A stretch of 64,000 bases of DNA from positions 124,001 to 188,000 of the forward strand of contig NZ_FQYR01000002.1 of the NCBI RefSeq assembly GCF_900141815.1, written 5' to 3'. The stretch's first letter is position 1, and each line of letters begins with the position of its first letter. The position numbers were made by a program, and so were the translations under genes. This document shows positions 1 through 64,000 of the stretch, in pieces. This stretch comes from Rubritalea squalenifaciens DSM 18772. Its GTDB lineage: Bacteria > Verrucomicrobiota > Verrucomicrobiia > Verrucomicrobiales > Akkermansiaceae. The notes beneath the pieces are model-generated. The model saw nothing but the letters and a program-made list of their open reading frames with translations, searched no databases and had not been told where the DNA came from.

Positions 1-780
1 GAAAGCGGCACGGCAATTCCAACCTCCTTAGCCAGGTCATTGGCAATGCCACTGTCCTTCGCCGCATGGGAGGCAGAGAAATAGCACTCGTGATCACGGA
101 TCACCATGTCTTCAGCATCGGTCTCCAGCACACGGGAGTTCGCGCCTGTCTGGGAGAAGACATCACGCAGCATCGCCAGGTCCAGCCCAAGTGCCTCACC
201 TAGTCCTAGGCCTTCAGCCAGACCTGCGGTGTTGATGTTCATCACCATGTTGACCAAGGCTTTCACCTTCGCTGCGGTACCCGTTGGGCCCACGTAGCGT
301 AGTGCAGTGGAGAGAGTCTCCAGCAGCTCCTTGTTCTGTTCGAAAATTTCCTCCTTACCGCCGATCATCAGGTAGAGCGTTCCTTGGCGGGCCTGGGTGA
401 TGCTGGATGCCATGCAGGCCTCCAGGCTGTGTGCTCCCACGGCATTGGCTGCGGCTTCCACTTCTTCATGCACACCCGGGCTGAGGGTCGCGCAGTTGAT
501 GAAGGTCACCCCTTCGGCTCCATTGAGGAGTGTATCGCCCTGCTGGTTGAAGATGTCTCGCATGGCGTCATCATCGGTAACGACGGTAAGCACCACGTCG
601 GAATGCGCAGTCACATTCGCCAGGTTCTGGGCATGCTCCGCCCCAAGCTCTTCAGCCAGAGACTGGGCAGCTTCCTGATTCACATCAAAGACCGCAGAGA
701 CCACGTAGCCTGAGTCCTTCAGGTGGCGAGCCATGTTTGCTCCCATACGTCCTACACCGACAAATCCAACTTTAGGTTTC
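1..780 (-). CDS. 3-hydroxyisobutyrate dehydrogenase-family oxidoreductase (partial)
   Basis: Starts at the ATG at 780 and runs off the left edge, so only about 260 N-terminal residues are visible. The protein opens with an NAD(P)-binding Rossmann signature (GFVGVGRMGANMA), followed by the beta-hydroxyacid dehydrogenase helix segment AAKVKALVNMVM. The lysine and asparagine there match the catalytic pair seen in GLYR1-type members. The family reduces or oxidises small beta-hydroxyacids or semialdehydes in the cytoplasm. The substrate loop usually written DAPVSGG reads EACMASSITQAR here, so the substrate is probably not hydroxyisobutyrate. It is divergent from the tag gene, with 91 bases between the starts. 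Confidence 0.85.
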
Positions 781-871
781 ATATGAGCCTAGCTCTAACG
801 CAGATCTGAGGAATGTAAAGTAACGACCTCAACTCTTGCCCTGAGCTACATCTCCAGCCATCATCCTTAGC

Positions 872-1435
872 ATGAAACGCTGTGCCTGGGTCTCAGACGA
901 TCCACTCTATATCCAGTATCACGATGAGGAATGGGGAGTACCCCAGCACGATGATCGTCACCTTTTCGAAATGCTTATCCTGGAGGGAGCTCAGGCCGGC
1001 CTTTCGTGGATCACCGTGCTCAAGAAAAGGGAAAACTACCGCAAGGCCTTCCATCAGTTCGACGTCCGTAAAGTCGCCGCCATGAGTGATGCCGATCTGG
1101 AGGAACGACTGCTCGACCCGGGTATCATCCGCAACCGCCTCAAGGTCTTCTCGGCTCGCCGCAATGCACGCGCAGCCCTCAAACTCATAGAAGAATTCGG
1201 CTCGTTGGATCGCTACTTCTGGTCCTGGGTGGACGACCAACCGATCCAAAACAACTTTCAAAACCTACAGGATGTCCCTGTAAATACCCCTCTCTCCGAC
1301 CAAATCAGCAAGGACCTCAAGAAGCGCGACTTCAACTTTGTTGGCACCACGATCATCTACTCCTTTATGCAAGCCATCGGAATGACTAACGATCACACCA
1401 CGGACTGCACTTTTTACTCTGTTAGAAATGCTTAG
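872..1435 (+). CDS. tag: DNA-3-methyladenine glycosylase I
   Basis: A 187-residue protein, the same length as Escherichia coli Tag and alignable end to end by eye (for example LEGAQAGLSWITVLKKRENY and KKRDFNFVGTTIIYSFMQA). It excises 3-methyladenine from alkylated DNA as the first step of base-excision repair. The zinc ligands of the family are all present: Cys4, His17, His175 and Cys179. The start at 872 gives the conserved MKRCAWVSDDPLY amino end. It is monocistronic as far as can be seen, with the intergenic repeat element beginning about 30 bases after its stop. Confidence 0.96.
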   Translation: MKRCAWVSDDPLYIQYHDEEWGVPQHDDRHLFEMLILEGAQAGLSWITVLKKRENYRKAFHQFDVRKVAAMSDADLEERLLDPGIIRNRLKVFSARRNARAALKLIEEFGSLDRYFWSWVDDQPIQNNFQNLQDVPVNTPLSDQISKDLKKRDFNFVGTTIIYSFMQAIGMTNDHTTDCTFYSVRNA

Positions 1436-1463
1436 CTTTGTTCGCTTCCACAACCTCTAGAGT

Positions 1464-1626
1464 GATTTCAAATCACTTTTATGGTAAACGTATGTTTTAC
1501 GATTTGCGTTTGCATTGGGGAATTTCCGATGCAAATGACCGCTCACATAAGTGTAACACATCATTTGATGGTTTCATTTATACTTCGGGTCCGTCAGGTA
1601 GGGGTAGCTGGCGGGCCCGTTTTTTT
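1464..1626 (+). ncRNA. Tandem intergenic RNA-like element, copy A
   Basis: About 163 bases that are co-linear, without any insertion or deletion by eye, with copy B at 1811-1974. The left edge is an inverted repeat (AGTGATTTCAAATCACT, 1461-1477). Inside are small hairpins (AAAC-GTAT-GTTT; CAC-loop-GTG; CATC-ATTT-GATG), and the element ends in a strong intrinsic terminator at 1587-1626. No reading frame is shared between the copies. The 3' terminator fixes the likely strand. It could be a small RNA gene or a transcribed repeat. No promoter is convincing and I do not recognise the family. Together with copy B it fills most of the 543 bases between tag and the next gene; nothing else is evident in 1627-1810. 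Confidence 0.5.
1587..1626 (+). terminator. Rho-independent terminator of copy A
   Basis: GGGTCCGTCAG (1587-1597) pairs over 11 positions with CTGGCGGGCCC (1608-1618), including G-U pairs. The loop is GTAGGGGTAG, and a G and seven T follow. Confidence 0.85.
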
Positions 1627-1810
1627 GCTTCGCCCCCCTTCACCCCGCGTTCATTGATGACCTATTGAGTCACACACCTTCAAGGACATAGATATAAAAG
1701 TCTCTGATCCCCCCTGCTTGGATCATGCTCCTGAACTATTCTCAAAAAATTTCCCTATTTTTTCACTGCCAGAGAACTCAAGCGATCCACGAAATCATCC
1801 ACTCAAGAAC

Positions 1811-1974
1811 GATTTCAAATCACTTTTTCAGTGAACGTTCGTTTAGCGATAGACGTTTTCAAAGCGGAATATCTGGTGCAAATACCCACTCACACAAGTG
1901 ATGCACATCATTTGATGTATTCATCAATACTTAGGGTCCGTCAGATAGGGGTAGCTGGCGGGCCCGCTTTTTTT
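1811..1974 (+). ncRNA. Tandem intergenic RNA-like element, copy B
   Basis: Second copy of the element at 1464-1626. The distance from GATTTCAAATCACTTTT to the terminator stem is exactly 123 bases in both copies. Roughly 70% of positions agree by eye, and the terminator stem is identical. The stem AAAC-GTAT-GTTT of copy A appears as GAAC-GTTC-GTTT here, with the loop changed and one A-U becoming G-U, which suggests selection on RNA shape. It ends four bases before the stop codon of the convergent gene at 1979, so no downstream gene is available for it to control in cis on its own strand. Confidence 0.5.
1934..1974 (+). terminator. Rho-independent terminator of copy B
   Basis: Stem GGGTCCGTCAG (1934-1944) with CTGGCGGGCCC (1955-1965), loop ATAGGGGTAG, then GC and a run of seven T. 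The stem is identical to that at 1587-1626. Confidence 0.85.
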
Positions 1975-1978
1975 AATG

Positions 1979-3244
1979 CTATTCCTCGATGAGGTTGATC
2001 GCCTCCAGGCTATCCGAGTTGTATTTCACCCGTCCCCCTTTGAGCTCCTGCTTGAAGATGTGCTCAAACAGCATCTCTTTCCACTGCTCGGGTGTTTCCA
2101 AGGGAATCTTTACCCGCATCGGAGGATAAACCACAGGGATGTTTGGTACCCCATGTGGATTCTCCGCTTTTGCCTTCTTCTGAACCTTCTCTACGAGTCT
2201 ATCCCTATAGAGCTTATGATAACTCTCAGGAGCCAAGCCATGAAACGCCCTTCCGATTTGCCACTGATAATAGCCTTTTCCTCCCGGCTCCACCACTGTC
2301 ATGGCATCCCCTAGCACGCGTGTTCTGTGTTCTGTCACACCAGGTGTAGCCACTTTGCTATAAATCATAACCCGCATATCGCGGGTGGCGTCATCCACGG
2401 CCATACGAATATAATGATCCCGTGAAATTTCTCCTCTGCGAGAATCCGGATAGACCTCCTCCGCTTTGAGCTGAGCGACTTCCTTTTTGATAAGCATCGT
2501 TGGTGGATTTCCAGAGTTCACCAATTCCTGGTACTTGGCAGCGGCAGCCTTTCTCATGCGCTCGCGGTGATAAGATCTGATTTTCTCTTCATTCAGTCCG
2601 CCCCACTTATGTTCCTTATAAAAGGCGAGCGCCTCCTTCATCGCCGCCAAAGTCACGGCCGGCGACTGCAATGCTGGTAGAATATCAAACACTTTTCCCT
2701 GTGGAGTACAGAAGTAGATGGCAATCTCTCCATTGGCAGTGCCGGTAAAGCTACGCCCTTCCCCCAAATCAAAGGTCACGATTCTAACCGGGGAGACACT
2801 CTCCCAGACGGGGACATACTCAGTTTCCAAAAGCTTGGCGATACGGCTGTCGGAGAACGTCACGGCTCTCGCTAGTTTACCGTTCGCTCAGCAATACTCT
2901 TCGTCCAGCTTGCCAAACAGGTGCAGCACTAATAACGGCTTGTCCTCATTGATCGCCTCTTTGACCGAACGCTTCCAGACTACCTTCGTCTGGCTTCCCC
3001 ACTGTCCGGTGATCTTGCCCAGGGCATGGCGCGCACGCGCCTTGAGGCGAGGATCTTCATCTCCCGCCCATTTCTGCAGACTGGGGATAATCGCTTTCCC
3101 CTCGGTCACGCAGGAATCCACTGCCGCCGTAGCCACCTCCTTTTCAGCGGAAGACAGACCTTCCTTGATAGATAAATAATCTTCCGCCATCGCTGACCAA
3201 GAAATCAGCAGGCAGCCACCCAGAGTAAGTAGTGATCGTTTCAT
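1979..3244 (-). CDS. Candidate selenoprotein: exported thioredoxin-fold protein with Cys-Sec motif
   Basis: One reading frame of 422 codons interrupted only by a UGA at codon 119 (2888-2890). Reading it as selenocysteine gives a 421-residue protein. The ATG at 3244 is chosen because it opens a signal peptide (MKRSLLTLGGCLLISWSAMA). Residues about 35-85 look like a short helical or HEAT-like region. Then comes the strand KPLLVLHLFG, followed by EEYC-U-ANGKLAR at the place where thioredoxin folds carry their redox motif. The remainder (IAKLLETEYVPVW, GEIAIYFCTPQGKVF) continues the fold in the same frame, so this is not two genes. A SECIS-like hairpin lies 23 bases after the UGA. No selenocysteine machinery lies in the window. 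If UGA is a true stop, the gene would be a pseudogene split at 2888. Confidence 0.75.
2853..2870 (-). promoter_or_regulatory. SECIS-like hairpin after UGA codon 119
   Basis: On the minus strand GAGAGC (2870-2865) pairs with GTTCTC (2858-2853), 6 bp, closing the loop CGTGAC. The loop begins 23 bases after the UGA and has G as its second base. Bacterial SECIS elements are expected 16-37 bases downstream with a G in the first two loop positions. The element lies within the coding sequence, as in formate dehydrogenase genes. Confidence 0.5.
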
Positions 3245-3350
3245 AGCAACTTGAGTAAATTTCGACACTTAAGCATGGCAGATACAAGTCACAGGCACAA
3301 GTAGGCGCTGGGCGGATTTACCAAGCTTTTACAAAGAGCGCACTGGCCAA

Positions 3351-4469
3351 CTAGTCCTCTAACAAAGCAGAGAACCCACAGAAGATCTTTGAATTCTCCG
3401 GCGGCAACTCGGGAAGGAGCTCGTCCCGGAGTAGATACTTGTCACAGACACCGAAGAAGGCCTCGGCGCTTTTCACCCGGCGGATCTCGAACTCAAAGTC
3501 GGCATCAATCCCCTGGGAAATGTAGATCAGGTAGCGCTTCATCTTGTTGACGTGGCGCTGTTCGTCGAACTCCTTCCACTCCTTGGCCAGCTCATGATAG
3601 AGCACCTCGACGTAGTGACGGAGGTGCTTCCGGGTAGGCTTGTGATAGTCCTTGCCCTCGTAACTGTCTTTGAGCTGTTGGAAAATCCAGGGACTGCGGA
3701 TGGCACCACGGCCGATCATCAGACCCGCGGCATTGGTCTTCGCATGGTAGGCACGGCCCGTTGCCACATTCACCACATTGCCGTTGGCAATCACCGGGCA
3801 AGCCATCGTCTCCACGGCGTGCTTGATACAGTCATCGTGCACCGGTGTCTGGTAGCGCTCCTTCACGGTACGCCCATGGATGGCCAGCGCATCGATGTCA
3901 TGTTTGCGGAAAAGCTGGAGAATGGTTTCGAATTCCTCATGGGATTCATAGCCCACACGGGTTTTCACGGTAAACTTCTTATGCACCGCATCACGCAAGG
4001 TACCGAGCATGTCATTCACATGATCGAGCTTACGTAGCAGCCCGCCGCCAGCATCCTTGCGGCAGACCACGGGAGCCGGGCAGCCCATGTTGATATCGAT
4101 ACCTTCGATCTCGTAGCGTTGCAGGATTTCCACGTTCTTCACCATGGCGGGAATATCCATGCCGATCAGCTGGGCAAAGATCGGTTTGCCCGTCTCATTC
4201 TGAGTAATGGAACGCAGGATGTGCTTCTCCGGCCGGGAGTCCTGATGCACCCGGAAGTACTCAGTTACAAAGTAATCCGGCCCACCGAACTCGGACATCA
4301 CCCGCATGAACGGCAGGTCCGTCACGTCCTGCATGGGAGCGAGGACGAGAGCTGGCCGGTTCTCTGGAAAAAGTGATCTCATGGTGCTGGGTGCGCGCAC
4401 TTGTAGCACGCTTTTGCCGGATTGGGAGCCTTTAGATACATTATGTCCCATCCCGCCTGGCGTCAGCAC
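3351..4469 (-). CDS. tRNA-dihydrouridine synthase
   Basis: An FMN-dependent TIM barrel that reduces uridines in the D-loop of tRNA with NADPH. Visible motifs are the N-terminal LAPMQDVTDLPFM, the active-site segment INMGCPAPVVCRKDAGGGLL with the catalytic cysteine region, the FMN/phosphate segments VKTRVGY and IHGRT, ANGNV, and MIGRGAIRSPWIF. The length of 372 residues is slightly above the usual 320-350 because the most upstream start (4469) adds about 30 poorly conserved residues. The ATG at 4382 (MRSLFPENRPALVLAPM) is an equally likely start. Which Dus subfamily it belongs to is not clear, so no symbol is given. Confidence 0.92.
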   Translation of the reverse strand: MLTPGGMGHNVSKGSQSGKSVLQVRAPSTMRSLFPENRPALVLAPMQDVTDLPFMRVMSEFGGPDYFVTEYFRVHQDSRPEKHILRSITQNETGKPIFAQLIGMDIPAMVKNVEILQRYEIEGIDINMGCPAPVVCRKDAGGGLLRKLDHVNDMLGTLRDAVHKKFTVKTRVGYESHEEFETILQLFRKHDIDALAIHGRTVKERYQTPVHDDCIKHAVETMACPVIANGNVVNVATGRAYHAKTNAAGLMIGRGAIRSPWIFQQLKDSYEGKDYHKPTRKHLRHYVEVLYHELAKEWKEFDEQRHVNKMKRYLIYISQGIDADFEFEIRRVKSAEAFFGVCDKYLLRDELLPELPPENSKIFCGFSALLED

Positions 4470-4697
4470 ATTTTCGGTACACCGCCGCCAGCAGCCTCAT
4501 GGCTACGGCCTGCCACAGGGTCTTCCCCTCATGATCATTTCCTGTCTTCATCCTCTTTTCCCTGTGGCTCTTCTGTGAGTGAGATCCACGGGTTTCTATT
4601 CTGTCATTGGAACGATTTTACCACAACTCATGGCCAAGCGCTCCATTGACCTAGTGACTTTTCGTGAATAAATTGAGTTGCAGCTCATCCCACTATT

Positions 4698-5261
4698 ATG
4701 CGTGCTATCTATACAACCCTCGCCCTGCTTTCACTGGCATTCACCTCTTGCCAGGCTGAACCATCTGACAAGAAACCCATGGAAACATCCAAAGAAACTC
4801 CTGAGCAACCATCTGACAAAGTCGTCAAAACTGACGAAGAATGGAAAAAGGTCCTCACCCCTGAGCAGTACCGCGTAGCCCGCCAGGCTGGCACCGAGAG
4901 GCCAAATGGAGCAGTTTACAAGCAGTTCAAGCAGCAGGGTGCCGGCACCTACTACTGCGTGGGCTGTAACGCTAAACTCTTCTCTTCCAAAGAAAAATTC
5001 GATGCTCGCTGCGGCTGGCCATCCTTCTATGATCCCGCTAATGCCAAGAATGTGAAGACCAAGCAGGATCTCAGCGGCGGCATGATCCGCACCGAGGTCA
5101 TTTGCGCCAAATGCGACGCCCATCTCGGCCATGTCTTTGAAGGTGAGGGATTCAACACACCTACCGACAAACGCTACTGCATCAATGGCATTGTCCTAAA
5201 GTTTGTGCCCAAAGGCGAAGAGAAGAAGGCAGAAACAAAAGAGGAGAGTAAGAAAGAATAG
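4698..5261 (+). CDS. msrB: Peptide methionine-R-sulfoxide reductase, lipoprotein form
   Basis: Reduces methionine-R-sulfoxide in oxidised proteins. Residues 1-19 form a lipoprotein-type signal (LAFTSC), so the enzyme should be anchored on the periplasmic side. The MsrB domain spans about residues 48-170: two zinc-binding CxxC pairs (YYCVGC, VICAKC), GWPSFY, HLGHVF, and the catalytic [11 protein letters not shown] with cysteine rather than selenocysteine. A charged tail rich in E and K follows. It stands alone, with no MsrA partner adjacent. Confidence 0.94.
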
Positions 5262-5495
5262 AAGACTCTCCTGTCTCATCACTTCGCCGTTAGAACCCAG
5301 ACTATTAACAGTATCGAGCGAACGAATTGCCAAATTTTCTTCCAACATGAAACTCCACTTTAAGTTTGGTGGAGAAACCAGATCGGTTCTTACGACACAC
5401 TATTTTCAATTGTTTTATCATTTCCCCTTTCAGCTTCCAGGCGGCCCGCTCCCCTGACGCAGACCTTCCCCTGTGCAGTGATGTCAAAATACAGA
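5262..5495. other. Intergenic stretch between msrB and the fic gene
   Basis: AT-richer than the flanking genes. I see no convincing terminator, RNA or small gene in this part. The operator repeats of the next gene begin at 5496. Confidence 0.6.
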
Positions 5496-5574
5496 ATGTC
5501 CGATAAATGTTAAAATTTCGGACTTAATGATTTAAATAGCCAAAATGTCCGATAAACTGCATATTATCGGACAT
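5496..5574. promoter_or_regulatory. Operator repeats of the fic gene
   Basis: Two inverted repeats built from the same half-site. ATGTCCGATAA at 5545-5555 is mirrored perfectly by TTATCGGACAT at 5564-5574, overlapping the start codon. GTCCGATAA at 5498-5506 is mirrored by TTTCGGAC at 5516-5523. A TATTAT box at 5562-5567 sits inside the second repeat. The arrangement suggests repression by a dimer, most simply by the gene's own product. Confidence 0.7.
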
Positions 5575-6766
5575 GGGAGAAATGGAACATATTTGGCAGC
5601 ACTCGAATTTTCCTCACTTCGAGTTCAATGAATCTGCATTTGAGATTCATGACAGCAGCTTCCAAAGACTAGTTCTCGAACTATCTAATTTCGTTAAAGG
5701 CTCCGATTCCTTTCAAAACGAAATCTGGTGTGAAGAGGTTCTCAACAATTCCAAAATTGAGGGTATCGATCTCGACAGAGCAAGTGTCCTTTCCTCCATA
5801 TCTACTAAAATTCCATCCTATGTAGAAAGGAAAGAGGAACAGGCTGTACAATTGCTAAAGTTTGGCCTCGAGCACTATAAGGAAAATCTCAGTCACGATA
5901 TGCTATATGAGATGCATCGCATCTTATTACAGGGATCGCCGTATCCAGAAAAATCTATCGGTGCCTACACGGGAGATATGCAGATTATCTCAAATCCTAA
6001 ATGGGGAGAAGAACGCATCATGGATAGAGGAACCCCGGCCTCTGTTGTTCATGCTCACATGAATGATTTCATTGATAGTTATAACAGAGAAAGCCATCTA
6101 CCTGCTACAAAAGCGATTAAAGATCATTATCACTTTGAAATCATTCATCCATTTATCGATGGAAACGGCAGAATTGGCCGCACATTGATGGTGATGAGCT
6201 TATGCAAGAGTTTTGGCCAAAAAATACCTTTTGCCATTTCCAGGGCAATCAGCCAAGACACCGAACACTATTATGGGATGTTTGAGCAACGTGACAGCTT
6301 GAACATTGAAGACGTATTAAGGCGAGGCCACAAAATCCTAGAGCTTTCCATCCACGAATCCTTCCACGTCGCGGAGCTCACCTACATCAAATCACACGCC
6401 CTCGGGAATGACCTTAACCCAAGACAATCCAAAGCCTTACAAACAGTCATCAAATATGAGTTAGGCAAAGGGTTTCATGGAGGTTTGAGCAACTCTAACT
6501 ACACCAAGATCACTAGTTGCATCGATAAGACCGCCAATCGCGATCTCAGCAATCTAGTAAAAAGAGGACTGCTTTTCAGAACAGGGCAACTTAAAGGAAC
6601 ACGCTATCACCTTGCAACTCCTAGCAAGCTTCTCGATTGGATCCAGGACAAGCCTATCGATGTACAATTTGCTGCGAAGGACATCATTGCAGCTTATCGT
6701 CAGATGAAATACTCCCAGCAAGAATGGGGGGAAGCCATCGCTCAACTTGTCGAGAAAATCTCTTAA
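5573..6766 (+). CDS. Fic family protein (DUF4172-type N-terminus)
   Basis: 397 residues. Fic enzymes transfer AMP or another nucleotide moiety to a protein hydroxyl. The core motif HPFIDGNGRIGR is at residues 192-203 with catalytic His192. The start IWQHSNFPHFEFNESAF resembles the DUF4172 domain found before Fic, and NSKIEG around residue 60 resembles the inhibitory glutamate motif of class II Fic proteins (usual form S/T-xxx-E-G/N). The C-terminal 100 residues look like a winged helix, fitting autoregulation at 5496-5574. No antitoxin partner is next to it. Base composition is clearly AT-richer than in neighbours, a sign of transfer. ATG codons at 5573 and 5582 are both possible starts. Confidence 0.9.
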   Translation: MGEMEHIWQHSNFPHFEFNESAFEIHDSSFQRLVLELSNFVKGSDSFQNEIWCEEVLNNSKIEGIDLDRASVLSSISTKIPSYVERKEEQAVQLLKFGLEHYKENLSHDMLYEMHRILLQGSPYPEKSIGAYTGDMQIISNPKWGEERIMDRGTPASVVHAHMNDFIDSYNRESHLPATKAIKDHYHFEIIHPFIDGNGRIGRTLMVMSLCKSFGQKIPFAISRAISQDTEHYYGMFEQRDSLNIEDVLRRGHKILELSIHESFHVAELTYIKSHALGNDLNPRQSKALQTVIKYELGKGFHGGLSNSNYTKITSCIDKTANRDLSNLVKRGLLFRTGQLKGTRYHLATPSKLLDWIQDKPIDVQFAAKDIIAAYRQMKYSQQEWGEAIAQLVEKIS

Positions 6767-6833
6767 TATATTACTGTCATCACCAACAAATCATTGCTCG
6801 TAGCCTGATTCCCTGCGAGAGTTCTGGCGTTCT

Positions 6834-7751
6834 ATGACTTCTGCAGAAAAGCTCAAGCACCTCCACCAGCGCCTGACCACGACGGTTCTGGGCAGCCACC
6901 AGCCAGCGACGCTCCTCTTGGTAGCCTTGCTCGCGAAAGGCCACGCCCTGATTGAAGGTGCTCCTGGAATTGGCAAAACCTCGCTGGCTCAGACACTGGC
7001 AGAGAGCATCGGCGGCGTCTTCAAGCGTATCCAGTTCACCCCGGATCTCCTGCCCTCAGACATCCTCGGCTACCACCTCTACCGCCAGCACAATGGCGAC
7101 TTCGACTTTGTCCAGGGCCCGATTTTCGCCAATATGCTGCTTGCGGATGAGATCAACCGTACTTCACCTCGTGTTCAGTCCGCGCTGCTTGAAGCCATGA
7201 ACGAGGGACAGGTCACCATCGATGGTGCTACCCGCAAGCTCGAGGAACCTTTCCTCGTGATCGCCACCCAGAACGACACGACATCGACCGGCACCTTCCC
7301 GCTGCCCGAGCCTCAGCTTGACCGCTTTCTGCTCTCCATCCCGATGGAGCTCCCCGAGCGCTCCATCCAGGAATCCATCTTGCTCCAACACGCATCTCAG
7401 AACGGGATGAAGCCTCATCACGATGCCATCCTGAGCACCGATGAAATCCTCGCTTTCCAGGAAATGACCTCCCAGATCCATGTTAGCGAGCAGCTGGCAG
7501 CCTACATCGTGGCACTCTGCGAGCAGGTCCGCCGCCTTGCCGGAGGTGATCACACCGTCTCTGTTCGCGGTTCACTCTGCCTCCTGCGCGCCTCACAGGC
7601 CCGCGCACTGCTAGACGGGCAAGGCCACGTACTGCCCGACCACGTACAGGATGTTTTCACCCACGTCATGCGCCACCGCGTCACCTGCGAGGACGGAGGC
7701 GATGTGGAGAATGTTCTCCAGACAGCTCTGGAACAAACTGCCATGGCCTAA
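6834..7751 (+). CDS. MoxR-family AAA+ ATPase
   Basis: 305 residues. Walker A GAPGIGKT is at residues 42-49 and Walker B LLADEINR has Asp105-Glu106, followed by sensor region IATQNDTTSTGTFPLPEPQLDRF. MoxR ATPases act as chaperones that assemble or activate partner complexes, often containing VWA or DUF58 proteins. It is the first gene of a three-gene operon with a DUF58 protein (36 bases downstream) and a transglutaminase, a widespread arrangement in bacteria whose exact function is not settled. Confidence 0.93.
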   Translation: MTSAEKLKHLHQRLTTTVLGSHQPATLLLVALLAKGHALIEGAPGIGKTSLAQTLAESIGGVFKRIQFTPDLLPSDILGYHLYRQHNGDFDFVQGPIFANMLLADEINRTSPRVQSALLEAMNEGQVTIDGATRKLEEPFLVIATQNDTTSTGTFPLPEPQLDRFLLSIPMELPERSIQESILLQHASQNGMKPHHDAILSTDEILAFQEMTSQIHVSEQLAAYIVALCEQVRRLAGGDHTVSVRGSLCLLRASQARALLDGQGHVLPDHVQDVFTHVMRHRVTCEDGGDVENVLQTALEQTAMA

Positions 7752-7787
7752 GAATTCTGCCATGGCAGGCGTTTCCCACCCACAACC

Positions 7788-8930
7788 ATGCGACTGATAC
7801 CCAGTAACTTCACCTTTCGCGGCTCAGCCCTGCTGGGGCTTGAGCTGGGGTTGATACTGGTTGGCATCTTACTCAAGGACGGGGCGCTCATTACGCTCGG
7901 AGTCTGCCTGTTCATCATTCTGCTAGGCGCGATCATCTTCGGAAGAAGAAACATCGCCAAGCTCAAGGTGGAACTCGATCTCCCCCACCGGGTGCACGCC
8001 CACAAAAGCTTTTCCGCCCGCGCACGCATCATCAACCAGCGCGCCTTTCTGGATACCTACAATGTAGACATCAGCATCCATCTCCCACAGGGCAAAGTCC
8101 AGCAGGCCAAGGCGAAATGGATCCCCTCCAAATGCGGCGCGGAGTACAATTTCCGCCCCTCCATCCCGATGCGAGCTTCCGTGCTGGAAATGCACTACGA
8201 GCTCGTCTCCCGCTTCCCCTTCGGTCTCTTCACGATGCGAAAACGGGGCACCGTCTCAGCCCCTTTACTAGTCTATCCGCGCCTCATCATCCCCCGCGAA
8301 CTCTTGTCTGAAGGAACGCTAAGCGACCTCAACCCAAACCAAGGCAGCACCCAGGGTGATGCACTAGGAGAACCTCGTGGTATCCGCCCGTGGCAGCCGG
8401 GGGATCCAGCAAAGAAGATCCACTGGCCGGCTTCCGCACGCTCACTCAACCGCGGCCATGGCCTTCGTGTCCGTGAGAATGACCCACCCGGCTTCCAGCC
8501 TGAATTCTGCCATGTCATCTATCATTCCTTCGGCCGCGGTGAAGTACTGCGTGAAGACCGTTTCGAGCGGGCTCTCTCCTTGCTGGCAGGCACCCTCTCA
8601 CTACTGATGCGCCATAATGTGGCGGCCAAACTCCAGGCGGATTTCCTGGGCTGGTCATCTCTACCCTGCCAAAACACCGCCCAGTACCAGGAGTGCCTGG
8701 CCATCATGGCTGAAACCAAGCGTGCCCAAGGCACAGAGAGCCACGAACTCCAGAGTGCGCTCAAGCTCGTGGAGCGCAACCATTCCTGTATCATTATCTC
8801 TGATATGACCACTGATGCCTGGCTTCCCTCGGTCAAACTTCCTCACGGCACCATGGTCATCGACATCAGGCAGATCCACTTTCAACGCCCCAAAACCAAC
8901 AGCCCGGCTCTCTCCATAAAGCATGCGTAA
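7788..8930 (+). CDS. DUF58 domain-containing membrane protein
   Basis: 380 residues. Two hydrophobic segments occupy about residues 10-55, with the rest exposed. The DUF58 signature is visible as GDALGEPRGIRPWQPGDPAKKIHWPASAR in the middle of the protein (REYQPGD-type motif followed by IHW). It is the partner of the MoxR ATPase upstream and overlaps the transglutaminase gene downstream by 8 bases, so translation is probably coupled. The biochemical activity of DUF58 proteins is unknown; a VWA-like fold is usually inferred. Confidence 0.88.
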   Translation: MRLIPSNFTFRGSALLGLELGLILVGILLKDGALITLGVCLFIILLGAIIFGRRNIAKLKVELDLPHRVHAHKSFSARARIINQRAFLDTYNVDISIHLPQGKVQQAKAKWIPSKCGAEYNFRPSIPMRASVLEMHYELVSRFPFGLFTMRKRGTVSAPLLVYPRLIIPRELLSEGTLSDLNPNQGSTQGDALGEPRGIRPWQPGDPAKKIHWPASARSLNRGHGLRVRENDPPGFQPEFCHVIYHSFGRGEVLREDRFERALSLLAGTLSLLMRHNVAAKLQADFLGWSSLPCQNTAQYQECLAIMAETKRAQGTESHELQSALKLVERNHSCIIISDMTTDAWLPSVKLPHGTMVIDIRQIHFQRPKTNSPALSIKHA

Positions 8931-10710
8931 CCTGATCTTCATTCCAGCCATTGCCATGAGCTACGTCTTCCTTTCGGGGTGGCCGGAGCACATGAGTAGC
9001 TGGATGCGCTCCGGCATCGCCGCCGCGATCATTGGCATCGCTCTGCTACTCTGGCGCAGCACTGGCGACCAGAAGAAAGGATTTTTCTCCAGCCTGCGGA
9101 AACCTAATCTGTTAGATTACCTTTTTGCAGGCATCACCGTACTCCTGCTAGAGTTCTTTTTCATGACCATGTTCACCTATGGACCTGAACTTGGGCGTGA
9201 CCTTTCCTACCGGGTGGAGGACTGGCTCAGGGAGGTCAAGTACGGCGAGGTCGCTAATGAAAAAGAAAAGCAGGCACCAGAGCATCTGAGACACGGCAAT
9301 GATGGCAATTGGCTATGGAACAGCCACTACCAAAGGCAGATACCTAAACGCGCCAACCACAGGCCCCTTAACCGGCCCGAAGTCTTCATCACAGCCAGCT
9401 CAGCAGATCAAGCGCAGCTCATGAATCGGCAGCAGATCTACGTGCGCGCCTTCATGCTGAACCACTTTGATGGTGATAGCTGGTATCTGGCCAACCCCAT
9501 CAAACGGGTACTAGACCCCAGCAAAGACGGCTTCATCCGCCTGAAGTCCAGACCGCCGATCCAAGGCTTCCCTGTCTACTACCATACCATCACCCACAGC
9601 TATCATGACAACGGTCAGAACGTCCTGTTAGGCATTCATGGTGCTCGTCAGGTGAAGCAGCCCTACATCACAAGAATCGCCCCGGATATTTACCTGCTTC
9701 CACCAAAGAAAGCCGACCAAGATGGCTATGATTATGAAGTAGCTTCACAACCTATCCTGCTGGATCAGATCATCTCTCGCGGCGGACGCATCATCCCAGG
9801 CACCCCAGATGAAGGCCTAGACGCGGTCTACTTCGACACCCTTCCAGATGAACTGCTGAGGGCCAAGATGGTAGCTTGGCTGGACGATTTCGCGATCAGC
9901 GAAGACAATCTAGCGGCCACCCTGATTACCATACGAGAGGCTCTAAGAGAACGCTGTGAGTACTCGCTCAAAGTCGAAAACCCCGAGAACCTTAGCCCGC
10001 TGGATAACTTCCTCTTTGGTGAACGGAAGGGATACTGCGAGCACTTCGCTTCTGCCACCGCCAGCTTGTGCCGCGAGCTGGGCATTCCCAGCCGGATCGC
10101 CTTTGGCTGGGCCGGGGGTAAATACTACGAGGATTCAAACCAGTTCATGTTTGTCTCCGCCGATGCGCACGCCTGGACGGAGATTTACCTTAAGGACTAT
10201 GGCTGGGTAGTCTTTGACACCACTGCCCCTGATCAGAACCGCAGACAGATCGCCGGCAGTGGCGAAACGCCCCCACCCCTGACCGAGCCACCTCTAGAGG
10301 AAACTCCAGAGCAGCAATATACAGAGTACAACCAATCTCCCTGGTTCATGCTTGCCTGCATCATGGGTCTGGGCACCTTTGCCCTATCCTTGCTCGTCTT
10401 TCTCAAGTTCCGCTCGATTCCTCCACGCACACGCAGTGGCGGCACTGGTATTACCTACGTGGAGCCTGATTACATGCGCCTCTTCCGCATGGCCTGCGCT
10501 CGCTCTGGCTGCCCTTACCCTGACCACAGAACTCTCCGCCAGCAAATGATCGCTCTTGAGAAACGCGGCATACTCCCTATCTTCTCCAATGTTTTGTTAG
10601 ACTATCATAACCGCGTCGTCTATGGAGACGCCGAGCGCGACAGTAAGGCTGAGAAGTCTCTCGTACGCCACATCAAGCTGTGGCAGCACCAGATCAAGAA
10701 GGCGGCCTAG
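8923..10710 (+). CDS. Transglutaminase-like membrane protein (TgpA type)
   Basis: 595 residues with hydrophobic segments near residues 5-45 and 60-85, an extracytoplasmic domain, another membrane segment at about 470-490, and a cytoplasmic tail resembling DUF4129. The transglutaminase core has a complete triad: Cys372 in GYCEHFA, His416 in DAHAWTEI and Asp432 in VFDTT. The N-terminal membrane part is shorter than in typical TgpA proteins (about 650-700 residues). It is the third gene of the MoxR-DUF58-transglutaminase operon. It likely remodels or cross-links proteins outside the membrane, but the substrate is unknown. Confidence 0.88.
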   Translation: MRNLIFIPAIAMSYVFLSGWPEHMSSWMRSGIAAAIIGIALLLWRSTGDQKKGFFSSLRKPNLLDYLFAGITVLLLEFFFMTMFTYGPELGRDLSYRVEDWLREVKYGEVANEKEKQAPEHLRHGNDGNWLWNSHYQRQIPKRANHRPLNRPEVFITASSADQAQLMNRQQIYVRAFMLNHFDGDSWYLANPIKRVLDPSKDGFIRLKSRPPIQGFPVYYHTITHSYHDNGQNVLLGIHGARQVKQPYITRIAPDIYLLPPKKADQDGYDYEVASQPILLDQIISRGGRIIPGTPDEGLDAVYFDTLPDELLRAKMVAWLDDFAISEDNLAATLITIREALRERCEYSLKVENPENLSPLDNFLFGERKGYCEHFASATASLCRELGIPSRIAFGWAGGKYYEDSNQFMFVSADAHAWTEIYLKDYGWVVFDTTAPDQNRRQIAGSGETPPPLTEPPLEETPEQQYTEYNQSPWFMLACIMGLGTFALSLLVFLKFRSIPPRTRSGGTGITYVEPDYMRLFRMACARSGCPYPDHRTLRQQMIALEKRGILPIFSNVLLDYHNRVVYGDAERDSKAEKSLVRHIKLWQHQIKKAA

Positions 10711-10766
10711 ACTATTTTTTACACCTCGGCATTGCATGTTAGATCGGGCTTCGCTTATCTCAAGAT

Positions 10767-11087
10767 ATGTCTGAGATTACCTGCCCAATGTGCACCATGG
10801 ATGAAGTGCTTGAGCACGAGTTCAAATATGAATGCGTGACCTGTGGCCACGAATGGGAGAAAGAGGAAAAAGAGCGTGAAGTCAAAGACGCCTACGGGAA
10901 TGTCCTCCAGACAGGTGACATCGTTCAAATGATCAAAGACCTCAAGCTCAAGGGCTCCTCCGATGTGCTAAAGAGCGGCACCAAGTCCAAGCCAATCCGC
11001 ATTGTCGATGGCGACCATGAGATCGACTGCAAGATGAACGGCATCTCCATCGCCCTCAAAGCCCAGTATGTGAAGAAGGTAAACTAA
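10767..11087 (+). CDS. YjdM/PhnA-like zinc-ribbon protein
   Basis: 106 residues. An N-terminal zinc ribbon (CPMC ... CVTCGHEW) is followed by a compact beta domain (KDAYGNVLQTGDIVQMIKDLKLKG), as in YjdM, historically called PhnA. The family has no proven function in phosphonate metabolism despite its name. It starts 56 bases after the transglutaminase gene and ends 13 bases before the convergent sulfatase. Confidence 0.88.
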   Translation: MSEITCPMCTMDEVLEHEFKYECVTCGHEWEKEEKEREVKDAYGNVLQTGDIVQMIKDLKLKGSSDVLKSGTKSKPIRIVDGDHEIDCKMNGISIALKAQYVKKVN

Positions 11088-11100
11088 GCCACCTCTCCTA

Positions 11101-12534
11101 TCACGGGTTCCAGAAGGTACCTTCGGTACTGACCGAATTGTTAAAATCCGTGATCATCTGCTTTAGCTCATTGACCGTAGTGGTTTCATCATCACTGCGG
11201 TCGAATCGTTCATGGGGATCCTGCTCCACATTAAAAAGCAAAGGATCAGAGAATGAGGCGCTGAATCCATAATTGTTTCCCGTCTGGGAATAGAGCTTGG
11301 TATGGAGCTTCCAAGCGCCTTTGCGGGCACCATAAACCTGGTTATTGCTGGCACCAGTGTAGATGAACTCAAAGTCCGGCACCGTACCCTGGAAGAGTGA
11401 GCTATTCAGCAAGGGACGAATGTCCCTCCCGTCCAAAGTCCGGTCAGTCGGCACCGCTTCACCTGCCAGTTTGAAGACAGTGGGCAGGATATCCATGGTA
11501 GACACCGGCTCTCTGACCACGGTGGCTGCAGGGATCGTCCCCGGCCAGTAGAACACTCCGGGAACACGGACTCCACCTTCCCAGGTAGACCCCTTGCCAT
11601 CCCTAAAGGGTAAAGCCGAGCCTATGAGAATACGCGCTTCACCATATCTGCTGTTACTTGCGGTATTTTGAAAACGGATCCACGGCCCGTTGTCCGAGGT
11701 GAAGATCACCAAGGTATTTTGCGCGATCCCCTCATTCTCCAGTGTCGACAAAATCGTCCCCACCATGGCATCAATCTCCTCGATACAATCCCCGTAGAGG
11801 CCCCGCAGCGAGGTATCCTTGAACTCATCCGAGGCATGCACGGGAAGATGGGGCATGTTCGGCGCGAGATACACAAAGAAGGGCTGGTCCTTGTTGGCCT
11901 GGATAAACTCCACCGTGCGATCACGGTAGCGCTTGGTCAGATTATCGTGGATATCGGTTTTATTCAGGATATCCTCCGCGATCATCTCATAACCCGCTAT
12001 CGGGGTATTTCCAGAGGGGTTGGACTTGATGAGGTCACTGCCCGTCTCATAGTCGTTCGAGACATTGGTTCCCTCCCACGTATCGAAGCCGTGCGCCAAA
12101 GGAAAGGCACTCGCCGTCATACTGTTATTGCTGTTAGGAGTTCCTAAATGCCATTTGCCAAAGAAACCCGTTGCATAGCCTTGATTTTTCAGTCCCTCAG
12201 GGATCGTGACCTCATTCGGGTGAATATATTTTGCGGCTGTAGGGCCAAGCACCCAAGCCCCGAGCCCAGATCTTCCCGGATTCCTCCCTGTCAGCAAGGC
12301 ATAGCGTGATGCCGTACAAGCCGGCGAGGCGCAGTAGAACTGCGGGCAGTTCATCCCCTCACGTACCATTCGTGAAATGTTAGGAGTATGAATGCTTGGG
12401 TTCCCGGTATGAGAGAAATCACCATAACCACAGTCATCCAGAAAGATCATGATGACATTGGGTTTCTCGGTGGCAGGGCGCGCCTGCAAAGGCATTACCA
12501 AGAGAGAAAGGAATAATAGGCTAGAGAGTTTCAT
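11101..12534 (-). CDS. Secreted S1-family sulfatase (CxAxR type)
   Basis: 477 residues with an N-terminal signal peptide (LLFLSLLVMPLQARP). Hydrolyses sulfate esters outside the cytoplasmic membrane, probably on algal or host polysaccharides. The formylglycine site is Cys73-Thr-Ala-Ser-Arg77, followed by YALLTGR. Metal ligands are visible in FLDDCGYGD and TSDNGP, and the active-site lysine in DGKGSTWEGGVRVPG. The usual CxPxR has alanine in place of proline, a variant accepted by some formylglycine-forming systems. It follows the pseudo-sulfatase gene by 2 bases and is certainly in its operon. Confidence 0.93.
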   Translation of the reverse strand: MKLSSLLFLSLLVMPLQARPATEKPNVIMIFLDDCGYGDFSHTGNPSIHTPNISRMVREGMNCPQFYCASPACTASRYALLTGRNPGRSGLGAWVLGPTAAKYIHPNEVTIPEGLKNQGYATGFFGKWHLGTPNSNNSMTASAFPLAHGFDTWEGTNVSNDYETGSDLIKSNPSGNTPIAGYEMIAEDILNKTDIHDNLTKRYRDRTVEFIQANKDQPFFVYLAPNMPHLPVHASDEFKDTSLRGLYGDCIEEIDAMVGTILSTLENEGIAQNTLVIFTSDNGPWIRFQNTASNSRYGEARILIGSALPFRDGKGSTWEGGVRVPGVFYWPGTIPAATVVREPVSTMDILPTVFKLAGEAVPTDRTLDGRDIRPLLNSSLFQGTVPDFEFIYTGASNNQVYGARKGAWKLHTKLYSQTGNNYGFSASFSDPLLFNVEQDPHERFDRSDDETTTVNELKQMITDFNNSVSTEGTFWNP

Positions 12535-12536
12535 GA

Positions 12537-15038
12537 TCAGGGACGGCTTGCTTTGAGACGGATGAAATACTTGCTTTTTCCATTGGCCAAATCAGCCATA
12601 GAGACACTCACGGTAACGTGCTCGGTGTTATCAGCACCTGCTGCGGCAACGGTGTACGGACCACTGGATACGTCCACCCAGCTGATCAGGTCTTCACTGA
12701 CTTGAAGTACATAGTGGTCATTGAGGGAATCCGCCGGACGGGTAAACTGGTATTGGACTTCTCCCGCTTGTCCGGGAGTCGACAGTACCTCGATCGGGCC
12801 GAGCACTTCCGGCCTCGCATCAGGAAGGTCGTTCGTACCACTAGCTGGCAAGCTAGCTAGGTGGTCACTTGCCAATGCCTGCAGTGCTGCAAGTTCCGAG
12901 CTGTGGCTTGAACTGCGGTTTACATGCTCAATCGGGTCTACGAGAAGATCATAGAGCAAGGGCGCTGAGCCGGAGAAGTCATTGTCAGGATCGTTGACCG
13001 TGACTGTCTGGTGATACTTCCACTGGCCTTTTCGCACGGCCTGCAGCTGATAGTCACTGCCATCATGCCGGTACAGATAGAGCTGGTGATTTAGATCCGG
13101 CTGAGCTCTGACACCGAGCAGAGAACCTACCTGCTCGGTGCCGTCGAACACATGCTCGGGGGGAAAGTACGTTTCTGTTAGTTCTATCAATGACACATAG
13201 AGATCCGGCAACCATACCGTGGAGTAATTGCTGCCTTGTGGCACGACATCTGGCCAACGCACAATCATTGGCACCCGCACTCCACCTTCCCAGGTCGTCC
13301 CTTTGCCGTCACGCTGCTGACCATTCGATCCCGTTGGATATGTTCCCGTGTTCTTGTCAGCTCCTCCATCGGAGAGAAAAATCACCAGAGTATCATCAGC
13401 ATGGCCTTCACTCTCCAGCTTATCTAACAGCTTACCTACGGCAGCATCCAGAGCTTCTAGACGATTACCGTAATCCCCAAGTAAGGACGTACCGCTAGCT
13501 GGTAATGATGGCGGCTGGAATACCATAAAGAAAGGATCACTCCCCTGTCCTGTAAGCCAGGATTCCGCACGGGTGGTCAATAAATCGAGTACTCCTTCAG
13601 GGTCAGGACTGGCATGAAGTGTTTGCCCATTCTCCATCAGAGGAGGGAAGCTGGCCTGAGCAATGCCCCACGGCAGTCCGTAGAAATTCACGAAGCCTTG
13701 GTCATTCGGATGTGATCCAGGCTGATTTCCCAGATTCCACACGCCAACAAAAGAAGTCTGGTAGCCCCCTTTGCGCAAAGCCTCAGCTATGGTCCACTCC
13801 CTGGAATCCAGAGCGTTGGTATTCGGAGCGGCCTCGGCTGGCATGGCTCCCCTGCGAGGCAGGCGCCCGGTGAGTAGAGCATACTGACTGGCCAGCTCTC
13901 CAGGTCCTGTCGTCGTGAACTGGGTGTAGCGTTGACCTTGGTAGGCCAAGGCATCCAGTCTTGGAGTCACCAGCGAAACCGCTCCATAACAACCCAGGTC
14001 ATTGAATCCCAAATCATCTGCCACGATCAGCAAGATGTTAGGTTTGGAATTTTCCACCAGAGCATAACTCTGGCTTGTGACCGTACTGAGCTGGCCATTT
14101 TCAATCACCACTGCTTTGACCGTGGTGGATTCACTGATCGTGAAGGGCGCAGTATACAAACTCGAGCTCGCATCAGGCTCTGAACCATCGAGCGTATAAC
14201 GAATATCCCCAGCTCCATTGCTGGTAAGAATGATCTGCTCACCACTCTTCACAAAGCTCTTTGCTGGACTGATGGATGGCGCTTCAGCTAGTGAGTAGAG
14301 ATCTCCAATCGGTACCCCCCCATTGGCATTAATGTCAGTGATCTCTTGCGGACTCAGCACTCTCTTGAAGAAAGCCAGATCATCCAGCCTGCCATCCGCC
14401 GGACTAGTATCATTCAGGATACTGATGAAGAGCGATTGATCAGGTGAGATAGATCCTGTTAGAGAAGTGATGTCACTGCCATTATCCGTCGTCACCTCGG
14501 AACCATCCACGTAGAACTTCACCACATTGGCACTGCGGTCCACTGTCACCGCAAGATGCTTCCAAGCATTCAGAGCAAGCTGTCCAGAAGTGGTGGTAAC
14601 ATTCACGCTATGGCCCTGGTCATCATCCAGACGCATGCGCAGGGTATCATCCCCCTGATAAAAAAGCTGATAGCCGGTACCTGCCCCATCCAGAGCATCC
14701 ACAATGCCGGAGGCCGAAGCATCATCTGAAGTCCTGTAGACCCAGACCGAGAGGGAAAAGTCTCCACTGCCCGGATCAATGGCCGACTGAGCAGGAACGC
14801 TCAAATAGGGAAACCCGAATCCATTCGCCAGCACCTCACCAAAGCCTGCACGCGTGTTCCACGCAGAGGACCCATCCACCTCCACCGCATTGAGAGTACT
14901 ACGACCATAACTCTCAGCCAGTCTGGCGGACACATCTCCCCCGTCAAAGCGCCAGTAGGCTTCTGGAGCTTGGGCTGAGGCTGGTTGCGAAGTGATCAGC
15001 AAGCCAGATAAGAGAAGGTAGTGACGGTGCCGCGGCAT
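12537..15038 (-). CDS. LamG - chitobiase-C-type - inactive sulfatase fusion
   Basis: 833 residues. A signal peptide is at 1-23. A LamG/concanavalin-like domain spans about 27-245, a chitobiase C-terminal-type beta domain about 255-328 (RYTLDGSEPDASSSLYTAP), and a sulfatase domain about 330-690, followed by a beta-rich tail. The sulfatase domain lines up without gaps with the downstream sulfatase around the active site, but Cys is replaced by Glu381 and the motif arginine by Gln385 (ELASQYALLTGR). The metal motif SDN has become SDG. Catalysis by the usual mechanism is therefore not expected. It may bind sulfated glycans or assist the active sulfatase two bases downstream. Confidence 0.88.
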   Translation of the reverse strand: MPRHRHYLLLSGLLITSQPASAQAPEAYWRFDGGDVSARLAESYGRSTLNAVEVDGSSAWNTRAGFGEVLANGFGFPYLSVPAQSAIDPGSGDFSLSVWVYRTSDDASASGIVDALDGAGTGYQLFYQGDDTLRMRLDDDQGHSVNVTTTSGQLALNAWKHLAVTVDRSANVVKFYVDGSEVTTDNGSDITSLTGSISPDQSLFISILNDTSPADGRLDDLAFFKRVLSPQEITDINANGGVPIGDLYSLAEAPSISPAKSFVKSGEQIILTSNGAGDIRYTLDGSEPDASSSLYTAPFTISESTTVKAVVIENGQLSTVTSQSYALVENSKPNILLIVADDLGFNDLGCYGAVSLVTPRLDALAYQGQRYTQFTTTGPGELASQYALLTGRLPRRGAMPAEAAPNTNALDSREWTIAEALRKGGYQTSFVGVWNLGNQPGSHPNDQGFVNFYGLPWGIAQASFPPLMENGQTLHASPDPEGVLDLLTTRAESWLTGQGSDPFFMVFQPPSLPASGTSLLGDYGNRLEALDAAVGKLLDKLESEGHADDTLVIFLSDGGADKNTGTYPTGSNGQQRDGKGTTWEGGVRVPMIVRWPDVVPQGSNYSTVWLPDLYVSLIELTETYFPPEHVFDGTEQVGSLLGVRAQPDLNHQLYLYRHDGSDYQLQAVRKGQWKYHQTVTVNDPDNDFSGSAPLLYDLLVDPIEHVNRSSSHSSELAALQALASDHLASLPASGTNDLPDARPEVLGPIEVLSTPGQAGEVQYQFTRPADSLNDHYVLQVSEDLISWVDVSSGPYTVAAAGADNTEHVTVSVSMADLANGKSKYFIRLKASRP

Positions 15039-15135
15039 GGGTTTATTGGCAGTTGAGGAATTGAAAGTAGAGAATGAAGGGTTGCTTATGTAGCAAGCTA
15101 TTCCGCCAGACAGGGGAAAGGTGACATCAGATCCC

Positions 15136-15175
15136 CATAAAAATGCCGGCCGACTGAGTAACAGCAGGCCGGCAT
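15136..15175 (-). terminator. Terminator of the PEP-CTERM gene
   Basis: ATGCCGGCC (15143-15151) pairs with GGCCGGCAT (15167-15175). Read on the minus strand it is followed by TTTTTATGG. It lies between the PEP-CTERM gene and the sulfatase operon. Confidence 0.75.
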
Positions 15176-15199
15176 AGACACATGAAATATTTCTTCAGA

Positions 15200-15907
15200 C
15201 TAGCGACGACGGCGCAGAATGAAGCTAAGACCAGCAAGCCCGATGAGTGCAGTGCTGCTTGGTTCTGGTACAGCGTTCACAGCAGTCACGGAAATATTAT
15301 CAAGCATCGCTGTGGTCTCGTAGTTTTGATACACTGTCGCACCTGAGTCGATGAGTAGTCCAATTTCATGTCCGGCAAGGCCTACCGCTGAATTGTCATA
15401 ATTAATCGTTACGGATTGCCCGGCATCCGTCCACTCCCACAGATTTGTTCCTGTGGAAGAGGCTGCAGTCAGTGTGTAGGTGGCGGTACCAAGAATAGCA
15501 GCAGTCCCGGCGGCAGGATCACCACTGCTGAGATCCACAATCGAGAAGACGAAAGACATCTCACTGGCTCCGGTGTAATTCCTGTAGCCAGCATCAAAGT
15601 TTACCGTGAAAGATGAGTATGTATCTGCGGTGGCTTCACCTGTACCGATAGACTGCACCAATCCATCAATGGTCGTATCACGGGCTTTAAAGAGCGCAAC
15701 CGCATTGCCACCGAGCGCAACTACATCGTTGGCACGATACACTGGGCCATTGATACCATTTTCAATCGATGTCCAACCAGTGGTAACCTCGGAGCCGTCT
15801 TCCACTTCGAAATCAGCATTCGCAAGAGTGATGGTGGCTGCGGTAGAGCTGGCAATCAGCGCGGCACTGAGCCCGACAATAGTTGTGAGTAGTTTTGTAT
15901 TTGTCAT
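15200..15907 (-). CDS. PEP-CTERM sorting-domain protein
   Basis: 235 residues from the ATG at 15907, which opens the signal peptide MTNTKLLTTIVGLSAALIASSTA. The middle is a beta-rich jelly-roll-like domain (ATADTYSSFTVNFDAGYRN ... LDNISVTAV). The end is a PEP-CTERM tag: VPEPSSTALIGLAGL, a short membrane segment and RRRR. Such proteins are processed by exosortase for display or release at the cell surface. The exosortase is not in the window. The longer form starting at 15970 would bury the signal peptide, so it was not chosen. It resembles the untagged protein at 22135-22758. Confidence 0.88.
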   Translation of the reverse strand: MTNTKLLTTIVGLSAALIASSTAATITLANADFEVEDGSEVTTGWTSIENGINGPVYRANDVVALGGNAVALFKARDTTIDGLVQSIGTGEATADTYSSFTVNFDAGYRNYTGASEMSFVFSIVDLSSGDPAAGTAAILGTATYTLTAASSTGTNLWEWTDAGQSVTINYDNSAVGLAGHEIGLLIDSGATVYQNYETTAMLDNISVTAVNAVPEPSSTALIGLAGLSFILRRRR

Positions 15908-16011
15908 ATGTTTTGCTTGTTTGCGTACAATCGCAACCAAACTGGGGGTGCGATTATCCGCAAAGACCACTGACTCTCAAAACCTGACAAAAAAAACTCA
16001 CCTCCATACAC

Positions 16012-17472
16012 TTATTCGATCCGGTGAGCATTCCGGTAGGGCTGATCAGTAAAGATCAGCGTATTGCTGTCCCTCAACAGATGATCTTCATGAACCTTCA
16101 AGTGTGGTATCCACACCCGTAAGGCGCCATTTCCGACCGTCCAGCTAGCATTCTTGAAACTAGAGTAAAGTTTTCCGTTCTTGTAGAGATCAATCACGCC
16201 CCCGGCCTGGATGTCACGAACCCATTGCTCTCCGTTATGGGTGTAGGCCCATCTTCCGATGTAGTCCTCAGCTGTCGCCCTACGGGAGAGTGCGTCCTCA
16301 AACAAGAACACTCCCTCCACCCAAGGCTCATCCACCACCAAAGGCTTCTTGTTATAAGATTCTACCGTGGCGCGTACCTGCCAGTTTCCTCGCTGATAGG
16401 CCCCTTTGGGAATAGCAAAGGCAAACACATTGTCACTTGTGAAGCTCAGGACTCCTGCCCTGCCATCATGATCACAGCGTGAAATGAGAACATTATCCCG
16501 GTACAAAGCCACATTGCTCACGACGACGGCGCGATAGCCTCGCATCCACTTGAACACGCCGGAAAATTCACCCTCGCTCCAGATCAAGTGACTCACGTCA
16601 AAGACGACCTCTTTAGCCTCAGCAGAATCGACATGCCAAGAGAACTCACGGGACGGCGCTTCGCGAATGAAGCTATCACGGTCAAAAGGAATCGACGCTA
16701 ATTCCTCTGGCGAATCAGAAAGCTGCTCCACCGCATGATTCTTCGTCAGCAGCACTTTACGGCTACCCTTAGGGTAGAGCTCCACCTCACCCTCAAACAC
16801 TCCTAGCCTCATCTGTCCACTTGGTGAGAGATGGCAGCCAAATTCCGTACCTAGATCGACAATCTTGCCATTAGCATAAGACACCGTGAAGCCCTCGGCT
16901 CCATCCGGTACCTTGGCCACAAACTTACCGTGTTTCAGCTGCCCGTCATTCGCCCCTGTAACATCATACTCAGCAGGACCTTCAATCACGACTTTGACCC
17001 CATTTGGATAAGTGAGCTCCAGCACCCCGGACTCGATATCAATGGAGTCCGTATCGAGATACTCACTCGGATTTTGATTCCACCTCACACCTATCAAGCC
17101 AGTAATACGAGCCGTTGCTGTATCCGGCGCACTCAGCTGAGCTGACTGCTGTGCTTGCTCTTGAGCGGGTTCGCTGTCATTCATCAGCCATCCAACCCCG
17201 AACGCCACCACCGCAGCCGCAGCAGGCACCAGCCACCTCGTCCATAGTCTTGCGCTTGGCTGGCCCTCTTGACCAAGGGCCGAAATGATATCGCAGTGCT
17301 CGATACTCTCGGGCAAATGCGTGTCAATCTCAACCATGCCGAGATAAAAGTCCCTCGCCTCGGCATCTCGTAACAAGGTGTCCAAGCGGTCCATCTGAGC
17401 TGAACTTAAAGTTTGCCCGTCCAGGATCGTGTCTGCGTATTCACGTAATTCTTTTCTCTCTGCAGCTTTCAT
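16012..17472 (-). CDS. FecR-like anti-sigma/transmembrane sensor protein
   Basis: 486 residues. A helical cytoplasmic N-terminus (1-75) resembles anti-sigma regions of Planctomycetes/Verrucomicrobia FecR proteins. One membrane helix lies at about 79-97. A FecR-type beta domain spans about 128-245 (LELTYPNGVKVVIEGPAEYD; GKIVDLGTEFGCHL; LGVFEGEVELY). A second periplasmic beta domain at about 395-486 (WAYTHNGEQWVRDIQ) has no name I can assign. Its start overlaps the stop of the ECF sigma gene by 4 bases, so the two are co-expressed. It probably couples an outside cue to release of that sigma factor. Confidence 0.88.
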   Translation of the reverse strand: MKAAERKELREYADTILDGQTLSSAQMDRLDTLLRDAEARDFYLGMVEIDTHLPESIEHCDIISALGQEGQPSARLWTRWLVPAAAAVVAFGVGWLMNDSEPAQEQAQQSAQLSAPDTATARITGLIGVRWNQNPSEYLDTDSIDIESGVLELTYPNGVKVVIEGPAEYDVTGANDGQLKHGKFVAKVPDGAEGFTVSYANGKIVDLGTEFGCHLSPSGQMRLGVFEGEVELYPKGSRKVLLTKNHAVEQLSDSPEELASIPFDRDSFIREAPSREFSWHVDSAEAKEVVFDVSHLIWSEGEFSGVFKWMRGYRAVVVSNVALYRDNVLISRCDHDGRAGVLSFTSDNVFAFAIPKGAYQRGNWQVRATVESYNKKPLVVDEPWVEGVFLFEDALSRRATAEDYIGRWAYTHNGEQWVRDIQAGGVIDLYKNGKLYSSFKNASWTVGNGALRVWIPHLKVHEDHLLRDSNTLIFTDQPYRNAHRIE

Positions 17473-18107
17473 GGTCGATTGGAAATTTGTCGTTCAATAC
17501 ACACTTTGAGTGCCTGTCTCACCCTTGAGAGACTCTTGTGTAAGGCATTTGCAGTGCGCCCCAAAGTATCTGCCAGCATAGTCATAGAGACATCTTCCAC
17601 ATAGACTTTCCTGAGCAAGCTGCGCTCACCGGGCGCCAGTCTTTGGATACAGTTTTTCAGGGCGTCCACCCGGTGGTCCTCATTTGGGATCCTTGCCGAG
17701 TGGGAGTCCGCCAGCATCTCCACCACCTCATCAGAGAGGAAACTAAGCTTACTGCGCTTCTGGTCACGGCGTAGGGCTAGCAGGCGATACCTCGCTACGC
17801 TGAACGCCCAAGCCTTGAAATTTGTCCCTGGCGTATATTCTGCAAGGCTTTCGACCAAAAAGTGGTTTGTCTCCTGCAGTAAATCATCCACCTCCTGCTT
17901 ATTCGCAGTCAGGGAAATGATGTAGGCTTTCAGCGAACTCTGGATCTCCTCCAGCATGGATTCAGGCGACTCCGGGTTGATCACTCGGATCGCACGCTTG
18001 CCATAGTCGCTCGCCCGTGATGCCACGGAACGCTCGTCTTTGCGTCTCTCTTCATGATCTGGGCGATTTTCCTGCATCCTTACCCAGCATAGACCATCTC
18101 GCCTCAT
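17469..18107 (-). CDS. ECF RNA polymerase sigma factor
   Basis: 212 residues. Region 2 is visible as DDLLQETNHFLVESLAEYTPGTNFKAWAFSVARYRLL (core-binding and -10 recognition) and region 4 as LAPGERSLLRKVYVEDVSMTMLADTLGRTANALHKSLSRVRQAL (helix-turn-helix). The layout matches sigma-70 factors paired with FecR-like proteins in Planctomycetes and Verrucomicrobia. The exact start is uncertain: 18107 and 18077 are both possible, and conserved sequence begins near residue 45. The downstream PEP-CTERM and sulfatase genes on the same strand are likely targets, by inference from position. Confidence 0.9.
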   Translation of the reverse strand: MRRDGLCWVRMQENRPDHEERRKDERSVASRASDYGKRAIRVINPESPESMLEEIQSSLKAYIISLTANKQEVDDLLQETNHFLVESLAEYTPGTNFKAWAFSVARYRLLALRRDQKRSKLSFLSDEVVEMLADSHSARIPNEDHRVDALKNCIQRLAPGERSLLRKVYVEDVSMTMLADTLGRTANALHKSLSRVRQALKVCIERQISNRP

Positions 18108-18256
18108 AATCCTGACAGAAAATTGCCTATTTCCCCTGTTTCCGTCAGGGCCTCCACCTGGTCTCAGTAGCCCTCATAGGGAATTCATCAAATCTGGCAC
18201 CCTCTGTGCTGTAAGTGAAGTGCTAGAAAGCACGCAGAGACACCCCCTCATTGCCC

Positions 18257-19093
18257 ATGCCAGCAACACGCAAAATACTTGTGGTGACTGACTTGGACGC
18301 CACCCTACTAACTCATGACTATAGCTGGGAGGCCGCCAAGCCAGCGTTGGATGGGCTCAAAGAACAGGGTTATCCGCTGGTGCTCAACTCCAGCAAGACC
18401 CTGGCGGAAATGAGACAACTCGCCAAGGAACTCGACCTCGACTCCCCCATCATTTCCGAAAATGGAGGCCTCGTCGCCATCCCCAAACGTGGAGGCTGGC
18501 AAGCTGGCCATGGATTCGAGGACACCGACCCCGACTTCCTGACCAAAGTCACTGGCCTTTCCAGAGAGTTCATCCTCAAGACCGCGCACGCTCTGCGCGA
18601 TCAGGAGGGCTACCGCTTCTCCGGCTTTGCAGACTGGAGCGTAGATCAAATCAGTACACGCACCGGACTGACACACGATCAGGCCGCACTCTCCGCAGAC
18701 CGTCAGGTTACTGAACCGATCGTCTGGGAAGACTCATCCACGCGTTGGGGAGCCTTCGCAGAGAAAATGGCCGAGTCAGGCATCCGCACCCTGCGCGGAG
18801 GTCGTTTCATCCACCTCATGGGCACCTCGGATAAAGCAGACGGCTCCCGCACCGTCCGCAGTATCTATGAAGCCAGCGAACCAGAAGTCCAGTGGACCAC
18901 CGTAGCCCTCGGTGACAGCCCGAACGACTCCGCCATGCTGGATTGCGCAGACATTGCAGTCATCATTCCGCATGAGGACGGCCCCAAACTTTCATCACGG
19001 GCAAGCCAAGTCATCATCGCCCCCTACCCTGCCAGCCGCGGGTGGAATGTCGTGATCCAAGAACTCACAGAAAAATTCAAAAAACTAACCTAA
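18257..19093 (+). CDS. HAD phosphatase of the mannosyl/glucosyl-3-phosphoglycerate phosphatase family
   Basis: 278 residues from the ATG at 18257. HAD motif I is VVTDLDATLL with nucleophile in DLDAT, motif II is LVLNSSKT, and the C-terminal motif is ALGDSPNDSAML. GGRFIHLMGTSDKADG is typical of the MPGP subfamily, which dephosphorylates hexosyl-3-phosphoglycerate to hexosylglycerate. The gene ends 7 bases before the glycosyltransferase-GH13 fusion gene. That context makes glucosyl-3-phosphoglycerate the likely substrate and glucosylglycerate, a compatible solute, the product. Confidence 0.9.
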   Translation: MPATRKILVVTDLDATLLTHDYSWEAAKPALDGLKEQGYPLVLNSSKTLAEMRQLAKELDLDSPIISENGGLVAIPKRGGWQAGHGFEDTDPDFLTKVTGLSREFILKTAHALRDQEGYRFSGFADWSVDQISTRTGLTHDQAALSADRQVTEPIVWEDSSTRWGAFAEKMAESGIRTLRGGRFIHLMGTSDKADGSRTVRSIYEASEPEVQWTTVALGDSPNDSAMLDCADIAVIIPHEDGPKLSSRASQVIIAPYPASRGWNVVIQELTEKFKKLT

Positions 19094-19100
19094 CAGATAC

Positions 19101-22094
19101 ATGGGAGACTTTCATCAATTCGGCATCGTAACCACCCTGCACCAGCTCAACCAACGACCACTGGAGAAACTGGAAGAAGAATTGATGGAATTCCGCAAGC
19201 GCAAACCCATGGCCCTGGTACTACCGTCACTCTTCTCAGAACTCGAAGGTCCTGCCCTCTCATCCATCGTGGATCAGATCGCCCAAGTCCCCTATCTCGA
19301 CCAGATCGTCATCGGCCTGGATCGAGCGGACGAAGATCAGTTCCGCTACGCCCTCAAGTTTTTCGACCGCCTTCCTCAGCGCCCTAACATCCTCTGGAAT
19401 GATGGTCCCCGCCTCCGAAAGATCGACCAACTCCTGAGAGAAAAAGGCCTGGCTCCTAAAGAAGCCGGCAAAGGGCGTAACGTCTGGTACATGTTCGGCT
19501 ACATCCTGGCATCTGGAAAAGCTGAGACAGTAGCCCTGCACGATTGTGATATCCTCACCTACGACCGCTCCCTACTGGCTCACCTGATCTACCCGGTGGC
19601 CAATCCGGAGTTCAGTTTCAAATTCTGCAAAGGCTACTACGCCCGCATCGCGAACAACTCGATGAACGGCCGCGTCTGCCGCCTGCTTGTGACTCCCCTG
19701 CTGCGTGCCCTGAACAAAGTGTGCAAGCCTGACAGCACTTACCTCGAGTATCTGGACAGCTTCCGCTATCCACTCGCCGGTGAATTCTCCCTGCAGCGCG
19801 ACGTCATCGAGGACATCCGCATTCCTTCCGACTGGGGGCTGGAAATGGGCATCCTCTCTGAGATGCACCGCAACTACGCCACCAACCAGATCTGCCAGGT
19901 AGATATTGCAGACGTCTACGACCACAAGCACCAGGACCTCTCACTCAAGGACAAGACCCGCGGGCTCTCCAAGATGAGCTGCGACATCGCCAAATCCCTC
20001 TACCGTAAGATGGCCACCCAGGGTGAAGTGTTCACCCCTGAGAGCATCCGCACCATCAAAGCCACCTACTACCGCATCGCCCTCGATCTGGTAGACAGCT
20101 ATCAGGCCGATGCCAAGATCAACGGTCTCGACTACGACCTCCACACCGAGGGCTCTGCCATCGAAGTGTTTGCAGAGAACATCATGCAGGCAGGTCACGA
20201 CTTCCTGGATCCAGAGCAATCCATGGCCACACCCTTCATGCCAAGCTGGAAGCGGGTACGCTCTGCCGTACCAGACATCATGGAAATGCTGCGTGATGCC
20301 GTGGAGGGTGACCTGCGCGAGTTCGGCAGCAAGTCCAGCTATGATCCAGCACAGCACCCCAAGGTGGTGCAAGTCCGTCAGAAAATCCGCCAGCACGTCC
20401 ATGCGGTCTATGGAGACGAACGCTGTGATGCCATTGTAAAACGTATTTTTCAGACTGCACCGCTCGCCCAAACCGCTATTTCCAACGTCCCACAGACCAA
20501 CAAGTGGGATCAGAGCGATGTGCTCGCCATCACCTATGCAGACAGCATCAAGCGCGAAGGAGAGATGCCCCTGCAGACACTGCGCCACTTCTTCCAGCAC
20601 GAACTGAAACACACCATCAACAATATCCACATTCTTCCCTTCTGCCCCTACAGCTCGGATGACGGCTTCTCCGTCATCGACTACAAGCAAGTGAAGGAGG
20701 AACACGGCAGCTGGGATGACATTCAGGACTTTCAAGCGGATTTCAAAGTCATGGCAGACCTGGTGCTGAATCATTGCTCCAGCGAGTCCGAGTGGTTCAA
20801 GAACTTCCTCGCCTGCAAGGACCCGGGCAAAGACTACTTCGTGACCGGAGACAAGTTCCAGGACCTTCGCTTCGTCGTCCGCCCACGCAGCACTCCCCTG
20901 CTCACCACCGTAGAGACAGCCGAAGGAGAAAAGGAAGTCTGGTGCACCTTCAGCGCCGACCAGGTCGACCTGGACTTCAGCAACCCGGATGTCCTCATCG
21001 AAATCATCGAGATCATCCGCCTCTATCTGGAAAAAGGCATCCGCCTCTTCCGTCTGGATGCCGTAGCCTTCCTCTGGAAGGAAGACGGCAGCAACTGTGT
21101 GCACCTCCCACAGACTCATGAGATCATCAAGCTGCTCCGTGTCGTCATCGAAACTCTGGAACCTAGTGCCATCATCATCACCGAGACCAACGTCCCTAAC
21201 AAAGAGAACCTCAGCTACTTCGGTAACGATAACGAAGCCCACCTGATCTACAATTTCTCCCTTCCCCCACTTCTGCTCCAGGCCCTACTCAGCGGCAACT
21301 GCAAGTACCTCAAGAAGTGGATCATGTCCATGCCTCCAGCGCGCCGTGGCCGTGCCTACCTGAACTTCATCGCCTCGCACGACGGCATCGGCCTTCGCCC
21401 CGCAGAAGGGCTGCTCTCCGATAAGGAGCAAGACACACTGATGCAAACAATCCGGGACTTCGGTGGCGAAATCTCCATGCGCCGCATGCCTGATGGTCAA
21501 CTCAAGCCTTATGAAGCGAACATTTCCCTCTACTCTGCTCTGGCTGGAACCATTGAGGGAGGAAAAGACCAGTGGCAGACACAGCGTTTCCTTTGTGCCC
21601 ATACCATCCTGCTTGCACTCGAAGGTCTCCCAGCCCTCTACATTCACAGTCTGTTAGGAACTGAGAACAACACACTCGGTGTCGCAGAGACTGGCCGCCT
21701 GCGCACCATCAACCGCTATCAATGGGATGCTGATGGTCTCTATGCAGCGCTGGAAGACGAGAACCTCCATCATCAGACGGTCTTTTCAGAACTCAAGCGC
21801 CTGATCCAGATCCGCCGAAAGCAACCTGCCTTCCACCCGAATGCCACCCAGTACACGCTGCACTTCGGGGAAAAAATCTTCGCCTTCTGGCGTGAGAGTC
21901 TGCACCGTGAGCAATCGATCTTTGCGCTGCATAATATCTCCACCGAAGCACAGTCCATTCCTTTGGTGGAGCTCAACCTGATTGCCACCGATACTTGGTG
22001 TGATCTCCTCAGCGGAGAAACTTATACATCGACAGATGCCACAATCGAGCTACCACCTTACGGGTGCGTCTGGATTTCTAACAAGAAACTTTAA
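19101..22094 (+). CDS. Bifunctional glucosyl-3-phosphoglycerate synthase / GH13 phosphorylase fusion
   Basis: 997 residues, no signal peptide. Residues about 1-385 are a GT81-type glycosyltransferase like GpgS: Asp148-Cys-Asp150 for metal/NDP-sugar, FKFCKGYYARIAN, YPLAGEFSLQ, DWGLEMGIL and the late histidine segment VYDHKHQDLS. Residues about 450-997 are a GH13 barrel of the sucrose-phosphorylase/glucosylglycerate-phosphorylase group (subfamily 18): nucleophile Asp653 in FRLDAVAF, acid/base Glu695 in IITETNVP, and transition-state stabiliser Asp761 in ASHDGIG. The first half would make glucosyl-3-phosphoglycerate and the adjacent phosphatase glucosylglycerate. The second half would phosphorolyse it to glucose-1-phosphate and glycerate. 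The fusion is intact and in frame; specificities are inferred. Confidence 0.85.
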   Translation: MGDFHQFGIVTTLHQLNQRPLEKLEEELMEFRKRKPMALVLPSLFSELEGPALSSIVDQIAQVPYLDQIVIGLDRADEDQFRYALKFFDRLPQRPNILWNDGPRLRKIDQLLREKGLAPKEAGKGRNVWYMFGYILASGKAETVALHDCDILTYDRSLLAHLIYPVANPEFSFKFCKGYYARIANNSMNGRVCRLLVTPLLRALNKVCKPDSTYLEYLDSFRYPLAGEFSLQRDVIEDIRIPSDWGLEMGILSEMHRNYATNQICQVDIADVYDHKHQDLSLKDKTRGLSKMSCDIAKSLYRKMATQGEVFTPESIRTIKATYYRIALDLVDSYQADAKINGLDYDLHTEGSAIEVFAENIMQAGHDFLDPEQSMATPFMPSWKRVRSAVPDIMEMLRDAVEGDLREFGSKSSYDPAQHPKVVQVRQKIRQHVHAVYGDERCDAIVKRIFQTAPLAQTAISNVPQTNKWDQSDVLAITYADSIKREGEMPLQTLRHFFQHELKHTINNIHILPFCPYSSDDGFSVIDYKQVKEEHGSWDDIQDFQADFKVMADLVLNHCSSESEWFKNFLACKDPGKDYFVTGDKFQDLRFVVRPRSTPLLTTVETAEGEKEVWCTFSADQVDLDFSNPDVLIEIIEIIRLYLEKGIRLFRLDAVAFLWKEDGSNCVHLPQTHEIIKLLRVVIETLEPSAIIITETNVPNKENLSYFGNDNEAHLIYNFSLPPLLLQALLSGNCKYLKKWIMSMPPARRGRAYLNFIASHDGIGLRPAEGLLSDKEQDTLMQTIRDFGGEISMRRMPDGQLKPYEANISLYSALAGTIEGGKDQWQTQRFLCAHTILLALEGLPALYIHSLLGTENNTLGVAETGRLRTINRYQWDADGLYAALEDENLHHQTVFSELKRLIQIRRKQPAFHPNATQYTLHFGEKIFAFWRESLHREQSIFALHNISTEAQSIPLVELNLIATDTWCDLLSGETYTSTDATIELPPYGCVWISNKKL

Positions 22095-22134
22095 TTTCCC
22101 AGAATCCAGAACTCTTTGGGTAACTGGTCAGCTG

Positions 22135-22758
22135 CTACTTGGCGGCCTTGACGTAGATATTATCGATCCATCCAGTCAGCTGATGGGACAGCTGGATATC
22201 TTCAGACTCCATAGAGCTCTCACTAGAGATCCTCAGGGAAACTTCGTCCCCGCGCAGGCTCAGGTTCGTATTATCAAAGCTGATACGTAGGGTCGTTCCA
22301 CGGGAAGCAACACGATAATCATCGTACTTGTTAGACGGGGCATTGGGCGGGATAACATAGATCGCCTTACCCAGAACCGTATTATCAGTCACATTGACCA
22401 GCTCGAAAACAAAGCTGAAGATTTGGTTCTTCTTGGAGTTATTGCGCCAACCGGCATCGAAAGTAATGTAGTAGGTACTGAACTTATCCGCAGTTGCTTC
22501 ACTGCTAAGGAAGGATTGTTCCATCACAGCACCCGTTCCAAACATGGTGACGACGCTGAGCCCGGGCTTACTGACTTGCGAGAGGTTCGCCCCTTTCTTG
22601 ACGTTAACGACCCAGTCCTTAGGCGTATTCGCTCCAGGGGCTTTTTCCCTGAAGCTAGGGTTGAGAATAGAGATCCGTTTATCTGCGTGCGCAGACAGTG
22701 GCATCAGCGCCAAAGCGCCAATGATTAGTGTGTGAGTGTATGAGAGCATGTGTGGCAT
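22135..22758 (-). CDS. Secreted beta-sandwich protein related to the PEP-CTERM protein at 15.2 kb
   Basis: 207 residues with a signal peptide ending near SAHA. The body shares a recognisable segment with the PEP-CTERM protein at 15200-15907 (EATADKFSTYYITFDAGWRN against EATADTYSSFTVNFDAGYRN), plus a matching C-terminal strand (WIDNIYVKAA against MLDNISVTAV). It stops just where the other continues into its PEP tag, so it should be soluble or periplasmic rather than exosortase-sorted. An inverted repeat TAGGTA-AATA-TACCTA (22758-22773) abuts the start codon. Function unknown. ATG codons at 22758 and 22749 are both possible starts. Confidence 0.75.
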   Translation of the reverse strand: MPHMLSYTHTLIIGALALMPLSAHADKRISILNPSFREKAPGANTPKDWVVNVKKGANLSQVSKPGLSVVTMFGTGAVMEQSFLSSEATADKFSTYYITFDAGWRNNSKKNQIFSFVFELVNVTDNTVLGKAIYVIPPNAPSNKYDDYRVASRGTTLRISFDNTNLSLRGDEVSLRISSESSMESEDIQLSHQLTGWIDNIYVKAAK

Positions 22759-22934
22759 AGGTAAATATACCTACCACGAGCCTTTTTTGCATGACAAACC
22801 TTAATAGGACTTACTGTGCCCTAAGTTCATACCTGCCATCGATAGCCCTATTAATTTTCGCACCTATAGGGGCTCAATTGGGCATAAACGTTCCATCCCA
22901 GACAAGGACATTGCCCAAGCGCCCGGAAAGCAGC

Positions 22935-24356
22935 TTAGTTTTCCAGCGTAGCCGCCAGCAGAGAGTCACTGGTCAGGAAGAGCTCCAGATAGCTCTCCGC
23001 ATTACAGTGAGCGATGTTTCTCGCGGTAGTACTGAGCAACTCCAGATCATTCGGCATCTCTCCTTTGTTGGCGGCATCCGCCAGATAGGAGCAGAGAATG
23101 CGGCGATAGTAATCGTGACGCACGTAGGAGGTGAAGGAGCGGGAGTCCGTCAGCATGCCAATGGAGGTTCCGATAGCCCCGAGACAGGTGAGAATATCAA
23201 TCTGCTCGCGGATACCACGTACGTGGTCGCAGTGCCACCAGGCCGGACCGTACTGGATCTTGCCCGGGGTAGGGGCACACTGGAAATTCTGTAAGGCACA
23301 GCAGATCGCCTCAGATTCGTTCGGATTCAGGTTGTAGACGATCGTCTTCGGCAGAGAGTCTGTGAAGCTGAGCTGATCGAGAAAAGCCACAAGCGGCTCT
23401 GTCTGTGGCCAAGATCCCATGGTATCAAAGCCCGAATCCGCCGTAAGCTCCAGTGCCATGCGTGAGTTGACGTTGCGCAACGGTCCAAGGTGCAGCTGCA
23501 TGGTCCAGCCTTTCTCGGTGTTCAGTTTGGCAATGTGCTGCATCAGCGCAGCGGCAAAGGCGTTCCATTCATCTTCGCTGGCAATCGTGCCGCTCATGGA
23601 GCGGGAGAAGATCTCTTCCAGATTGAATTCGGAAGATGGCTGGGTAGGGCAGTAGGGCAGTCCGTGATCAGACATGCGGCAACCCGCAGCATGGAAGGCT
23701 GCATGGCGCTTTGCCAGCGCAGTCACCAGATCATCGAAACTCTCAATTTTGAAGCCGACACACTTTGCTAGATCAGCGATTGCGTGTTGGAACTTCTCCG
23801 GTTGGTGTGGGGAGAGGAAGCGGTCCGGGCGAAATGTCGGCAAGACGGTCGTGTAAAGACCATCCTCCGTTGCCAGCTTTTCATGAATACTCAGATCCCA
23901 GGTAGGATCATCCGTGGTGCAGACGAGTTTGACCTTAAACTTTTCTAACAACCCACGAACACTAAGCTGCGGATCATTCTCCAGCGCTTGATTTGCCTGA
24001 TTCCAAATAGTCTCCGCGCTATCCGCATTGAGAGCCGTGGTGATACCGAAGACGGCCTCAAGCTCCATGTGAGCCCACTGGTAAACCGGATTACCTATCG
24101 CCAGCGGAAGGATGCCGGCGAAGGCCTTGAACTTCTCAAAGGGTTCCGCGTCGCCAGTGATGAACTGCTCATCCACACCGCAACCACGCATCAGGCGCCA
24201 CTTGTAGTGGTCATGCTTCAGCCAAAGCTCCCAGAGATCAGCAAAGCGATGATCATCGTAAATCTCCTGCTGTGGCAGGTGAGTATGGAAATCGATGATC
24301 GGCGCGTCTGCGATCGATGCGTAGATCTGTTCTGCGAGTTTGGATGTAAGAAGCAT
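22935..24356 (-). CDS. uxaC: Uronate isomerase (glucuronate isomerase)
   Basis: 473 residues, the usual length. Isomerises D-glucuronate to D-fructuronate or D-galacturonate to D-tagaturonate at the head of hexuronate catabolism. Recognisable family segments are IIDFHTHLPQQEIYDDHRF (metal-binding His pair), the WELWLKHDHYKWRLMRGCGV segment, CTTDDPTWDL, MQLHLGPLRNVNSRM and GMLTDSRSFTSYVRHDYYRR. It is the last gene of a four-gene minus-strand group with an Ldh2-type dehydrogenase, gluconokinase and a D-2-hydroxyacid dehydrogenase. Confidence 0.95.
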   Translation of the reverse strand: MLLTSKLAEQIYASIADAPIIDFHTHLPQQEIYDDHRFADLWELWLKHDHYKWRLMRGCGVDEQFITGDAEPFEKFKAFAGILPLAIGNPVYQWAHMELEAVFGITTALNADSAETIWNQANQALENDPQLSVRGLLEKFKVKLVCTTDDPTWDLSIHEKLATEDGLYTTVLPTFRPDRFLSPHQPEKFQHAIADLAKCVGFKIESFDDLVTALAKRHAAFHAAGCRMSDHGLPYCPTQPSSEFNLEEIFSRSMSGTIASEDEWNAFAAALMQHIAKLNTEKGWTMQLHLGPLRNVNSRMALELTADSGFDTMGSWPQTEPLVAFLDQLSFTDSLPKTIVYNLNPNESEAICCALQNFQCAPTPGKIQYGPAWWHCDHVRGIREQIDILTCLGAIGTSIGMLTDSRSFTSYVRHDYYRRILCSYLADAANKGEMPNDLELLSTTARNIAHCNAESYLELFLTSDSLLAATLEN

Positions 24357-24398
24357 GGTACTTTATTTGCGGTGTGGGAAATACGGGGCAGGGGACTT

Positions 24399-25466
24399 TT
24401 AGGAATTGATCGGTTTGAGTGGCTCGCGGCCAAGTTCGGCAGCGATCTCATTGAGCGCTTCAAGCTCTGCGTCGGTGAAGATCAGGCCACCTGCTTCCTC
24501 GGAACGCTTGGCACCATTAGCCTCGAGCTGACCTGGAAGCATCGCACCTTCATTGCCATCGAGGATATCATCCAAACAGGCTTTGAGATTCTCCATCTGA
24601 GTGCGGCCTTCGGCATAGTTACCCGCGTTCAGGGCATCCGGGTGAATCACCTGGAAGTAGAAAGCACAGGATGTTTTTTCACCTGGAGTCGGGGCTGTGC
24701 GGCCGCGGTGAGTTGGAAGTGAAGTACCAATCAAGGCTCCGAAAAATTCGTTGATCAGGGACATGCCGTAACCCTTGTGCGCGCCGAATGGAAGCAGGGC
24801 GGCTACTTTGTTAGGATCGGTAGTCACATTGCCATCCGCATCCACTGCGGCGTTTGGTGGCAGTTCTTTGCCTTCGCGGGCAAGCTGCTGCACACGGCCC
24901 ATAGCGACGGTAGAAGTCGCCCAGTCGATGCAGATCGGGAAGCCGAGGATGTCCTGTGTCGGGAAGCCCCAGGTGTGCGGGTTGGTCCCAAGAGTAGGAC
25001 GCTTGCCCATGAATGGAACCACCTCAGCCAGTGTGGAAGTACAGTTGGTGTAGGCGATGTAGCCCTTCTTGGCAGCTTCGATCACGTAACCGCCGCCCCA
25101 GAGGTAGTGGAAGGTATTGTCCACGCTGACGATGCCGACACCGAATTCGTCCGCCAGATCCATGGCTCGCTGGAATGCGCGCTTGGCAACCGCCTGACCC
25201 AGCTTCTTGTTGGAATTCCAGACCTCGCTCGCAGCGAAACGGCTAGGGAGGACTTCGATTTCTGCGGAAGGCACGCAGCCACCTACGTGAGAACCAAAGA
25301 GTTCGTCCAGGTGAAGGGCCTTCAGGGCGTTGTGAGTGTTGTTTCCGTGCCAAGTCGCGGCAGCCGCCATATCTGCGGCTTCGCGGGATTCAGCTTCATC
25401 GTAACCGCGTGCCATGTAAGCAGCAGTTACCAGTTCGTTATGAGCATCTACGTCGATTACGTTCAT
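24399..25466 (-). CDS. Ldh2-family malate/L-lactate-type dehydrogenase
   Basis: 355 residues from the ATG at 25466; the longer form would overlap the upstream kinase gene, and 25466 leaves a 13-base gap. Members of this fold oxidise or reduce 2-hydroxy acids, including 2,3-diketo-gulonate and ureidoglycolate, with NAD(P). Visible features are the conserved histidine region TWHGNNTHN, TNCTSTLAEVVPFMG, GTNPHTWGFP, the cofactor segment ATSTVAMGRV, and PFGAHKGYGMSLINEFF. The position between gluconokinase and uxaC suggests a sugar-acid substrate. Confidence 0.88.
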   Translation of the reverse strand: MNVIDVDAHNELVTAAYMARGYDEAESREAADMAAAATWHGNNTHNALKALHLDELFGSHVGGCVPSAEIEVLPSRFAASEVWNSNKKLGQAVAKRAFQRAMDLADEFGVGIVSVDNTFHYLWGGGYVIEAAKKGYIAYTNCTSTLAEVVPFMGKRPTLGTNPHTWGFPTQDILGFPICIDWATSTVAMGRVQQLAREGKELPPNAAVDADGNVTTDPNKVAALLPFGAHKGYGMSLINEFFGALIGTSLPTHRGRTAPTPGEKTSCAFYFQVIHPDALNAGNYAEGRTQMENLKACLDDILDGNEGAMLPGQLEANGAKRSEEAGGLIFTDAELEALNEIAAELGREPLKPINS

Positions 25467-25479
25467 GAAAAAATAGTGT

Positions 25480-26010
25480 TTAGAGTTGGTTTGCGGCCTC
25501 ATCTGCCAGCGATGCCGGAGAATGAGAGATATTTAAAATGTGTGTGAAAGGTTCACCCTGAGGATACTCTAAAGTATCCAGCTGGGAGTCCAGCAAAGTC
25601 GCTGGCATGAAGTGGTTTCCTTCAGCGGCCCGGTCTGTAAGGCGCTCCAGCAGGAGCTCGCGGCTACCGTGCAGATGGATGAAGCTCACCTCGGCACCAG
25701 CCTCACGCAGCAAGTCCCGGTACTTTTTCTTGAGCGCGGAGCAGGCAATCACTGCCGTGCGCCCGGCCTGAGCTTCACTGGTGATCAAATCCCTGAGGGA
25801 CTCCAGCCAGCCTTGGCGGTCATCGTCATTCAGCGGCTGACCACTGGCCATCTTGTCGATATTCGCCTGGGGATGGTAGTCATCCCCATCGAAGAACTTC
25901 CCGCCCAGCTTGGCAGCGAGTAGGGAGCCGACAGTGGATTTCCCACAACCACTCACGCCCATGACGATGATGCCACGGGCGTTTACAGAGCTATTGGAAG
26001 CTGAACTCAA
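25480..26010 (-). CDS. gntK: Gluconokinase
   Basis: 176 residues. Phosphorylates D-gluconate to 6-phosphogluconate with ATP. The P-loop GVSGCGKST lies at residues 18-26, followed by FFDGDDYHPQANIDKMASGQPLNDDDR, the hallmark substrate segment of GntK, and IACSALKKKYRD. The size is normal. It lies 13 bases upstream of the Ldh2-type gene and 20 bases downstream of the hydroxyacid dehydrogenase gene, so it is in the same operon. Confidence 0.94.
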   Translation of the reverse strand: MSSASNSSVNARGIIVMGVSGCGKSTVGSLLAAKLGGKFFDGDDYHPQANIDKMASGQPLNDDDRQGWLESLRDLITSEAQAGRTAVIACSALKKKYRDLLREAGAEVSFIHLHGSRELLLERLTDRAAEGNHFMPATLLDSQLDTLEYPQGEPFTHILNISHSPASLADEAANQL

Positions 26011-26030
26011 GAGAGTATGATGGTTAAAGA

Positions 26031-27002
26031 TTACGGCTTGGCGACGATGTTCACGCAGGTGCCCGTCTTGAGGAAAGTCATGATGTTATCCGCGGCAGTG
26101 GAAGCCATGGCGGCATTGGACTCATCCGTATTGGAGCCTACGTGTGGGGTCAGCAGGATATTGGAAAGCGTGCGGAGATCTTTGGCCGGATCCTGTGGCT
26201 GGTATGGCTCCACTTCAAAGACATCGAGAGCAGCTGCACCAAGGTGGCCGCTGGAGAGAGCATCGTAGAGAGCCTTTTCATCAACCAAAGCACCGCGGGC
26301 AGAGTTGATAAAGCGTGCACCCGCTTTCATCTTGCCGAAGAACTCGGCATTGGCGATGTGCTTGGTGGACTCGAGGACAGGAAGAAGGGTGATCACAAAG
26401 TCTGCATCTGCGAGAGCTTCATCCATGTTGGTCGTGTAGTGGGCGATACCGGAGTCAGCGCCGAAGTCTGGATTCTCCATGATATCGTAGCCAGTGACTT
26501 CCATGCTCAGGCCCACGCCAAGCTTGCGAGCGAGGTTACGACCGATGCGGCCACAGCCCAGGATCGTCACTTTACGCTTTGCGACTTCAATGCCCTTCTG
26601 TGGCTCCCACTTACCAGCCTTGGTGGTAGCATCAGCAGTCGCCACGTGGCGGGAAAGAGCTCCCAGCATCCAGACGGCATGTTCCGCTACCGCATTATCC
26701 AGCACACCCGGGGTATTGCAGACGGTAATGCCATTGGCGACCGCCTTATCCTTGTCGATCGAGTCATGGCCGACCCCATAGCGGGAGATCACAGAGCCCT
26801 CAGGCATGGCTTCATAGAGCTCACCTGTATAGGGATAAATATCAGCGATAAAGCCACGGATTCCTTCCTCGCGGATGCGCGCGGAGAGTGTTGGCTCATC
26901 TTCTGCGCTTGGCAGGAAGGTAAATTCATCCTGGGAAGCATTCAGCGCTTCGAAGGTGGATTTCGCTTTGTTGTATGAAATTTCAGAAACAAGGATGTTC
27001 AT
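26031..27002 (-). CDS. D-isomer-specific 2-hydroxyacid dehydrogenase
   Basis: 323 residues if started at the ATG at 27002 (MNILVSEIS), which gives the standard amino end; the frame stays open to 27071. Motifs present are the Rossmann GCGRIGRNLARKLG, the arginine in INSARGALVDE, the glutamate in DVFEVEP, and the catalytic histidine in LTPHVGSNT. The family includes phosphoglycerate dehydrogenase, glyoxylate/hydroxypyruvate reductases and 2-ketogluconate reductases. With gluconokinase and uxaC next to it, a sugar-acid reductase is the better guess. It is the first gene of the operon, divergent from the XylR-like regulator. Confidence 0.9.
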   Translation of the reverse strand: MNILVSEISYNKAKSTFEALNASQDEFTFLPSAEDEPTLSARIREEGIRGFIADIYPYTGELYEAMPEGSVISRYGVGHDSIDKDKAVANGITVCNTPGVLDNAVAEHAVWMLGALSRHVATADATTKAGKWEPQKGIEVAKRKVTILGCGRIGRNLARKLGVGLSMEVTGYDIMENPDFGADSGIAHYTTNMDEALADADFVITLLPVLESTKHIANAEFFGKMKAGARFINSARGALVDEKALYDALSSGHLGAAALDVFEVEPYQPQDPAKDLRTLSNILLTPHVGSNTDESNAAMASTAADNIMTFLKTGTCVNIVAKP

Positions 27003-27055
27003 CATGCTTCGCATACTCTGTCCCATTTCCGCTAATTTTACGATATCTATGTGCG

Positions 27056-27087
27056 GAATTGATTTTTTCAATTCGCGACAATATAGT
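27056..27087 (+). promoter_or_regulatory. Promoter and operator of the XylR-like regulator (divergent region)
   Basis: TTGATT at 27059-27064 and TATAGT at 27082-27087 are separated by 17 bases. An inverted repeat, GAATTGA (27056-27062) and TCAATTC (27068-27074), overlaps the -35 box. Transcription would begin about 27094, one base before the ATG at 27095, implying a leaderless message. The repeat also lies in the promoter of the divergent catabolic operon, so one protein could control both. Confidence 0.6.
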
Positions 27088-27094
27088 CACTTTC

Positions 27095-28225
27095 ATGAAG
27101 AAAGTTTTGGTCCTCACAGAGCTCCGCACCCACTACGGCAGACAGATCCTCAGTGGCTTAATGATGGAAGCTCGCGCGCACGACTGGTGGAACACCATGC
27201 GACTGACCGCCTCAGAGACCGACCGCGATGCTATCGCGCAGGTGCTGGCCCAGGTGGACGGCGTCATCGTCCGCGATGCCTCTCCGGAGGTCATGGAGGA
27301 ACTCAAAGGCCAGGAGGTACCCACCGTCGTCCTGCGTGGTGCCATGGGTGAGCCCGTGGAAGAGTCCGAGACCATGAAGGCTGCCGCTCACGTGGATGAT
27401 GCCAGTGTAGGTGCTCTCGCTGTTGAGGAACTGAAACGACTGAGTGTGAAGCACTGGGGCTTCGTAGGATTTGAAGGCGTGGGCTGGTCCAGGGGCCGTG
27501 GCGAGGCACTGATGAACCATCCCGCCGTCGTCCACGCCATCGAGCTCAGAGGCAACGAGCGTGAGAGCTGGAGTGGGGTACTCAGACTCGCCGAATGGCT
27601 GCGCAAGGTGCCCAAGCCGATCGGGGTTTTTGGCTGCTCGGATTCCGCAGGCCTCACGGTCCTGCAGGCCTGCCAATACGCCGGTTTCTCGGTACCCAAC
27701 CAAGTCGCCGTCATCGGGGTGGATAACGATGTGCAGCTCTGCCACACCAGCGTGCCTCCTTTGAGTAGTATCGACCTGCATGCCACTGGGGTAGGGCAGC
27801 GCGCCGCCTGGCAGCTCGCCAACATGCTAGGACTGCCTACCAAAGCTGAACCCGTCATTTCTCCAGCCCGTCTGGTCGCCCGCGAATCCAGCCACGAAGT
27901 AGACCGCTACTTCCTCTGCTATCAGAAAGCCGTGGAATGGCTCTCTAGCAATGCGCTGCGCGGACCATCCGTGGATGAACTCTCAGACGTCACCGGCATT
28001 TCACGTCGCGGCCTGGAAAGAGCCTTTGAAAAGCACGCCAAAGTCAGCCCGGCATCCGTGATCCGCGAGCACCGCATGAAGGCGATCGAGATCCTTTTGG
28101 CGAGAGATTCACTGACTCTGGACCGTATTGCTGCTCAAGCAGGCTTTACCGACGCCGCCGGCCTTTCGAACTTCGTGAAGCGCCAGACAGGTAAATCGCC
28201 ACGTGAACTCCGCGAAACCCTATGA
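27095..28225 (+). CDS. XylR-like transcription regulator (LacI-type sensor with AraC-type DNA-binding domain)
   Basis: 376 residues from the ATG at 27095. The N-terminal about 260 residues form a periplasmic-binding-protein fold (VLVLTELRTHYGRQILSGLM; VAVIGVDNDVQLCHTSVPPLSSI), as in XylR. The C-terminal 100 residues carry two AraC-type helix-turn-helices (VDELSDVTGISRRGLERAFEKH; LDRIAAQAGFTDAAGLSNFVKRQTGKSPRELR). It probably senses a sugar or sugar acid and controls the divergent uxaC-gntK operon. Upstream in-frame codons back to 26975 are unlikely to be translated. Its stop overlaps the next start by 4 bases. Confidence 0.92.
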   Translation: MKKVLVLTELRTHYGRQILSGLMMEARAHDWWNTMRLTASETDRDAIAQVLAQVDGVIVRDASPEVMEELKGQEVPTVVLRGAMGEPVEESETMKAAAHVDDASVGALAVEELKRLSVKHWGFVGFEGVGWSRGRGEALMNHPAVVHAIELRGNERESWSGVLRLAEWLRKVPKPIGVFGCSDSAGLTVLQACQYAGFSVPNQVAVIGVDNDVQLCHTSVPPLSSIDLHATGVGQRAAWQLANMLGLPTKAEPVISPARLVARESSHEVDRYFLCYQKAVEWLSSNALRGPSVDELSDVTGISRRGLERAFEKHAKVSPASVIREHRMKAIEILLARDSLTLDRIAAQAGFTDAAGLSNFVKRQTGKSPRELRETL

Positions 28226-29139
28226 TCCACAGAAGAAGCTTTTTGAAAACCATCCTGCCACTCCCCATGATCGCCAGCCTGGCCAAGGCGCAGTCAGCAG
28301 GGGAGGGGGACAAAGCGCAGCTCAGCATCGGCATCATTGCCGACCCTCAATACGCCAACAAAGAGGCGCGTGGCAGTCGCTACTACCGTGAGTCACTCGG
28401 CAAGCTGCGCCGTGCCATCGCCGAGCTCAACCAGCACCAGCTGGATCTCGTAGTCACCCTGGGAGATTTGATTGACGAGGATTTCAGCAGCTTCAACCCG
28501 GTGCTCAAGGAATACCAGTCACTCAAAGTGCCTTACTACCACGTGCTTGGGAACCATGACTTTTCGGTCTCTGACGCAGAAAAGGCCAGAGTCCCCGAAA
28601 CCCTGGGACTGGGCAAAGCCACCTACTTCAGCCAGCAACACAGCGGCTGGAGACTCATCTATCTGGACGGCACGGAACTCAGCGTTTTTCGCTACGGAAT
28701 CGGAGACCCAAGACGAGAGGAAGCCCAGGCCTATCTGGATAAACTGACCGAAGCCAAGGCTGCCCGAGGCAGACCCTGGAACTCTGGCCTCACTGCCAAG
28801 CAGTTCAACTGGTTGGAGCAGGAGCTCCAGGCCGCCAAAAAGGCCTCCCAGCGCGTCCTCCTGTTCAACCACCTCCCCGTCCTGCCGGCCGAGGACGGCC
28901 ACAACCTCTGGAATGCTCCGGAACTGGTCACCCTGCTTGAAAAGCACGACCACGTGGCAGCCTACCTCAATGGCCACAACCACGCTGGCAACTACGTCCA
29001 GCACCAGGGTGCCCACTACGTGAATTTCAAGGGCATGGTGGAAACCCAAGCAGAAACGGCCTACGCCATTGTCCGCTGTTTTCAGGACCGATTGGAAATC
29101 AATGGTTATGGAGCTGAGCCAAGTCGTAGCATGCGCTGA
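28222..29139 (+). CDS. Tat-exported calcineurin-like phosphoesterase
   Basis: 305 residues. The N-terminus HRRSFLKTILPLPMIASLAKA is a twin-arginine signal. The metallophosphoesterase motifs are complete: GIIADPQY, LGDLIDED, LGNHDFS, LLFNHLPVLPA and LNGHNHAGNY. The order and spacing resemble ADP-ribose/CDP-alcohol diphosphatases. It overlaps the stop of the XylR-like regulator by 4 bases (ATGA), tying an exported phosphatase to the sugar-acid regulon. The substrate is unknown. Confidence 0.88.
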   Translation: MIHRRSFLKTILPLPMIASLAKAQSAGEGDKAQLSIGIIADPQYANKEARGSRYYRESLGKLRRAIAELNQHQLDLVVTLGDLIDEDFSSFNPVLKEYQSLKVPYYHVLGNHDFSVSDAEKARVPETLGLGKATYFSQQHSGWRLIYLDGTELSVFRYGIGDPRREEAQAYLDKLTEAKAARGRPWNSGLTAKQFNWLEQELQAAKKASQRVLLFNHLPVLPAEDGHNLWNAPELVTLLEKHDHVAAYLNGHNHAGNYVQHQGAHYVNFKGMVETQAETAYAIVRCFQDRLEINGYGAEPSRSMR

Positions 29140-29216
29140 ACCATCTCCGCCCGCGCTCTAACTGTCCTATTTTTTACTATACAGCCTCACTCAGGTATTT
29201 GTAAAAATAGGCTTCG

Positions 29217-30011
29217 ATGAGCCTCCCCCACTGTCCCTCCCACATTCGAAAAATATGGCAGCAAATTGCTCATTACTCCTACCATGAGAGCGATCAAGCC
29301 ATGCTCTATTTCCTTGAGGAAATGAAGCGCCACTTGAATGCCCGTAACGTACTCTGGATTGGCAGCGGCCGAGGCAAGGATGCCAGCAATACCCCGGTAA
29401 TCGAGATGTTAGGCGAGTGGACGACCGTCGATGTACTCTACTGCCAGTCCAGCGAGAGACCGCGTACTCCGGAAGACAACTATCAACTCTACATGGAGGT
29501 CAAACAGAAGCACGGCATTGACCCCTTGACCAAAGCCGCCATTGAGAGTGCTGGCAGCTCGCGTAGTTTTACACGCAGAGATGTCATTACTGATGAGGAG
29601 TGGCAGAACCATTGGATTCATCGTGAGTTCCACCAGAAGAATGGTGATTCTGAACTGATGTTCGTTGTCTATTCCGTGGATTCCGCATGCGAGTCCTACA
29701 TCGTCTTCTACCGGGGCATCGGCGAGGCACCGTTCACCGTGGAGGAACGGGAATTCGCCTTCACCGCCAGTATGGGCATAGGGGTGCTCCATAAGCGTAT
29801 GATGCAGCTGCGCGGCGCCGCTCTTCCTTCTACCAGACTCTTGAGCCCGCAAGAAAAGGCGGTACTTAATCTGCTCATCCAAGGAAGGCGAGACAAAGAA
29901 GTCGCGCTCTCCCTGGGAATCTCACCCACCACGGTGAACAAGCACCTCTCATCCATTTACCGGAAGTTTGGCGTCTCTGGCAAATTCGACCTCATCGCCC
30001 AGCTGATGTAG
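29217..30011 (+). CDS. LuxR-family transcription regulator
   Basis: 264 residues. The C-terminal about 60 residues are a LuxR/GerE helix-turn-helix (LSPQEKAVLNLLIQGRRDKEVALSLGISPTTVNKHLSSIYRKFGV). The N-terminal 190 residues could be a GAF-like or autoinducer-type sensor (NVLWIGSGRG; ESYIVFYRGIGEAPFTVEEREF), but I cannot assign a ligand. No receiver domain is present. It stands alone on the plus strand with its own upstream region of about 80 bases. Confidence 0.85.
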   Translation: MSLPHCPSHIRKIWQQIAHYSYHESDQAMLYFLEEMKRHLNARNVLWIGSGRGKDASNTPVIEMLGEWTTVDVLYCQSSERPRTPEDNYQLYMEVKQKHGIDPLTKAAIESAGSSRSFTRRDVITDEEWQNHWIHREFHQKNGDSELMFVVYSVDSACESYIVFYRGIGEAPFTVEEREFAFTASMGIGVLHKRMMQLRGAALPSTRLLSPQEKAVLNLLIQGRRDKEVALSLGISPTTVNKHLSSIYRKFGVSGKFDLIAQLM

Positions 30012-30070
30012 GCCATCGAGCGGCCTCATCTATCAGCTTTCTTCGGCTACTTAAGAAAAGCCATTGGCAG

Positions 30071-30146
30071 AGACACACCCTCTGTGATATAACTATATTA
30101 GTCTCTTAGCCTCACGTGCCTCGCACAGGCTCCAGAGAGTGTGTCT
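30071..30146 (+). ncRNA. Candidate structured leader RNA (three-way junction)
   Basis: AGACACAC (30071-30078) pairs with GTGTGTCT (30139-30146). After one C-A mismatch, CTCTG (30080-30084) pairs with CAGAG (30133-30137), giving a 13-pair closing helix. Inside it are a small hairpin ATAT-AACT-ATAT (30087-30098) and a larger one, AGCCT/AGGCT (30108-30112/30127-30131) stacked on GTGC/GCAC (30116-30119/30123-30126). It ends 35 bases before the ATG of the VOC gene. It could be a riboswitch-like leader, a processing signal or a small RNA; no known family is recognised. Confidence 0.45.
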
Positions 30147-30181
30147 AACCCCCATACATTGCTTGCTATTAGCCAAACCCC

Positions 30182-30604
30182 ATGAAGCCAAAAATCCAAC
30201 CTTACCTATTTTTCGGAGGCCTCTGTGAAAAGGCCCTCGTCTATTACACCCGAGCCATAGGAGCTGAAGTCAAAGCCCTTATGCGCTACAAAGACAACCC
30301 CGAGCCTGATGAGGAGAAATTCAAGATCCCCAAAGGCTACGAGGACAAAGTCATGCACGCCTGTATGCGCGTGGGCAACGCCTACATCATGGCCTCCGAT
30401 GGATGCGGTGAAGAAGCCGAGCACAAAGGCTACTCCATCTATCTAGGCTGCGAGAATGCAGCGGAAGCCGAAGAACGCTTCAATGCCCTCGCAGACAAAG
30501 GCAAGGTGAACATGCCACTGGAAAAGACCTTTTGGTCTCCAAAATTCGGCATGGTCACTGACCCCTTCGGCATTCAGTGGATGGTCGGTGTGGATGTGGA
30601 TTAA
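30182..30604 (+). CDS. VOC-superfamily protein (PhnB/YjdN-like)
   Basis: 140 residues. PhnB-like proteins adopt the vicinal-oxygen-chelate fold; many are annotated as glyoxalase or 3-demethylubiquinone methyltransferase without biochemical proof. Family features are YLFFGGLCEKALVYYTRAIGAEV at the start, MHACMRVGNAYIMASDG in the middle, and FWSPKFGMVTDPFGIQWMV at the end. It is monocistronic, preceded by the structured leader at 30071-30146 and followed by a terminator at 30647. Confidence 0.9.
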   Translation: MKPKIQPYLFFGGLCEKALVYYTRAIGAEVKALMRYKDNPEPDEEKFKIPKGYEDKVMHACMRVGNAYIMASDGCGEEAEHKGYSIYLGCENAAEAEERFNALADKGKVNMPLEKTFWSPKFGMVTDPFGIQWMVGVDVD

Positions 30605-30646
30605 TCGCCGATAGTCGTAGTTCCACACCCCACACGCATGCACTCT

Positions 30647-30670
30647 AACACTCCCTAGGGAGTGTTTTTT
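30647..30670. terminator. Bidirectional terminator
   Basis: AACACTCCCT (30647-30656) is followed directly by its complement AGGGAGTGTT (30657-30666) and a T run to 30670. It separates the VOC gene from the convergent cytochrome operon. Confidence 0.85.
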
Positions 30671-30676
30671 ATGTGC

Positions 30677-32887
30677 TTATTTCAAGGTACTGATCCACTC
30701 CACTAGGAGCTTCACATTCTTCTCTCCCAGAGCGTCCCCGAGTGGACTCATGATCGGCTGGTAACCTACCGGGTGTTCAGCCCCGGGCTGCATAATGGCC
30801 TTCTGGAGATAGGCTTTGTCGATGGTGACTTCCACCCGCTTGCCATCCCGGATCACGACTTGCTTCTTCCCTAACAGACCTGCAAGACCCGGACCGATGA
30901 GACGCTCTCGGGTGATCTTGTGGCAGGATACACAGTTCTCGCTGAACAGCGTCAGCGCCTTGGCGTGAGGGCTCACCTCCTCGCCATCTTCCATCAGGTC
31001 AATCTTCTTCGCGTAAACTGGGGCAGGGGATTTCTCACCCATTTTACCAGCTGGGATCTGATTGACAGTCGTCCACCATTCTCCGGCCCAGGCCAGCTTG
31101 CCGTCCTCTCCAGTCGTCTCTGCGTCCAGTGTACCGTGAACCACATAGCCGGTCTTGATCCCCGGGATTTCCAGAAATACCTGCGTACGGTCAGATGAGA
31201 CGGTCGCACTGAGCACTTGGAGGTCGTGCTTGTCGACCTTGGGGCCACCATAATTGGCAGTCGGCTTGTAAGTGTAGGTATCGATCTTGTAATAAGCCGG
31301 ATCCCAGCCCAGCCCCTCTTTGAGCGGCTGGATAAAGGTCAGAGTCAGGCCATTGCTCATTGTATCCACCCGCAGGACCTCAAAGACGGGGGCATCACCC
31401 ATCTCAATGCGGTACAAGCCCTGATAAGCTCCGCGTCCCCAGTTGCCACGACTCCCGCAGACACCTGCATAGAGATGGCCGTCCGGGCCCTCCATCAGGC
31501 GGTTGATGCCACCTTTGAGACCTTGGGAAAAACGGAATGCGGTACCCTGTAATTCACCATCGATCTCCTCCATCGAAATCCGTCTGATCCCACCGTGATG
31601 GATGTCCCCAACCAACAATTGCCCCTGATAGCGTCCGCTCTTTAGCTGATAGGGTTGTGTAGGGGAGTTGGCGATTTCATTATGAGGAAGCCACGCCATC
31701 GGCGGTGACACAGGCTGCTCGCTGAGCGGATGGGGAGGGAAATAGCGATGGTTGTAGAAACGTCCCGGCTTCACATCCACGATCTTGTTACCCGGCAAGT
31801 AATCACCCTGGTTATCCGCCACAAAGAGATGCTCTTTGTCCGCTGAGAAGGCCATGCCATTGGGTGTGCGGAAGCCCGCTGCCACCACTTCGTACTGGCC
31901 AGTCTTCGGATCGATGCGCACCACCGTACCACGATCCTTCACCTGTGGCTTGGTGGTTGCCCCTCCCAAGTTCACGGCTATCGCCAGCGTCGTGTAGAAG
32001 TAGCCATCCTTGTACTGTGGGCAGAAGGAGAACTCGTGGAAGTTATCGCACACTTCCCAGGCATTGCACACCACCTCATAGGAATCACACTTGCCGTCCT
32101 TATCCAGATCTCGCAAGCGGGTCAGTTCCTGCTTCTGCTGCACATAGATTACATCGTCCACCACTACGACACCGAGTGGCTCAGCCATCCCTTCGGCAAA
32201 ACGGGTGATCTGCATCTGCTCACGCGCACCGCCATAGCCTTTGATTAGGTAGACTGATCCCCACTTGTCCCAGGAAGACACGACCATGGTGCCGTCTGAG
32301 AGGAAATCGATCCCGGTCACTTTCAGGTTCAAAGGACCCGGTGAAATATCCACCACCTTGGTGGATGGGTGTGGCTTCGTGAGCTTGGACTGGATACCCA
32401 CCCGCTTGTGAAGCCGTGGCTTCAGCTCACTGAGCAAGTCCGTATCGCCGGACAAAGACACTTTCTGAAGGTCCATCAAGGCCCGCCCCTTCAACTTCTC
32501 AGGCCTAATACTGAGCACATTGATACCTTTCTTGAACTTGAAGGTTCCGATCTTCACGGCCTGGTAATCCGTCCAAGAAGCGGTTTCTTGCACAGCCGCC
32601 TTGATGGCGTGCTCGCCAAACTGGACCGTGTATGCTGAGGAGGGGATCTCATGCATCGATTGATAGACTGTGAGCTCCACCTCGCCTTCGCCTTTTGCTT
32701 TGAAAGTCCAGCTCGGCACCGAACTCTGGGAGCTCCAGTATTGGAACCTGTCCTTGTTCCAGGTCAGCTGGCGACCGCCACTCGGGCCTTTGATCTTGGC
32801 GGTCTTTCCTGTCAGTTCAAGCGTACCCGCAGTAAGAGACATGGGCAGCAGCGAGAGCAGGAGAGAGAGAATGATTGATATCTTCAT
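30677..32887 (-). CDS. Exported beta-propeller/cytochrome c fusion of PVC type
   Basis: 736 residues. Signal peptide 1-19. A carbohydrate-binding-like beta domain covers about residues 25-145. A six-bladed-propeller-like dehydrogenase domain covers about 180-590 (VTGIDFLSDGTMVVSSWDKWGSVYLI; GFRTPNGMAFSADKEHLFVADNQGDYLPGNKI). A C-terminal cytochrome c domain has heme motif Cys652-Val-Ser-Cys-His656 and a late methionine (YQPIMSPL). Such proteins are common in Planctomycetes and Verrucomicrobia and are thought to oxidise sugars or similar compounds in the periplasm, but substrates are mostly unknown. It is encoded 11 bases downstream of the gene at 32899 in an operon. Confidence 0.85.
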   Translation of the reverse strand: MKISIILSLLLSLLPMSLTAGTLELTGKTAKIKGPSGGRQLTWNKDRFQYWSSQSSVPSWTFKAKGEGEVELTVYQSMHEIPSSAYTVQFGEHAIKAAVQETASWTDYQAVKIGTFKFKKGINVLSIRPEKLKGRALMDLQKVSLSGDTDLLSELKPRLHKRVGIQSKLTKPHPSTKVVDISPGPLNLKVTGIDFLSDGTMVVSSWDKWGSVYLIKGYGGAREQMQITRFAEGMAEPLGVVVVDDVIYVQQKQELTRLRDLDKDGKCDSYEVVCNAWEVCDNFHEFSFCPQYKDGYFYTTLAIAVNLGGATTKPQVKDRGTVVRIDPKTGQYEVVAAGFRTPNGMAFSADKEHLFVADNQGDYLPGNKIVDVKPGRFYNHRYFPPHPLSEQPVSPPMAWLPHNEIANSPTQPYQLKSGRYQGQLLVGDIHHGGIRRISMEEIDGELQGTAFRFSQGLKGGINRLMEGPDGHLYAGVCGSRGNWGRGAYQGLYRIEMGDAPVFEVLRVDTMSNGLTLTFIQPLKEGLGWDPAYYKIDTYTYKPTANYGGPKVDKHDLQVLSATVSSDRTQVFLEIPGIKTGYVVHGTLDAETTGEDGKLAWAGEWWTTVNQIPAGKMGEKSPAPVYAKKIDLMEDGEEVSPHAKALTLFSENCVSCHKITRERLIGPGLAGLLGKKQVVIRDGKRVEVTIDKAYLQKAIMQPGAEHPVGYQPIMSPLGDALGEKNVKLLVEWISTLK

Positions 32888-32898
32888 GAGTAAAAATG

Positions 32899-33519
32899 TT
32901 AGAATGTCGTGCTGATACTCAGCGGCTGTGCCAAGCTCGCCTCACTGAATGCCTTACCAGCCTGAGTCCAGGAGATACCCCGGGCAGGCTTGAACTGGAT
33001 GGAAGCGCCCGCCGAGGCTGGCGTAACGCTGATCGAGCGCTTCAGTGTTTTGTTTTGATAGGTCGGCATCTCTTCAATGGTCGCCACGAGTTCGAATTGC
33101 TCGTTCTTCACGCCATAGCGTAAGACGAGCTGCCCATCACGAAAGGCATGTCCCATATACAGCACCTTGCCCAAGCTGCTGGTGAACTCTGGCTCCCGGT
33201 GATCAAAAATGATGTCCCCGAGATGCTCTGGCTGTGGCCCGTTCTTCTGGGTGTAAACGGAACTATCCAGCTTCACCAGATTACCCTGTTCGCCTTTCCA
33301 AACCATCCCGAGGTGAGCATGCCAGGTGTCATAAGAGATCGCACGCGTCTCATCCAAGATCACCGTCAACATCCGTGGACGGTCATCGATCACCGAGCGG
33401 AACACCCGGGGCATCGGCTGCGCCTGAAGTTGGTTTCCCTGATCATCAAAGGCATCGGCGCGCAATTCAGCGGCACCTGCCAGCGCCAGCATGAGTAAAG
33501 CGATTGGTCGTATCTGCAT
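32899..33519 (-). CDS. Exported protein of unknown function, partner of the cytochrome fusion
   Basis: 206 residues with a signal peptide (MQIRPIALLMLALAGAAELRA). The mature part is beta-rich and contains RPRMLTVILDETRAISYDTWHAHLGMVWKG, a segment that in related bacteria can occur fused to propeller/cytochrome proteins. No catalytic motif is seen. It is the first gene of the two-gene operon with the cytochrome fusion, and may supply an accessory domain that other species encode in one protein. Confidence 0.75.
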   Translation of the reverse strand: MQIRPIALLMLALAGAAELRADAFDDQGNQLQAQPMPRVFRSVIDDRPRMLTVILDETRAISYDTWHAHLGMVWKGEQGNLVKLDSSVYTQKNGPQPEHLGDIIFDHREPEFTSSLGKVLYMGHAFRDGQLVLRYGVKNEQFELVATIEEMPTYQNKTLKRSISVTPASAGASIQFKPARGISWTQAGKAFSEASLAQPLSISTTF

Positions 33520-33620
33520 GCAGGCTTTACAGCCGAATTGACCAAAGGTTACGGAGGTTATTTAAAGAATCCGGGACATACACCTGCTAAGAAAATCCGG
33601 GGCTAATCGTTAACCTCTTA

Positions 33621-34196
33621 GTGCTGTCACCATCTACATGCTTACTGGCTTTCATCGTCATACTCTTTCTCACGTCTTGCGACAAAGAGAGCACCGAATT
33701 GCCTAGTAAACCAAAAACCTACCTCAACGAACAATGCGAAGTACACCATGAGAGGCTATACCTTCATGTGCAAAAAGCTACCATTTGTGGCACTAGAAAG
33801 CATGCGCAGTTTCTCATGAGTTATGACTGGGAGAGCATCTTTCCTCACGCGTTTTATGGGGGCGAACCTGACTTTAGAGTCAATGGAAAATCTTTCTATA
33901 TAGTCTGCGAAAGCTGCCAAAAAGATCTCGCGTTTGAAGGAGATTTTTTTGATCTAAAAGAAGCAGGCTTTATCATCTTAGTAAGATTGGATTCCGACGG
34001 CTATCTCACGTTTGAAGACAACAAGAAAGTCCACTTCAAGGACGCGGTCCCCATTCTGAAAGATTTAAACAGAGAGGATCGTCGACCACTCATGGATTTA
34101 GTCGTTCTCGCCCCCCATCAGGTGAGAAAGAAGTACAAACTCGAGATACACAACCTTACCAACGAGGCTGGTATTACCCATACCTCTTGGGAATAA
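33621..34196 (+). CDS. Lipoprotein of unknown function
   Basis: 191 residues from a GTG start; no ATG gives the signal sequence. The lipobox LTSC follows a hydrophobic stretch (LLAFIVILFLTSCDKES). The mature protein has five further cysteines, including CESC in the middle, and no domain I recognise. Composition is AT-richer than in neighbouring genes, which may mean recent acquisition. It is convergent with the isomerase gene at 34214 (17 bases between stops). Confidence 0.7.
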   Translation: MLSPSTCLLAFIVILFLTSCDKESTELPSKPKTYLNEQCEVHHERLYLHVQKATICGTRKHAQFLMSYDWESIFPHAFYGGEPDFRVNGKSFYIVCESCQKDLAFEGDFFDLKEAGFIILVRLDSDGYLTFEDNKKVHFKDAVPILKDLNREDRRPLMDLVVLAPHQVRKKYKLEIHNLTNEAGITHTSWE

Positions 34197-34213
34197 GTCC
34201 ACTCCCAATCATA

Positions 34214-35080
34214 TTACGCCCCCTGGATGATCTCCTCCATTGCCTTGCCGTAGGCGACGTAGGAGTCATAGCACTGCTGCCAGTCTGGCTCCTGGCCATC
34301 GGTCACGTGGAAGACGGTGGCGACGTGAGGCTCGATAGCGATGAAGCCGTTGTAACTGTTAGACTTGAGATCGCGGATGATTTCACGGACGTAGCCCTGG
34401 CCTTCACCGGGGAAGACGTACTCAGGCTCCACGCCATCTGCTAGCGGGTTCTTGCAGTCCTTGATGTGGATGTGAACGATGTGTTCACGGACGTTCTGAT
34501 AGAACTCCCAGGCATCCTGCCATGGATAGGGCTCTGGCTTGGAACGGTCACGCTGGAAGACCGGGTTGCCGGTATCAAAGATCAGTTTCATGCCGGGCAC
34601 TTCCTCGATCAGACGGAGGGTGTGCTCAGAGGAGAATCCGCCGTAGTTCATGCAGTTCTCGTGGGCGGCAATCAAGCCGGCATCAGAGAAGCGCGCCACG
34701 ATCTCACGCAGGCGGTGAAAGCGCTCCTGCTCCTGCTGGTCGCTACCCCATGGCTCCTGAGCATAGGACATGATGCGCACGTACTGGGTGCCGAGACGCT
34801 TCATGCGCGGGATCGCTCGCTCGATCTCACCGAGTGTGATGTCAAAATCAGTATCAATCTTCTTCGCCCAGTTGCCGATCAGGGAGCCGAACTCTGCCAC
34901 CTTGATTCCTGCTGCCTCAAGCTGCTGCACGCTGGTCTCAAATGCTTCCTCACTGAGATCGTGGATATTTTTGCCATCAATGCCGCGAGCGGAAATATAC
35001 TCCCACCCGAGTTCCTGGGTAGCTTTGATCTGAGTGGCGAGGTCTCTGGCTGCTTCGTCTGCGAATCCTGTGAGCTTCAT
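34214..35080 (-). CDS. Sugar phosphate isomerase/epimerase (xylose isomerase-like TIM barrel)
   Basis: 288 residues of the AP-endonuclease-2/xylose-isomerase-like fold. Visible metal-site segments are LIAAHENCMNYGG, LIFDTGNPVFQR, VHIHIKDCKNP and GFIAIEPHV. Such proteins isomerise or dehydrate sugars or inositols. It starts 121 bases after the stop of the GH20 gene and probably follows it in the transcript. With GH20 and a Gfo/Idh/MocA oxidoreductase it forms a sugar-processing group. A 14-base direct repeat (TGTGAATAAGTCGT at 35080-35093 and 35184-35197) flanks the gap. Confidence 0.88.
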   Translation of the reverse strand: MKLTGFADEAARDLATQIKATQELGWEYISARGIDGKNIHDLSEEAFETSVQQLEAAGIKVAEFGSLIGNWAKKIDTDFDITLGEIERAIPRMKRLGTQYVRIMSYAQEPWGSDQQEQERFHRLREIVARFSDAGLIAAHENCMNYGGFSSEHTLRLIEEVPGMKLIFDTGNPVFQRDRSKPEPYPWQDAWEFYQNVREHIVHIHIKDCKNPLADGVEPEYVFPGEGQGYVREIIRDLKSNSYNGFIAIEPHVATVFHVTDGQEPDWQQCYDSYVAYGKAMEEIIQGA

Positions 35081-35200
35081 GTGAATAAGTCGTTTGCAAG
35101 CTGTGCGTATCCAGCTTTTTTAGCGTTCTTGTCGATTGATTGTCTGATATTTACACACCCACCAATCATTGTGAACAGCAGGTTGTGAATAAGTCGTGAA

Positions 35201-36793
35201 TTACTTGCGTTCCACGACCTTGCCATCCTTGGCTGTCTCCTGGTTTGGCTGGTCGATGGAGGCGTGATGAAGACCGGTTTGCTGCATGACTGGAAGCCTG
35301 TAGTTCATGTAGCTAAGGAAACGCTCGTAGTCCTTGTTCTCCTTCTGAACCCAACCGGCAGAAGCGATAGCGTGAAGGCGTGGGAAGATCATGAACTCGC
35401 GGCGGCGCTGGGTCGGAGTCTGCTCCGTCCAGAGATTCGCCTGCACCCCTTTGATCAGGTGCTCTTTGCCTGCGATTTGCTTCTGAGAGTCTGGATAGGC
35501 ATAGACGGCATCGAGTGGCACGAAGGCGGAACCCCAGCGGCGGCCGATCTTGTGGGTCTTGTGCTGCACAAAATCGAAGTAGCAAGGGATGCGCGGGCAA
35601 AGGACAACCTGGTAGCCGTTCTTAAGCGCGTAATCCAGTTCGGCCGGCTTGTTGTGGCGCCACCAGAAGAGCAGGGTCTTCTTCTTGTCGAGACCGACGC
35701 GGGAAATCTCATCCCAGCCACCGACGGTGAAGCCGAGGTCATTGATGTGCTTGGCCATGCGGCGGTTGAAGTCATGCTCCACCTGATGCAAATCCTTGTA
35801 GCCTTTTTCCTTCATCAGTGCCTTTACAGCAGGCAGCTGAGGCCACTTCTCCCAACCAAAGTGGGACTCGTCACCACCGAAGTGGATGACCTTTGCATCC
35901 GGGAAGAGCTGGGCCACTTCCTTGAGAATATCCAGTAGGAAGGTTTCCGTCTCCTTGGAAGCCGGGTTGAAGGTAAAGTCTGGATGACGCTTGGAACCAC
36001 CACCGCTGAATTCCGGATAGGCGCGAACCGCAGCTGCGGCATGGCCCGGCATGTCAATCTCTGGAACGATGGTGATGTGACGCGCTTTGGCATAGGCTAC
36101 GATTTCCTTGATCTCTTCCTGGGTGTAAAACTCAGCAGGAGCCTTCGGATTGGTATTGTTGCCGATCGCTCCCACGGTGGTCAGCTTCGGGTATTTCTTG
36201 ATTTCAATACGCCAACCTTGCGAGTCTGTTAGATGCCAGTGAAAGCGGTTCATCTTGTGAGCCGCCATTTCATCGAGAATCTTCTTCAGCGCATCTTTGC
36301 CTGTGAAGTGGCGTGACTCATCTAACATAAATCCACGCCATTCAAAACGCGGATAGTCGGTTACAGTGGCCAATGGAAGCTTTCCTCCAGTGGTAGCCAC
36401 CATCTGGGCCAGAGTCTGGAGCGCACGGTAGTAACCCACTTCTTCAGCAGCACGGATGGCGACACCTTTTGGGGTCACTTGAATCTGGTGACGCTCCGGA
36501 GAAGTCACAGACTTTGGGAAAGTGTCGTCTTTGGCTTTAAGCAGGAGCACCTGCGGGTTTTCGCCCGGGGTGAGCTTCAGCCCAGCGATGGTTTCCAGAT
36601 TCAGTCTGGTAGCCCCCTGGGATATCACCGCAGTTTCAGGAAACTGATAGACGCCTTCCGCATGTTCTACTTTAGCAGGATAAGGCATCAGCTGCAGGGC
36701 TTCTGCCGCTGTCAGCTGTGATGTTAGCGAAAGAAGGAGAGCCGCAGATGAGCAGGCCGCTCCGCGAAGTATGGAGAGAGTACGATTTTTCAT
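35201..36793 (-). CDS. Beta-N-acetylhexosaminidase, GH20
   Basis: 530 residues from the ATG at 36793, which opens a signal peptide ending near LTAAEA; the frame extends to 36865 but without a better start. Releases terminal GlcNAc or GalNAc from glycans by substrate-assisted catalysis. An N-terminal GH20b-type domain is followed by the barrel with MLDESRHF, MNRFHWHLTDSQGWRIEIK and the catalytic pair Asp308-Glu309 in HFGGDES, then GWDEISR. The neighbours (isomerase, oxidoreductase, transporter) suggest use of amino sugars liberated outside the cell. Confidence 0.94.
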   Translation of the reverse strand: MKNRTLSILRGAACSSAALLLSLTSQLTAAEALQLMPYPAKVEHAEGVYQFPETAVISQGATRLNLETIAGLKLTPGENPQVLLLKAKDDTFPKSVTSPERHQIQVTPKGVAIRAAEEVGYYRALQTLAQMVATTGGKLPLATVTDYPRFEWRGFMLDESRHFTGKDALKKILDEMAAHKMNRFHWHLTDSQGWRIEIKKYPKLTTVGAIGNNTNPKAPAEFYTQEEIKEIVAYAKARHITIVPEIDMPGHAAAAVRAYPEFSGGGSKRHPDFTFNPASKETETFLLDILKEVAQLFPDAKVIHFGGDESHFGWEKWPQLPAVKALMKEKGYKDLHQVEHDFNRRMAKHINDLGFTVGGWDEISRVGLDKKKTLLFWWRHNKPAELDYALKNGYQVVLCPRIPCYFDFVQHKTHKIGRRWGSAFVPLDAVYAYPDSQKQIAGKEHLIKGVQANLWTEQTPTQRRREFMIFPRLHAIASAGWVQKENKDYERFLSYMNYRLPVMQQTGLHHASIDQPNQETAKDGKVVERK

Positions 36794-36849
36794 GGATAAT
36801 GAGCAGTAGATGTAGAGCGCGAGAGGTACTGCGAAGTCCAGGATAGCGT

Positions 36850-37893
36850 TTAGAGTTCCATCCACTTGCCGCCATTCTGGGCGGATTCGTAGATGGCGCG
36901 GATGACGGCAACCGCCTTGCGGGCTTCATGGCCGTCGACGGCAGGAACCGTATCGTTTTGGATGGCGGTCACCAGATCCTCGAAGGTGCGCTGGTGGCCG
37001 TAGAAATTGATGGCTGTAGGGTCATTGGCACCGAGACCTTGGTCCGCACCCTGCATGAGTGTGGAGAGAATCTCTGCGTCTTCCTCCTGCTCCTCGGCAA
37101 AATCCCAGACGCGGAAAGACTCGTCTGTCAGGAATGCGGAGCCTTGATCACCGCAGAGCTGAACTTCAGCCGGATGGCCTGTCTTGGAGAAGCAGGCGGT
37201 AGAGGCCTGAATGACGCCGCGGGCACCATTCTCAAACTCGAGCACAGCCACCGCGGTGTCTTCCACCTCGATACCTTCGTGGGCCAGTGTGGCCATACTT
37301 GCGGAGAGGCGCTTGATCGGGCCGGCAATGTAGATGAGCTGGTCCACGGTATGGATGCCCTGGTTCATCAGCGCACCACCACCATCGAGTTTCCAGGTTC
37401 CACGCCAGGCGCCGGAATCATAGTAGGCCTGATCGCGGTACCACTTGATAGAGGCTTCCGCCAGAGCCAGTGTACCGAAACGTTTCTGCTCGGCAGCCTG
37501 CTTGATCGCAGCCACAGCAGGGGAGAAGCGACGGTTAAAAATACCCGCAAGCTTCACACCATGGGCATCCGCCGCAGCAATCATTTCATCAACACGCTCG
37601 GTAGTCACCTCAAGCGGCTTTTCGCAAGCGATGTGGATGCCCGCTTTGGCAGCCGCGAGAGCAGGCTCCAGGTGGGCACCGGATGGAGTAGCGATGGTCA
37701 CTACCTCAAGCTCTTGATCCGCTAGGAAGGCATCAAATTCCGTGTATGCCTTGCAGCCGAACTCCTCGGCGAATGACTCCGCCTTGGCTGCATCACGAGC
37801 GTAGACAGAATGCAAGATGCCGTCTTCCATCGCATTGATGGCCTGGGCGTGAAAGCGAGCGATCATGCCTCCTCCAATAATTCCGAATTTCAT
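36850..37893 (-). CDS. Gfo/Idh/MocA-family oxidoreductase
   Basis: 347 residues. Rossmann motif FGIIGGGMIARFHAQAI at the N-terminus, the conserved ACEKPLEVT (EKP motif) near residue 95, and GGGALMNQGIHTVDQLIYI, the segment that normally carries the catalytic histidine region. Members oxidise or reduce sugars with NAD(P). It lies 57 bases upstream of the GH20 start and 43 bases downstream of the transporter gene, all on the minus strand, so one transcript is likely. Confidence 0.92.
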   Translation of the reverse strand: MKFGIIGGGMIARFHAQAINAMEDGILHSVYARDAAKAESFAEEFGCKAYTEFDAFLADQELEVVTIATPSGAHLEPALAAAKAGIHIACEKPLEVTTERVDEMIAAADAHGVKLAGIFNRRFSPAVAAIKQAAEQKRFGTLALAEASIKWYRDQAYYDSGAWRGTWKLDGGGALMNQGIHTVDQLIYIAGPIKRLSASMATLAHEGIEVEDTAVAVLEFENGARGVIQASTACFSKTGHPAEVQLCGDQGSAFLTDESFRVWDFAEEQEEDAEILSTLMQGADQGLGANDPTAINFYGHQRTFEDLVTAIQNDTVPAVDGHEARKAVAVIRAIYESAQNGGKWMEL

Positions 37894-37936
37894 GTCGTTC
37901 TGGGGAATAAAATTTGATTGGTATAAAATGATTTTA

Positions 37937-39607
37937 CTAAGCGACCTTATTGTTCTTCACAAAGCCGAAGATGCCGACCAGTGCGAGCACGCCAAGAGCG
38001 ACAATACCGATCATCCCCTCGGTGCCTTTAGAACTTAATGCCCAGACTGAGGCAAAGCTGGCAATACCAGCAGAAAGGATCATAAGTATATTGATAAGGC
38101 CTCGCTTCTTCGGCAACTCTTCTCCTAATGCAGACTTCGAGTTCATCAGCAAAAGGAAGGCTAGATAAGCAATAGGCAATAGGGTGGTGGCGATTACCGC
38201 TGCAGGCACCTGCATAGCCGCCTTTGACGGGCCGTCCCATAGTATAGGAGAGAATAAACCGGCAGTCGCAGGCATGGCCGCACCTAACATGAATACCTTT
38301 GCATTACCCAACTTGTTAAATGCTTCAGAGATCGCGTAACCGTTCATCATCATGTGCACCAGCATGGTAGATATTGCCATGGCTAAAACTCCCACACCAA
38401 AGATCAACTGAGCACTGCTTCCCAAGAATGGTTCTAGTGACTTTGCCAAGTTACTCGCCTTGCGGTTTGAGAGCATAGCAGCCAATTGCTTCTCTTGAAG
38501 AGGAACCTCATCACGTTTTGTAGCGACAGCTTCAGATAGCAAAGTCAGTTGCGCTTGAGCATTTAAAATCTCTTCAGCAGGCCCGCCTTCTTTTTCCCAG
38601 AGAGCAATGTCTTTGGAGAGTGATTTCATTTCTTTTACGTCATCAGCATACGTATCATCCGAGCTAGCAATACGCTTATCCAACACCTCATAGTAGATGC
38701 CTTCCATACCTTCCAGAGGCTTTCCTTCAGCCGATATAACATCAGCATGCTTGGCATGAAATGATGCAGCGGAGGAGATCACCAAAGCTGAAGCACCAAG
38801 CATAAACGGAATGAATAATCCGAAAACCAAGTCAAAGCGGGAAAGCTCACGTTGCTCTTTGCCCCAGCCCTTCTTACGCAAGGAGTAGGGAAGTAGGAAG
38901 GTCATGTTGATACCCACTGCAGTACCAAAGGCCGTAATGATTTTTGAACGCTGCTCACCCGTAACATAATTCGTCCAGTACTCAGCTTGGTCACCCGTCG
39001 CTTGAATAGCAGTATTTATTTGATCCGTTGGCTTGAAGAGAGCCGAGAAATCGGGAATGAGACCACCGAAGAGATGGCCCCAATTGATTGCTCCTTTAAG
39101 GGCCAGAGTGGCAACCACCCCCATGAAAGAAAGAACGATGATAGCCACTAGTACTTTGAGAACATTATCAATTATCTTGGAGGCCTTTCCCTCCTTTTGA
39201 GAAATCGCCAGTAAGGAGAGGCAGATGATAAAAAAGGAGCCTGTAATCACATAGGGATTTATATCCACTCCCAGATTACCAGTAAGAGCTCCACTCCCCA
39301 ACGAGAACTGAGCTGCGCAAAAGACTGTGTCTGCAATGACTGTTGCAATCAACCAGCCCCACGCCAATGCAGGAGAAACTTTTTTCTGCACTAGGCGGAA
39401 GGGACGCTCTTCATTTGACAGCGTCACATAAGAGATTGCCGACAGCATTATAATACCGCAAAGCATAGCCAAGGGCTGGAGCCACAAAAATTCGTATCCA
39501 CCAATTACCCCTAGATATAGAGCTCCCACGAGTGATCCACCACCGAGAGTGACGGCTGCTTGCACCCAACCGGGGCCTGATTGTTTGGCGTACTGGAGAA
39601 ATTTCAT
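37937..39607 (-). CDS. Nramp-like membrane transporter lacking the metal-binding motif
   Basis: 556 residues with about eleven hydrophobic segments. The start (SGPGWVQAAVTLGGGSLVGALYLG) aligns with TM1 of Nramp proteins, but the DPGN motif that binds the metal is GGGS here. TM6, usually MPHN, reads LLPYSLRKKGW. Between two membrane segments there is an extra charged, probably coiled-coil insertion at about residues 290-395. The gene is AT-richer than its neighbours. Position in an amino-sugar cluster makes an organic solute, not a metal, a fair guess; this is inference only. Confidence 0.75.
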   Translation of the reverse strand: MKFLQYAKQSGPGWVQAAVTLGGGSLVGALYLGVIGGYEFLWLQPLAMLCGIIMLSAISYVTLSNEERPFRLVQKKVSPALAWGWLIATVIADTVFCAAQFSLGSGALTGNLGVDINPYVITGSFFIICLSLLAISQKEGKASKIIDNVLKVLVAIIVLSFMGVVATLALKGAINWGHLFGGLIPDFSALFKPTDQINTAIQATGDQAEYWTNYVTGEQRSKIITAFGTAVGINMTFLLPYSLRKKGWGKEQRELSRFDLVFGLFIPFMLGASALVISSAASFHAKHADVISAEGKPLEGMEGIYYEVLDKRIASSDDTYADDVKEMKSLSKDIALWEKEGGPAEEILNAQAQLTLLSEAVATKRDEVPLQEKQLAAMLSNRKASNLAKSLEPFLGSSAQLIFGVGVLAMAISTMLVHMMMNGYAISEAFNKLGNAKVFMLGAAMPATAGLFSPILWDGPSKAAMQVPAAVIATTLLPIAYLAFLLLMNSKSALGEELPKKRGLINILMILSAGIASFASVWALSSKGTEGMIGIVALGVLALVGIFGFVKNNKVA

Positions 39608-39751
39608 AATTCGAGTAAGGCGTAGTTAAAGGCTTTTAGAGTTACATATTGCGCCAAAGAGGGTGACGAAACCCGCGAAGATTGGCCTCATCCTGAACAT
39701 AATGCGACAGAAAGCGCCGCAAATGCTGTCAGCCCCGAGGGATTTGGAGGA

Positions 39752-40279
39752 TCATCTTTTGGGTGCGTACCAGGTATCCTTGTAGTGGCTCATGAGGCGC
39801 AAACCTGTGTCATCAGGACCTACCCAGGTGATCCGACGCCAGGCCAGCGTACCATTCTTCAAGATGAATCGGGCCATATAGGCCTCCGCTCCATCGCCAC
39901 CAGAAAACTGCAGCACGTAACCATCCGCAGACTGACCCAGCTTGGCCGTCTTTTCCATGGGATCCCCCAGATCCGTACAGGCCCTGGTAGGGATCTCCAT
40001 AGTCTGTCCATCCACCGTTAGCCGGATACCACTGATGTAGGTGAACCCTCCTCCCTTGACGACAGCCTGGGCTCCCCCTGGATGTTGTGCCAAGGGAGCA
40101 GTCTGGAAGCTGATGGAATATCTATCTGCACCGACACGCTTCATGTTCGGCAGAGCGGCCTTCGTGGGCATAGCCCCCAGTGGTTCATTGGCACAGCTCC
40201 CCAAGAATAGGGGTGATAGCACCAAGCTACCAGCAGCTAACAAACGGCAAATCCATCCAGAGTTTGGTCCAAAATACAT
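39752..40279 (-). CDS. Lipoprotein of unknown function
   Basis: 175 residues. The hydrophobic segment followed by FLGSCANEP is a lipobox. The mature part is beta-rich (FTYISGIRLTVDGQTMEIPT; YMARFILKNGTLAWRRITW) without a known domain. No partner gene overlaps; it lies between the transporter and the regulator on the same strand. Confidence 0.7.
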   Translation of the reverse strand: MYFGPNSGWICRLLAAGSLVLSPLFLGSCANEPLGAMPTKAALPNMKRVGADRYSISFQTAPLAQHPGGAQAVVKGGGFTYISGIRLTVDGQTMEIPTRACTDLGDPMEKTAKLGQSADGYVLQFSGGDGAEAYMARFILKNGTLAWRRITWVGPDDTGLRLMSHYKDTWYAPKR

Positions 40280-40339
40280 GCTCTATCATTAACAAGCATC
40301 TCTAACTCAGTCGATAGAAATAGCATCCCTGACAAGTCA

Positions 40340-41500
40340 TCAAGCCCACTGGACTGAACTCCTCTGGCGGCCTTGGTCACGGTACTCTTGGGCAGTCAGC
40401 CCGACCACCCGCTTGAAGCTTCGGTAAAACTGGGTGACGTCGTTATAGCCTAACTGTTCGCTGATGGACGTCGCGGTCTGCTTGGTATTCATCAAAAGCT
40501 CTTTGGCTTTTTCCATCCGCTGTAGCCTGACTTCGGTGGCCACGCCATGCCCAAAGCTTTCCTTGAACTTCCGCTGCAATGTCGCCCGTGAGATATTTGT
40601 TACTTCACATAAATCCGCTACCGAGATCTCCTGATTCAAGTTCTTCAATATGTAGCGAGTCATCTTCCGGGCAAAGTCCTCACTCTCACCACCCGGCTGG
40701 GTGCTTGCCCGCTCGATGACCATAGCACCGGGAATCAGGTAACTTGCTGCTGGTAGCGTTTTCCCATCAATCAATGCTGCTAAGCCCTCAGCTGCCGAAT
40801 ATCCCTGCTGCACCAGATTCAAGTCTATCGTGCTGATCGGGATCTCCGTGAAGGCTGAGTCTGCTTCATGGTTCTGACTGCCGATGATGCCCAGCTGGCC
40901 GGGCACCTTGCGTTTGGCATGGATCGCCTCATAGAGCGCCATGGCCGCAATCCGGTCGTAGGAACCATAGATGCCTGTATTGTTAGGCAAACTAGTAACA
41001 AAATTCGAAATTGTCTCGCTAAGGGACGCACTAGATCCCCTCAACCAGCAAATCCTCACATCCACACCCAGTTGCTCAGCCATCCGCGTGAAGCCTTTGA
41101 TCCGCAGATCATCATGCCAGGTATCTCCCCAGCCGATGTAGGCCAGAGTATCGTAGCCTTTCTCACTTAGATGACTGGCCGCCAACTCACCGGATCGCTC
41201 CAGATCCAGCAGAAACCTGGGAAGCTCCATCTCCGGAGCATTCCGGCTCATGTCCACGATGGGCACCTTGAGAGAGAGCAGAAAGGCATTCATCCCACTG
41301 GAATCCTTTTCCGGCTCAAATGAGCTAATGACGCCTAGCAGATCAGGCACATCAGTCTGCCTCCAATTGTGAGGGAGCAGCAGCTTCACCCGCCAACCAC
41401 GCGACTGACAATACTGCGCAATACCACGATGAATACGCTCATCGTAAACATAAGTGGCGTAAATGATGGTGATGGGAGGATTTGTGAGACGATTTGTCAT
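40340..41500 (-). CDS. XylR-like transcription regulator (LacI-type sensor with AraC-type DNA-binding domain)
   Basis: 386 residues. N-terminal sugar-binding fold (ITIIYATYVYDERIHRGIAQYCQSRGW; LGIIGSQNHEADSAFTEIPISTIDLN) and a C-terminal AraC domain with two helix-turn-helices (VADLCEVTNISRATLQRKFKE; ATSISEQLGYNDVTQFYRSFKRVVGLTAQEYR). It is the likely regulator of the adjacent sugar cluster (34.2-39.6 kb) or of the divergent PEP-CTERM gene 106 bases away. Paralogous in architecture to the regulator at 27095. Confidence 0.92.
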   Translation of the reverse strand: MTNRLTNPPITIIYATYVYDERIHRGIAQYCQSRGWRVKLLLPHNWRQTDVPDLLGVISSFEPEKDSSGMNAFLLSLKVPIVDMSRNAPEMELPRFLLDLERSGELAASHLSEKGYDTLAYIGWGDTWHDDLRIKGFTRMAEQLGVDVRICWLRGSSASLSETISNFVTSLPNNTGIYGSYDRIAAMALYEAIHAKRKVPGQLGIIGSQNHEADSAFTEIPISTIDLNLVQQGYSAAEGLAALIDGKTLPAASYLIPGAMVIERASTQPGGESEDFARKMTRYILKNLNQEISVADLCEVTNISRATLQRKFKESFGHGVATEVRLQRMEKAKELLMNTKQTATSISEQLGYNDVTQFYRSFKRVVGLTAQEYRDQGRQRSSVQWA

Positions 41501-41606
41501 AAGATTTGAATCAGGCGTCCATAGCCAAATCTACTTGATCCGAGGATACTGTTAAAATGTTATTTCCCGCCAATTCGGGAGACAAACTCAACAAACACAT
41601 GCAACT

Positions 41607-42323
41607 ATGAAACACACAATCCTCCTCACCGGCCTGCTAGCCTGCCTCGGCTATGCTCAGGCCGCCACCATGGAATTAGGTGGCATCACCGTCGTCGAAG
41701 CCGATGAATTCGACGCATCCGGCTCTGCTGGAAATACAGTCTTCGCCAATATCGACCCCGGCACTGCGGTAACCACACGTAGCCAGGGCAGCTTCAGTGA
41801 TGCCGACACCTGGAAGTACCGCACCGCCGGCTCTTGGGGCGCCGTTCCTGCAGAGTTTAGCGCGGCATACTCCAGTTTTGGTAACGGAGCGACTGATAAC
41901 GCCAACCTGACTGTCACCACCTCTATCTCCGGCTTGGCCAACGCCACCTACAATGTCTACGCCATCTACCTAGGCCGCACTGACGGCAATGACGATGGTG
42001 GCATCGCCGCAGCACTCACTGGAGACGCACTCGTTGATTATCCTGATTTGGTCGACACCAATACCTACGCAGACGGGTTCTCACTCGGAGTCACTGGCGC
42101 CAGCGATTCCAACTGGGAAGCCTATGCCGTCAAAATCGGCGAAGTCACAGGCACTACCATCTCGGTGGACGCAGGCCTCCTTTCCACCACAGATACCGGC
42201 TCTGGCATCCAGCGTAACACCTACCTCGGTATCGGCTACTCACTCGCATCAGTACCTGAACCGTCTAGCACCGCTCTAATCGGGCTGGCAGGACTTGGAT
42301 TTATCCTGCGCCGACGCCGCTAG
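41607..42323 (+). CDS. PEP-CTERM sorting-domain protein
   Basis: 238 residues. Signal peptide MKHTILLTGLLACLGYAQA, then a beta-rich exported domain (NATYNVYAIYLGRTDGNDDGG; SNWEAYAVKIGEVTG), then the PEP-CTERM tag VPEPSSTALIGLAGL ending in RRRR. The tag is almost identical to that of the otherwise different protein at 15200. Expected at the cell surface or outer membrane after exosortase processing. It is divergent from the XylR-like regulator. Confidence 0.87.
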   Translation: MKHTILLTGLLACLGYAQAATMELGGITVVEADEFDASGSAGNTVFANIDPGTAVTTRSQGSFSDADTWKYRTAGSWGAVPAEFSAAYSSFGNGATDNANLTVTTSISGLANATYNVYAIYLGRTDGNDDGGIAAALTGDALVDYPDLVDTNTYADGFSLGVTGASDSNWEAYAVKIGEVTGTTISVDAGLLSTTDTGSGIQRNTYLGIGYSLASVPEPSSTALIGLAGLGFILRRRR

Positions 42324-42347
42324 ATTCTAGGGCACACTACGTAAACA

Positions 42348-42387
42348 AAGAACCCCACAGGCCTAGGCTTGTGGGGTTCTCTTTGTT
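42348..42387. terminator. Bidirectional terminator
   Basis: AGAACCCCACA (42349-42359) pairs with TGTGGGGTTCT (42370-42380), with T-rich flanks on both strands. It separates the PEP-CTERM gene from the convergent SDR gene. Confidence 0.85.
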
Positions 42388-42405
42388 AAAGTGGATGACT
42401 CGGGA

Positions 42406-43185
42406 TCAGATGGTCATGGCATTGAAGCCACCGTCCACCACAATCTCGGTACCAGTGATGAATCCACCAGCCGTGCTGGAAGCCAGTAGCAGTGTAGCGC
42501 CGACAAGTTCCTCTGGGTTTCCGAAGCGAGACATCGGGGTCTTGCGCAGGATTTCCAGTACACGGGACTCATCCAGCACCGCCTTGTTCTGCTCTGCCGG
42601 GAAGAAGCCTGGCACCAAAGTATTCACGCGGATATCGTGCTCCGCCCACTCACGGGCCAGGTTGCGGGTCAGGTTGTGCACTGCTGCCTTGGAAGCTGAG
42701 TACGTGAAGACGCGGGAGAGAGGAGTGAGACCTGAGATCGAGCCGATATTGATGATGGATGCCGGAGCTCCACGCTCAATAAAGTACTGGCCGAAGACCT
42801 GGCATGCCTGGAAGACCGCTCCCAAGTTGATGTCCAGGATGGTATTGAAATCCTCTAGTTTGATATCGAAGAAGGGAGTCGGTGAGTTGACCCCGGCGCC
42901 ATTGATCAGGATATCCACCTGGCCAGACTGCTCATTGACGATGTCCAGCAGGGCGTAGAGTGAGCCCTTCTGAGTGAGATCGGTCGGCACGAAATAGGCA
43001 TTGCCACCGACTTCTCCGATCAAGTCCAGCTTCTCCTGGGCCTTCTCCTCGTTTCTGCCGGCAAGAACCACTTCCACACCTGCACGGGCCAGCCCGAGGG
43101 CGAGATGGCCGCAGAGTTCGCCTGTGCCACCGATGATCACGGCGACCTTGCCTTCTAGGTCATAAAGTTTGTCGAGATAGGACAT
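42406..43185 (-). CDS. Short-chain dehydrogenase/reductase, sugar-acid type
   Basis: 259 residues from the ATG at 43185. Cofactor motif [19 protein letters not shown] in [10 protein letters not shown], serine in NIGSISG, and the catalytic [11 protein letters not shown]. The amino end ([14 protein letters not shown]) resembles gluconate 5-dehydrogenase/KduD and the SDR-type mannonate reductases. A role in uronate or gluconate breakdown would complement uxaC and gntK at 23-26 kb, but the substrate is not proven by sequence. Confidence 0.88.
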
Positions 43186-43337
43186 ATTGGTAATTGGTAT
43201 TATGCAGGTTCTGAAATGATTCTGGAAGCCGATAGTGCGGCATAGTCCCCACATACTTCCTCACATCAGCGATGATGCACGATACGTGGCGGATGTCCAA
43301 TTCGTGCGCTGACTTGCTTTTTAAAATGCGCCAATAT

Positions 43338-43574
43338 CTAGGAATCTTTGGATTTGAGCGTGGCCGCGATGCGCTTGTGGGCCTTGGAGTACGCCAGGAC
43401 AAATCCTACCAGCATGCCAAAGCTAAAGGTCAGGAACAACATGAAAGCCTGTGGCATTTCAATGCGCGCAAAGAGCACCTTGGTCTCCATCGTTCCCGTG
43501 TTCTGGAAAATCACCACTCCCACCAGCAGCAAAGCCAAAGACACCGCGATGATCTTGATTTTTCTAGCAGTCAT
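43338..43574 (-). CDS. LapA-domain small membrane protein
   Basis: 78 residues with two membrane segments (IIAVSLALLLVGVVIFQN; FMLFLTFSFGMLVGFVLAY) and a basic tail, the pattern of the lipopolysaccharide assembly protein A domain (DUF1049). Likely an inner-membrane protein linked to envelope assembly. It is alone on the minus strand, 109 bases from the divergent selenoprotein gene. Confidence 0.82.
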   Translation of the reverse strand: MTARKIKIIAVSLALLLVGVVIFQNTGTMETKVLFARIEMPQAFMLFLTFSFGMLVGFVLAYSKAHKRIAATLKSKDS

Positions 43575-43683
43575 TAATCACAAGCTAACACCTTTCAGCT
43601 CAAAAAGAAAAGGAAATCAAATGCCTGTATACTAGGATTTCCCCTTGCATCATGCATTCTCGTGCTTTTACCTACTCACCACT

Positions 43684-44544
43684 ATGAAAGCAATGTGTGT
43701 ACTCATGTCGTTATGCATGGCCATGACGACATTGGCAGGCTTCAAAATTCCCAGCGGTGTCTATGAGCACACCGAAATGAAAGAAGCGATTGCCGAGGCA
43801 AAGGAGGAAAAACTTCCTCTGGTATTTATCTATACGGACAAAGGGACTACCTGAGGACCTTGTGCAGTGGCCAGTGTGGCCGCTTTCAAGAAGTTCAAAC
43901 GCAAGGGAGTCATGGTATATCTCCCGAGAAAGGCAAAAGATCGCTATGATTACATCTCGCCAGTGACTTATCGTGCACTTGAATCCCCTGAAGCAGGAAA
44001 TACCTATCCCTTTGCTGTTGCTTGCTCGCCCAACCAATACGAGGTCTTCGGTATATACAGCAATAAAGTTCTCTCGGACGAGTCGGCACTGAGAAAAGCT
44101 GCCGGTGGGCTTAAAGAAAAGATGGAAGCCCACAACCCGGATGCTCAGCCAAAGGGTGAAATTTTCATGAGGCTCAAAGACAGCAGCAACTACTACAAAG
44201 GCACCTTCAAGAAAGCTACCGACAAAGCTATCATCGTGACCATCGGTGGCAAGGAACGCAGCTACCCGCTGAATGTTCTCACCAAAGGTTGTGGTGATTT
44301 TGCCAACAGCCTCAAATCCTCATCAGGATCCGAGGAAAGCACCGACACGCAAGAAGGTTCGGACAAGGAATTGGCCGTGGAAGACTGGGCCAGCGCCAAG
44401 GGAGACAAAACCATCTCTGGTAAATTTGTGAGCCTCGTTGGTGACAAACTGACCATTGAGAAGTCTGACGGCAAGACTCTCAGCTTCGACATCAAGTTCC
44501 TCTCCGAGGAGAGCCAGAAGCGCGCAAAAGAACTCGCTCAATAA
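43684..44544 (+). CDS. Candidate selenoprotein: thioredoxin-fold UGPC protein with SHD1-like C-terminus
   Basis: 287 codons with a single in-frame UGA at codon 57 (43852-43854). Reading it as selenocysteine gives U57-G-P-C60, the thioredoxin CGPC motif with selenocysteine in the attacking position, directly after strand LPLVFIYTDKG. The fold continues in the same frame (VAAFKKFKRKGVMVYL, and YPFAVACSP with the cis-proline region). A signal-like N-terminus (MKAMCVLMSLCMAMTTLAG) suggests export. Residues about 150-195 and 225-286 are beta-rich; the latter (WASAKGDKTISGKFVSLVGDKLTIEKSDGKTL) resembles the SHD1 domain. A SECIS-like hairpin follows the UGA by 18 bases. A terminator at 44586 ends the gene. 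Confidence 0.8.
43866..43884 (+). promoter_or_regulatory. SECIS-like hairpin after UGA codon 57
   Basis: AGTGGCC (43866-43872) pairs with GGCCGCT (43878-43884), 7 bp with one G-U, closing loop AGTGT. The loop begins 18 bases after the UGA and has G in second position, inside the accepted window of 16-37 bases. The loop shares GTG with the hairpin at 2853-2870. Confidence 0.55.
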
Positions 44545-44585
44545 TCGAGACTACACAGCCTCAGGCAAACTTTAGATTTTAAGCA

Positions 44586-44617
44586 AAAGGCGGCACCATT
44601 TCTGGTGCCGCCTTTAT
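44586..44617. terminator. Bidirectional terminator
   Basis: AAAGGCGGCACCA (44586-44598) pairs with TGGTGCCGCCTTT (44603-44615), loop TTTC. It serves the selenoprotein gene and the convergent hemF. Confidence 0.88.
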
Positions 44618-44642
44618 GATATGTGCATCTACTACTACAAAG

Positions 44643-45650
<1,008 letters not shown>

Positions 45651-45860
45651 TTAACCCCTGCGTTTCCGTAATATCAGCAGCATACCTCCCAGTCCAATCA
45701 GGGCACAAGTGGCCGGTTCGGGAATGCGATTGAAGACACTTTTCTCCTGACTCACCTCGTTTTGAGCACTCATCAACTCAGGCTGAGACTCCGCCAAGAC
45801 CAACATGGGGAACAACAGCAGGACAGTCAGCAGACTCTTGGTTAATCGGACACGGAACAT
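45651..45860 (-). CDS. 69-residue PEP-CTERM mini-protein
   Basis: A signal peptide (SLLTVLLLFPMLVLA) is followed by only about 20 polar residues (ESQPELMSAQNEVSQEKSVF), then the tag IPEPATCALIGLGGM, a membrane segment and RKRRG. There is no room for a folded domain. It could be a minimal exosortase substrate, a peptide released by sorting, or the tail of a decayed gene. No homologous reading frame continues upstream. It ends 84 bases before the hemF start on the same strand. Confidence 0.7.
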   Translation of the reverse strand: MFRVRLTKSLLTVLLLFPMLVLAESQPELMSAQNEVSQEKSVFNRIPEPATCALIGLGGMLLILRKRRG

Positions 45861-46040
45861 TTGGGTAGAGCAGGCAGCGACCTCTTGTTAGACCCCTGAC
45901 CGATCACACGCAAGCATGATCTCTAGGAGATCATTAAAAGAACATGAAGAGGTCACCATTTAGCCACATCTAACAAACATGAATTCATCGATCTATGTTA
46001 GAAGGGATACTCTACCCCCATAGAACAATGGAATCCTGCA
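45861..46040. promoter_or_regulatory. Palindrome-rich upstream region of the mini-protein
   Basis: Two perfect inverted repeats lie here: ATGATCTC-TAG-GAGATCAT (45916-45934), and TCTAACA (45969-45975) with TGTTAGA (45996-46002), which encloses ATGAATTCAT (45979-45988). They could be operators or hairpins in a leader. No reading frame is present. Confidence 0.45.
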
Positions 46041-46068
46041 CAGAAAAGGCGGCCCCGTAGGGCCGCCT
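46041..46068 (-). terminator. Terminator of the TonB-dependent receptor gene
   Basis: AGGCGGCCC (46047-46055) pairs with GGGCCGCCT (46060-46068); on the minus strand TTTTCTG follows. Confidence 0.8.
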
Positions 46069-46098
46069 GGTATGAGTAAAGGTACTTTGTGCTGGCGG

Positions 46099-48231
46099 TT
46101 ACCAGGTCATGGTGACGCCGAGGATGGCGTTGAGGCCTGGCTCGTTTTGACCAGCGCCGTGGTAGCGGTAGTCATCATCGAGCAGGTTCTCGAGACCGAG
46201 GGTCAGCTCCAGGTTCTCATTCACCTGATAGCCACTGTAGAGTGACACAATGAAGTAGGATGGGGTATCGCTGGTAGGCACGCGGGTATTGTCATTGCCG
46301 GAAGCCTTGGTGGAGGCATTCACGTTGGTGACAGTGGCTGCACCTTTGACGCGAGACTCGATCCAGAGGCGATCGTCTGTACGGGTCCAGCGCAGGGAAG
46401 CACCACCCATGAATGGGTGCATGCGGCGGATGGTGTCTTCTTCCATTGGGCCATTGATCACGCTTGGGTACTCGGCTTTACCGTCTTGCCAGGCAGCCCA
46501 GGCACGGGCTTCCCAGTTTTCGGCGAAACGGTAAGCACCGTCTACTTCAACACCAAAGATATAGCCTTCACCAGCATTGGTCGCGGTAGAGCCACCCATG
46601 CCATCATCCACACCAGCAATCTGGTCTTCGATGTCATTGTAGTAGGCAGCTACACCGAAGGTGGTGTTTTCGGATGCGTAACGCAAACCGAGCTCGTAGT
46701 TGATGTATTCCTCTGGGTCTACGTCCACGGAGCCGGAGCTGTTAATCCCGTTCAGGGAGTAGGTGCTGCCTGTTAGATCATTAAGGTTTGGTGCACGGAA
46801 GGCCTGGGAAACCCCACCATAGACAGACCAGCTGTTGCTCAGGTCATACATGGCACGCAGGCTGAGGGAGAGGTCATCCCAGTGGTTGTCACCGGACTGG
46901 TCTTCACTCGCGCCGGATGGGCGATAGCCTTCCCACTCGGCTTCCGCATAGGAATAGCGGGCACCCGCGGTCACTTTGAGCGCATCCGTGGCCTCCCATT
47001 GATACTGGGCAAAGGCACCCAGGAGATCATAGGTGCTATCATCTGCTACCGGGCGGCTGCTAGGGCGGAAGGTCCCGTTACGGGCCGCACTGGCGTCTGC
47101 CTCATCACGGTAGTAGTCTAGACCATAGATGAGGGAACCTGGACCCACTTTGGACTCCAACTGGAGATCAAAGCCGTAGGTCTCCAGATCGATCACCTTG
47201 GTATCGATATTGCCACCGGTATTGGTACGGTCACGATAGGTAGAATCCTGGGTCTTCTGATAGGAGAGAGTCACCGAATAGTTATCGATAAAAGAACCAT
47301 CCACGGAACCAGCCAGACGGGCGTAGGTCAGGGAACGTTCCTGATCATAGATTTCCGCCTTGGCTCCAGATGTGGACTGGTCACCGATGAGTTGCTCGCC
47401 TTCATGCACCCAACCCGGGTTGTAGATGGTGCGGTGCCAGCGGTAGATGTCATCCTGGTTCAGATACTGGTGCGCCAGAGTCAGGATAGCTGAATCGGAA
47501 ATCGCTGTCTCAAACTTCAGGTCAAAAGCTTCTTCGGAGTATCCAGTGCGCTTCATGCGGCCGACGGCGTCATCACGGATGTCACCGAAGTCCTTGCCGG
47601 TCAGGCCTAGGGTCAGGCCCCATTTACCACCTTCACCAATATTTGCCTCCAGGCGACCGACATGGCTTTCAGAGTTGGTGTCAAAACGGTAGTGGCTACG
47701 GCCTTGGCTGAAGAAGCCGCTCTGATCCATGAAACCGCTTGAGCGGGAAATCAGGTTCGCTGTACCACCGATGGCATCAGATCCATAAAGGACGGAGCCC
47801 TGGCCTTTGATCAGCTCGATGCTCTGCAGGTTCTCTTGGTCAAAGGTGTTCCAGTACTGCACCGGACCGGAACGCCAGGTAGAGTTGTTCATGCGGATGC
47901 CGTCCACCAAGAGAAGATTCTGACGGCCAGTGAAACCGCGGATGTAGGGAGATCCATGACCATGGGCAGTTTTCTGGATCAAGACGCCAGGAACGGCGAC
48001 AAAAGCATCCGGGATGGAACGGATCAGGTGATCGTCCAGATCTTTGCGGTCTACCACGGAAGCGGTGTAAGGTGTATCGGTAATGGACTCCGGTGAACGT
48101 GTCGCGGTGACTACGGTTGGGTCCAAGGTCTCTGTTGTTTCCTTAGCAAGTTCCTCCGCCATGACGCTTGTCATAGGGATGCCCGCCAGGAGCAGGGTCA
48201 TTGCTAATCGGGTTGCAGGAAGGTGTGTCAT
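46099..48231 (-). CDS. TonB-dependent outer-membrane receptor
   Basis: 710 residues. Signal peptide ending near SVMA, a TonB-box-like stretch (DPTVVTATRS), a plug domain (TPYTASVVDRKDLDDHLIRSIPDAFVAVPGVLIQ; GSVLYGSDAIGGTANLIS) and a 22-stranded barrel ending in a terminal tryptophan (VTMTW). The barrel contains FRAPNLNDL, common in siderophore, heme and cobalamin receptors, so the ligand is left open. It is divergent from a two-component system with 106 bases between the starts, which probably controls it. Confidence 0.92.
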   Translation of the reverse strand: MTHLPATRLAMTLLLAGIPMTSVMAEELAKETTETLDPTVVTATRSPESITDTPYTASVVDRKDLDDHLIRSIPDAFVAVPGVLIQKTAHGHGSPYIRGFTGRQNLLLVDGIRMNNSTWRSGPVQYWNTFDQENLQSIELIKGQGSVLYGSDAIGGTANLISRSSGFMDQSGFFSQGRSHYRFDTNSESHVGRLEANIGEGGKWGLTLGLTGKDFGDIRDDAVGRMKRTGYSEEAFDLKFETAISDSAILTLAHQYLNQDDIYRWHRTIYNPGWVHEGEQLIGDQSTSGAKAEIYDQERSLTYARLAGSVDGSFIDNYSVTLSYQKTQDSTYRDRTNTGGNIDTKVIDLETYGFDLQLESKVGPGSLIYGLDYYRDEADASAARNGTFRPSSRPVADDSTYDLLGAFAQYQWEATDALKVTAGARYSYAEAEWEGYRPSGASEDQSGDNHWDDLSLSLRAMYDLSNSWSVYGGVSQAFRAPNLNDLTGSTYSLNGINSSGSVDVDPEEYINYELGLRYASENTTFGVAAYYNDIEDQIAGVDDGMGGSTATNAGEGYIFGVEVDGAYRFAENWEARAWAAWQDGKAEYPSVINGPMEEDTIRRMHPFMGGASLRWTRTDDRLWIESRVKGAATVTNVNASTKASGNDNTRVPTSDTPSYFIVSLYSGYQVNENLELTLGLENLLDDDYRYHGAGQNEPGLNAILGVTMTW

Positions 48232-48337
48232 AGACCTGCATGGAATCCTTAATTATACACGGATTCAAGTCAGATGGATAATTTTCACACCACGCTGTTT
48301 ACATGTGGATAAAATATGCTCATATTACCCAAGCAGC

Positions 48338-49684
48338 ATGGAAAGCAACTCACCATCAAGGACTCCTGAAAACAGCAGTGGCGGACTCTTCCGCAGTCTG
48401 CTGCTTCCTTTACTGGCTCTGGTGCTAGTGGTGGGAGCCTTGGGCACCTTTTGGGCAGGCTGGGTACAGGTCACCGAGGAGCGCATCCGGCTGAGGGAAA
48501 CCCTAGAAGGTAACTCCAGGCTGCTGGAGCGGATGAACCTGCCGATGTCCGGCCGGATGGCGGAGAACTTATCCACGGCCATGGGGCATCCCGTCGCCAT
48601 CGTCTTTCCAGACAATGAGGTCGAAGGCGGCGATGGCTGGGACACGGCTGACATGCAGTTGGCCTCGCAAGCCGCCAATTCCGAAAATGCCTACGCCAAA
48701 GAGGGCGGCAAGGAAGCTATTGCCGTAGAGCTCACGAACAAGCGGGGCCACCTGGTCGTGCTCAGAGAGAAGAGGCAGCTGCTCGATTTCCGCGAAGCCC
48801 GGCTGTGGGCCTTGCTCATGATTATTCTCACTCTAGGAGCCGTGGCCGCCTACTTACTCGCCAGGCGACTGGTCCGCCCACTGGAGGAACTGGCTGAAAA
48901 AGCACCTGACTTCGGTGAAGCAGCCCTCCCCGAGCACCTGACCCGGCGCTCAGACGAGCTCGGCCAGCTGGCTCGGGCGCTGGACTCCGCACGTGAGCGG
49001 ATCCTCACCGAGCAATCCATGCGCAAGCAATCCGAGCGTCTCGCCATGCTGGGGCAGATCGCCACCGGACTGGCCCACGAAATCAAGAATCCGGCAGCCG
49101 CAATCCTGATGCAGGCAGACGCCATGGACAACAAGACCGTGGCAAAGATGGTGCGCGAGGAGGCAGAGGATATCATCACGCTAGTGAACCAGTGGCTCTT
49201 CATTGCCAAGCCATCACCACCGCGCAAAGTCGCGCATGACCTGGCAGCCAGTGTTAGAAAATTTATCGAACGCCGCTCAGAGGTGTACGCCTATCATGGC
49301 ATTGAGGTCGTGCTGGAGGCACCGGAAGCTCTGGTCGCCGAGTGCGATGAGAAGCGAGTCCTCCAGGCCATCCGCAACCTGGTGGATAACGGTGTAGCCG
49401 CCATGCCGGAGGGAGGCAAGCTGCTCGTCAGCGTGAAGCAGGAAGGAGAGCAGGCCAGCTTTGCCGTCCATGACCGGGGCAAAGGCTTTTCAGCACGTGC
49501 CCTAGAGAATTTTGCTGAGCCCTTCTTCTCTGAGAAAGAGGGGGGAATGGGGCTCGGGCTGGCGCTTGTCAAAGGCGTGGCCGAAGCTCATGGCGGAGGC
49601 GCCGAAGTATTTAACCAAAAGGACGGGGGAGCCGTCGTTAGATTTTGGATATCCAGAAAAGAATCCGGGGAGGAAACACCATGA
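48338..49684 (+). CDS. Membrane sensor histidine kinase
   Basis: 448 residues from the ATG at 48338. Membrane helices at about 19-41 and 157-176 enclose a small periplasmic sensor. A HAMP linker (RRLVRPLEELAEKAPDFG) follows, then the phospho-acceptor helix with His247 in LAHEIKNPAAAILM. The ATPase domain has the N box LVDNGVAAMP, the G1 box HDRGKGF and G2 GMGLGLALVKGVAEAHGG. The HEIKNP form is typical of NtrB-like kinases that pair with NtrC-type regulators. Its stop overlaps the regulator start by 4 bases. Longer forms from 48083 would overlap the divergent receptor gene and are unlikely. Confidence 0.92.
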   Translation: MESNSPSRTPENSSGGLFRSLLLPLLALVLVVGALGTFWAGWVQVTEERIRLRETLEGNSRLLERMNLPMSGRMAENLSTAMGHPVAIVFPDNEVEGGDGWDTADMQLASQAANSENAYAKEGGKEAIAVELTNKRGHLVVLREKRQLLDFREARLWALLMIILTLGAVAAYLLARRLVRPLEELAEKAPDFGEAALPEHLTRRSDELGQLARALDSARERILTEQSMRKQSERLAMLGQIATGLAHEIKNPAAAILMQADAMDNKTVAKMVREEAEDIITLVNQWLFIAKPSPPRKVAHDLAASVRKFIERRSEVYAYHGIEVVLEAPEALVAECDEKRVLQAIRNLVDNGVAAMPEGGKLLVSVKQEGEQASFAVHDRGKGFSARALENFAEPFFSEKEGGMGLGLALVKGVAEAHGGGAEVFNQKDGGAVVRFWISRKESGEETP

Positions 49685-50961
49685 AACTGCCGAAACTGTT
49701 AATCGTAGAAGACCATCGCGCACTCGCACTTGCACTCTCTGCCGCAGGCGAGCGACTGGGCTTCAGTGCCATCGCTGTTCCTAATCTTGCTCAAGCCAAG
49801 AAAGAGATCGAGCGCGGTGAACCGCAGGCCATCCTGCTCGACCTGGGTCTACCAGACGGCAAGGGCTTTGATCTGCTAGATGCCTATGGCGACAAGACAC
49901 CACCTCCCACAGCCATGCTCACCGCACACGGTGAAATCGATAACGCGATCATCGCCAAGAAATCAGGCATCGCCGAATTCTTCGTCAAACCCGTGGACTT
50001 CGGAGAGTTGGAAAAATTCCTGCACCGTGCGCTCGATGTGGCGGAGGAAGCCGAGGAAAGCCACGGCTTCAGTGTCAGCTTTGTCGGCAATGCGCCCTGC
50101 ATGCGCCCGGTCTTTCAACAAATTGCACAGGCCTGTGCCAGCCAACAACCGGTGATGATCTGCGGAGCCAGCGGCACAGGCAGAAGCCACGTAGCCAGAC
50201 TCATCCACCAGCATCTGGATGGTGAAGGATCCTGCGAAGTAGTCTCCTGCGCAGACATCCAGGGGGATACCGACTGGCAAGAAATCATCAGCAGAGCCAA
50301 GGGTGGATGCGTGGTGTTAGACAACATCGATCAGCTCGCTCTGGAAAGCCAAGTAGCTCTCACCGACTGCGTGAGCGTTGGCTCAGGAGTCAAGTGGATC
50401 AGCATTGCTCCGGAGACTGGACTCCGTGATGCCGTGCAGGCGCACAGTTTTCATCCAGACCTCTACTACCGCCTTCAGGGAGTCGAGATCAATCTGCCCA
50501 CTCTGAAGGAGAGACTCGAGGACCTGCCAGCCTTGTGCTCCTTGTTCTTGGCAGACATCGCGCCCACCAAAACCATCGAACTCGATAAGGAATTCCTCTC
50601 CATTCTACAGAGCCAGACGTGGAAGACCAACCTGCGCGAACTGAAGAACGTGATGCGCTACGCGGTCATTTCCTCCAATGGACGCGACAAACTTCTCCCG
50701 GAAGATCTTCCTGAAAACTATACCGCCCACGTTTCGGAGAGCAGCAAGAAATCCCGCACCCCGATTCAAGAAGCTCTCGAAAACTGGCTGCAAGGCTGGT
50801 TCGAGAATGGCAATCCTCACTACAAAGACATGCACGACGCACTCGAAAAGGATCTGCTGGAACTCTTGCTGGAACGCTACGAGGGCAACCAGGCCCTCAT
50901 GGCGCGCACACTGGACATGAACCGCGCCACACTTCGTAAGAAGCTGAAGCAACAAGGCTAG
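49681..50961 (+). CDS. NtrC-like response regulator with degenerate ATPase domain
   Basis: 426 residues. A receiver domain (1-120) has phospho-acceptor Asp54 in LLDLGLPDG, LTAHGE and lysine in VKPVDF. The central AAA+ region is recognisable, but Walker A reads GASGTGRS with Arg168 instead of lysine, Walker B reads VVLDNIDQL (Asp214-Asn215, normally DE), and the GAFTGA loop used to contact sigma-54 is deleted. The arginine/Fis end is normal (LLLERYEGNQALMARTLDMNRATLRKKL). It should bind DNA but not open sigma-54 promoters by ATP hydrolysis. Partner of the kinase at 48338. Confidence 0.9.
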   Translation: MKLPKLLIVEDHRALALALSAAGERLGFSAIAVPNLAQAKKEIERGEPQAILLDLGLPDGKGFDLLDAYGDKTPPPTAMLTAHGEIDNAIIAKKSGIAEFFVKPVDFGELEKFLHRALDVAEEAEESHGFSVSFVGNAPCMRPVFQQIAQACASQQPVMICGASGTGRSHVARLIHQHLDGEGSCEVVSCADIQGDTDWQEIISRAKGGCVVLDNIDQLALESQVALTDCVSVGSGVKWISIAPETGLRDAVQAHSFHPDLYYRLQGVEINLPTLKERLEDLPALCSLFLADIAPTKTIELDKEFLSILQSQTWKTNLRELKNVMRYAVISSNGRDKLLPEDLPENYTAHVSESSKKSRTPIQEALENWLQGWFENGNPHYKDMHDALEKDLLELLLERYEGNQALMARTLDMNRATLRKKLKQQG

Positions 50962-51921
50962 TTAGAATAACTTCACTGGAGCCAGCTCCAGAATCTTAGC
51001 CTGATCCCCGGCCCTCAAGACCACCAGTTTTGCGGGCTTCTTGCTGTCCAGCTTCTGCACTGCGGCATAGGCGTCATTGCGTGTTTTGAGTTCCACTCCA
51101 TCCAAGGAGACGAGAATGTCTCCATCCTGCAGGCCCGCTTTGCCGAGTGGCCCGTCCTGCATGACGACCTTAAGAACGACACCAGTCTGCTCCTTGGAAA
51201 GTTTGTTTAGAAAGCTTGGCGGCTGCTCTGCCAACTCCTCAAAAGCACATCCCAGACTCAGGACTGGAAAATCTTTCTTCGTTTCTAGCAAGGCGATCAT
51301 CGCACTTGCTGGCGTGACAAAGGAAATGCCCTGCTGCGCATTGCCCAAGGACATGGTCCCAGACTGCAGACCTACCAACTCTCCCTGACTATTCACCCAA
51401 GGACCGCCAGAAACCCCTTTGGGAGCATGTCCCGCTACGTGAAAGCAGCCAATCGCTCCCTTTAACTCTGCCATCCATTCGTAGGTCAAATCCGGCCTAG
51501 CCACTCTACCCGGCAGCCAGACGCCATGGCGATACAACGGCGCTCCGTAAAGATAGAGTTCTTCACCGACAGGGGAAAACTGCTCTTCAAAGGCCAGCCC
51601 CTCGGGAGTCTCTCCCTCCACTTTCAACAAGGCGACATCATAGAGCGGATAGATCGCGTGTACCACGGCTTTCCATGATTTCTTCCCATTGTGCAGTTCC
51701 AGAGCTTTATTCCGGCTCCCCACCACGTGGAACGCGGTAAAGGCCCAACCTTTCTCAGGAGCGAACCAGCCTGAGCCCGCGAGCCTGCCATTGGCATGCA
51801 CTTCAAAGGACGCCGCAGCCACCTTCTGATAGAGCTTTGCTTGGTCGGCAGCATTCGTCCGGCTGAGCATGGAACCCATCAAGGCAAGGGCGAGGAGTAA
51901 GAAGAGAACAGATCGGTACAT
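50962..51921 (-). CDS. Exported trypsin-like serine protease with PDZ domain
   Basis: 319 residues. Signal peptide ending near RTNAA. The protease domain (about 30-210) has the triad His65 (TAFHVVG), Asp95 (YDVALLKV) and Ser171 (GVSGGPWVN). One PDZ domain follows (about 240-319, GVVLKVVMQDGPLGKAGLQDGDILVSLDG). It resembles a short HtrA/DegP with a single PDZ. Likely periplasmic protein quality control or specific cleavage. Its stop touches the stop of the response regulator with no base between. Confidence 0.9.
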   Translation of the reverse strand: MYRSVLFLLLALALMGSMLSRTNAADQAKLYQKVAAASFEVHANGRLAGSGWFAPEKGWAFTAFHVVGSRNKALELHNGKKSWKAVVHAIYPLYDVALLKVEGETPEGLAFEEQFSPVGEELYLYGAPLYRHGVWLPGRVARPDLTYEWMAELKGAIGCFHVAGHAPKGVSGGPWVNSQGELVGLQSGTMSLGNAQQGISFVTPASAMIALLETKKDFPVLSLGCAFEELAEQPPSFLNKLSKEQTGVVLKVVMQDGPLGKAGLQDGDILVSLDGVELKTRNDAYAAVQKLDSKKPAKLVVLRAGDQAKILELAPVKLF

Positions 51922-51995
51922 GCTTCCAGCTAATACCTATAGGCCAGCCATTTCGAGCCCTCATTGCTTGCTGACGCTATTTGCCGATTGATCAC

Positions 51996-52025
51996 AAAAA
52001 AGCCCCCGGCGCAGCGGAGGCTTTT
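51996..52025 (-). terminator. Terminator of the sulfatase gene
   Basis: AAAAGCC (51998-52004) pairs with GGCTTTT (52019-52025) around an inner GC stem; T run on the minus strand. Confidence 0.75.
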
Positions 52026-52043
52026 CACTTAGAGTTTGGGAAA

Positions 52044-53498
52044 TTACCACTTCTTGAGCTTGCCGTCGTAGTCGGGATTCTTGATCGGCATGACAGCATC
52101 TGTCTCCTTGAGCCAGGCGTCGAACATGCCGGAAAGCTTCTTGGCCATCTCAGGCTGCTTGTCTATCAGGTTGTTCTTTTCGGATGGGTCTTCCTTGAGA
52201 TTGAAGAGTTCCGCAGGCTTTCCGGTGTAGTAGCGGATGTACTTGTAGTCTCCGAGACGCACCGCGCCGCCGGGAGAGCCACCTTGGTTACCCCAGTGTG
52301 GGTAGTGCCAGTAGAGGGCACGCTCTTTCTCCGCCTTGAGGGTCTTCAGGAGACTGACTCCGTCCACATGTACCTTGGGCTGGAGGGGCAGGCCACAGCT
52401 CTCGAGAATAGTCGGGAAAATATCTGTGGAGGTGATCGGTGTCTCCAGACTGGATCCTGCCTTGGTCACACCCGGGATACGGATCATGGCAGGCTCACGG
52501 ATGCCGCCTTCATAGAGCCAGCCCTTACCAGCACGCAGAGGAAGATTGGAGGTCGGCCAGCCTTCGGAAGTGGAGAGTCCGCCATTGTCCGAGTAGAAGA
52601 TGATCACGGTATCCTCGTACTTGCCGGACTTCTTGAGATTGTCGATGACCTTGCCGACGGCTTCATCCATGGCTTCCACCATGGCACCGTAGACGGCATG
52701 ATCCTGCTTGAGGCGCACCTTACGCGGCGTATCGAAGCCCCAAGTCTCCTCCTTGCTATAAGCGAGCTTCTCAGCCTTCTTCTTGTATTTCTCCACGAGA
52801 TCCTTACGCCCGATCAGCGGGGTGTGGACGGAGTAGAAGGAGAGCATGGCAAAGAAGGGCTTGTCTCCTGTGGCATTGATGAATTTGTTTGTCTCCTGAG
52901 CCAGACGGTCCGGCAGGTGCTCACCATCTGGGCCGTCTTCGAGTACCGGGTTGCCGTAAGGTGAGAAATATTTTTTACCTCCATAAGGGCCGCCGCGTGT
53001 CCAGCCTCCCTTGTTGATATCAAATCCATGGTCAGTCGGCCAGGAGCCCTTGGGCCCCAAGTGCCATTTACCGGCGAAGAAAGTAGCGTAGCCATGCTCC
53101 TTGAGAGCTTCCGGTAGGGTGGTCAGCTCGGCAGGCAGGCGCTCTACATAGGGAGCGGCGGAGACCGGACGGTTCTTCAGGTGCTTGGGAATCGCAGAGC
53201 CTGGTTTGGGATTGTAGGCACCAAAGTAGTCCGTGTTGCGTGTTCTGGCCGGGTATTGACCGGTGAGCACGGAGGAGCGGGTAGGGGAGCAGACCGGGCA
53301 AGCCGCATAGGCATTGGTCAGTTTCATGGCATCCGCACAGAGAGCGTCCAGGTTTGGTGTCTCGTAGAAGCTGGAACCAAAGCACCCCAGGTCAGTATAG
53401 CCCAGGTCATCGGCAAAGATGAACAAAGCATTCTTCGGAGCCGCCACGAGCGGCGCCGCCATAACTAGGAAAACGGTTAGGATCTGTTTGAATTTCAT
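52044..53498 (-). CDS. Secreted S1-family sulfatase (CxPxR type)
   Basis: 484 residues with a signal peptide (MKFKQILTVFLVMAAPLVAA). The formylglycine site is the canonical Cys70-Ser-Pro-Thr-Arg74, followed by SSVLTG. Metal ligands occur in FADDLGYTDLGCF and YSDNGG, and the catalytic lysine/histidine segments GKWHLGPKG and GKGWLYEGGIREP are intact. Hydrolyses sulfate esters, probably on polysaccharides. It is monocistronic with its own terminator, and is not part of the sulfatase pair at 11.1-15 kb. Confidence 0.94.
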   Translation of the reverse strand: MKFKQILTVFLVMAAPLVAAPKNALFIFADDLGYTDLGCFGSSFYETPNLDALCADAMKLTNAYAACPVCSPTRSSVLTGQYPARTRNTDYFGAYNPKPGSAIPKHLKNRPVSAAPYVERLPAELTTLPEALKEHGYATFFAGKWHLGPKGSWPTDHGFDINKGGWTRGGPYGGKKYFSPYGNPVLEDGPDGEHLPDRLAQETNKFINATGDKPFFAMLSFYSVHTPLIGRKDLVEKYKKKAEKLAYSKEETWGFDTPRKVRLKQDHAVYGAMVEAMDEAVGKVIDNLKKSGKYEDTVIIFYSDNGGLSTSEGWPTSNLPLRAGKGWLYEGGIREPAMIRIPGVTKAGSSLETPITSTDIFPTILESCGLPLQPKVHVDGVSLLKTLKAEKERALYWHYPHWGNQGGSPGGAVRLGDYKYIRYYTGKPAELFNLKEDPSEKNNLIDKQPEMAKKLSGMFDAWLKETDAVMPIKNPDYDGKLKKW

Positions 53499-53574
53499 GA
53501 TGGGAACATTGGTTGGAACTGGGAGCCAGCTTCCTTATGGAGAACAGAACTACGCAAAAAGTGACAGCAATTTT

Positions 53575-54060
53575 TCAAAGTGCTAGAACCGGAATCATCA
53601 GGATCAGGAAAAAGAGCAGGAACAAACCGATGAAGATATAGCCCATCACCAGCCCGGCGATCGCAAGTCCATTGCCATCCATGTTAGGGTCATTCTTGCA
53701 CTGGCTCATCCCGATGTGGCCAAAGACTACAGCCAGGATCTGCGGCAGGATTAGCATGCCAAAGCTCAGTACGCTGATGATACCCAGCACCATCGCGGTA
53801 ATGGCCATCCCGCTGGTACGGCGTCTTGCCAGCCCCGGGACAGGCCCGACGGGAAAGCTATGTGGACTGGCGTAGGGCGTCACCGGGGTAGATGAAGCTG
53901 TCTCCATCTTGGAAGCCGCCACCCACTCAGGCATTCCCTCGCTCCAGACCAGCACCTCGGCAGGATGGTGACTAGTCAGGATCTGGTCCAGCTCAGCACG
54001 GCTTACCGGGCCATGCTGTTGGTTGTTCAGGGAATAGTACCAGTTACTCTGAGTGGTCAT
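53575..54060 (-). CDS. GYF_2-domain membrane protein with DUF4190-like segment
   Basis: 161 residues from the ATG at 54060. The N-terminus (NWYYSLNNQQHGPVSRAELDQIL ... VWSEGMPEWVAA) is the GYF_2-type domain. The C-terminus has two membrane segments with the DUF4190 pattern (MAITAMVLGIISVLSFGMLIL; GLAIAGLVMGYIFIGLFLLFF). Function unknown. It is a paralogue of the upstream gene at 54128 in its first 50 residues, and both are preceded by the same hairpin. Confidence 0.85.
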   Translation of the reverse strand: MTTQSNWYYSLNNQQHGPVSRAELDQILTSHHPAEVLVWSEGMPEWVAASKMETASSTPVTPYASPHSFPVGPVPGLARRRTSGMAITAMVLGIISVLSFGMLILPQILAVVFGHIGMSQCKNDPNMDGNGLAIAGLVMGYIFIGLFLLFFLILMIPVLAL

Positions 54061-54075
54061 GATGATGAGTTTTAC

Positions 54076-54108
54076 AAAAAAGGCGACTCCCATGGGAAGC
54101 CGCCTTTT
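54076..54108 (-). terminator. Hairpin/terminator just before the GYF gene at 53575
   Basis: AAAAGGCG (54078-54085) pairs with CGCCTTTT (54101-54108) around TCCC-AT-GGGA; T run on the minus strand, ending 15 bases before the ATG at 54060. Nearly identical in sequence to 54986-55018. Confidence 0.8.
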
Positions 54109-54127
54109 CAACATCTTGTTTTAAAGA

Positions 54128-54970
54128 TTAAAATCGACCTTTCTCCGCGCTATGCTCATGTGCAAAATTGATCACCTCGCACATGGATTTCATGCCAATC
54201 AGCTGGAGGATGAGTTGAATAAATCCAACCCCACTGACAACGATTCCCACGCACTGGCAAATCGATGCTCCTAGGAAAACGCCTTCTGAGCCCTGTGGTG
54301 CATGCTGGAGTGACTGGTACCTAGGCTTCGCCTCGTTCCACTCTTTGGCCCACTTCCAGTAGGCCACAAAGGTCCAGTAGATATTGAATAAGGGGATAAA
54401 CAGAAAACCGACTGCTTTCCCCGGTGTGGTGCTCGCTCCTGCCGGCTGAAGCACCGTCCAAGCGCGGTGCACGTAAATGAGACTCAGTATCGCCCCAAAG
54501 CAGATAATGCCCAGGCCCAAAAGTATCAACAGCACCGCGGGAATACTCACATCATCAGCTGGAGTCCCATAACTCTCCGCACTCATGACTCCCATCATGA
54601 CAATACCTATCAAAAATAGAACGACTCCACCAATCCAGGAGCCCAAAAGCAGTCCGTAATTCGCGCGTTTCACGAACGGCAATGGATAGTCGACCATCTG
54701 CATATCCAGCGCATTCGACGTCGGTGCCGCATAAGGGTTCAAGACTCCCTCCGCCGTAGCTGCTCCAGCCATCGGAGAAGCCGCCTGCGGCATGGGCTGC
54801 TGAGGAGTAAAATTAAGCTCCGTCACTGAACGTGCTGGAGACCAATTCGCCATGCCTTCCCTCCAGACCAGCGTGTCAGCCGGAAGCTCTGATCCGAGTT
54901 TGGCTTTCAGCTCTTCCGCGCCAATCGGCCCGTGCTGCTGGTTGTCCTTGGAATAGTACCAATTGCTCAT
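54128..54970 (-). CDS. GYF_2-domain multi-pass membrane protein
   Basis: 280 residues from the ATG at 54970. The N-terminal GYF_2 domain (NWYYSKDNQQHGPIGAEELKAKL ... VWREGMANWSPA) is followed by a proline/alanine linker and about four membrane segments (LLLGSWIGGVVLFLIGIVMMGV; AVLLILLGLGIICFGAILSLIYV; FLFIPLFNIYWTFVAYWKWA). The function of such proteins is unknown; the GYF domain probably binds proline-rich peptides. A paralogue lies directly downstream. Confidence 0.85.
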   Translation of the reverse strand: MSNWYYSKDNQQHGPIGAEELKAKLGSELPADTLVWREGMANWSPARSVTELNFTPQQPMPQAASPMAGAATAEGVLNPYAAPTSNALDMQMVDYPLPFVKRANYGLLLGSWIGGVVLFLIGIVMMGVMSAESYGTPADDVSIPAVLLILLGLGIICFGAILSLIYVHRAWTVLQPAGASTTPGKAVGFLFIPLFNIYWTFVAYWKWAKEWNEAKPRYQSLQHAPQGSEGVFLGASICQCVGIVVSGVGFIQLILQLIGMKSMCEVINFAHEHSAEKGRF

Positions 54971-54985
54971 GATGGGAGTTTCTAC

Positions 54986-55018
54986 AAAAAAGGCGACTCC
55001 CATGGGAAGCCGCCTTTT
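54986..55018 (-). terminator. Hairpin/terminator between lpdA and the GYF gene at 54128
   Basis: Same sequence as 54076-54108 (AAAAGGCG / CGCCTTTT around CTCCCATGGGA), again ending 15 bases before an ATG (54970). It lies 28 bases after the lpdA stop, so it can serve as the lpdA terminator. Confidence 0.82.
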
Positions 55019-55045
55019 GAAATATTTTGTCCTCAAAGGAATCTC

Positions 55046-56425
55046 TTAGAAGTGGATGGCGTGGCCGTCCGCATCCAGAGTTGCCTCGTGGATTGCCTCT
55101 GCGAGGGTCGGGTGAGCGTGGATGGTGCTGTGGATTTCATCCGTGGTGCACTCCATCTCAAGAGCGAGACCCATTTCAGCGATGAGCTCGGTAGCATTGT
55201 CACCGATGATGTGAGCGCCGAGGAGTTCGCCGTGCTCCTTACCGAAGAGAAGCTTCACGAAGCCTTCTGTGTCACCGGAAGCCTGGGCTTTACCGATAGC
55301 TGCGTATGGGAACTTGCCGACCTTGTACTCGATTCCTTCTTCCTTGAGCGCGCGCTCAGTCTTACCGACGGAAGCCACCTGTGGGTGAGCGTAAGTACAA
55401 CCTGGGAAGTTACCCACCTTACGTGGGGTGTGACCTTCCACGAAGAGACCTTCTACACACTGGATCGCCTCGAAGGAAGCGGTGTGCGCCAGCCATGGTG
55501 GGCCGGAAATGTCACCACAAGCGTAAACGTTCGGGATGGAAGTCTCATAGCGGTCACCTACCTTGATGAAACCGCGGTCGAGCTCAGGCTCAAGGCCGCC
55601 AGGAAGAACTGGAGCCACACCGATCGCTACCAGGCAGACATCCGCTGTGATTTCCTGAGTACCCTTGTCGTTCTCGACAGTGAGAGTCACGGAGTCGCCG
55701 TTGTCCTGAGTACCAGTCACCTTGGTGCTGGTGAGAACCTTGATACCCTGACGCTTGAAGGACTTGCCGATCTCAGCACCGACTTCATCGTCTTCCACAG
55801 GAAGGATGTTGTCCATCATCTCGATGAGAGTCACCTTGGTACCGAAGGCATTGTAGATGTAGGCGAATTCCACACCGATCGCACCTGCACCGATGATGGC
55901 GAGGGACTTAGGTTGCTCTTCGAGCACCATGGCCTCCTTGGAGGAGATCACAGACTTGCCGTTGAATGGAAGTGGTGGGAGTTCACGGGACTTACAACCG
56001 GTAGTGATGAGGATGTTCTTACCCTCGATAGTCTGGGTGGTGCCGTCTGCAGCTTTCACCTCAACGGTGTTTTCGCCAGTCACGGAACCGAAACCTTTGA
56101 TGTAGTCGACCTTGTTCTTCTTGAAGAGGAACTCGATACCACCGGCAAGACGGCCGGAGACCTTACGGGAACGACCAACAACCTGGGACCAGTCGTAGGA
56201 AAGATTGTCGAATGAAAGACCGAACTCCTTAGCCTTCTTGGTCAGGGTCTGGTACAGCTCAGCATTCTTGAGCAGAGCTTTGGTTGGGATACAGCCCCAG
56301 TTGAGGCAGGTGCCGCCAGCGCGCTCTACTTCGACGCAGGCTACTTTTTTACCGAGTTGTGCTGCGCGAATCGCGCCGACGTATCCGGCAGGGCCGCCGC
56401 CGATGACAATAAGGTCGTAGGACAT
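55046..56425 (-). CDS. lpdA: Dihydrolipoyl dehydrogenase
   Basis: 459 residues from the ATG at 56425. FAD motif GGGPAGYVGAIRAAQLG, the redox disulfide in GGTCLNWGCIPTKALL, the NAD motif GAGAIGVEFAYIYNAFG, the second FAD segment YACGDISGPPWLAHTA and the C-terminal HAHPTLAEAIHEA with the catalytic His-Glu pair are all present. It reoxidises dihydrolipoamide in pyruvate, 2-oxoglutarate or glycine-cleavage complexes; no E1 or E2 gene is adjacent. The upstream 36 codons of the open frame are not conserved and were not used. Confidence 0.95.
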   Translation of the reverse strand: MSYDLIVIGGGPAGYVGAIRAAQLGKKVACVEVERAGGTCLNWGCIPTKALLKNAELYQTLTKKAKEFGLSFDNLSYDWSQVVGRSRKVSGRLAGGIEFLFKKNKVDYIKGFGSVTGENTVEVKAADGTTQTIEGKNILITTGCKSRELPPLPFNGKSVISSKEAMVLEEQPKSLAIIGAGAIGVEFAYIYNAFGTKVTLIEMMDNILPVEDDEVGAEIGKSFKRQGIKVLTSTKVTGTQDNGDSVTLTVENDKGTQEITADVCLVAIGVAPVLPGGLEPELDRGFIKVGDRYETSIPNVYACGDISGPPWLAHTASFEAIQCVEGLFVEGHTPRKVGNFPGCTYAHPQVASVGKTERALKEEGIEYKVGKFPYAAIGKAQASGDTEGFVKLLFGKEHGELLGAHIIGDNATELIAEMGLALEMECTTDEIHSTIHAHPTLAEAIHEATLDADGHAIHF

Positions 56426-56722
56426 GGTTACGTTGTGTTGGTGATTGAAAATGAAAAAGGAATGCGTGCGCACGCTCTTTACGCGCGGAGGGTGTAGGCG
56501 GAGCGATGAAAGATCAAATAAAAAAAGGTGCAACCTAACCAGTCAGCTTTACCTTGAAGGACTTACTCTACCGCTCCGACCCTCTACACGAATGCTGACT
56601 ATACCGATGAACTTACTTTTATACCTTAGTTTAGACATAAGGATATAGCGAGGCCGCTATGCCTTGTGTTCCGCATTCAAACCCATCCCTCAATCACGCA
56701 AAATCAAACTCAAAAGAAAACC

Positions 56723-57874
56723 ATGAGAAAAAGCTACAAAACAACAGCCGCCTTCTGCCTGTCACTGGCATTCGGCTTCGCTGCTCAAAACCTGATCGCA
56801 GCAGACACGGACAAAGACACCGCCGCGAAAAGCGAGAAGAAGGATTCCAGCAAGCTGAGCATTGGTGACCAAGTTCCTGCTCTGGAAGGAGTCACCTGGG
56901 TACAGGGCGAGGAAATCAAAAGCTTTGATGAAAAAGGCAAGGTGTACATCGTCGAGTGCTGGGCTACCTGGTGCGGACCCTGTGTCGCCGCCATTCCTCA
57001 CGTGAACGACCTTCATAAGAAGTATCAGGACAAAGGCCTTGTGGTCTTAGGCATGAATGTCTGGGAAGACGGACTGGATAAAGTGGAAGGCTTCGTGGAC
57101 AAGAAGAAGGACGTGATGACCTACACCGTAGCCTACTCTGGCGGCAAGGGGTCCAACTTCGAAAAGACTTGGCTCAAGCCAGCCGGCGTACGCGGCATCC
57201 CGCACGCCTTCATCGTCAAGGACGGCAAGCTGATCCTGATGTCCCACCCGGCACAGATCAATGAGGAGCTCATCGACTCCATCATGGACGGTTCCTTTGA
57301 CCCAGTGGCACACGCCAAGCAAAAAGCCGAGGAGGAAGCCAAGGCCAAGGCCGAGCGCGCAAAGATCAACAATTTCAAGAAGCAACAGGACTGGGACGGC
57401 ATGATCGCCTACGCCAATGACATGGAAGACGATAGTGTCTCCAAAGGCATCTACCTGACTCAGGCAAATGTCCAAAAGGGTGACTGGGCAGCTCTGCTGA
57501 AACTCCGCGGCGAAGCCAACGAGAAGTTTGACCGATTCAAGCCCATGCACATCGACAGCCAGGCTGTCATGATGATGGATGCAGGAGAGGGCTCCAAGGA
57601 ATACGCGGCAGCTGCGCTCTCTGACATGAAAGAGATCGATCCAAAAGATCCACGAGCCGTGAGTGACTACATGAACAAAGCACGCCTCCAGTTCCTTGCT
57701 GGCGATGCCGAGGGAGCTAAAACCACTCTTGGCTCTGCCAAGGAGGCGCTGGAGAATACCAAGGATCCTCGTGCTACCAATTACTACACCAAGATCCTGG
57801 ATGCAGCAGACAAGGCTCTGGCTGAGGGGAACTACCCAAGCACCAAAGAGCTGATGTCCAAGATGGGCAGATAA
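56723..57874 (+). CDS. Exported thioredoxin-family protein with helical C-terminus
   Basis: 383 residues from the ATG at 56723. A signal peptide (AAFCLSLAFGFAAQNLIAA), a TlpA/AhpC-like thioredoxin domain with Cys84-Gly-Pro-Cys87 in ECWATWCGPC, and cis-proline segment GVRGIPHAFIV. Residues about 210-383 are charged and helical, possibly TPR-like. It uses ordinary cysteines, in contrast to the two UGA-containing thioredoxin-fold genes in this window. Monocistronic, ended by the terminator at 57901. Confidence 0.9.
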   Translation: MRKSYKTTAAFCLSLAFGFAAQNLIAADTDKDTAAKSEKKDSSKLSIGDQVPALEGVTWVQGEEIKSFDEKGKVYIVECWATWCGPCVAAIPHVNDLHKKYQDKGLVVLGMNVWEDGLDKVEGFVDKKKDVMTYTVAYSGGKGSNFEKTWLKPAGVRGIPHAFIVKDGKLILMSHPAQINEELIDSIMDGSFDPVAHAKQKAEEEAKAKAERAKINNFKKQQDWDGMIAYANDMEDDSVSKGIYLTQANVQKGDWAALLKLRGEANEKFDRFKPMHIDSQAVMMMDAGEGSKEYAAAALSDMKEIDPKDPRAVSDYMNKARLQFLAGDAEGAKTTLGSAKEALENTKDPRATNYYTKILDAADKALAEGNYPSTKELMSKMGR

Positions 57875-57900
57875 TCAGCTCACCGCGTGATTCATAGTTG

Positions 57901-57940
57901 ATCCCTCATGGCCACCTGGTCGTGAGGGATTTTTCTTTTC
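57901..57940 (+). terminator. Terminator of the thioredoxin-family gene
   Basis: ATCCCTCA (57901-57908) pairs with TGAGGGAT (57923-57930), then TTTTTCTTTT. The T run reaches the stop codon of the convergent lipoprotein gene. Confidence 0.85.
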
Positions 57941-58748
57941 AGCTCTGCATCTGGCGAGACAGTCGTACTTTCAAGTAGACCAGATAGGCAATCAACAAGG
58001 CCCCCATGATGGACATCACCAGCATGATCTGGAAGAGCAGGGGGTTGCCAGTTTCCTCGGACTCGCTCTGCTCTGGCTCACCAACCGCATCTGGCGTGGT
58101 GGAGCTCTCCTGCTTCAGCTTACCCTCGATAATGGCAAAGGCTTCGATGCCGTTCTCCGCCAGCTGCTTGAGCGAGTACTCCCACTTTACCGTCTGGCCA
58201 TCATCACTGACGACTCCACCTTCACTGATCACACCAACCTTGGCAGGAAACTTCCAAGAGAGAGTGATGCGTGTCTTCTCAGCGAGGGCGTTAAAGACAG
58301 CCTGTTGCTGAGCATCCTGCTGCTCCGGCATCTGCATGGTAATCTTATGCCTGAAGCCCATGCTGTCCTCTCTCGGTTCCAGAGAGATCTCAGTCTTGGA
58401 CTGCTCATCCTGGTTGAAATAAGCATTCAGATCCTGGAGGCGGGCAAATTTCAGCGTAGTGCGCTGCACCTTCTTGTCACCCACCAGCTCGATCGTGGAC
58501 TCGGTGATCTCCACTCCTGCCTTCTCAGCCTTGACGTTTTCCTCGGCCAGATAAGCATCTCTCTCGGCATCCAGCTCCTGCTGTGTAGGCAGGGCCTCAT
58601 TCTGATTCAGCGGATTCACCGCCGGCACCTCAGTGACCACGGACATTTCACCGGCACCCGTATCCTGGATGACTCCCTCAAACTTTAAATCCAGGCAACT
58701 GCTCAAGGTGAAGCAGAGTAGTAGAAGCGACAGCGTTCTCAGTATCAT
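57939..58748 (-). CDS. LppM-like lipoprotein with C-terminal membrane helix
   Basis: 269 residues. Lipobox LSSC near residue 18, a beta-rich domain with a helical insertion (PTQQELDAERDAYLAEENVKAEKAG), and a hydrophobic helix at about 240-262 followed by a basic end. It is clearly paralogous to the lipoprotein at 59374 (shared KAEKAGVE, LVGDKKV and LNA-FF/YF segments), but only this copy has the C-terminal helix. The fold recalls LppM/DUF3153-type surface lipoproteins. Function unknown. Confidence 0.8.
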   Translation of the reverse strand: MILRTLSLLLLCFTLSSCLDLKFEGVIQDTGAGEMSVVTEVPAVNPLNQNEALPTQQELDAERDAYLAEENVKAEKAGVEITESTIELVGDKKVQRTTLKFARLQDLNAYFNQDEQSKTEISLEPREDSMGFRHKITMQMPEQQDAQQQAVFNALAEKTRITLSWKFPAKVGVISEGGVVSDDGQTVKWEYSLKQLAENGIEAFAIIEGKLKQESSTTPDAVGEPEQSESEETGNPLLFQIMLVMSIMGALLIAYLVYLKVRLSRQMQS

Positions 58749-58860
58749 GCCCTAGATGAAGCAAGCCACACCGCGGATGACGAGCGCAAAAGAAATTTCT
58801 CAGGTCCTCGCCATGGTTTTCCACTCGCGCAAGTCCACGGATTCCGATAAGGCATCGAGC

Positions 58861-59319
58861 ATGGCAGTAGAGATAGAGCGCAAGTTTCTGGTAAAAGGAA
58901 CCTTCCCGGCAGGTGAGACCTGCCAAATGGTGCAGGGATACCTCTCGCTAGATCCGGAGCGCACCGTCCGCATCCGGATCGAGGAGGACAAAGGGGTTCT
59001 GGCGATTAAAGGGCGCTCACAAGGCATTTCCCGCGCTGAATACGAGTACGATGTACCACTGGCTGAGGCCGAGGAGCTGCTCAAGCTCTGCCTGGGATCG
59101 CTCGTACGCAAGACCCGCCACTACATTCCTCACGGCGACCACACCTGGGAGGTGGATGTGTTTCAGGGAGACAACGAAGGTCTGGTTTCCGCAGAGATCG
59201 AACTCAGCGCTGAGGATGAATCCTTCGAGCTTCCCGAATGGATCGGCCAGGAAGTCAGTGAGGACCGCCGCTATTCCAATGCAGCTCTCTCCAGAAGCCC
59301 CTTCAAGGACTGGGCATAA
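58861..59319 (+). CDS. CYTH-domain triphosphatase
   Basis: 152 residues from the ATG at 58861, which gives the signature MAVEIERKFLV (EXEXK motif at the N-terminus). Further conserved charged strands are VRIRIEEDKGVLAIKG, ISRAEYEYDVP, KTRHYIP, WEVDVF, and SAEIELS. CYTH enzymes cleave inorganic triphosphate or make cAMP; bacterial single-domain forms of this size are mostly tripolyphosphatases. The frame is open back to 58756, but that extension is not conserved. It lies between two paralogous lipoprotein genes on the other strand. Confidence 0.9.
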   Translation: MAVEIERKFLVKGTFPAGETCQMVQGYLSLDPERTVRIRIEEDKGVLAIKGRSQGISRAEYEYDVPLAEAEELLKLCLGSLVRKTRHYIPHGDHTWEVDVFQGDNEGLVSAEIELSAEDESFELPEWIGQEVSEDRRYSNAALSRSPFKDWA

Positions 59320-59352
59320 AAAATCTCCTGAACTCTGCGTGAGTCCAGGAGA
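59318..59352 (-). terminator. Terminator of the lipoprotein gene at 59374
   Basis: TCTCCTG (59324-59330) pairs with CAGGAGA (59346-59352), with ACTC/GAGT inside after one mismatch; six T follow on the minus strand. Confidence 0.8.
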
Positions 59353-59373
59353 CTGAGATTCTGTAAGAGCCGC

Positions 59374-60012
59374 TTACTTGTAGGTAGCGCTGAGATCGAG
59401 GCCCTTCTCAAAGAGATCCACGAGAGGCACGACCCAGGTGACTGACTTCTTGTCTTCACCGATCTTTCCGCCCTCGCTGGCTTCCGTGACCTCGCCCTCG
59501 AAGTTCCAGTTGAGCGTCATCTTGGCATCCTTCAGCATGGCTTTCATCATGGCCATCTGTTGCTCGTCTGGCTGCTCTTCTTCCTTGGCCACCTTCATGA
59601 CCATCTTGAAGGCTTTTTTGCCGTCCTTGTCTTCCAGAGTGACCTTGGTCTCGGTCTTGCCTTCCTCACCTTCGTTGAAGAAAGCGTTCAGCTTCTCCAA
59701 ACTGTCAAACTTGACGGTACTGGTCTCCACCTTCTTATCGCCGACCAGCTTGATGGAAAAGTCGCTCATCTCCACGCCAGCCTTTTCAGCCTTGGCTTTG
59801 TTTTCCTCGGCCCGGTCTTTGGCTTCCTGGTCCAGCTCTTCCTGGGTCGGGAGTTCGGCCGCTTGATCAAAGGGTGGTTTGGCAGGCGAGGTGACGGTCA
59901 TCGTCATTTCACCGGAGCCATTGTTCTTCAACTTGCTCTTCAATTCGAAGTCGATGCAGGAACTGAGCAAGACAGTCCAGGCGACAGCCATTAAGGCGGT
60001 AATTGTTTTCAT
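59374..60012 (-). CDS. LppM-like lipoprotein
   Basis: 212 residues from the ATG at 60012. Lipobox LSSC near residue 19, then a domain homologous to the lipoprotein at 57939 (GSGEMTMTV; KAEKAGVEMSDFSIKLVGDKKVE; EKLNAFFNEGE). It ends after the domain, without the membrane helix of its paralogue. The helical segment between residues about 50 and 75 is strongly charged. Function unknown; likely anchored in a membrane and exposed to the periplasm. Confidence 0.8.
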   Translation of the reverse strand: MKTITALMAVAWTVLLSSCIDFELKSKLKNNGSGEMTMTVTSPAKPPFDQAAELPTQEELDQEAKDRAEENKAKAEKAGVEMSDFSIKLVGDKKVETSTVKFDSLEKLNAFFNEGEEGKTETKVTLEDKDGKKAFKMVMKVAKEEEQPDEQQMAMMKAMLKDAKMTLNWNFEGEVTEASEGGKIGEDKKSVTWVVPLVDLFEKGLDLSATYK

Positions 60013-60151
60013 AGTATTGTTGGTTTTGGGGGGAACGTTGCGAGCCCAGCAAAACACGAGACCCTTAACCCCCGCATTCTCACCAATTTTCCCGGTAAAA
60101 TCAAGATCACAATGAGGGTGCCCTGATGGGCTTAGAAGCTGGACGAGGCAT

Positions 60152-60190
60152 AAAAAAAACTCCCGGACTCAGCAGGGAGGCCGGGAGTTT
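60152..60190 (-). terminator. Terminator of rpe
   Basis: AAACTCCCGG (60157-60166) pairs with CCGGGAGTTT (60181-60190); a long T run follows on the minus strand. Confidence 0.85.
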
Positions 60191-60223
60191 CTGGAAATTT
60201 AAGAATGGCTGTCGCGTGAGAGC

Positions 60224-60904
60224 CTAGGCTTCGCGGATAGCCTTGATGGCTGCTCCCATGTCTGGAGCCTTGAAGGTGGACGAACCTGCCACCATGACAT
60301 TGGCGCCCGCCTTTCCTGCGAGAGAGGTCGTCGTGGCATCGATACCGCCATCTACCTCAATGTGGAAATGAAGGCCGCGCTCTTCACGTAGTTTGACCGC
60401 TTTTTCAATCTTCGGCAGAACCTCCGTCATGAAAGCCTGGCCGCCGAAGCCTGGATGCACCGTCATGCAGAGCAGAAGGTCGATCTGGTCGAGGAAGGGA
60501 ACGATGTCCTCCACCGGGGTATTCGGGTTGATCGCCAGGCCGGCCGAGCATCCTGCCGCACGGATGCGGTCCAGCGTCTCGCCTACTTTGTGATGAGCTT
60601 CCAGGTGTACGGTGATCCCGTCCGCACCTGCCTCGATGAAGCGGGAGAGATAGTGATCCGGGCGGGTGATCATCAGGTGCACATCCAGGTAGATGTCATT
60701 GGACTCATGCACGGCATTGATCATATCCGGACCGAAGGAAATATTGTCCACGAAGTGACCGTCCATCACATCCATGTGCAGCCAGTCAGCCCCTGAGTTG
60801 ATAGCACGGGAAACCTCCTCAGTCACCTTTCCCCAGTCAGCAGCCAAGAGGGAGGGAGCAACGATTCTATCTGAACAATGCCAATTCTTCATATGTGTTC
60901 CCAT
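60224..60904 (-). CDS. rpe: Ribulose-phosphate 3-epimerase
   Basis: 226 residues from the ATG at 60904; an ATG at 60892 is also possible. Interconverts ribulose-5-phosphate and xylulose-5-phosphate in the pentose phosphate pathway. Family segments are IVAPSLLAADW, WLHMDVMDGHFVDNISFGP, DVHLMITRPDHY, VHLEAHH, GLAINPNTPVE, MTVHPGFGGQAF and EVDGGID, covering all metal and catalytic residues. Confidence 0.95.
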   Translation of the reverse strand: MGTHMKNWHCSDRIVAPSLLAADWGKVTEEVSRAINSGADWLHMDVMDGHFVDNISFGPDMINAVHESNDIYLDVHLMITRPDHYLSRFIEAGADGITVHLEAHHKVGETLDRIRAAGCSAGLAINPNTPVEDIVPFLDQIDLLLCMTVHPGFGGQAFMTEVLPKIEKAVKLREERGLHFHIEVDGGIDATTTSLAGKAGANVMVAGSSTFKAPDMGAAIKAIREA

Positions 60905-60995
60905 AATCCCTGAATTCCCATCCCGCACGAGCCGAAACGTATACTGACACGAAAATATGCGTGTCATGAAAAGCTCCCGTGGTTACACCTGAGCC

Positions 60996-61529
60996 ATGAG
61001 CGACGACTTCGTGTTCGACATGACCAGTGATGACTTCTTCATGCAGCAGGCCTTGCGTGAAGCCCGGAGGGCCTATCAAGCCACCGAGGTTCCTATTGGT
61101 GCGGTCATCGTCAAAGACGAAAAGATCATCGCCCGTGCCTGGAACCAGGTAGAAACCCTTAAAGACGCCACGGCTCACGCCGAAATGCTGGCTCTCACCG
61201 CCGCCCAGAACGTCCTCGGCGACTGGCGGCTGGAAGGCTGCACCCTCTACGTGACCAAGGAACCCTGCCCGATGTGTGCCGGCGCCATCGTACATTGTCG
61301 CCCAGACAGGGTGGTTTACGGCTGTCCAGACCCGAAAGGTGGGGCTGCTGGCGGCTGGATCAACCTTCTCGACTCCAATCCTCCACTCAACCACCGCTGC
61401 GATATTACCTCCGGCGTCATGCATGACGACTGCCTCGGCATCCTGCAGGGCTTTTTCAGGGAAGCCCGTGAGAAAAAGAAGCTCGAACGTGAAGCACGCA
61501 AAAACCTGGACCAGGGTGATTTGAATTAA
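60996..61529 (+). CDS. tadA: tRNA-specific adenosine deaminase
   Basis: 177 residues. Deaminates adenosine 34 of tRNA-Arg(ACG) to inosine. Zinc site HAEMLAL (with catalytic glutamate) and PCPMCAGAIVHCR, plus the family segment YGCPDPKGGAAGG. A second in-frame methionine at residue 9 could also be used. Divergent from rpe, with 91 bases between the starts. Confidence 0.94.
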   Translation: MSDDFVFDMTSDDFFMQQALREARRAYQATEVPIGAVIVKDEKIIARAWNQVETLKDATAHAEMLALTAAQNVLGDWRLEGCTLYVTKEPCPMCAGAIVHCRPDRVVYGCPDPKGGAAGGWINLLDSNPPLNHRCDITSGVMHDDCLGILQGFFREAREKKKLEREARKNLDQGDLN

Positions 61530-61979
61530 GCTTTTGCCCTGATCTTCGTGACAATTTTAGCCCAGTTACACCATGGGCAAACACAGGAGATGACAATTCA
61601 TTCATCTTGCATCCTCGCGCCTATGCATCCATTACGGGGCAATGCTTTGAAGCCCATCAAAGGCGACCAAGCGATGCCAAAAACCACCAATGTACCCCTA
61701 AAATATCAAGACGTCTATCATATCTGAGCCCTATTTGAGTAGATAGATGAATGTAATGAATTCGGGTTACAATTTTTTATGCTGAATTGGTGACAATTTT
61801 CGATAAATTTTGCAAAGGGCTCCCAAAATTATTCATAAGTTATTCACAGTGAGTGAGTAAAAAAAATGCAACGTCGTGACTTTTTTGACATATTTTTTCT
61901 CGACAAATCTCAAAAACGAGTGAAGTATAACCACGCCACCTTGAGGCAACTAAAAGCAAAACGACACACACACACTTCT
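61530..61979. other. AT-rich intergenic stretch
   Basis: No gene is seen in these 450 bases. The stretch becomes very AT-rich after 61700. It holds three copies of TGACAATT (near 61549, 61590 and 61791), one DnaA-box-like TTATTCACA, and a possible promoter (TTGACA at 61885; TATAAC at 61926-61931) just before the hairpin at 61980. Confidence 0.5.
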
Positions 61980-62010
61980 AGCGGGGAACTCCGGTTCCCC
62001 GCTTGAATTG
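61980..62010 (+). terminator. Very stable hairpin with UCCG tetraloop
   Basis: AGCGGGGAAC (61980-61989) pairs perfectly with GTTCCCCGCT (61994-62003) around TCCG, a UNCG-type tetraloop. Only a weak T tract (TTGAATTGTTTAT) follows. It could end a small RNA begun near 61935 or a long tadA transcript. Confidence 0.5.
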
Positions 62011-62104
62011 TTTATGGGGGGCGCCATTGGGGTGGCTGGAGGGGAATACCTAAAGAACGCCCCAGCAAGGCATTGTCTTAGAATTCTTAGAACAATTGTT
62101 CATG
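62011..62104. other. G-rich intergenic segment
   Basis: Contains GGGGCG and CGCCCC pairing across about 45 bases, with GCCA/TGGC inside, and a palindrome GAACAATTGTTC. No reading frame. Possibly part of a structured RNA with the preceding hairpin. Confidence 0.35.
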
Positions 62105-62141
62105 AAAAAAGCGAGGCCCCCGCTGGAGGAACCTCGCTTTT
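62105..62141 (-). terminator. Terminator of accC
   Basis: AAAAGCGAGG (62107-62116) pairs with CCTCGCTTTT (62132-62141); six T follow on the minus strand. Confidence 0.85.
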
Positions 62142-62178
62142 CTTATAGATCTATTGGTTTAAAATCCCTTGAGAGATT

Positions 62179-63543
62179 TTATTTTGCCTCTTCCTGCTTT
62201 TGCTTGAGGTACTCACCGACCCAACCAATGTTGTAGTGGCCAGTCTTGAAGTCCTCGTGATTGATGATTTCAATCTGGAAGGGGATGGTGGTCTTGATAC
62301 CGCGGATCATGAACTCGGTAAGAGCGCGGTTCATGCGGGCGATAGCGATCTCACGGGTGGCTCCGGTACAGATCAGCTTGGCGATCATGGAATCGTAGTG
62401 AGGAGGCACGGAGTAGCCTGAGTAGACGTGAGTGTCTACACGCACGCCCTTGCCGCCAGGAGCGTACCAGAGGTCGATCTTGCCTGGGCTCGGCGCAAAG
62501 TTGTTGTATGGGTCCTCAGCGTTGATACGGCACTCAATGGACCAGCCACGAGGCTCAGCCTTGAGAACGTGATCTGAGAGAGGCTCACCAGCCGCCACAC
62601 GGATCTGCTCCTTGATGAGCTCACAGCCCATGACTTCCTCTGTAACCGGGTGCTCGACCTGGATACGGGTGTTCATTTCCATGAAGTAGAAGTCCTTGCC
62701 GTTCTCATCCACGAGATACTCGATCGTACCAGCATTCTCGTAGCCGATGGCTTTGATGAGGTTGACGGATGCTTCACCCATGCGCTCACGCAGCTCAGGG
62801 GAAACGAGTGGCGATGGGCACTCCTCGATGATCTTCTGGTTGCGGCGCTGCATGGAGCAGTCACGCTCACCAAGGTGAATGAAGTTCCCCTTGGTATCAG
62901 CAATCACCTGGAATTCCACGTGGTGAGGATTCAGTACCAGCTTCTCGATGTAGCAGTCACCATTGCCGAAGCAGGCAATCGCTTCCTGGCTGGCCTGATT
63001 GTACATGTCGATGAACTGGCTTTCCTCCATGACCGGGCGCATGCCACGACCACCGCCGCCAGCGGTCGCCTTGATCATGACCGGGAAGCCGATCTCTTTA
63101 GCGACTTCGAGACCATGCTGGGCAGACTCAAGAATGCCTTCTGAACCAGGAGTCACTGGCACGCCATTGGCGAGTGCTGTGGCACGGGCGGTGTTCTTGT
63201 CACCCATGATGCGGATGGTATCCGCAGATGGTCCGATGAATTTAATGTCGCAAGACTCGCAGATCTCCACGAAGCGAGCATTCTCAGAAAGGAAACCGTA
63301 GCCCGGGTGGATCGCATCTGCCTCGGTGATCTCAGCGGCAGCAATGATGCGGTCAGGCTTCAGGTAGCTGTCTTTGCTGGGACCAGGGCCGATGCAGACG
63401 GCTTCGTCTGCCAATTGCACGTGCATGGAGTCAACGTCTGCCTCTGAATAGACAGCCACGGACGCTACGCCGAGCTCACGGCAGGCACGGATAATACGCA
63501 GGGCAATCTCCCCACGGTTTGCAACAAGGACTTTTTTAAGCAT
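62179..63543 (-). CDS. accC: Acetyl-CoA carboxylase biotin carboxylase subunit
   Basis: 454 residues. Carboxylates biotin on AccB with ATP and bicarbonate, the first half-reaction of fatty acid synthesis. Visible motifs are the amino end KVLVANRGEIALRIIRACRELG, HPGYGFLSENARF, the glycine-rich ATP lid KATAGGGGRGMR, HLGERDCSMQRRNQKIIEECPSP, and MEMNTRIQVEHPVTE with the catalytic arginine. It follows accB with 77 bases between them and ends the operon at the terminator near 62105. Confidence 0.97.
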   Translation of the reverse strand: MLKKVLVANRGEIALRIIRACRELGVASVAVYSEADVDSMHVQLADEAVCIGPGPSKDSYLKPDRIIAAAEITEADAIHPGYGFLSENARFVEICESCDIKFIGPSADTIRIMGDKNTARATALANGVPVTPGSEGILESAQHGLEVAKEIGFPVMIKATAGGGGRGMRPVMEESQFIDMYNQASQEAIACFGNGDCYIEKLVLNPHHVEFQVIADTKGNFIHLGERDCSMQRRNQKIIEECPSPLVSPELRERMGEASVNLIKAIGYENAGTIEYLVDENGKDFYFMEMNTRIQVEHPVTEEVMGCELIKEQIRVAAGEPLSDHVLKAEPRGWSIECRINAEDPYNNFAPSPGKIDLWYAPGGKGVRVDTHVYSGYSVPPHYDSMIAKLICTGATREIAIARMNRALTEFMIRGIKTTIPFQIEIINHEDFKTGHYNIGWVGEYLKQKQEEAK

Positions 63544-63620
63544 GATTCATACTGCTGCTCTGAGGCAGCGTGAAAAGTTGAACAAAAAATGGTGGTGGCA
63601 CCCGAAGGGGCGCCCCGAGA

Positions 63621-64000
63621 TTACTTGATGGTGAAGAGAGTATCGCCAAACTGTACCGGAGTGGCATCATCCACCTCAATGGCAGTGATTGTACCGGAAC
63701 GCTCTGCCTTGATCTCATTCATGACCTTCATGGCCTCAATGATGCAAAGAGTCTGACCTTCGGAGATCTTGTCACCCACTTCCACGAAGTTTGGTGAATC
63801 CGGAGAAGGCTTGCGGTAGAAAGTACCCACCATCGGTGAAGTGATTGGCTCACCATCGGCTACTGGGGCAGCGGCTCCTCCATCAGCAGGGGCTGCAGCT
63901 GGAGCAGCAGCGACCGGAGCAGCGGCTACTGGGGCAGCAGCAGGGATTCGCGCCATGGCAGCAGAGACTGCATCAGCGTCCAGACCCTTCTTGAGTTTCA
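63621..64000 (-). CDS. accB: Biotin carboxyl carrier protein of acetyl-CoA carboxylase (partial)
   Basis: The start lies beyond the right edge; about 126 C-terminal residues are visible. After a helical remnant ([15 protein letters not shown]) comes an alanine/proline-rich linker, then the biotinyl domain: [23 protein letters not shown] and the biotin-accepting lysine in [12 protein letters not shown]. The frame stays open to base 64000. Upstream of accC in the same direction, as in most bacteria. Confidence 0.95.

What the first reader, a model, noticed from the sequence alone, without database searches (positions are those of the whole stretch)
43684..44544. UGPC thioredoxin: second candidate selenoprotein, joined to an SHD1-like domain
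Seen: TGA at codon 57 falls exactly on the first cysteine of a thioredoxin CGPC motif (U-G-P-C), with a 7-bp hairpin 18 bases later. The frame stays open for 230 more codons. Chance placement of a stop codon precisely there, as UGA rather than UAA or UAG, is unlikely. The C-terminal SHD1-like region makes an unusual domain pairing for a selenoprotein.
Basis: partly seen in the sequence, partly recalled or inferred. Interest (0 to 1): 0.88.

Follow-up and report, generated by a model that had tools for sequence, protein, structure and literature searches.

The report
New selenium-using thioredoxin-like protein family
A gene that looks broken by a stop codon very probably makes a selenium-containing, thioredoxin-like exported protein, and its relatives form a family in Verrucomicrobia that was not found in the selenoprotein catalogues examined.

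Summary
TGA 43852-43854 is codon 57 of 43684-44544, on the first Cys position of a CGPC motif. Among 134 distinct homologous domains, read through every stop, that site is TGA in 89, TGC/TGT in 34, another sense codon in 11, TAA/TAG in 0. A hairpin follows the TGA; where its loop codon is Ser it is AGT in 80 of 80 members, against 13% AGT in 15 window genes. It folds better than in Cys homologues (p=3e-9) and its stem covaries. The genome has selA, selB, tRNA-Sec(TCA) and a Sec-type selD. Of 64 genomes with the TGA form 59 have selA; of 30 with only Cys forms, none, though the tree needs only two Sec/Cys changes. The model shows a thioredoxin fold and two SHD1-like barrels. Verdict: a selenoprotein family that I did not find, by name, domain or motif, in the 2026 catalogue of 119 families, nor in NCBIfam. 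Export, chemistry and partners are inferred; selenium was not measured.

The parts
43684..44544 (+). Selenoprotein gene: 286 residues with Sec57, then TAA
   Evidence: homologues with the same single TGA in G058, G034, G064 (37-38% identity over nearly the whole length)
43684..43740 (+). Probable signal peptide, residues 1-19
   Evidence: Sequence: Lys, hydrophobic stretch, LAG; helix 2-15 at low confidence in the model. No signal predictor was run: inference
43750..44130 (+). Thioredoxin-fold domain, residues about 23-149
   Evidence: VIA-align Z 10.4, rmsd 3.0, 114 residues to 3f9u_A; thioredoxins at Z 8.6-10
43852..43854 (+). UGA read as selenocysteine 57
   Evidence: TGA in 89, Cys in 34, other sense 11, TAA/TAG 0 of 134 distinct aligned domains; invariant U/C column in A1
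43861..43863 (+). Cys60, presumed resolving cysteine of the UxxC motif
   Evidence: role inferred from thioredoxins
43859..43890 (+). bSECIS-like hairpin inside the coding sequence
   Evidence: MFE -14.3, 19 nt from TGA to loop, covariation among homologues
44008..44010 (+). Pro109, invariant in A1, at the place expected for the thioredoxin cis-proline
   Evidence: invariant in 24 rows; the cis-Pro identity is recalled from the fold
44158..44325 (+). SHD1-like barrel 1, residues about 159-214
   Evidence: Four strands and a helix in the model, same order as barrel 2; inference
44380..44541 (+). SHD1-like barrel 2, residues about 233-286
   Evidence: Foldseek match 2hbp prob 1.00, rmsd 1.4 over 53 columns (the row does not say which barrel); PF03983 in 8 of 24 members at E up to 1

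Best explanation
The gene encodes a selenoprotein. SelB with Sec-tRNA(UCA) reads UGA 43852 as selenocysteine with the help of the hairpin just downstream. The product is exported, and its thioredoxin-fold domain uses Sec57 as attacking residue and Cys60 as resolving residue to reduce or isomerise disulfides (or related oxidised groups) in the cell envelope. The two SHD1-like barrels most likely bind partner proteins or envelope structures. Shown here by comparison: the conserved UGA/Cys site, the SECIS-like hairpin, the machinery in the genome, and the predicted fold. Inferred: export, redox chemistry, role of the barrels. The substrate is unknown. The stated confidence is for selenocysteine at residue 57 in a thioredoxin-fold redox protein; I put the full envelope-reductase mechanism at about 0.6.
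For: Site: TGA 89, TGC/TGT 34, other sense 11, TAA/TAG 0 of 134. Hairpin: mean z -1.15 in 88 TGA members, +0.15 in 34 Cys members (Mann-Whitney p 3e-9); G in the first two bases of the first apical loop in 87 of 88 against 19 of 34. Loop Ser is AGT in 80 of 80, against 13% of 584 Ser codons in 15 window genes. Stem of the 55 group-1 members: 89% of cells paired, covariation score 0.37; shuffles average 79% and 0.18 and none of 200 reaches either; slid stems 22-56% and 0.06-0.16; Cys members 47% and 0.19. Machinery in the same genome: selA 506.8 bits, selB 300.1, tRNA-SeC tca, selD 378.3 bits with TGA in CGG-U-ASK. Genomes: TGA form 59 of 64 with selA, Cys-only 0 of 30; of the 5 exceptions, 3 have tRNA-Sec over cut-off and 2 have selB over cut-off (G008, G063). 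Fold: AF2 pLDDT 90.3, thioredoxin fold and SHD1 matches.
Against: No proteomic or ribosome evidence. The Sec/Cys label needs only 2 changes on the 118-row tree, with 1 independent pair on starred branches, so the selA association is not many independent events, and relatedness also inflates the hairpin statistics. Under the strict published bSECIS limits 64 of 88 TGA members pass, but so do 15 of 34 Cys and 3 of 11 other members, so that rule alone separates weakly. G334 (86% complete) has TGA forms but no selA at the threshold and no tRNA-Sec over cut-off; its selB was not searched. The window protein has no Pfam match over cut-off and no NCBIfam match. No PDB match reached E 0.001 in Foldseek.
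Confidence: 0.88

Rival explanations
1. Pseudogene or sequencing error: the TGA is a nonsense mutation or a miscalled Cys codon in a thioredoxin-like gene.
For: Read by the standard code the frame gives a 56-codon stub (below the list's 100-aa limit) and a 225-aa ORF from GTG 43867.
Against: Same TGA in 89 of 134 distinct domains, in members from 64 genomes, with the protein on both sides conserved at 37-38% in other genera and a conserved, covarying hairpin.
Confidence: 0.01
2. UGA is read as another residue (Cys or Trp) by a suppressor tRNA, or is a stop with low read-through, not Sec.
For: Sec itself was not measured; Cys homologues show that Cys can sit at the site.
Against: Sec machinery, tRNA-SeC (tca) and a selD with TGA at its own active site in the same genome; TGA still ends 2 of 15 window genes checked; the SECIS-like hairpin goes with the TGA form.
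Confidence: 0.04
3. Two proteins: a short exported peptide ending at UGA and a separate protein started at GTG 43867.
For: The 225-aa ORF exists.
Against: The predicted fold and the UxxC/Pro109 pair need both halves; Cys homologues are continuous frames across the site.
Confidence: 0.02
4. A selenoprotein, but not a general disulfide reductase: an enzyme for peroxides or metalloids, or a redox sensor, using the thioredoxin fold as scaffold.
For: Subfamilies lack the resolving Cys (UGPS, UGPA, UGST, UGPN) or have a second in-frame TGA 3-5 codons upstream.
Against: The window member keeps U-G-P-C, as do 31 of 89 TGA members in all.
Confidence: 0.3

Closest known systems
Bacterial Sec-thioredoxin (PF00085, UxxC), Table 1 of PMC13188914
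   Same: Thioredoxin fold, Sec at the first position of the CxxC motif
   Different: No PF00085 match for the window protein up to E 10; probably exported and joined to two SHD1-like barrels (inference)
Trx7/PDZ domain-containing selenoprotein NF041199 (same table)
   Same: A Thioredoxin_7-type domain joined to another domain; 5 of 24 of our members match PF13899 at E up to 1, best 1.9e-4
   Different: Motif CxxU there (table), UxxC here; NF041199 matches 1 of 24 members, E 0.096
Thiol:disulfide interchange selenoprotein (PF13098, UxxC, same table) and related envelope thioredoxin domains
   Same: UxxC; best VIA-align match 3f9u is the C-terminal domain of an exported cytochrome c biogenesis-related protein (Z 10.4)
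   Different: No PF13098 match for the window protein and not among the 25 shown of 31 families; SHD1-like barrels instead
SHD1 domain (PF03983, SLA1 homology domain 1, structure 2hbp)
   Same: Fold and weak sequence match of the C-terminal barrels
   Different: The yeast Sla1 role is recalled and not expected here; ligand unknown

Membership tests
Bacterial selenoprotein | In-frame UGA aligned with Cys in homologues | tested here: met
   TGA 89, TGC/TGT 34, other sense 11, TAA/TAG 0 of 134
Bacterial selenoprotein | SECIS-like hairpin downstream of UGA, G in the first two loop bases, 16-37 nt spacing, MFE at most -7.5 | tested here: met
   Window: spacing 19, MFE -14.3. In the family 64 of 88 TGA, 15 of 34 Cys and 3 of 11 other members pass
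Bacterial selenoprotein | selA, selB, selD and tRNA-Sec(UCA) in the genome | tested here: met
Bacterial selenoprotein | Selenium shown in the protein | not testable with these tools
   Needs 75Se labelling or mass spectrometry
Thioredoxin fold | Fold match of the model | tested here: met
   Z 10.4, rmsd 3.0, 114 residues to 3f9u_A
Thioredoxin fold | Active-site pair spaced by two residues and a conserved Pro at the cis-Pro place | tested here: met
   U57-G-P-C60; P109 invariant in 24 rows; cis form not tested
Thioredoxin PF00085 (sequence family) | Pfam match of the window protein | tested here: not met
   No such match up to E 10
SHD1 PF03983 | Pfam match of the window protein | tested here: not met
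   None up to E 10; 8 of 24 members match at E up to 1, best 1.1e-8
SHD1 PF03983 | SHD1 fold | tested here: met
   2hbp, Foldseek prob 1.00, rmsd 1.4 over 53 columns, E 4.8e-3
Trx7/PDZ selenoprotein NF041199 | NCBIfam match | tested here: not met
   No NCBIfam match for the window protein up to E 10; 1 of 24 members at E 0.096

The most novel reading that the evidence does not exclude
A lineage-specific exported seleno-redox system of Verrucomicrobiales: an SHD1-fused thioredoxin-like family that has radiated, in some genomes into several copies, with UxxC forms, forms that lost the resolving cysteine (UGPS, UGPA, UGST) and double-Sec forms, in which SHD1 barrels bring a selenol to particular envelope partners.
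Probability: 0.4. Interest if true: 0.75.

Novelty: new variant of a known kind. Interest (0 to 1): 0.64.

Why it matters
Read by the standard code such genes look like a stub plus a truncated ORF, so the family is easily missed. It would add a probably exported, SHD1-fused thioredoxin-like family, with candidate double-Sec members, to the Verrucomicrobia, and named strains (Rubritalea marina, Roseibacillus ishigakijimensis) carry it, so selenocysteine use in the envelope could be tested.

Tried and rejected
Pseudogene, sequencing error, UGA as Cys/Trp or stop, two separate proteins: see the rivals. Gene neighbourhood as a clue: in 33 loci plus the window, no other gene family (ORFs of 90 aa or more) was shared by more than 7 of 34 loci. 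Pfam, NCBIfam and PDB sequence searches with the window protein gave no significant thioredoxin match (the PDB list has 7uwz, a designed barrel, E 0.0021 on residues 236-274, and Thioredoxin O2 at E 0.9). The Fisher p of 1e-19 is not used as a probability, because the label changes only twice on the tree. The codon index was off by one; one search corrects it. In one search frames were cut at TAA/TAG, which could hide such codons at the site; one search repeated the count uncut with the same numbers. The SelD motif search printed nothing; one search read it. The active sites of L277 and L284 (outside the order) were sought with a pattern that matched nothing, so they are unread. Rows dropped: 1 of 89 TGA members for too little downstream DNA (88 used); 16 of 134 rows before the tree (11 other codons, 4 with WC or EC motifs, 1 without context; 118 used). 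rests on the places I classified: loci regions and 80; weaker and unlisted matches were not classified. selA was taken (117 genomes, E up to 1e-60) plus G001 and G012.

Full report
What is in the window. Frame 43684-44544 (+) runs 286 codons with one internal TGA at 43852-43854 (codon 57), reading ...TDKGTT-U-GPC-AVAS.... By the standard code the list of ORFs of 100 aa or more shows in this frame only a 225-aa ORF from GTG 43867. The Rfam scan (gathering scores) and the tRNA scan of the window found nothing; the machinery lies elsewhere in the genome.

Homologues. A search of 98 genomes (the window's own and relatives) found near full-length homologues with one TGA in other genera (37-38% identity in G058, G034, G064). 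A profile search of 386 genomes of the order listed well over 100 places. I classified 134 distinct domains by profile alignment: 89 TGA, 29 TGC, 5 TGT, 11 other sense codons (remote members), 0 TAA or TAG (frames cut at TAA/TAG, uncut, same counts). In the aligned spans the only other in-frame stops are five TGAs 3-5 codons before the site in five members (candidate double-Sec forms L028, L133, L160, L163, L165) and two TAGs in one copy, L131. Motifs of the 89: UGPC 31, UVDC 9, UPTC 8, UVAC 7, UGPS 5, UGPA 4, the rest in smaller numbers; of the 34 Cys rows CPLA 9, CPLC 6, CPKC 6, CPKT 3, the rest in ones and twos.

SECIS-like element. In 42 nt that begin 3 nt after the codon, folding z-scores average -1.15 in 88 TGA members and +0.15 in 34 Cys members (Mann-Whitney p 3e-9); 87 of 88 against 19 of 34 have G in the first two bases of the first apical loop. 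In group 1 (55 members) 54 loop codons end in GT; in group 2 (33 members, a class defined by AGT at that place) all are AGT. Where the loop codon is Ser it is AGT in 80 of 80 (33 of these by the definition of group 2), against 13% of 584 Ser codons in 15 window genes. The group-1 stem covaries: 89% of cells paired and score 0.37; shuffles average 79% and 0.18 and none of 200 reaches either; slid stems give 22-56% and 0.06-0.16; Cys members 47% and 0.19. Pair 18-24 is G-C instead of C-G in three members, both bases at third codon positions. Group 2 behaves alike (96% and 0.34, shuffles 88% and 0.18). Shuffles do not remove relatedness. Under the published limits (PMC13188914 section 5, read) 64 of 88 TGA, 15 of 34 Cys and 3 of 11 other members pass, so that rule alone discriminates weakly.

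Machinery. The window's genome has selA (506.8 bits), selB (300.1 bits), a tRNA-SeC with anticodon tca (50.8 bits over a cut-off of 47; ARAGORN) and selD (378.3 bits) with a TGA in MASCGG-U-ASK. Of 102 genomes with classified members, 64 have a TGA form, 59 of them selA; 30 have only Cys forms, none with selA; 8 have only remote members, one of them (G249) with selA. The five TGA genomes without selA are G268, G334, G008, G063, G383. G268, G383 and G063 have tRNA-Sec over cut-off, G063 and G008 selB over cut-off; G334 stays open. On the 118-row tree the label needs 2 changes, so this is agreement, not many independent tests.

Where it occurs. A DNA pattern of the UGPC-plus-hairpin core, which fits 28 of the 88 TGA members, was scanned over one genome for each of 84,980 species. 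It hit 33 stretches, all in records titled Verrucomicrobia, Verrucomicrobiales, Verrucomicrobiaceae, Akkermansiaceae, Roseibacillus or Rubritalea; forms that the pattern does not fit may occur elsewhere. The Rubritalea marina contig has the length of G010:C7 and the same protein; G010 is of the window's genus, so the window probably comes from Rubritalea. A search of 387 genomes across the phylum found 30 with a match at E 1e-15. Nine of these lie outside the order: eight show no stop inside their matches and one (G680) a TAA in a 151-aa frame; none shows a TGA.

Structure and mechanism. The AF2 model (24 sequences, pLDDT 90.3, pTM 0.70) has a thioredoxin-like domain and two similar barrels of four strands and a helix. 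VIA-align gives Z 10.4 to 3f9u and Z 8.6-10 to many thioredoxins for residues about 22-149; Foldseek lists 3fk8, 1sen and the SHD1 structure 2hbp, none below E 0.001. At E up to 1, PF03983 matches 8 of 24 members (best 1.1e-8) and PF13899 5 of 24 (best 1.9e-4). The N-terminus looks like a signal peptide (inference). I therefore propose an exported seleno-thiol:disulfide oxidoreductase with Sec57 attacking and Cys60 resolving, guided by its SHD1-like barrels; the last step is the least certain.

Known or new. I read Table 1 of PMC9312934 and parts 1 and 2 of 3 of section 7 of PMC13188914 (May 2026), which hold its table of 119 families. By name, domain and motif no SHD1-joined family is listed; I did not compare their representative sequences. 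A find in PMC13188914 for SHD1, Verrucomicrobi, Akkermansia, PF13899, Thioredoxin_7 and UGPC returned 0. Of the deep-Sep paper PMC12013277 I saw passages, with nine new families, none described as thioredoxin-like or SHD1; of PMC5029168, passages. Searches for SHD1 domain + selenoprotein and SHD1 domain + thioredoxin returned 0 papers; UGPC + selenocysteine two genome papers on other bacteria, seen as listings; selenoproteome + Verrucomicrobiota five papers on other matters, seen as listings; some searches were seen as capped listings only. NCBIfam has no match for the window protein and only weak matches of one to three of the 24 rows. Subscription papers and GenBank annotations of the homologues were not searchable. 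I rate it a new family of a known kind of protein with an unusual domain pairing.

Noticed in passing
window 1979-3268 (-), TGA at 2888-2890: Another read-through frame, motif EEYC-U-ANGK. Homologues in G006, G033, G067, G012 (50-60% identity) and weakly G019 each show one TGA inside; those in G063, G075, G081 show none. Whether the TGAs align was not checked.
   Followed up: partly
L263 (G000:C3:915205-916134): The genome's selD has a TGA in MASCGG-U-ASKLDP, as a Sec-type SelD would.
   Followed up: yes
L160, L163, L165, L028, L133: Family members with a second in-frame TGA 3-5 codons before the conserved one: candidate double-Sec proteins; three of them read UGST.
   Followed up: no
L195, L197, L210, L218, L222, L196, L201, L215: A subfamily with UGPS or UGPA: TGA kept, resolving Cys lost.
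   Followed up: no
G058:C2 41371-42999, G006:C51 5714-7171, G077 several contigs: Tandem or multiple paralogues of the family in one genome.
   Followed up: no
G000 C3:1028021-1028176, C2:879713-879871, C7:92781-92933 and others: Over a dozen further places of the window's genome match the profile at E up to 1, most of them only its SHD1-like part.
   Followed up: no
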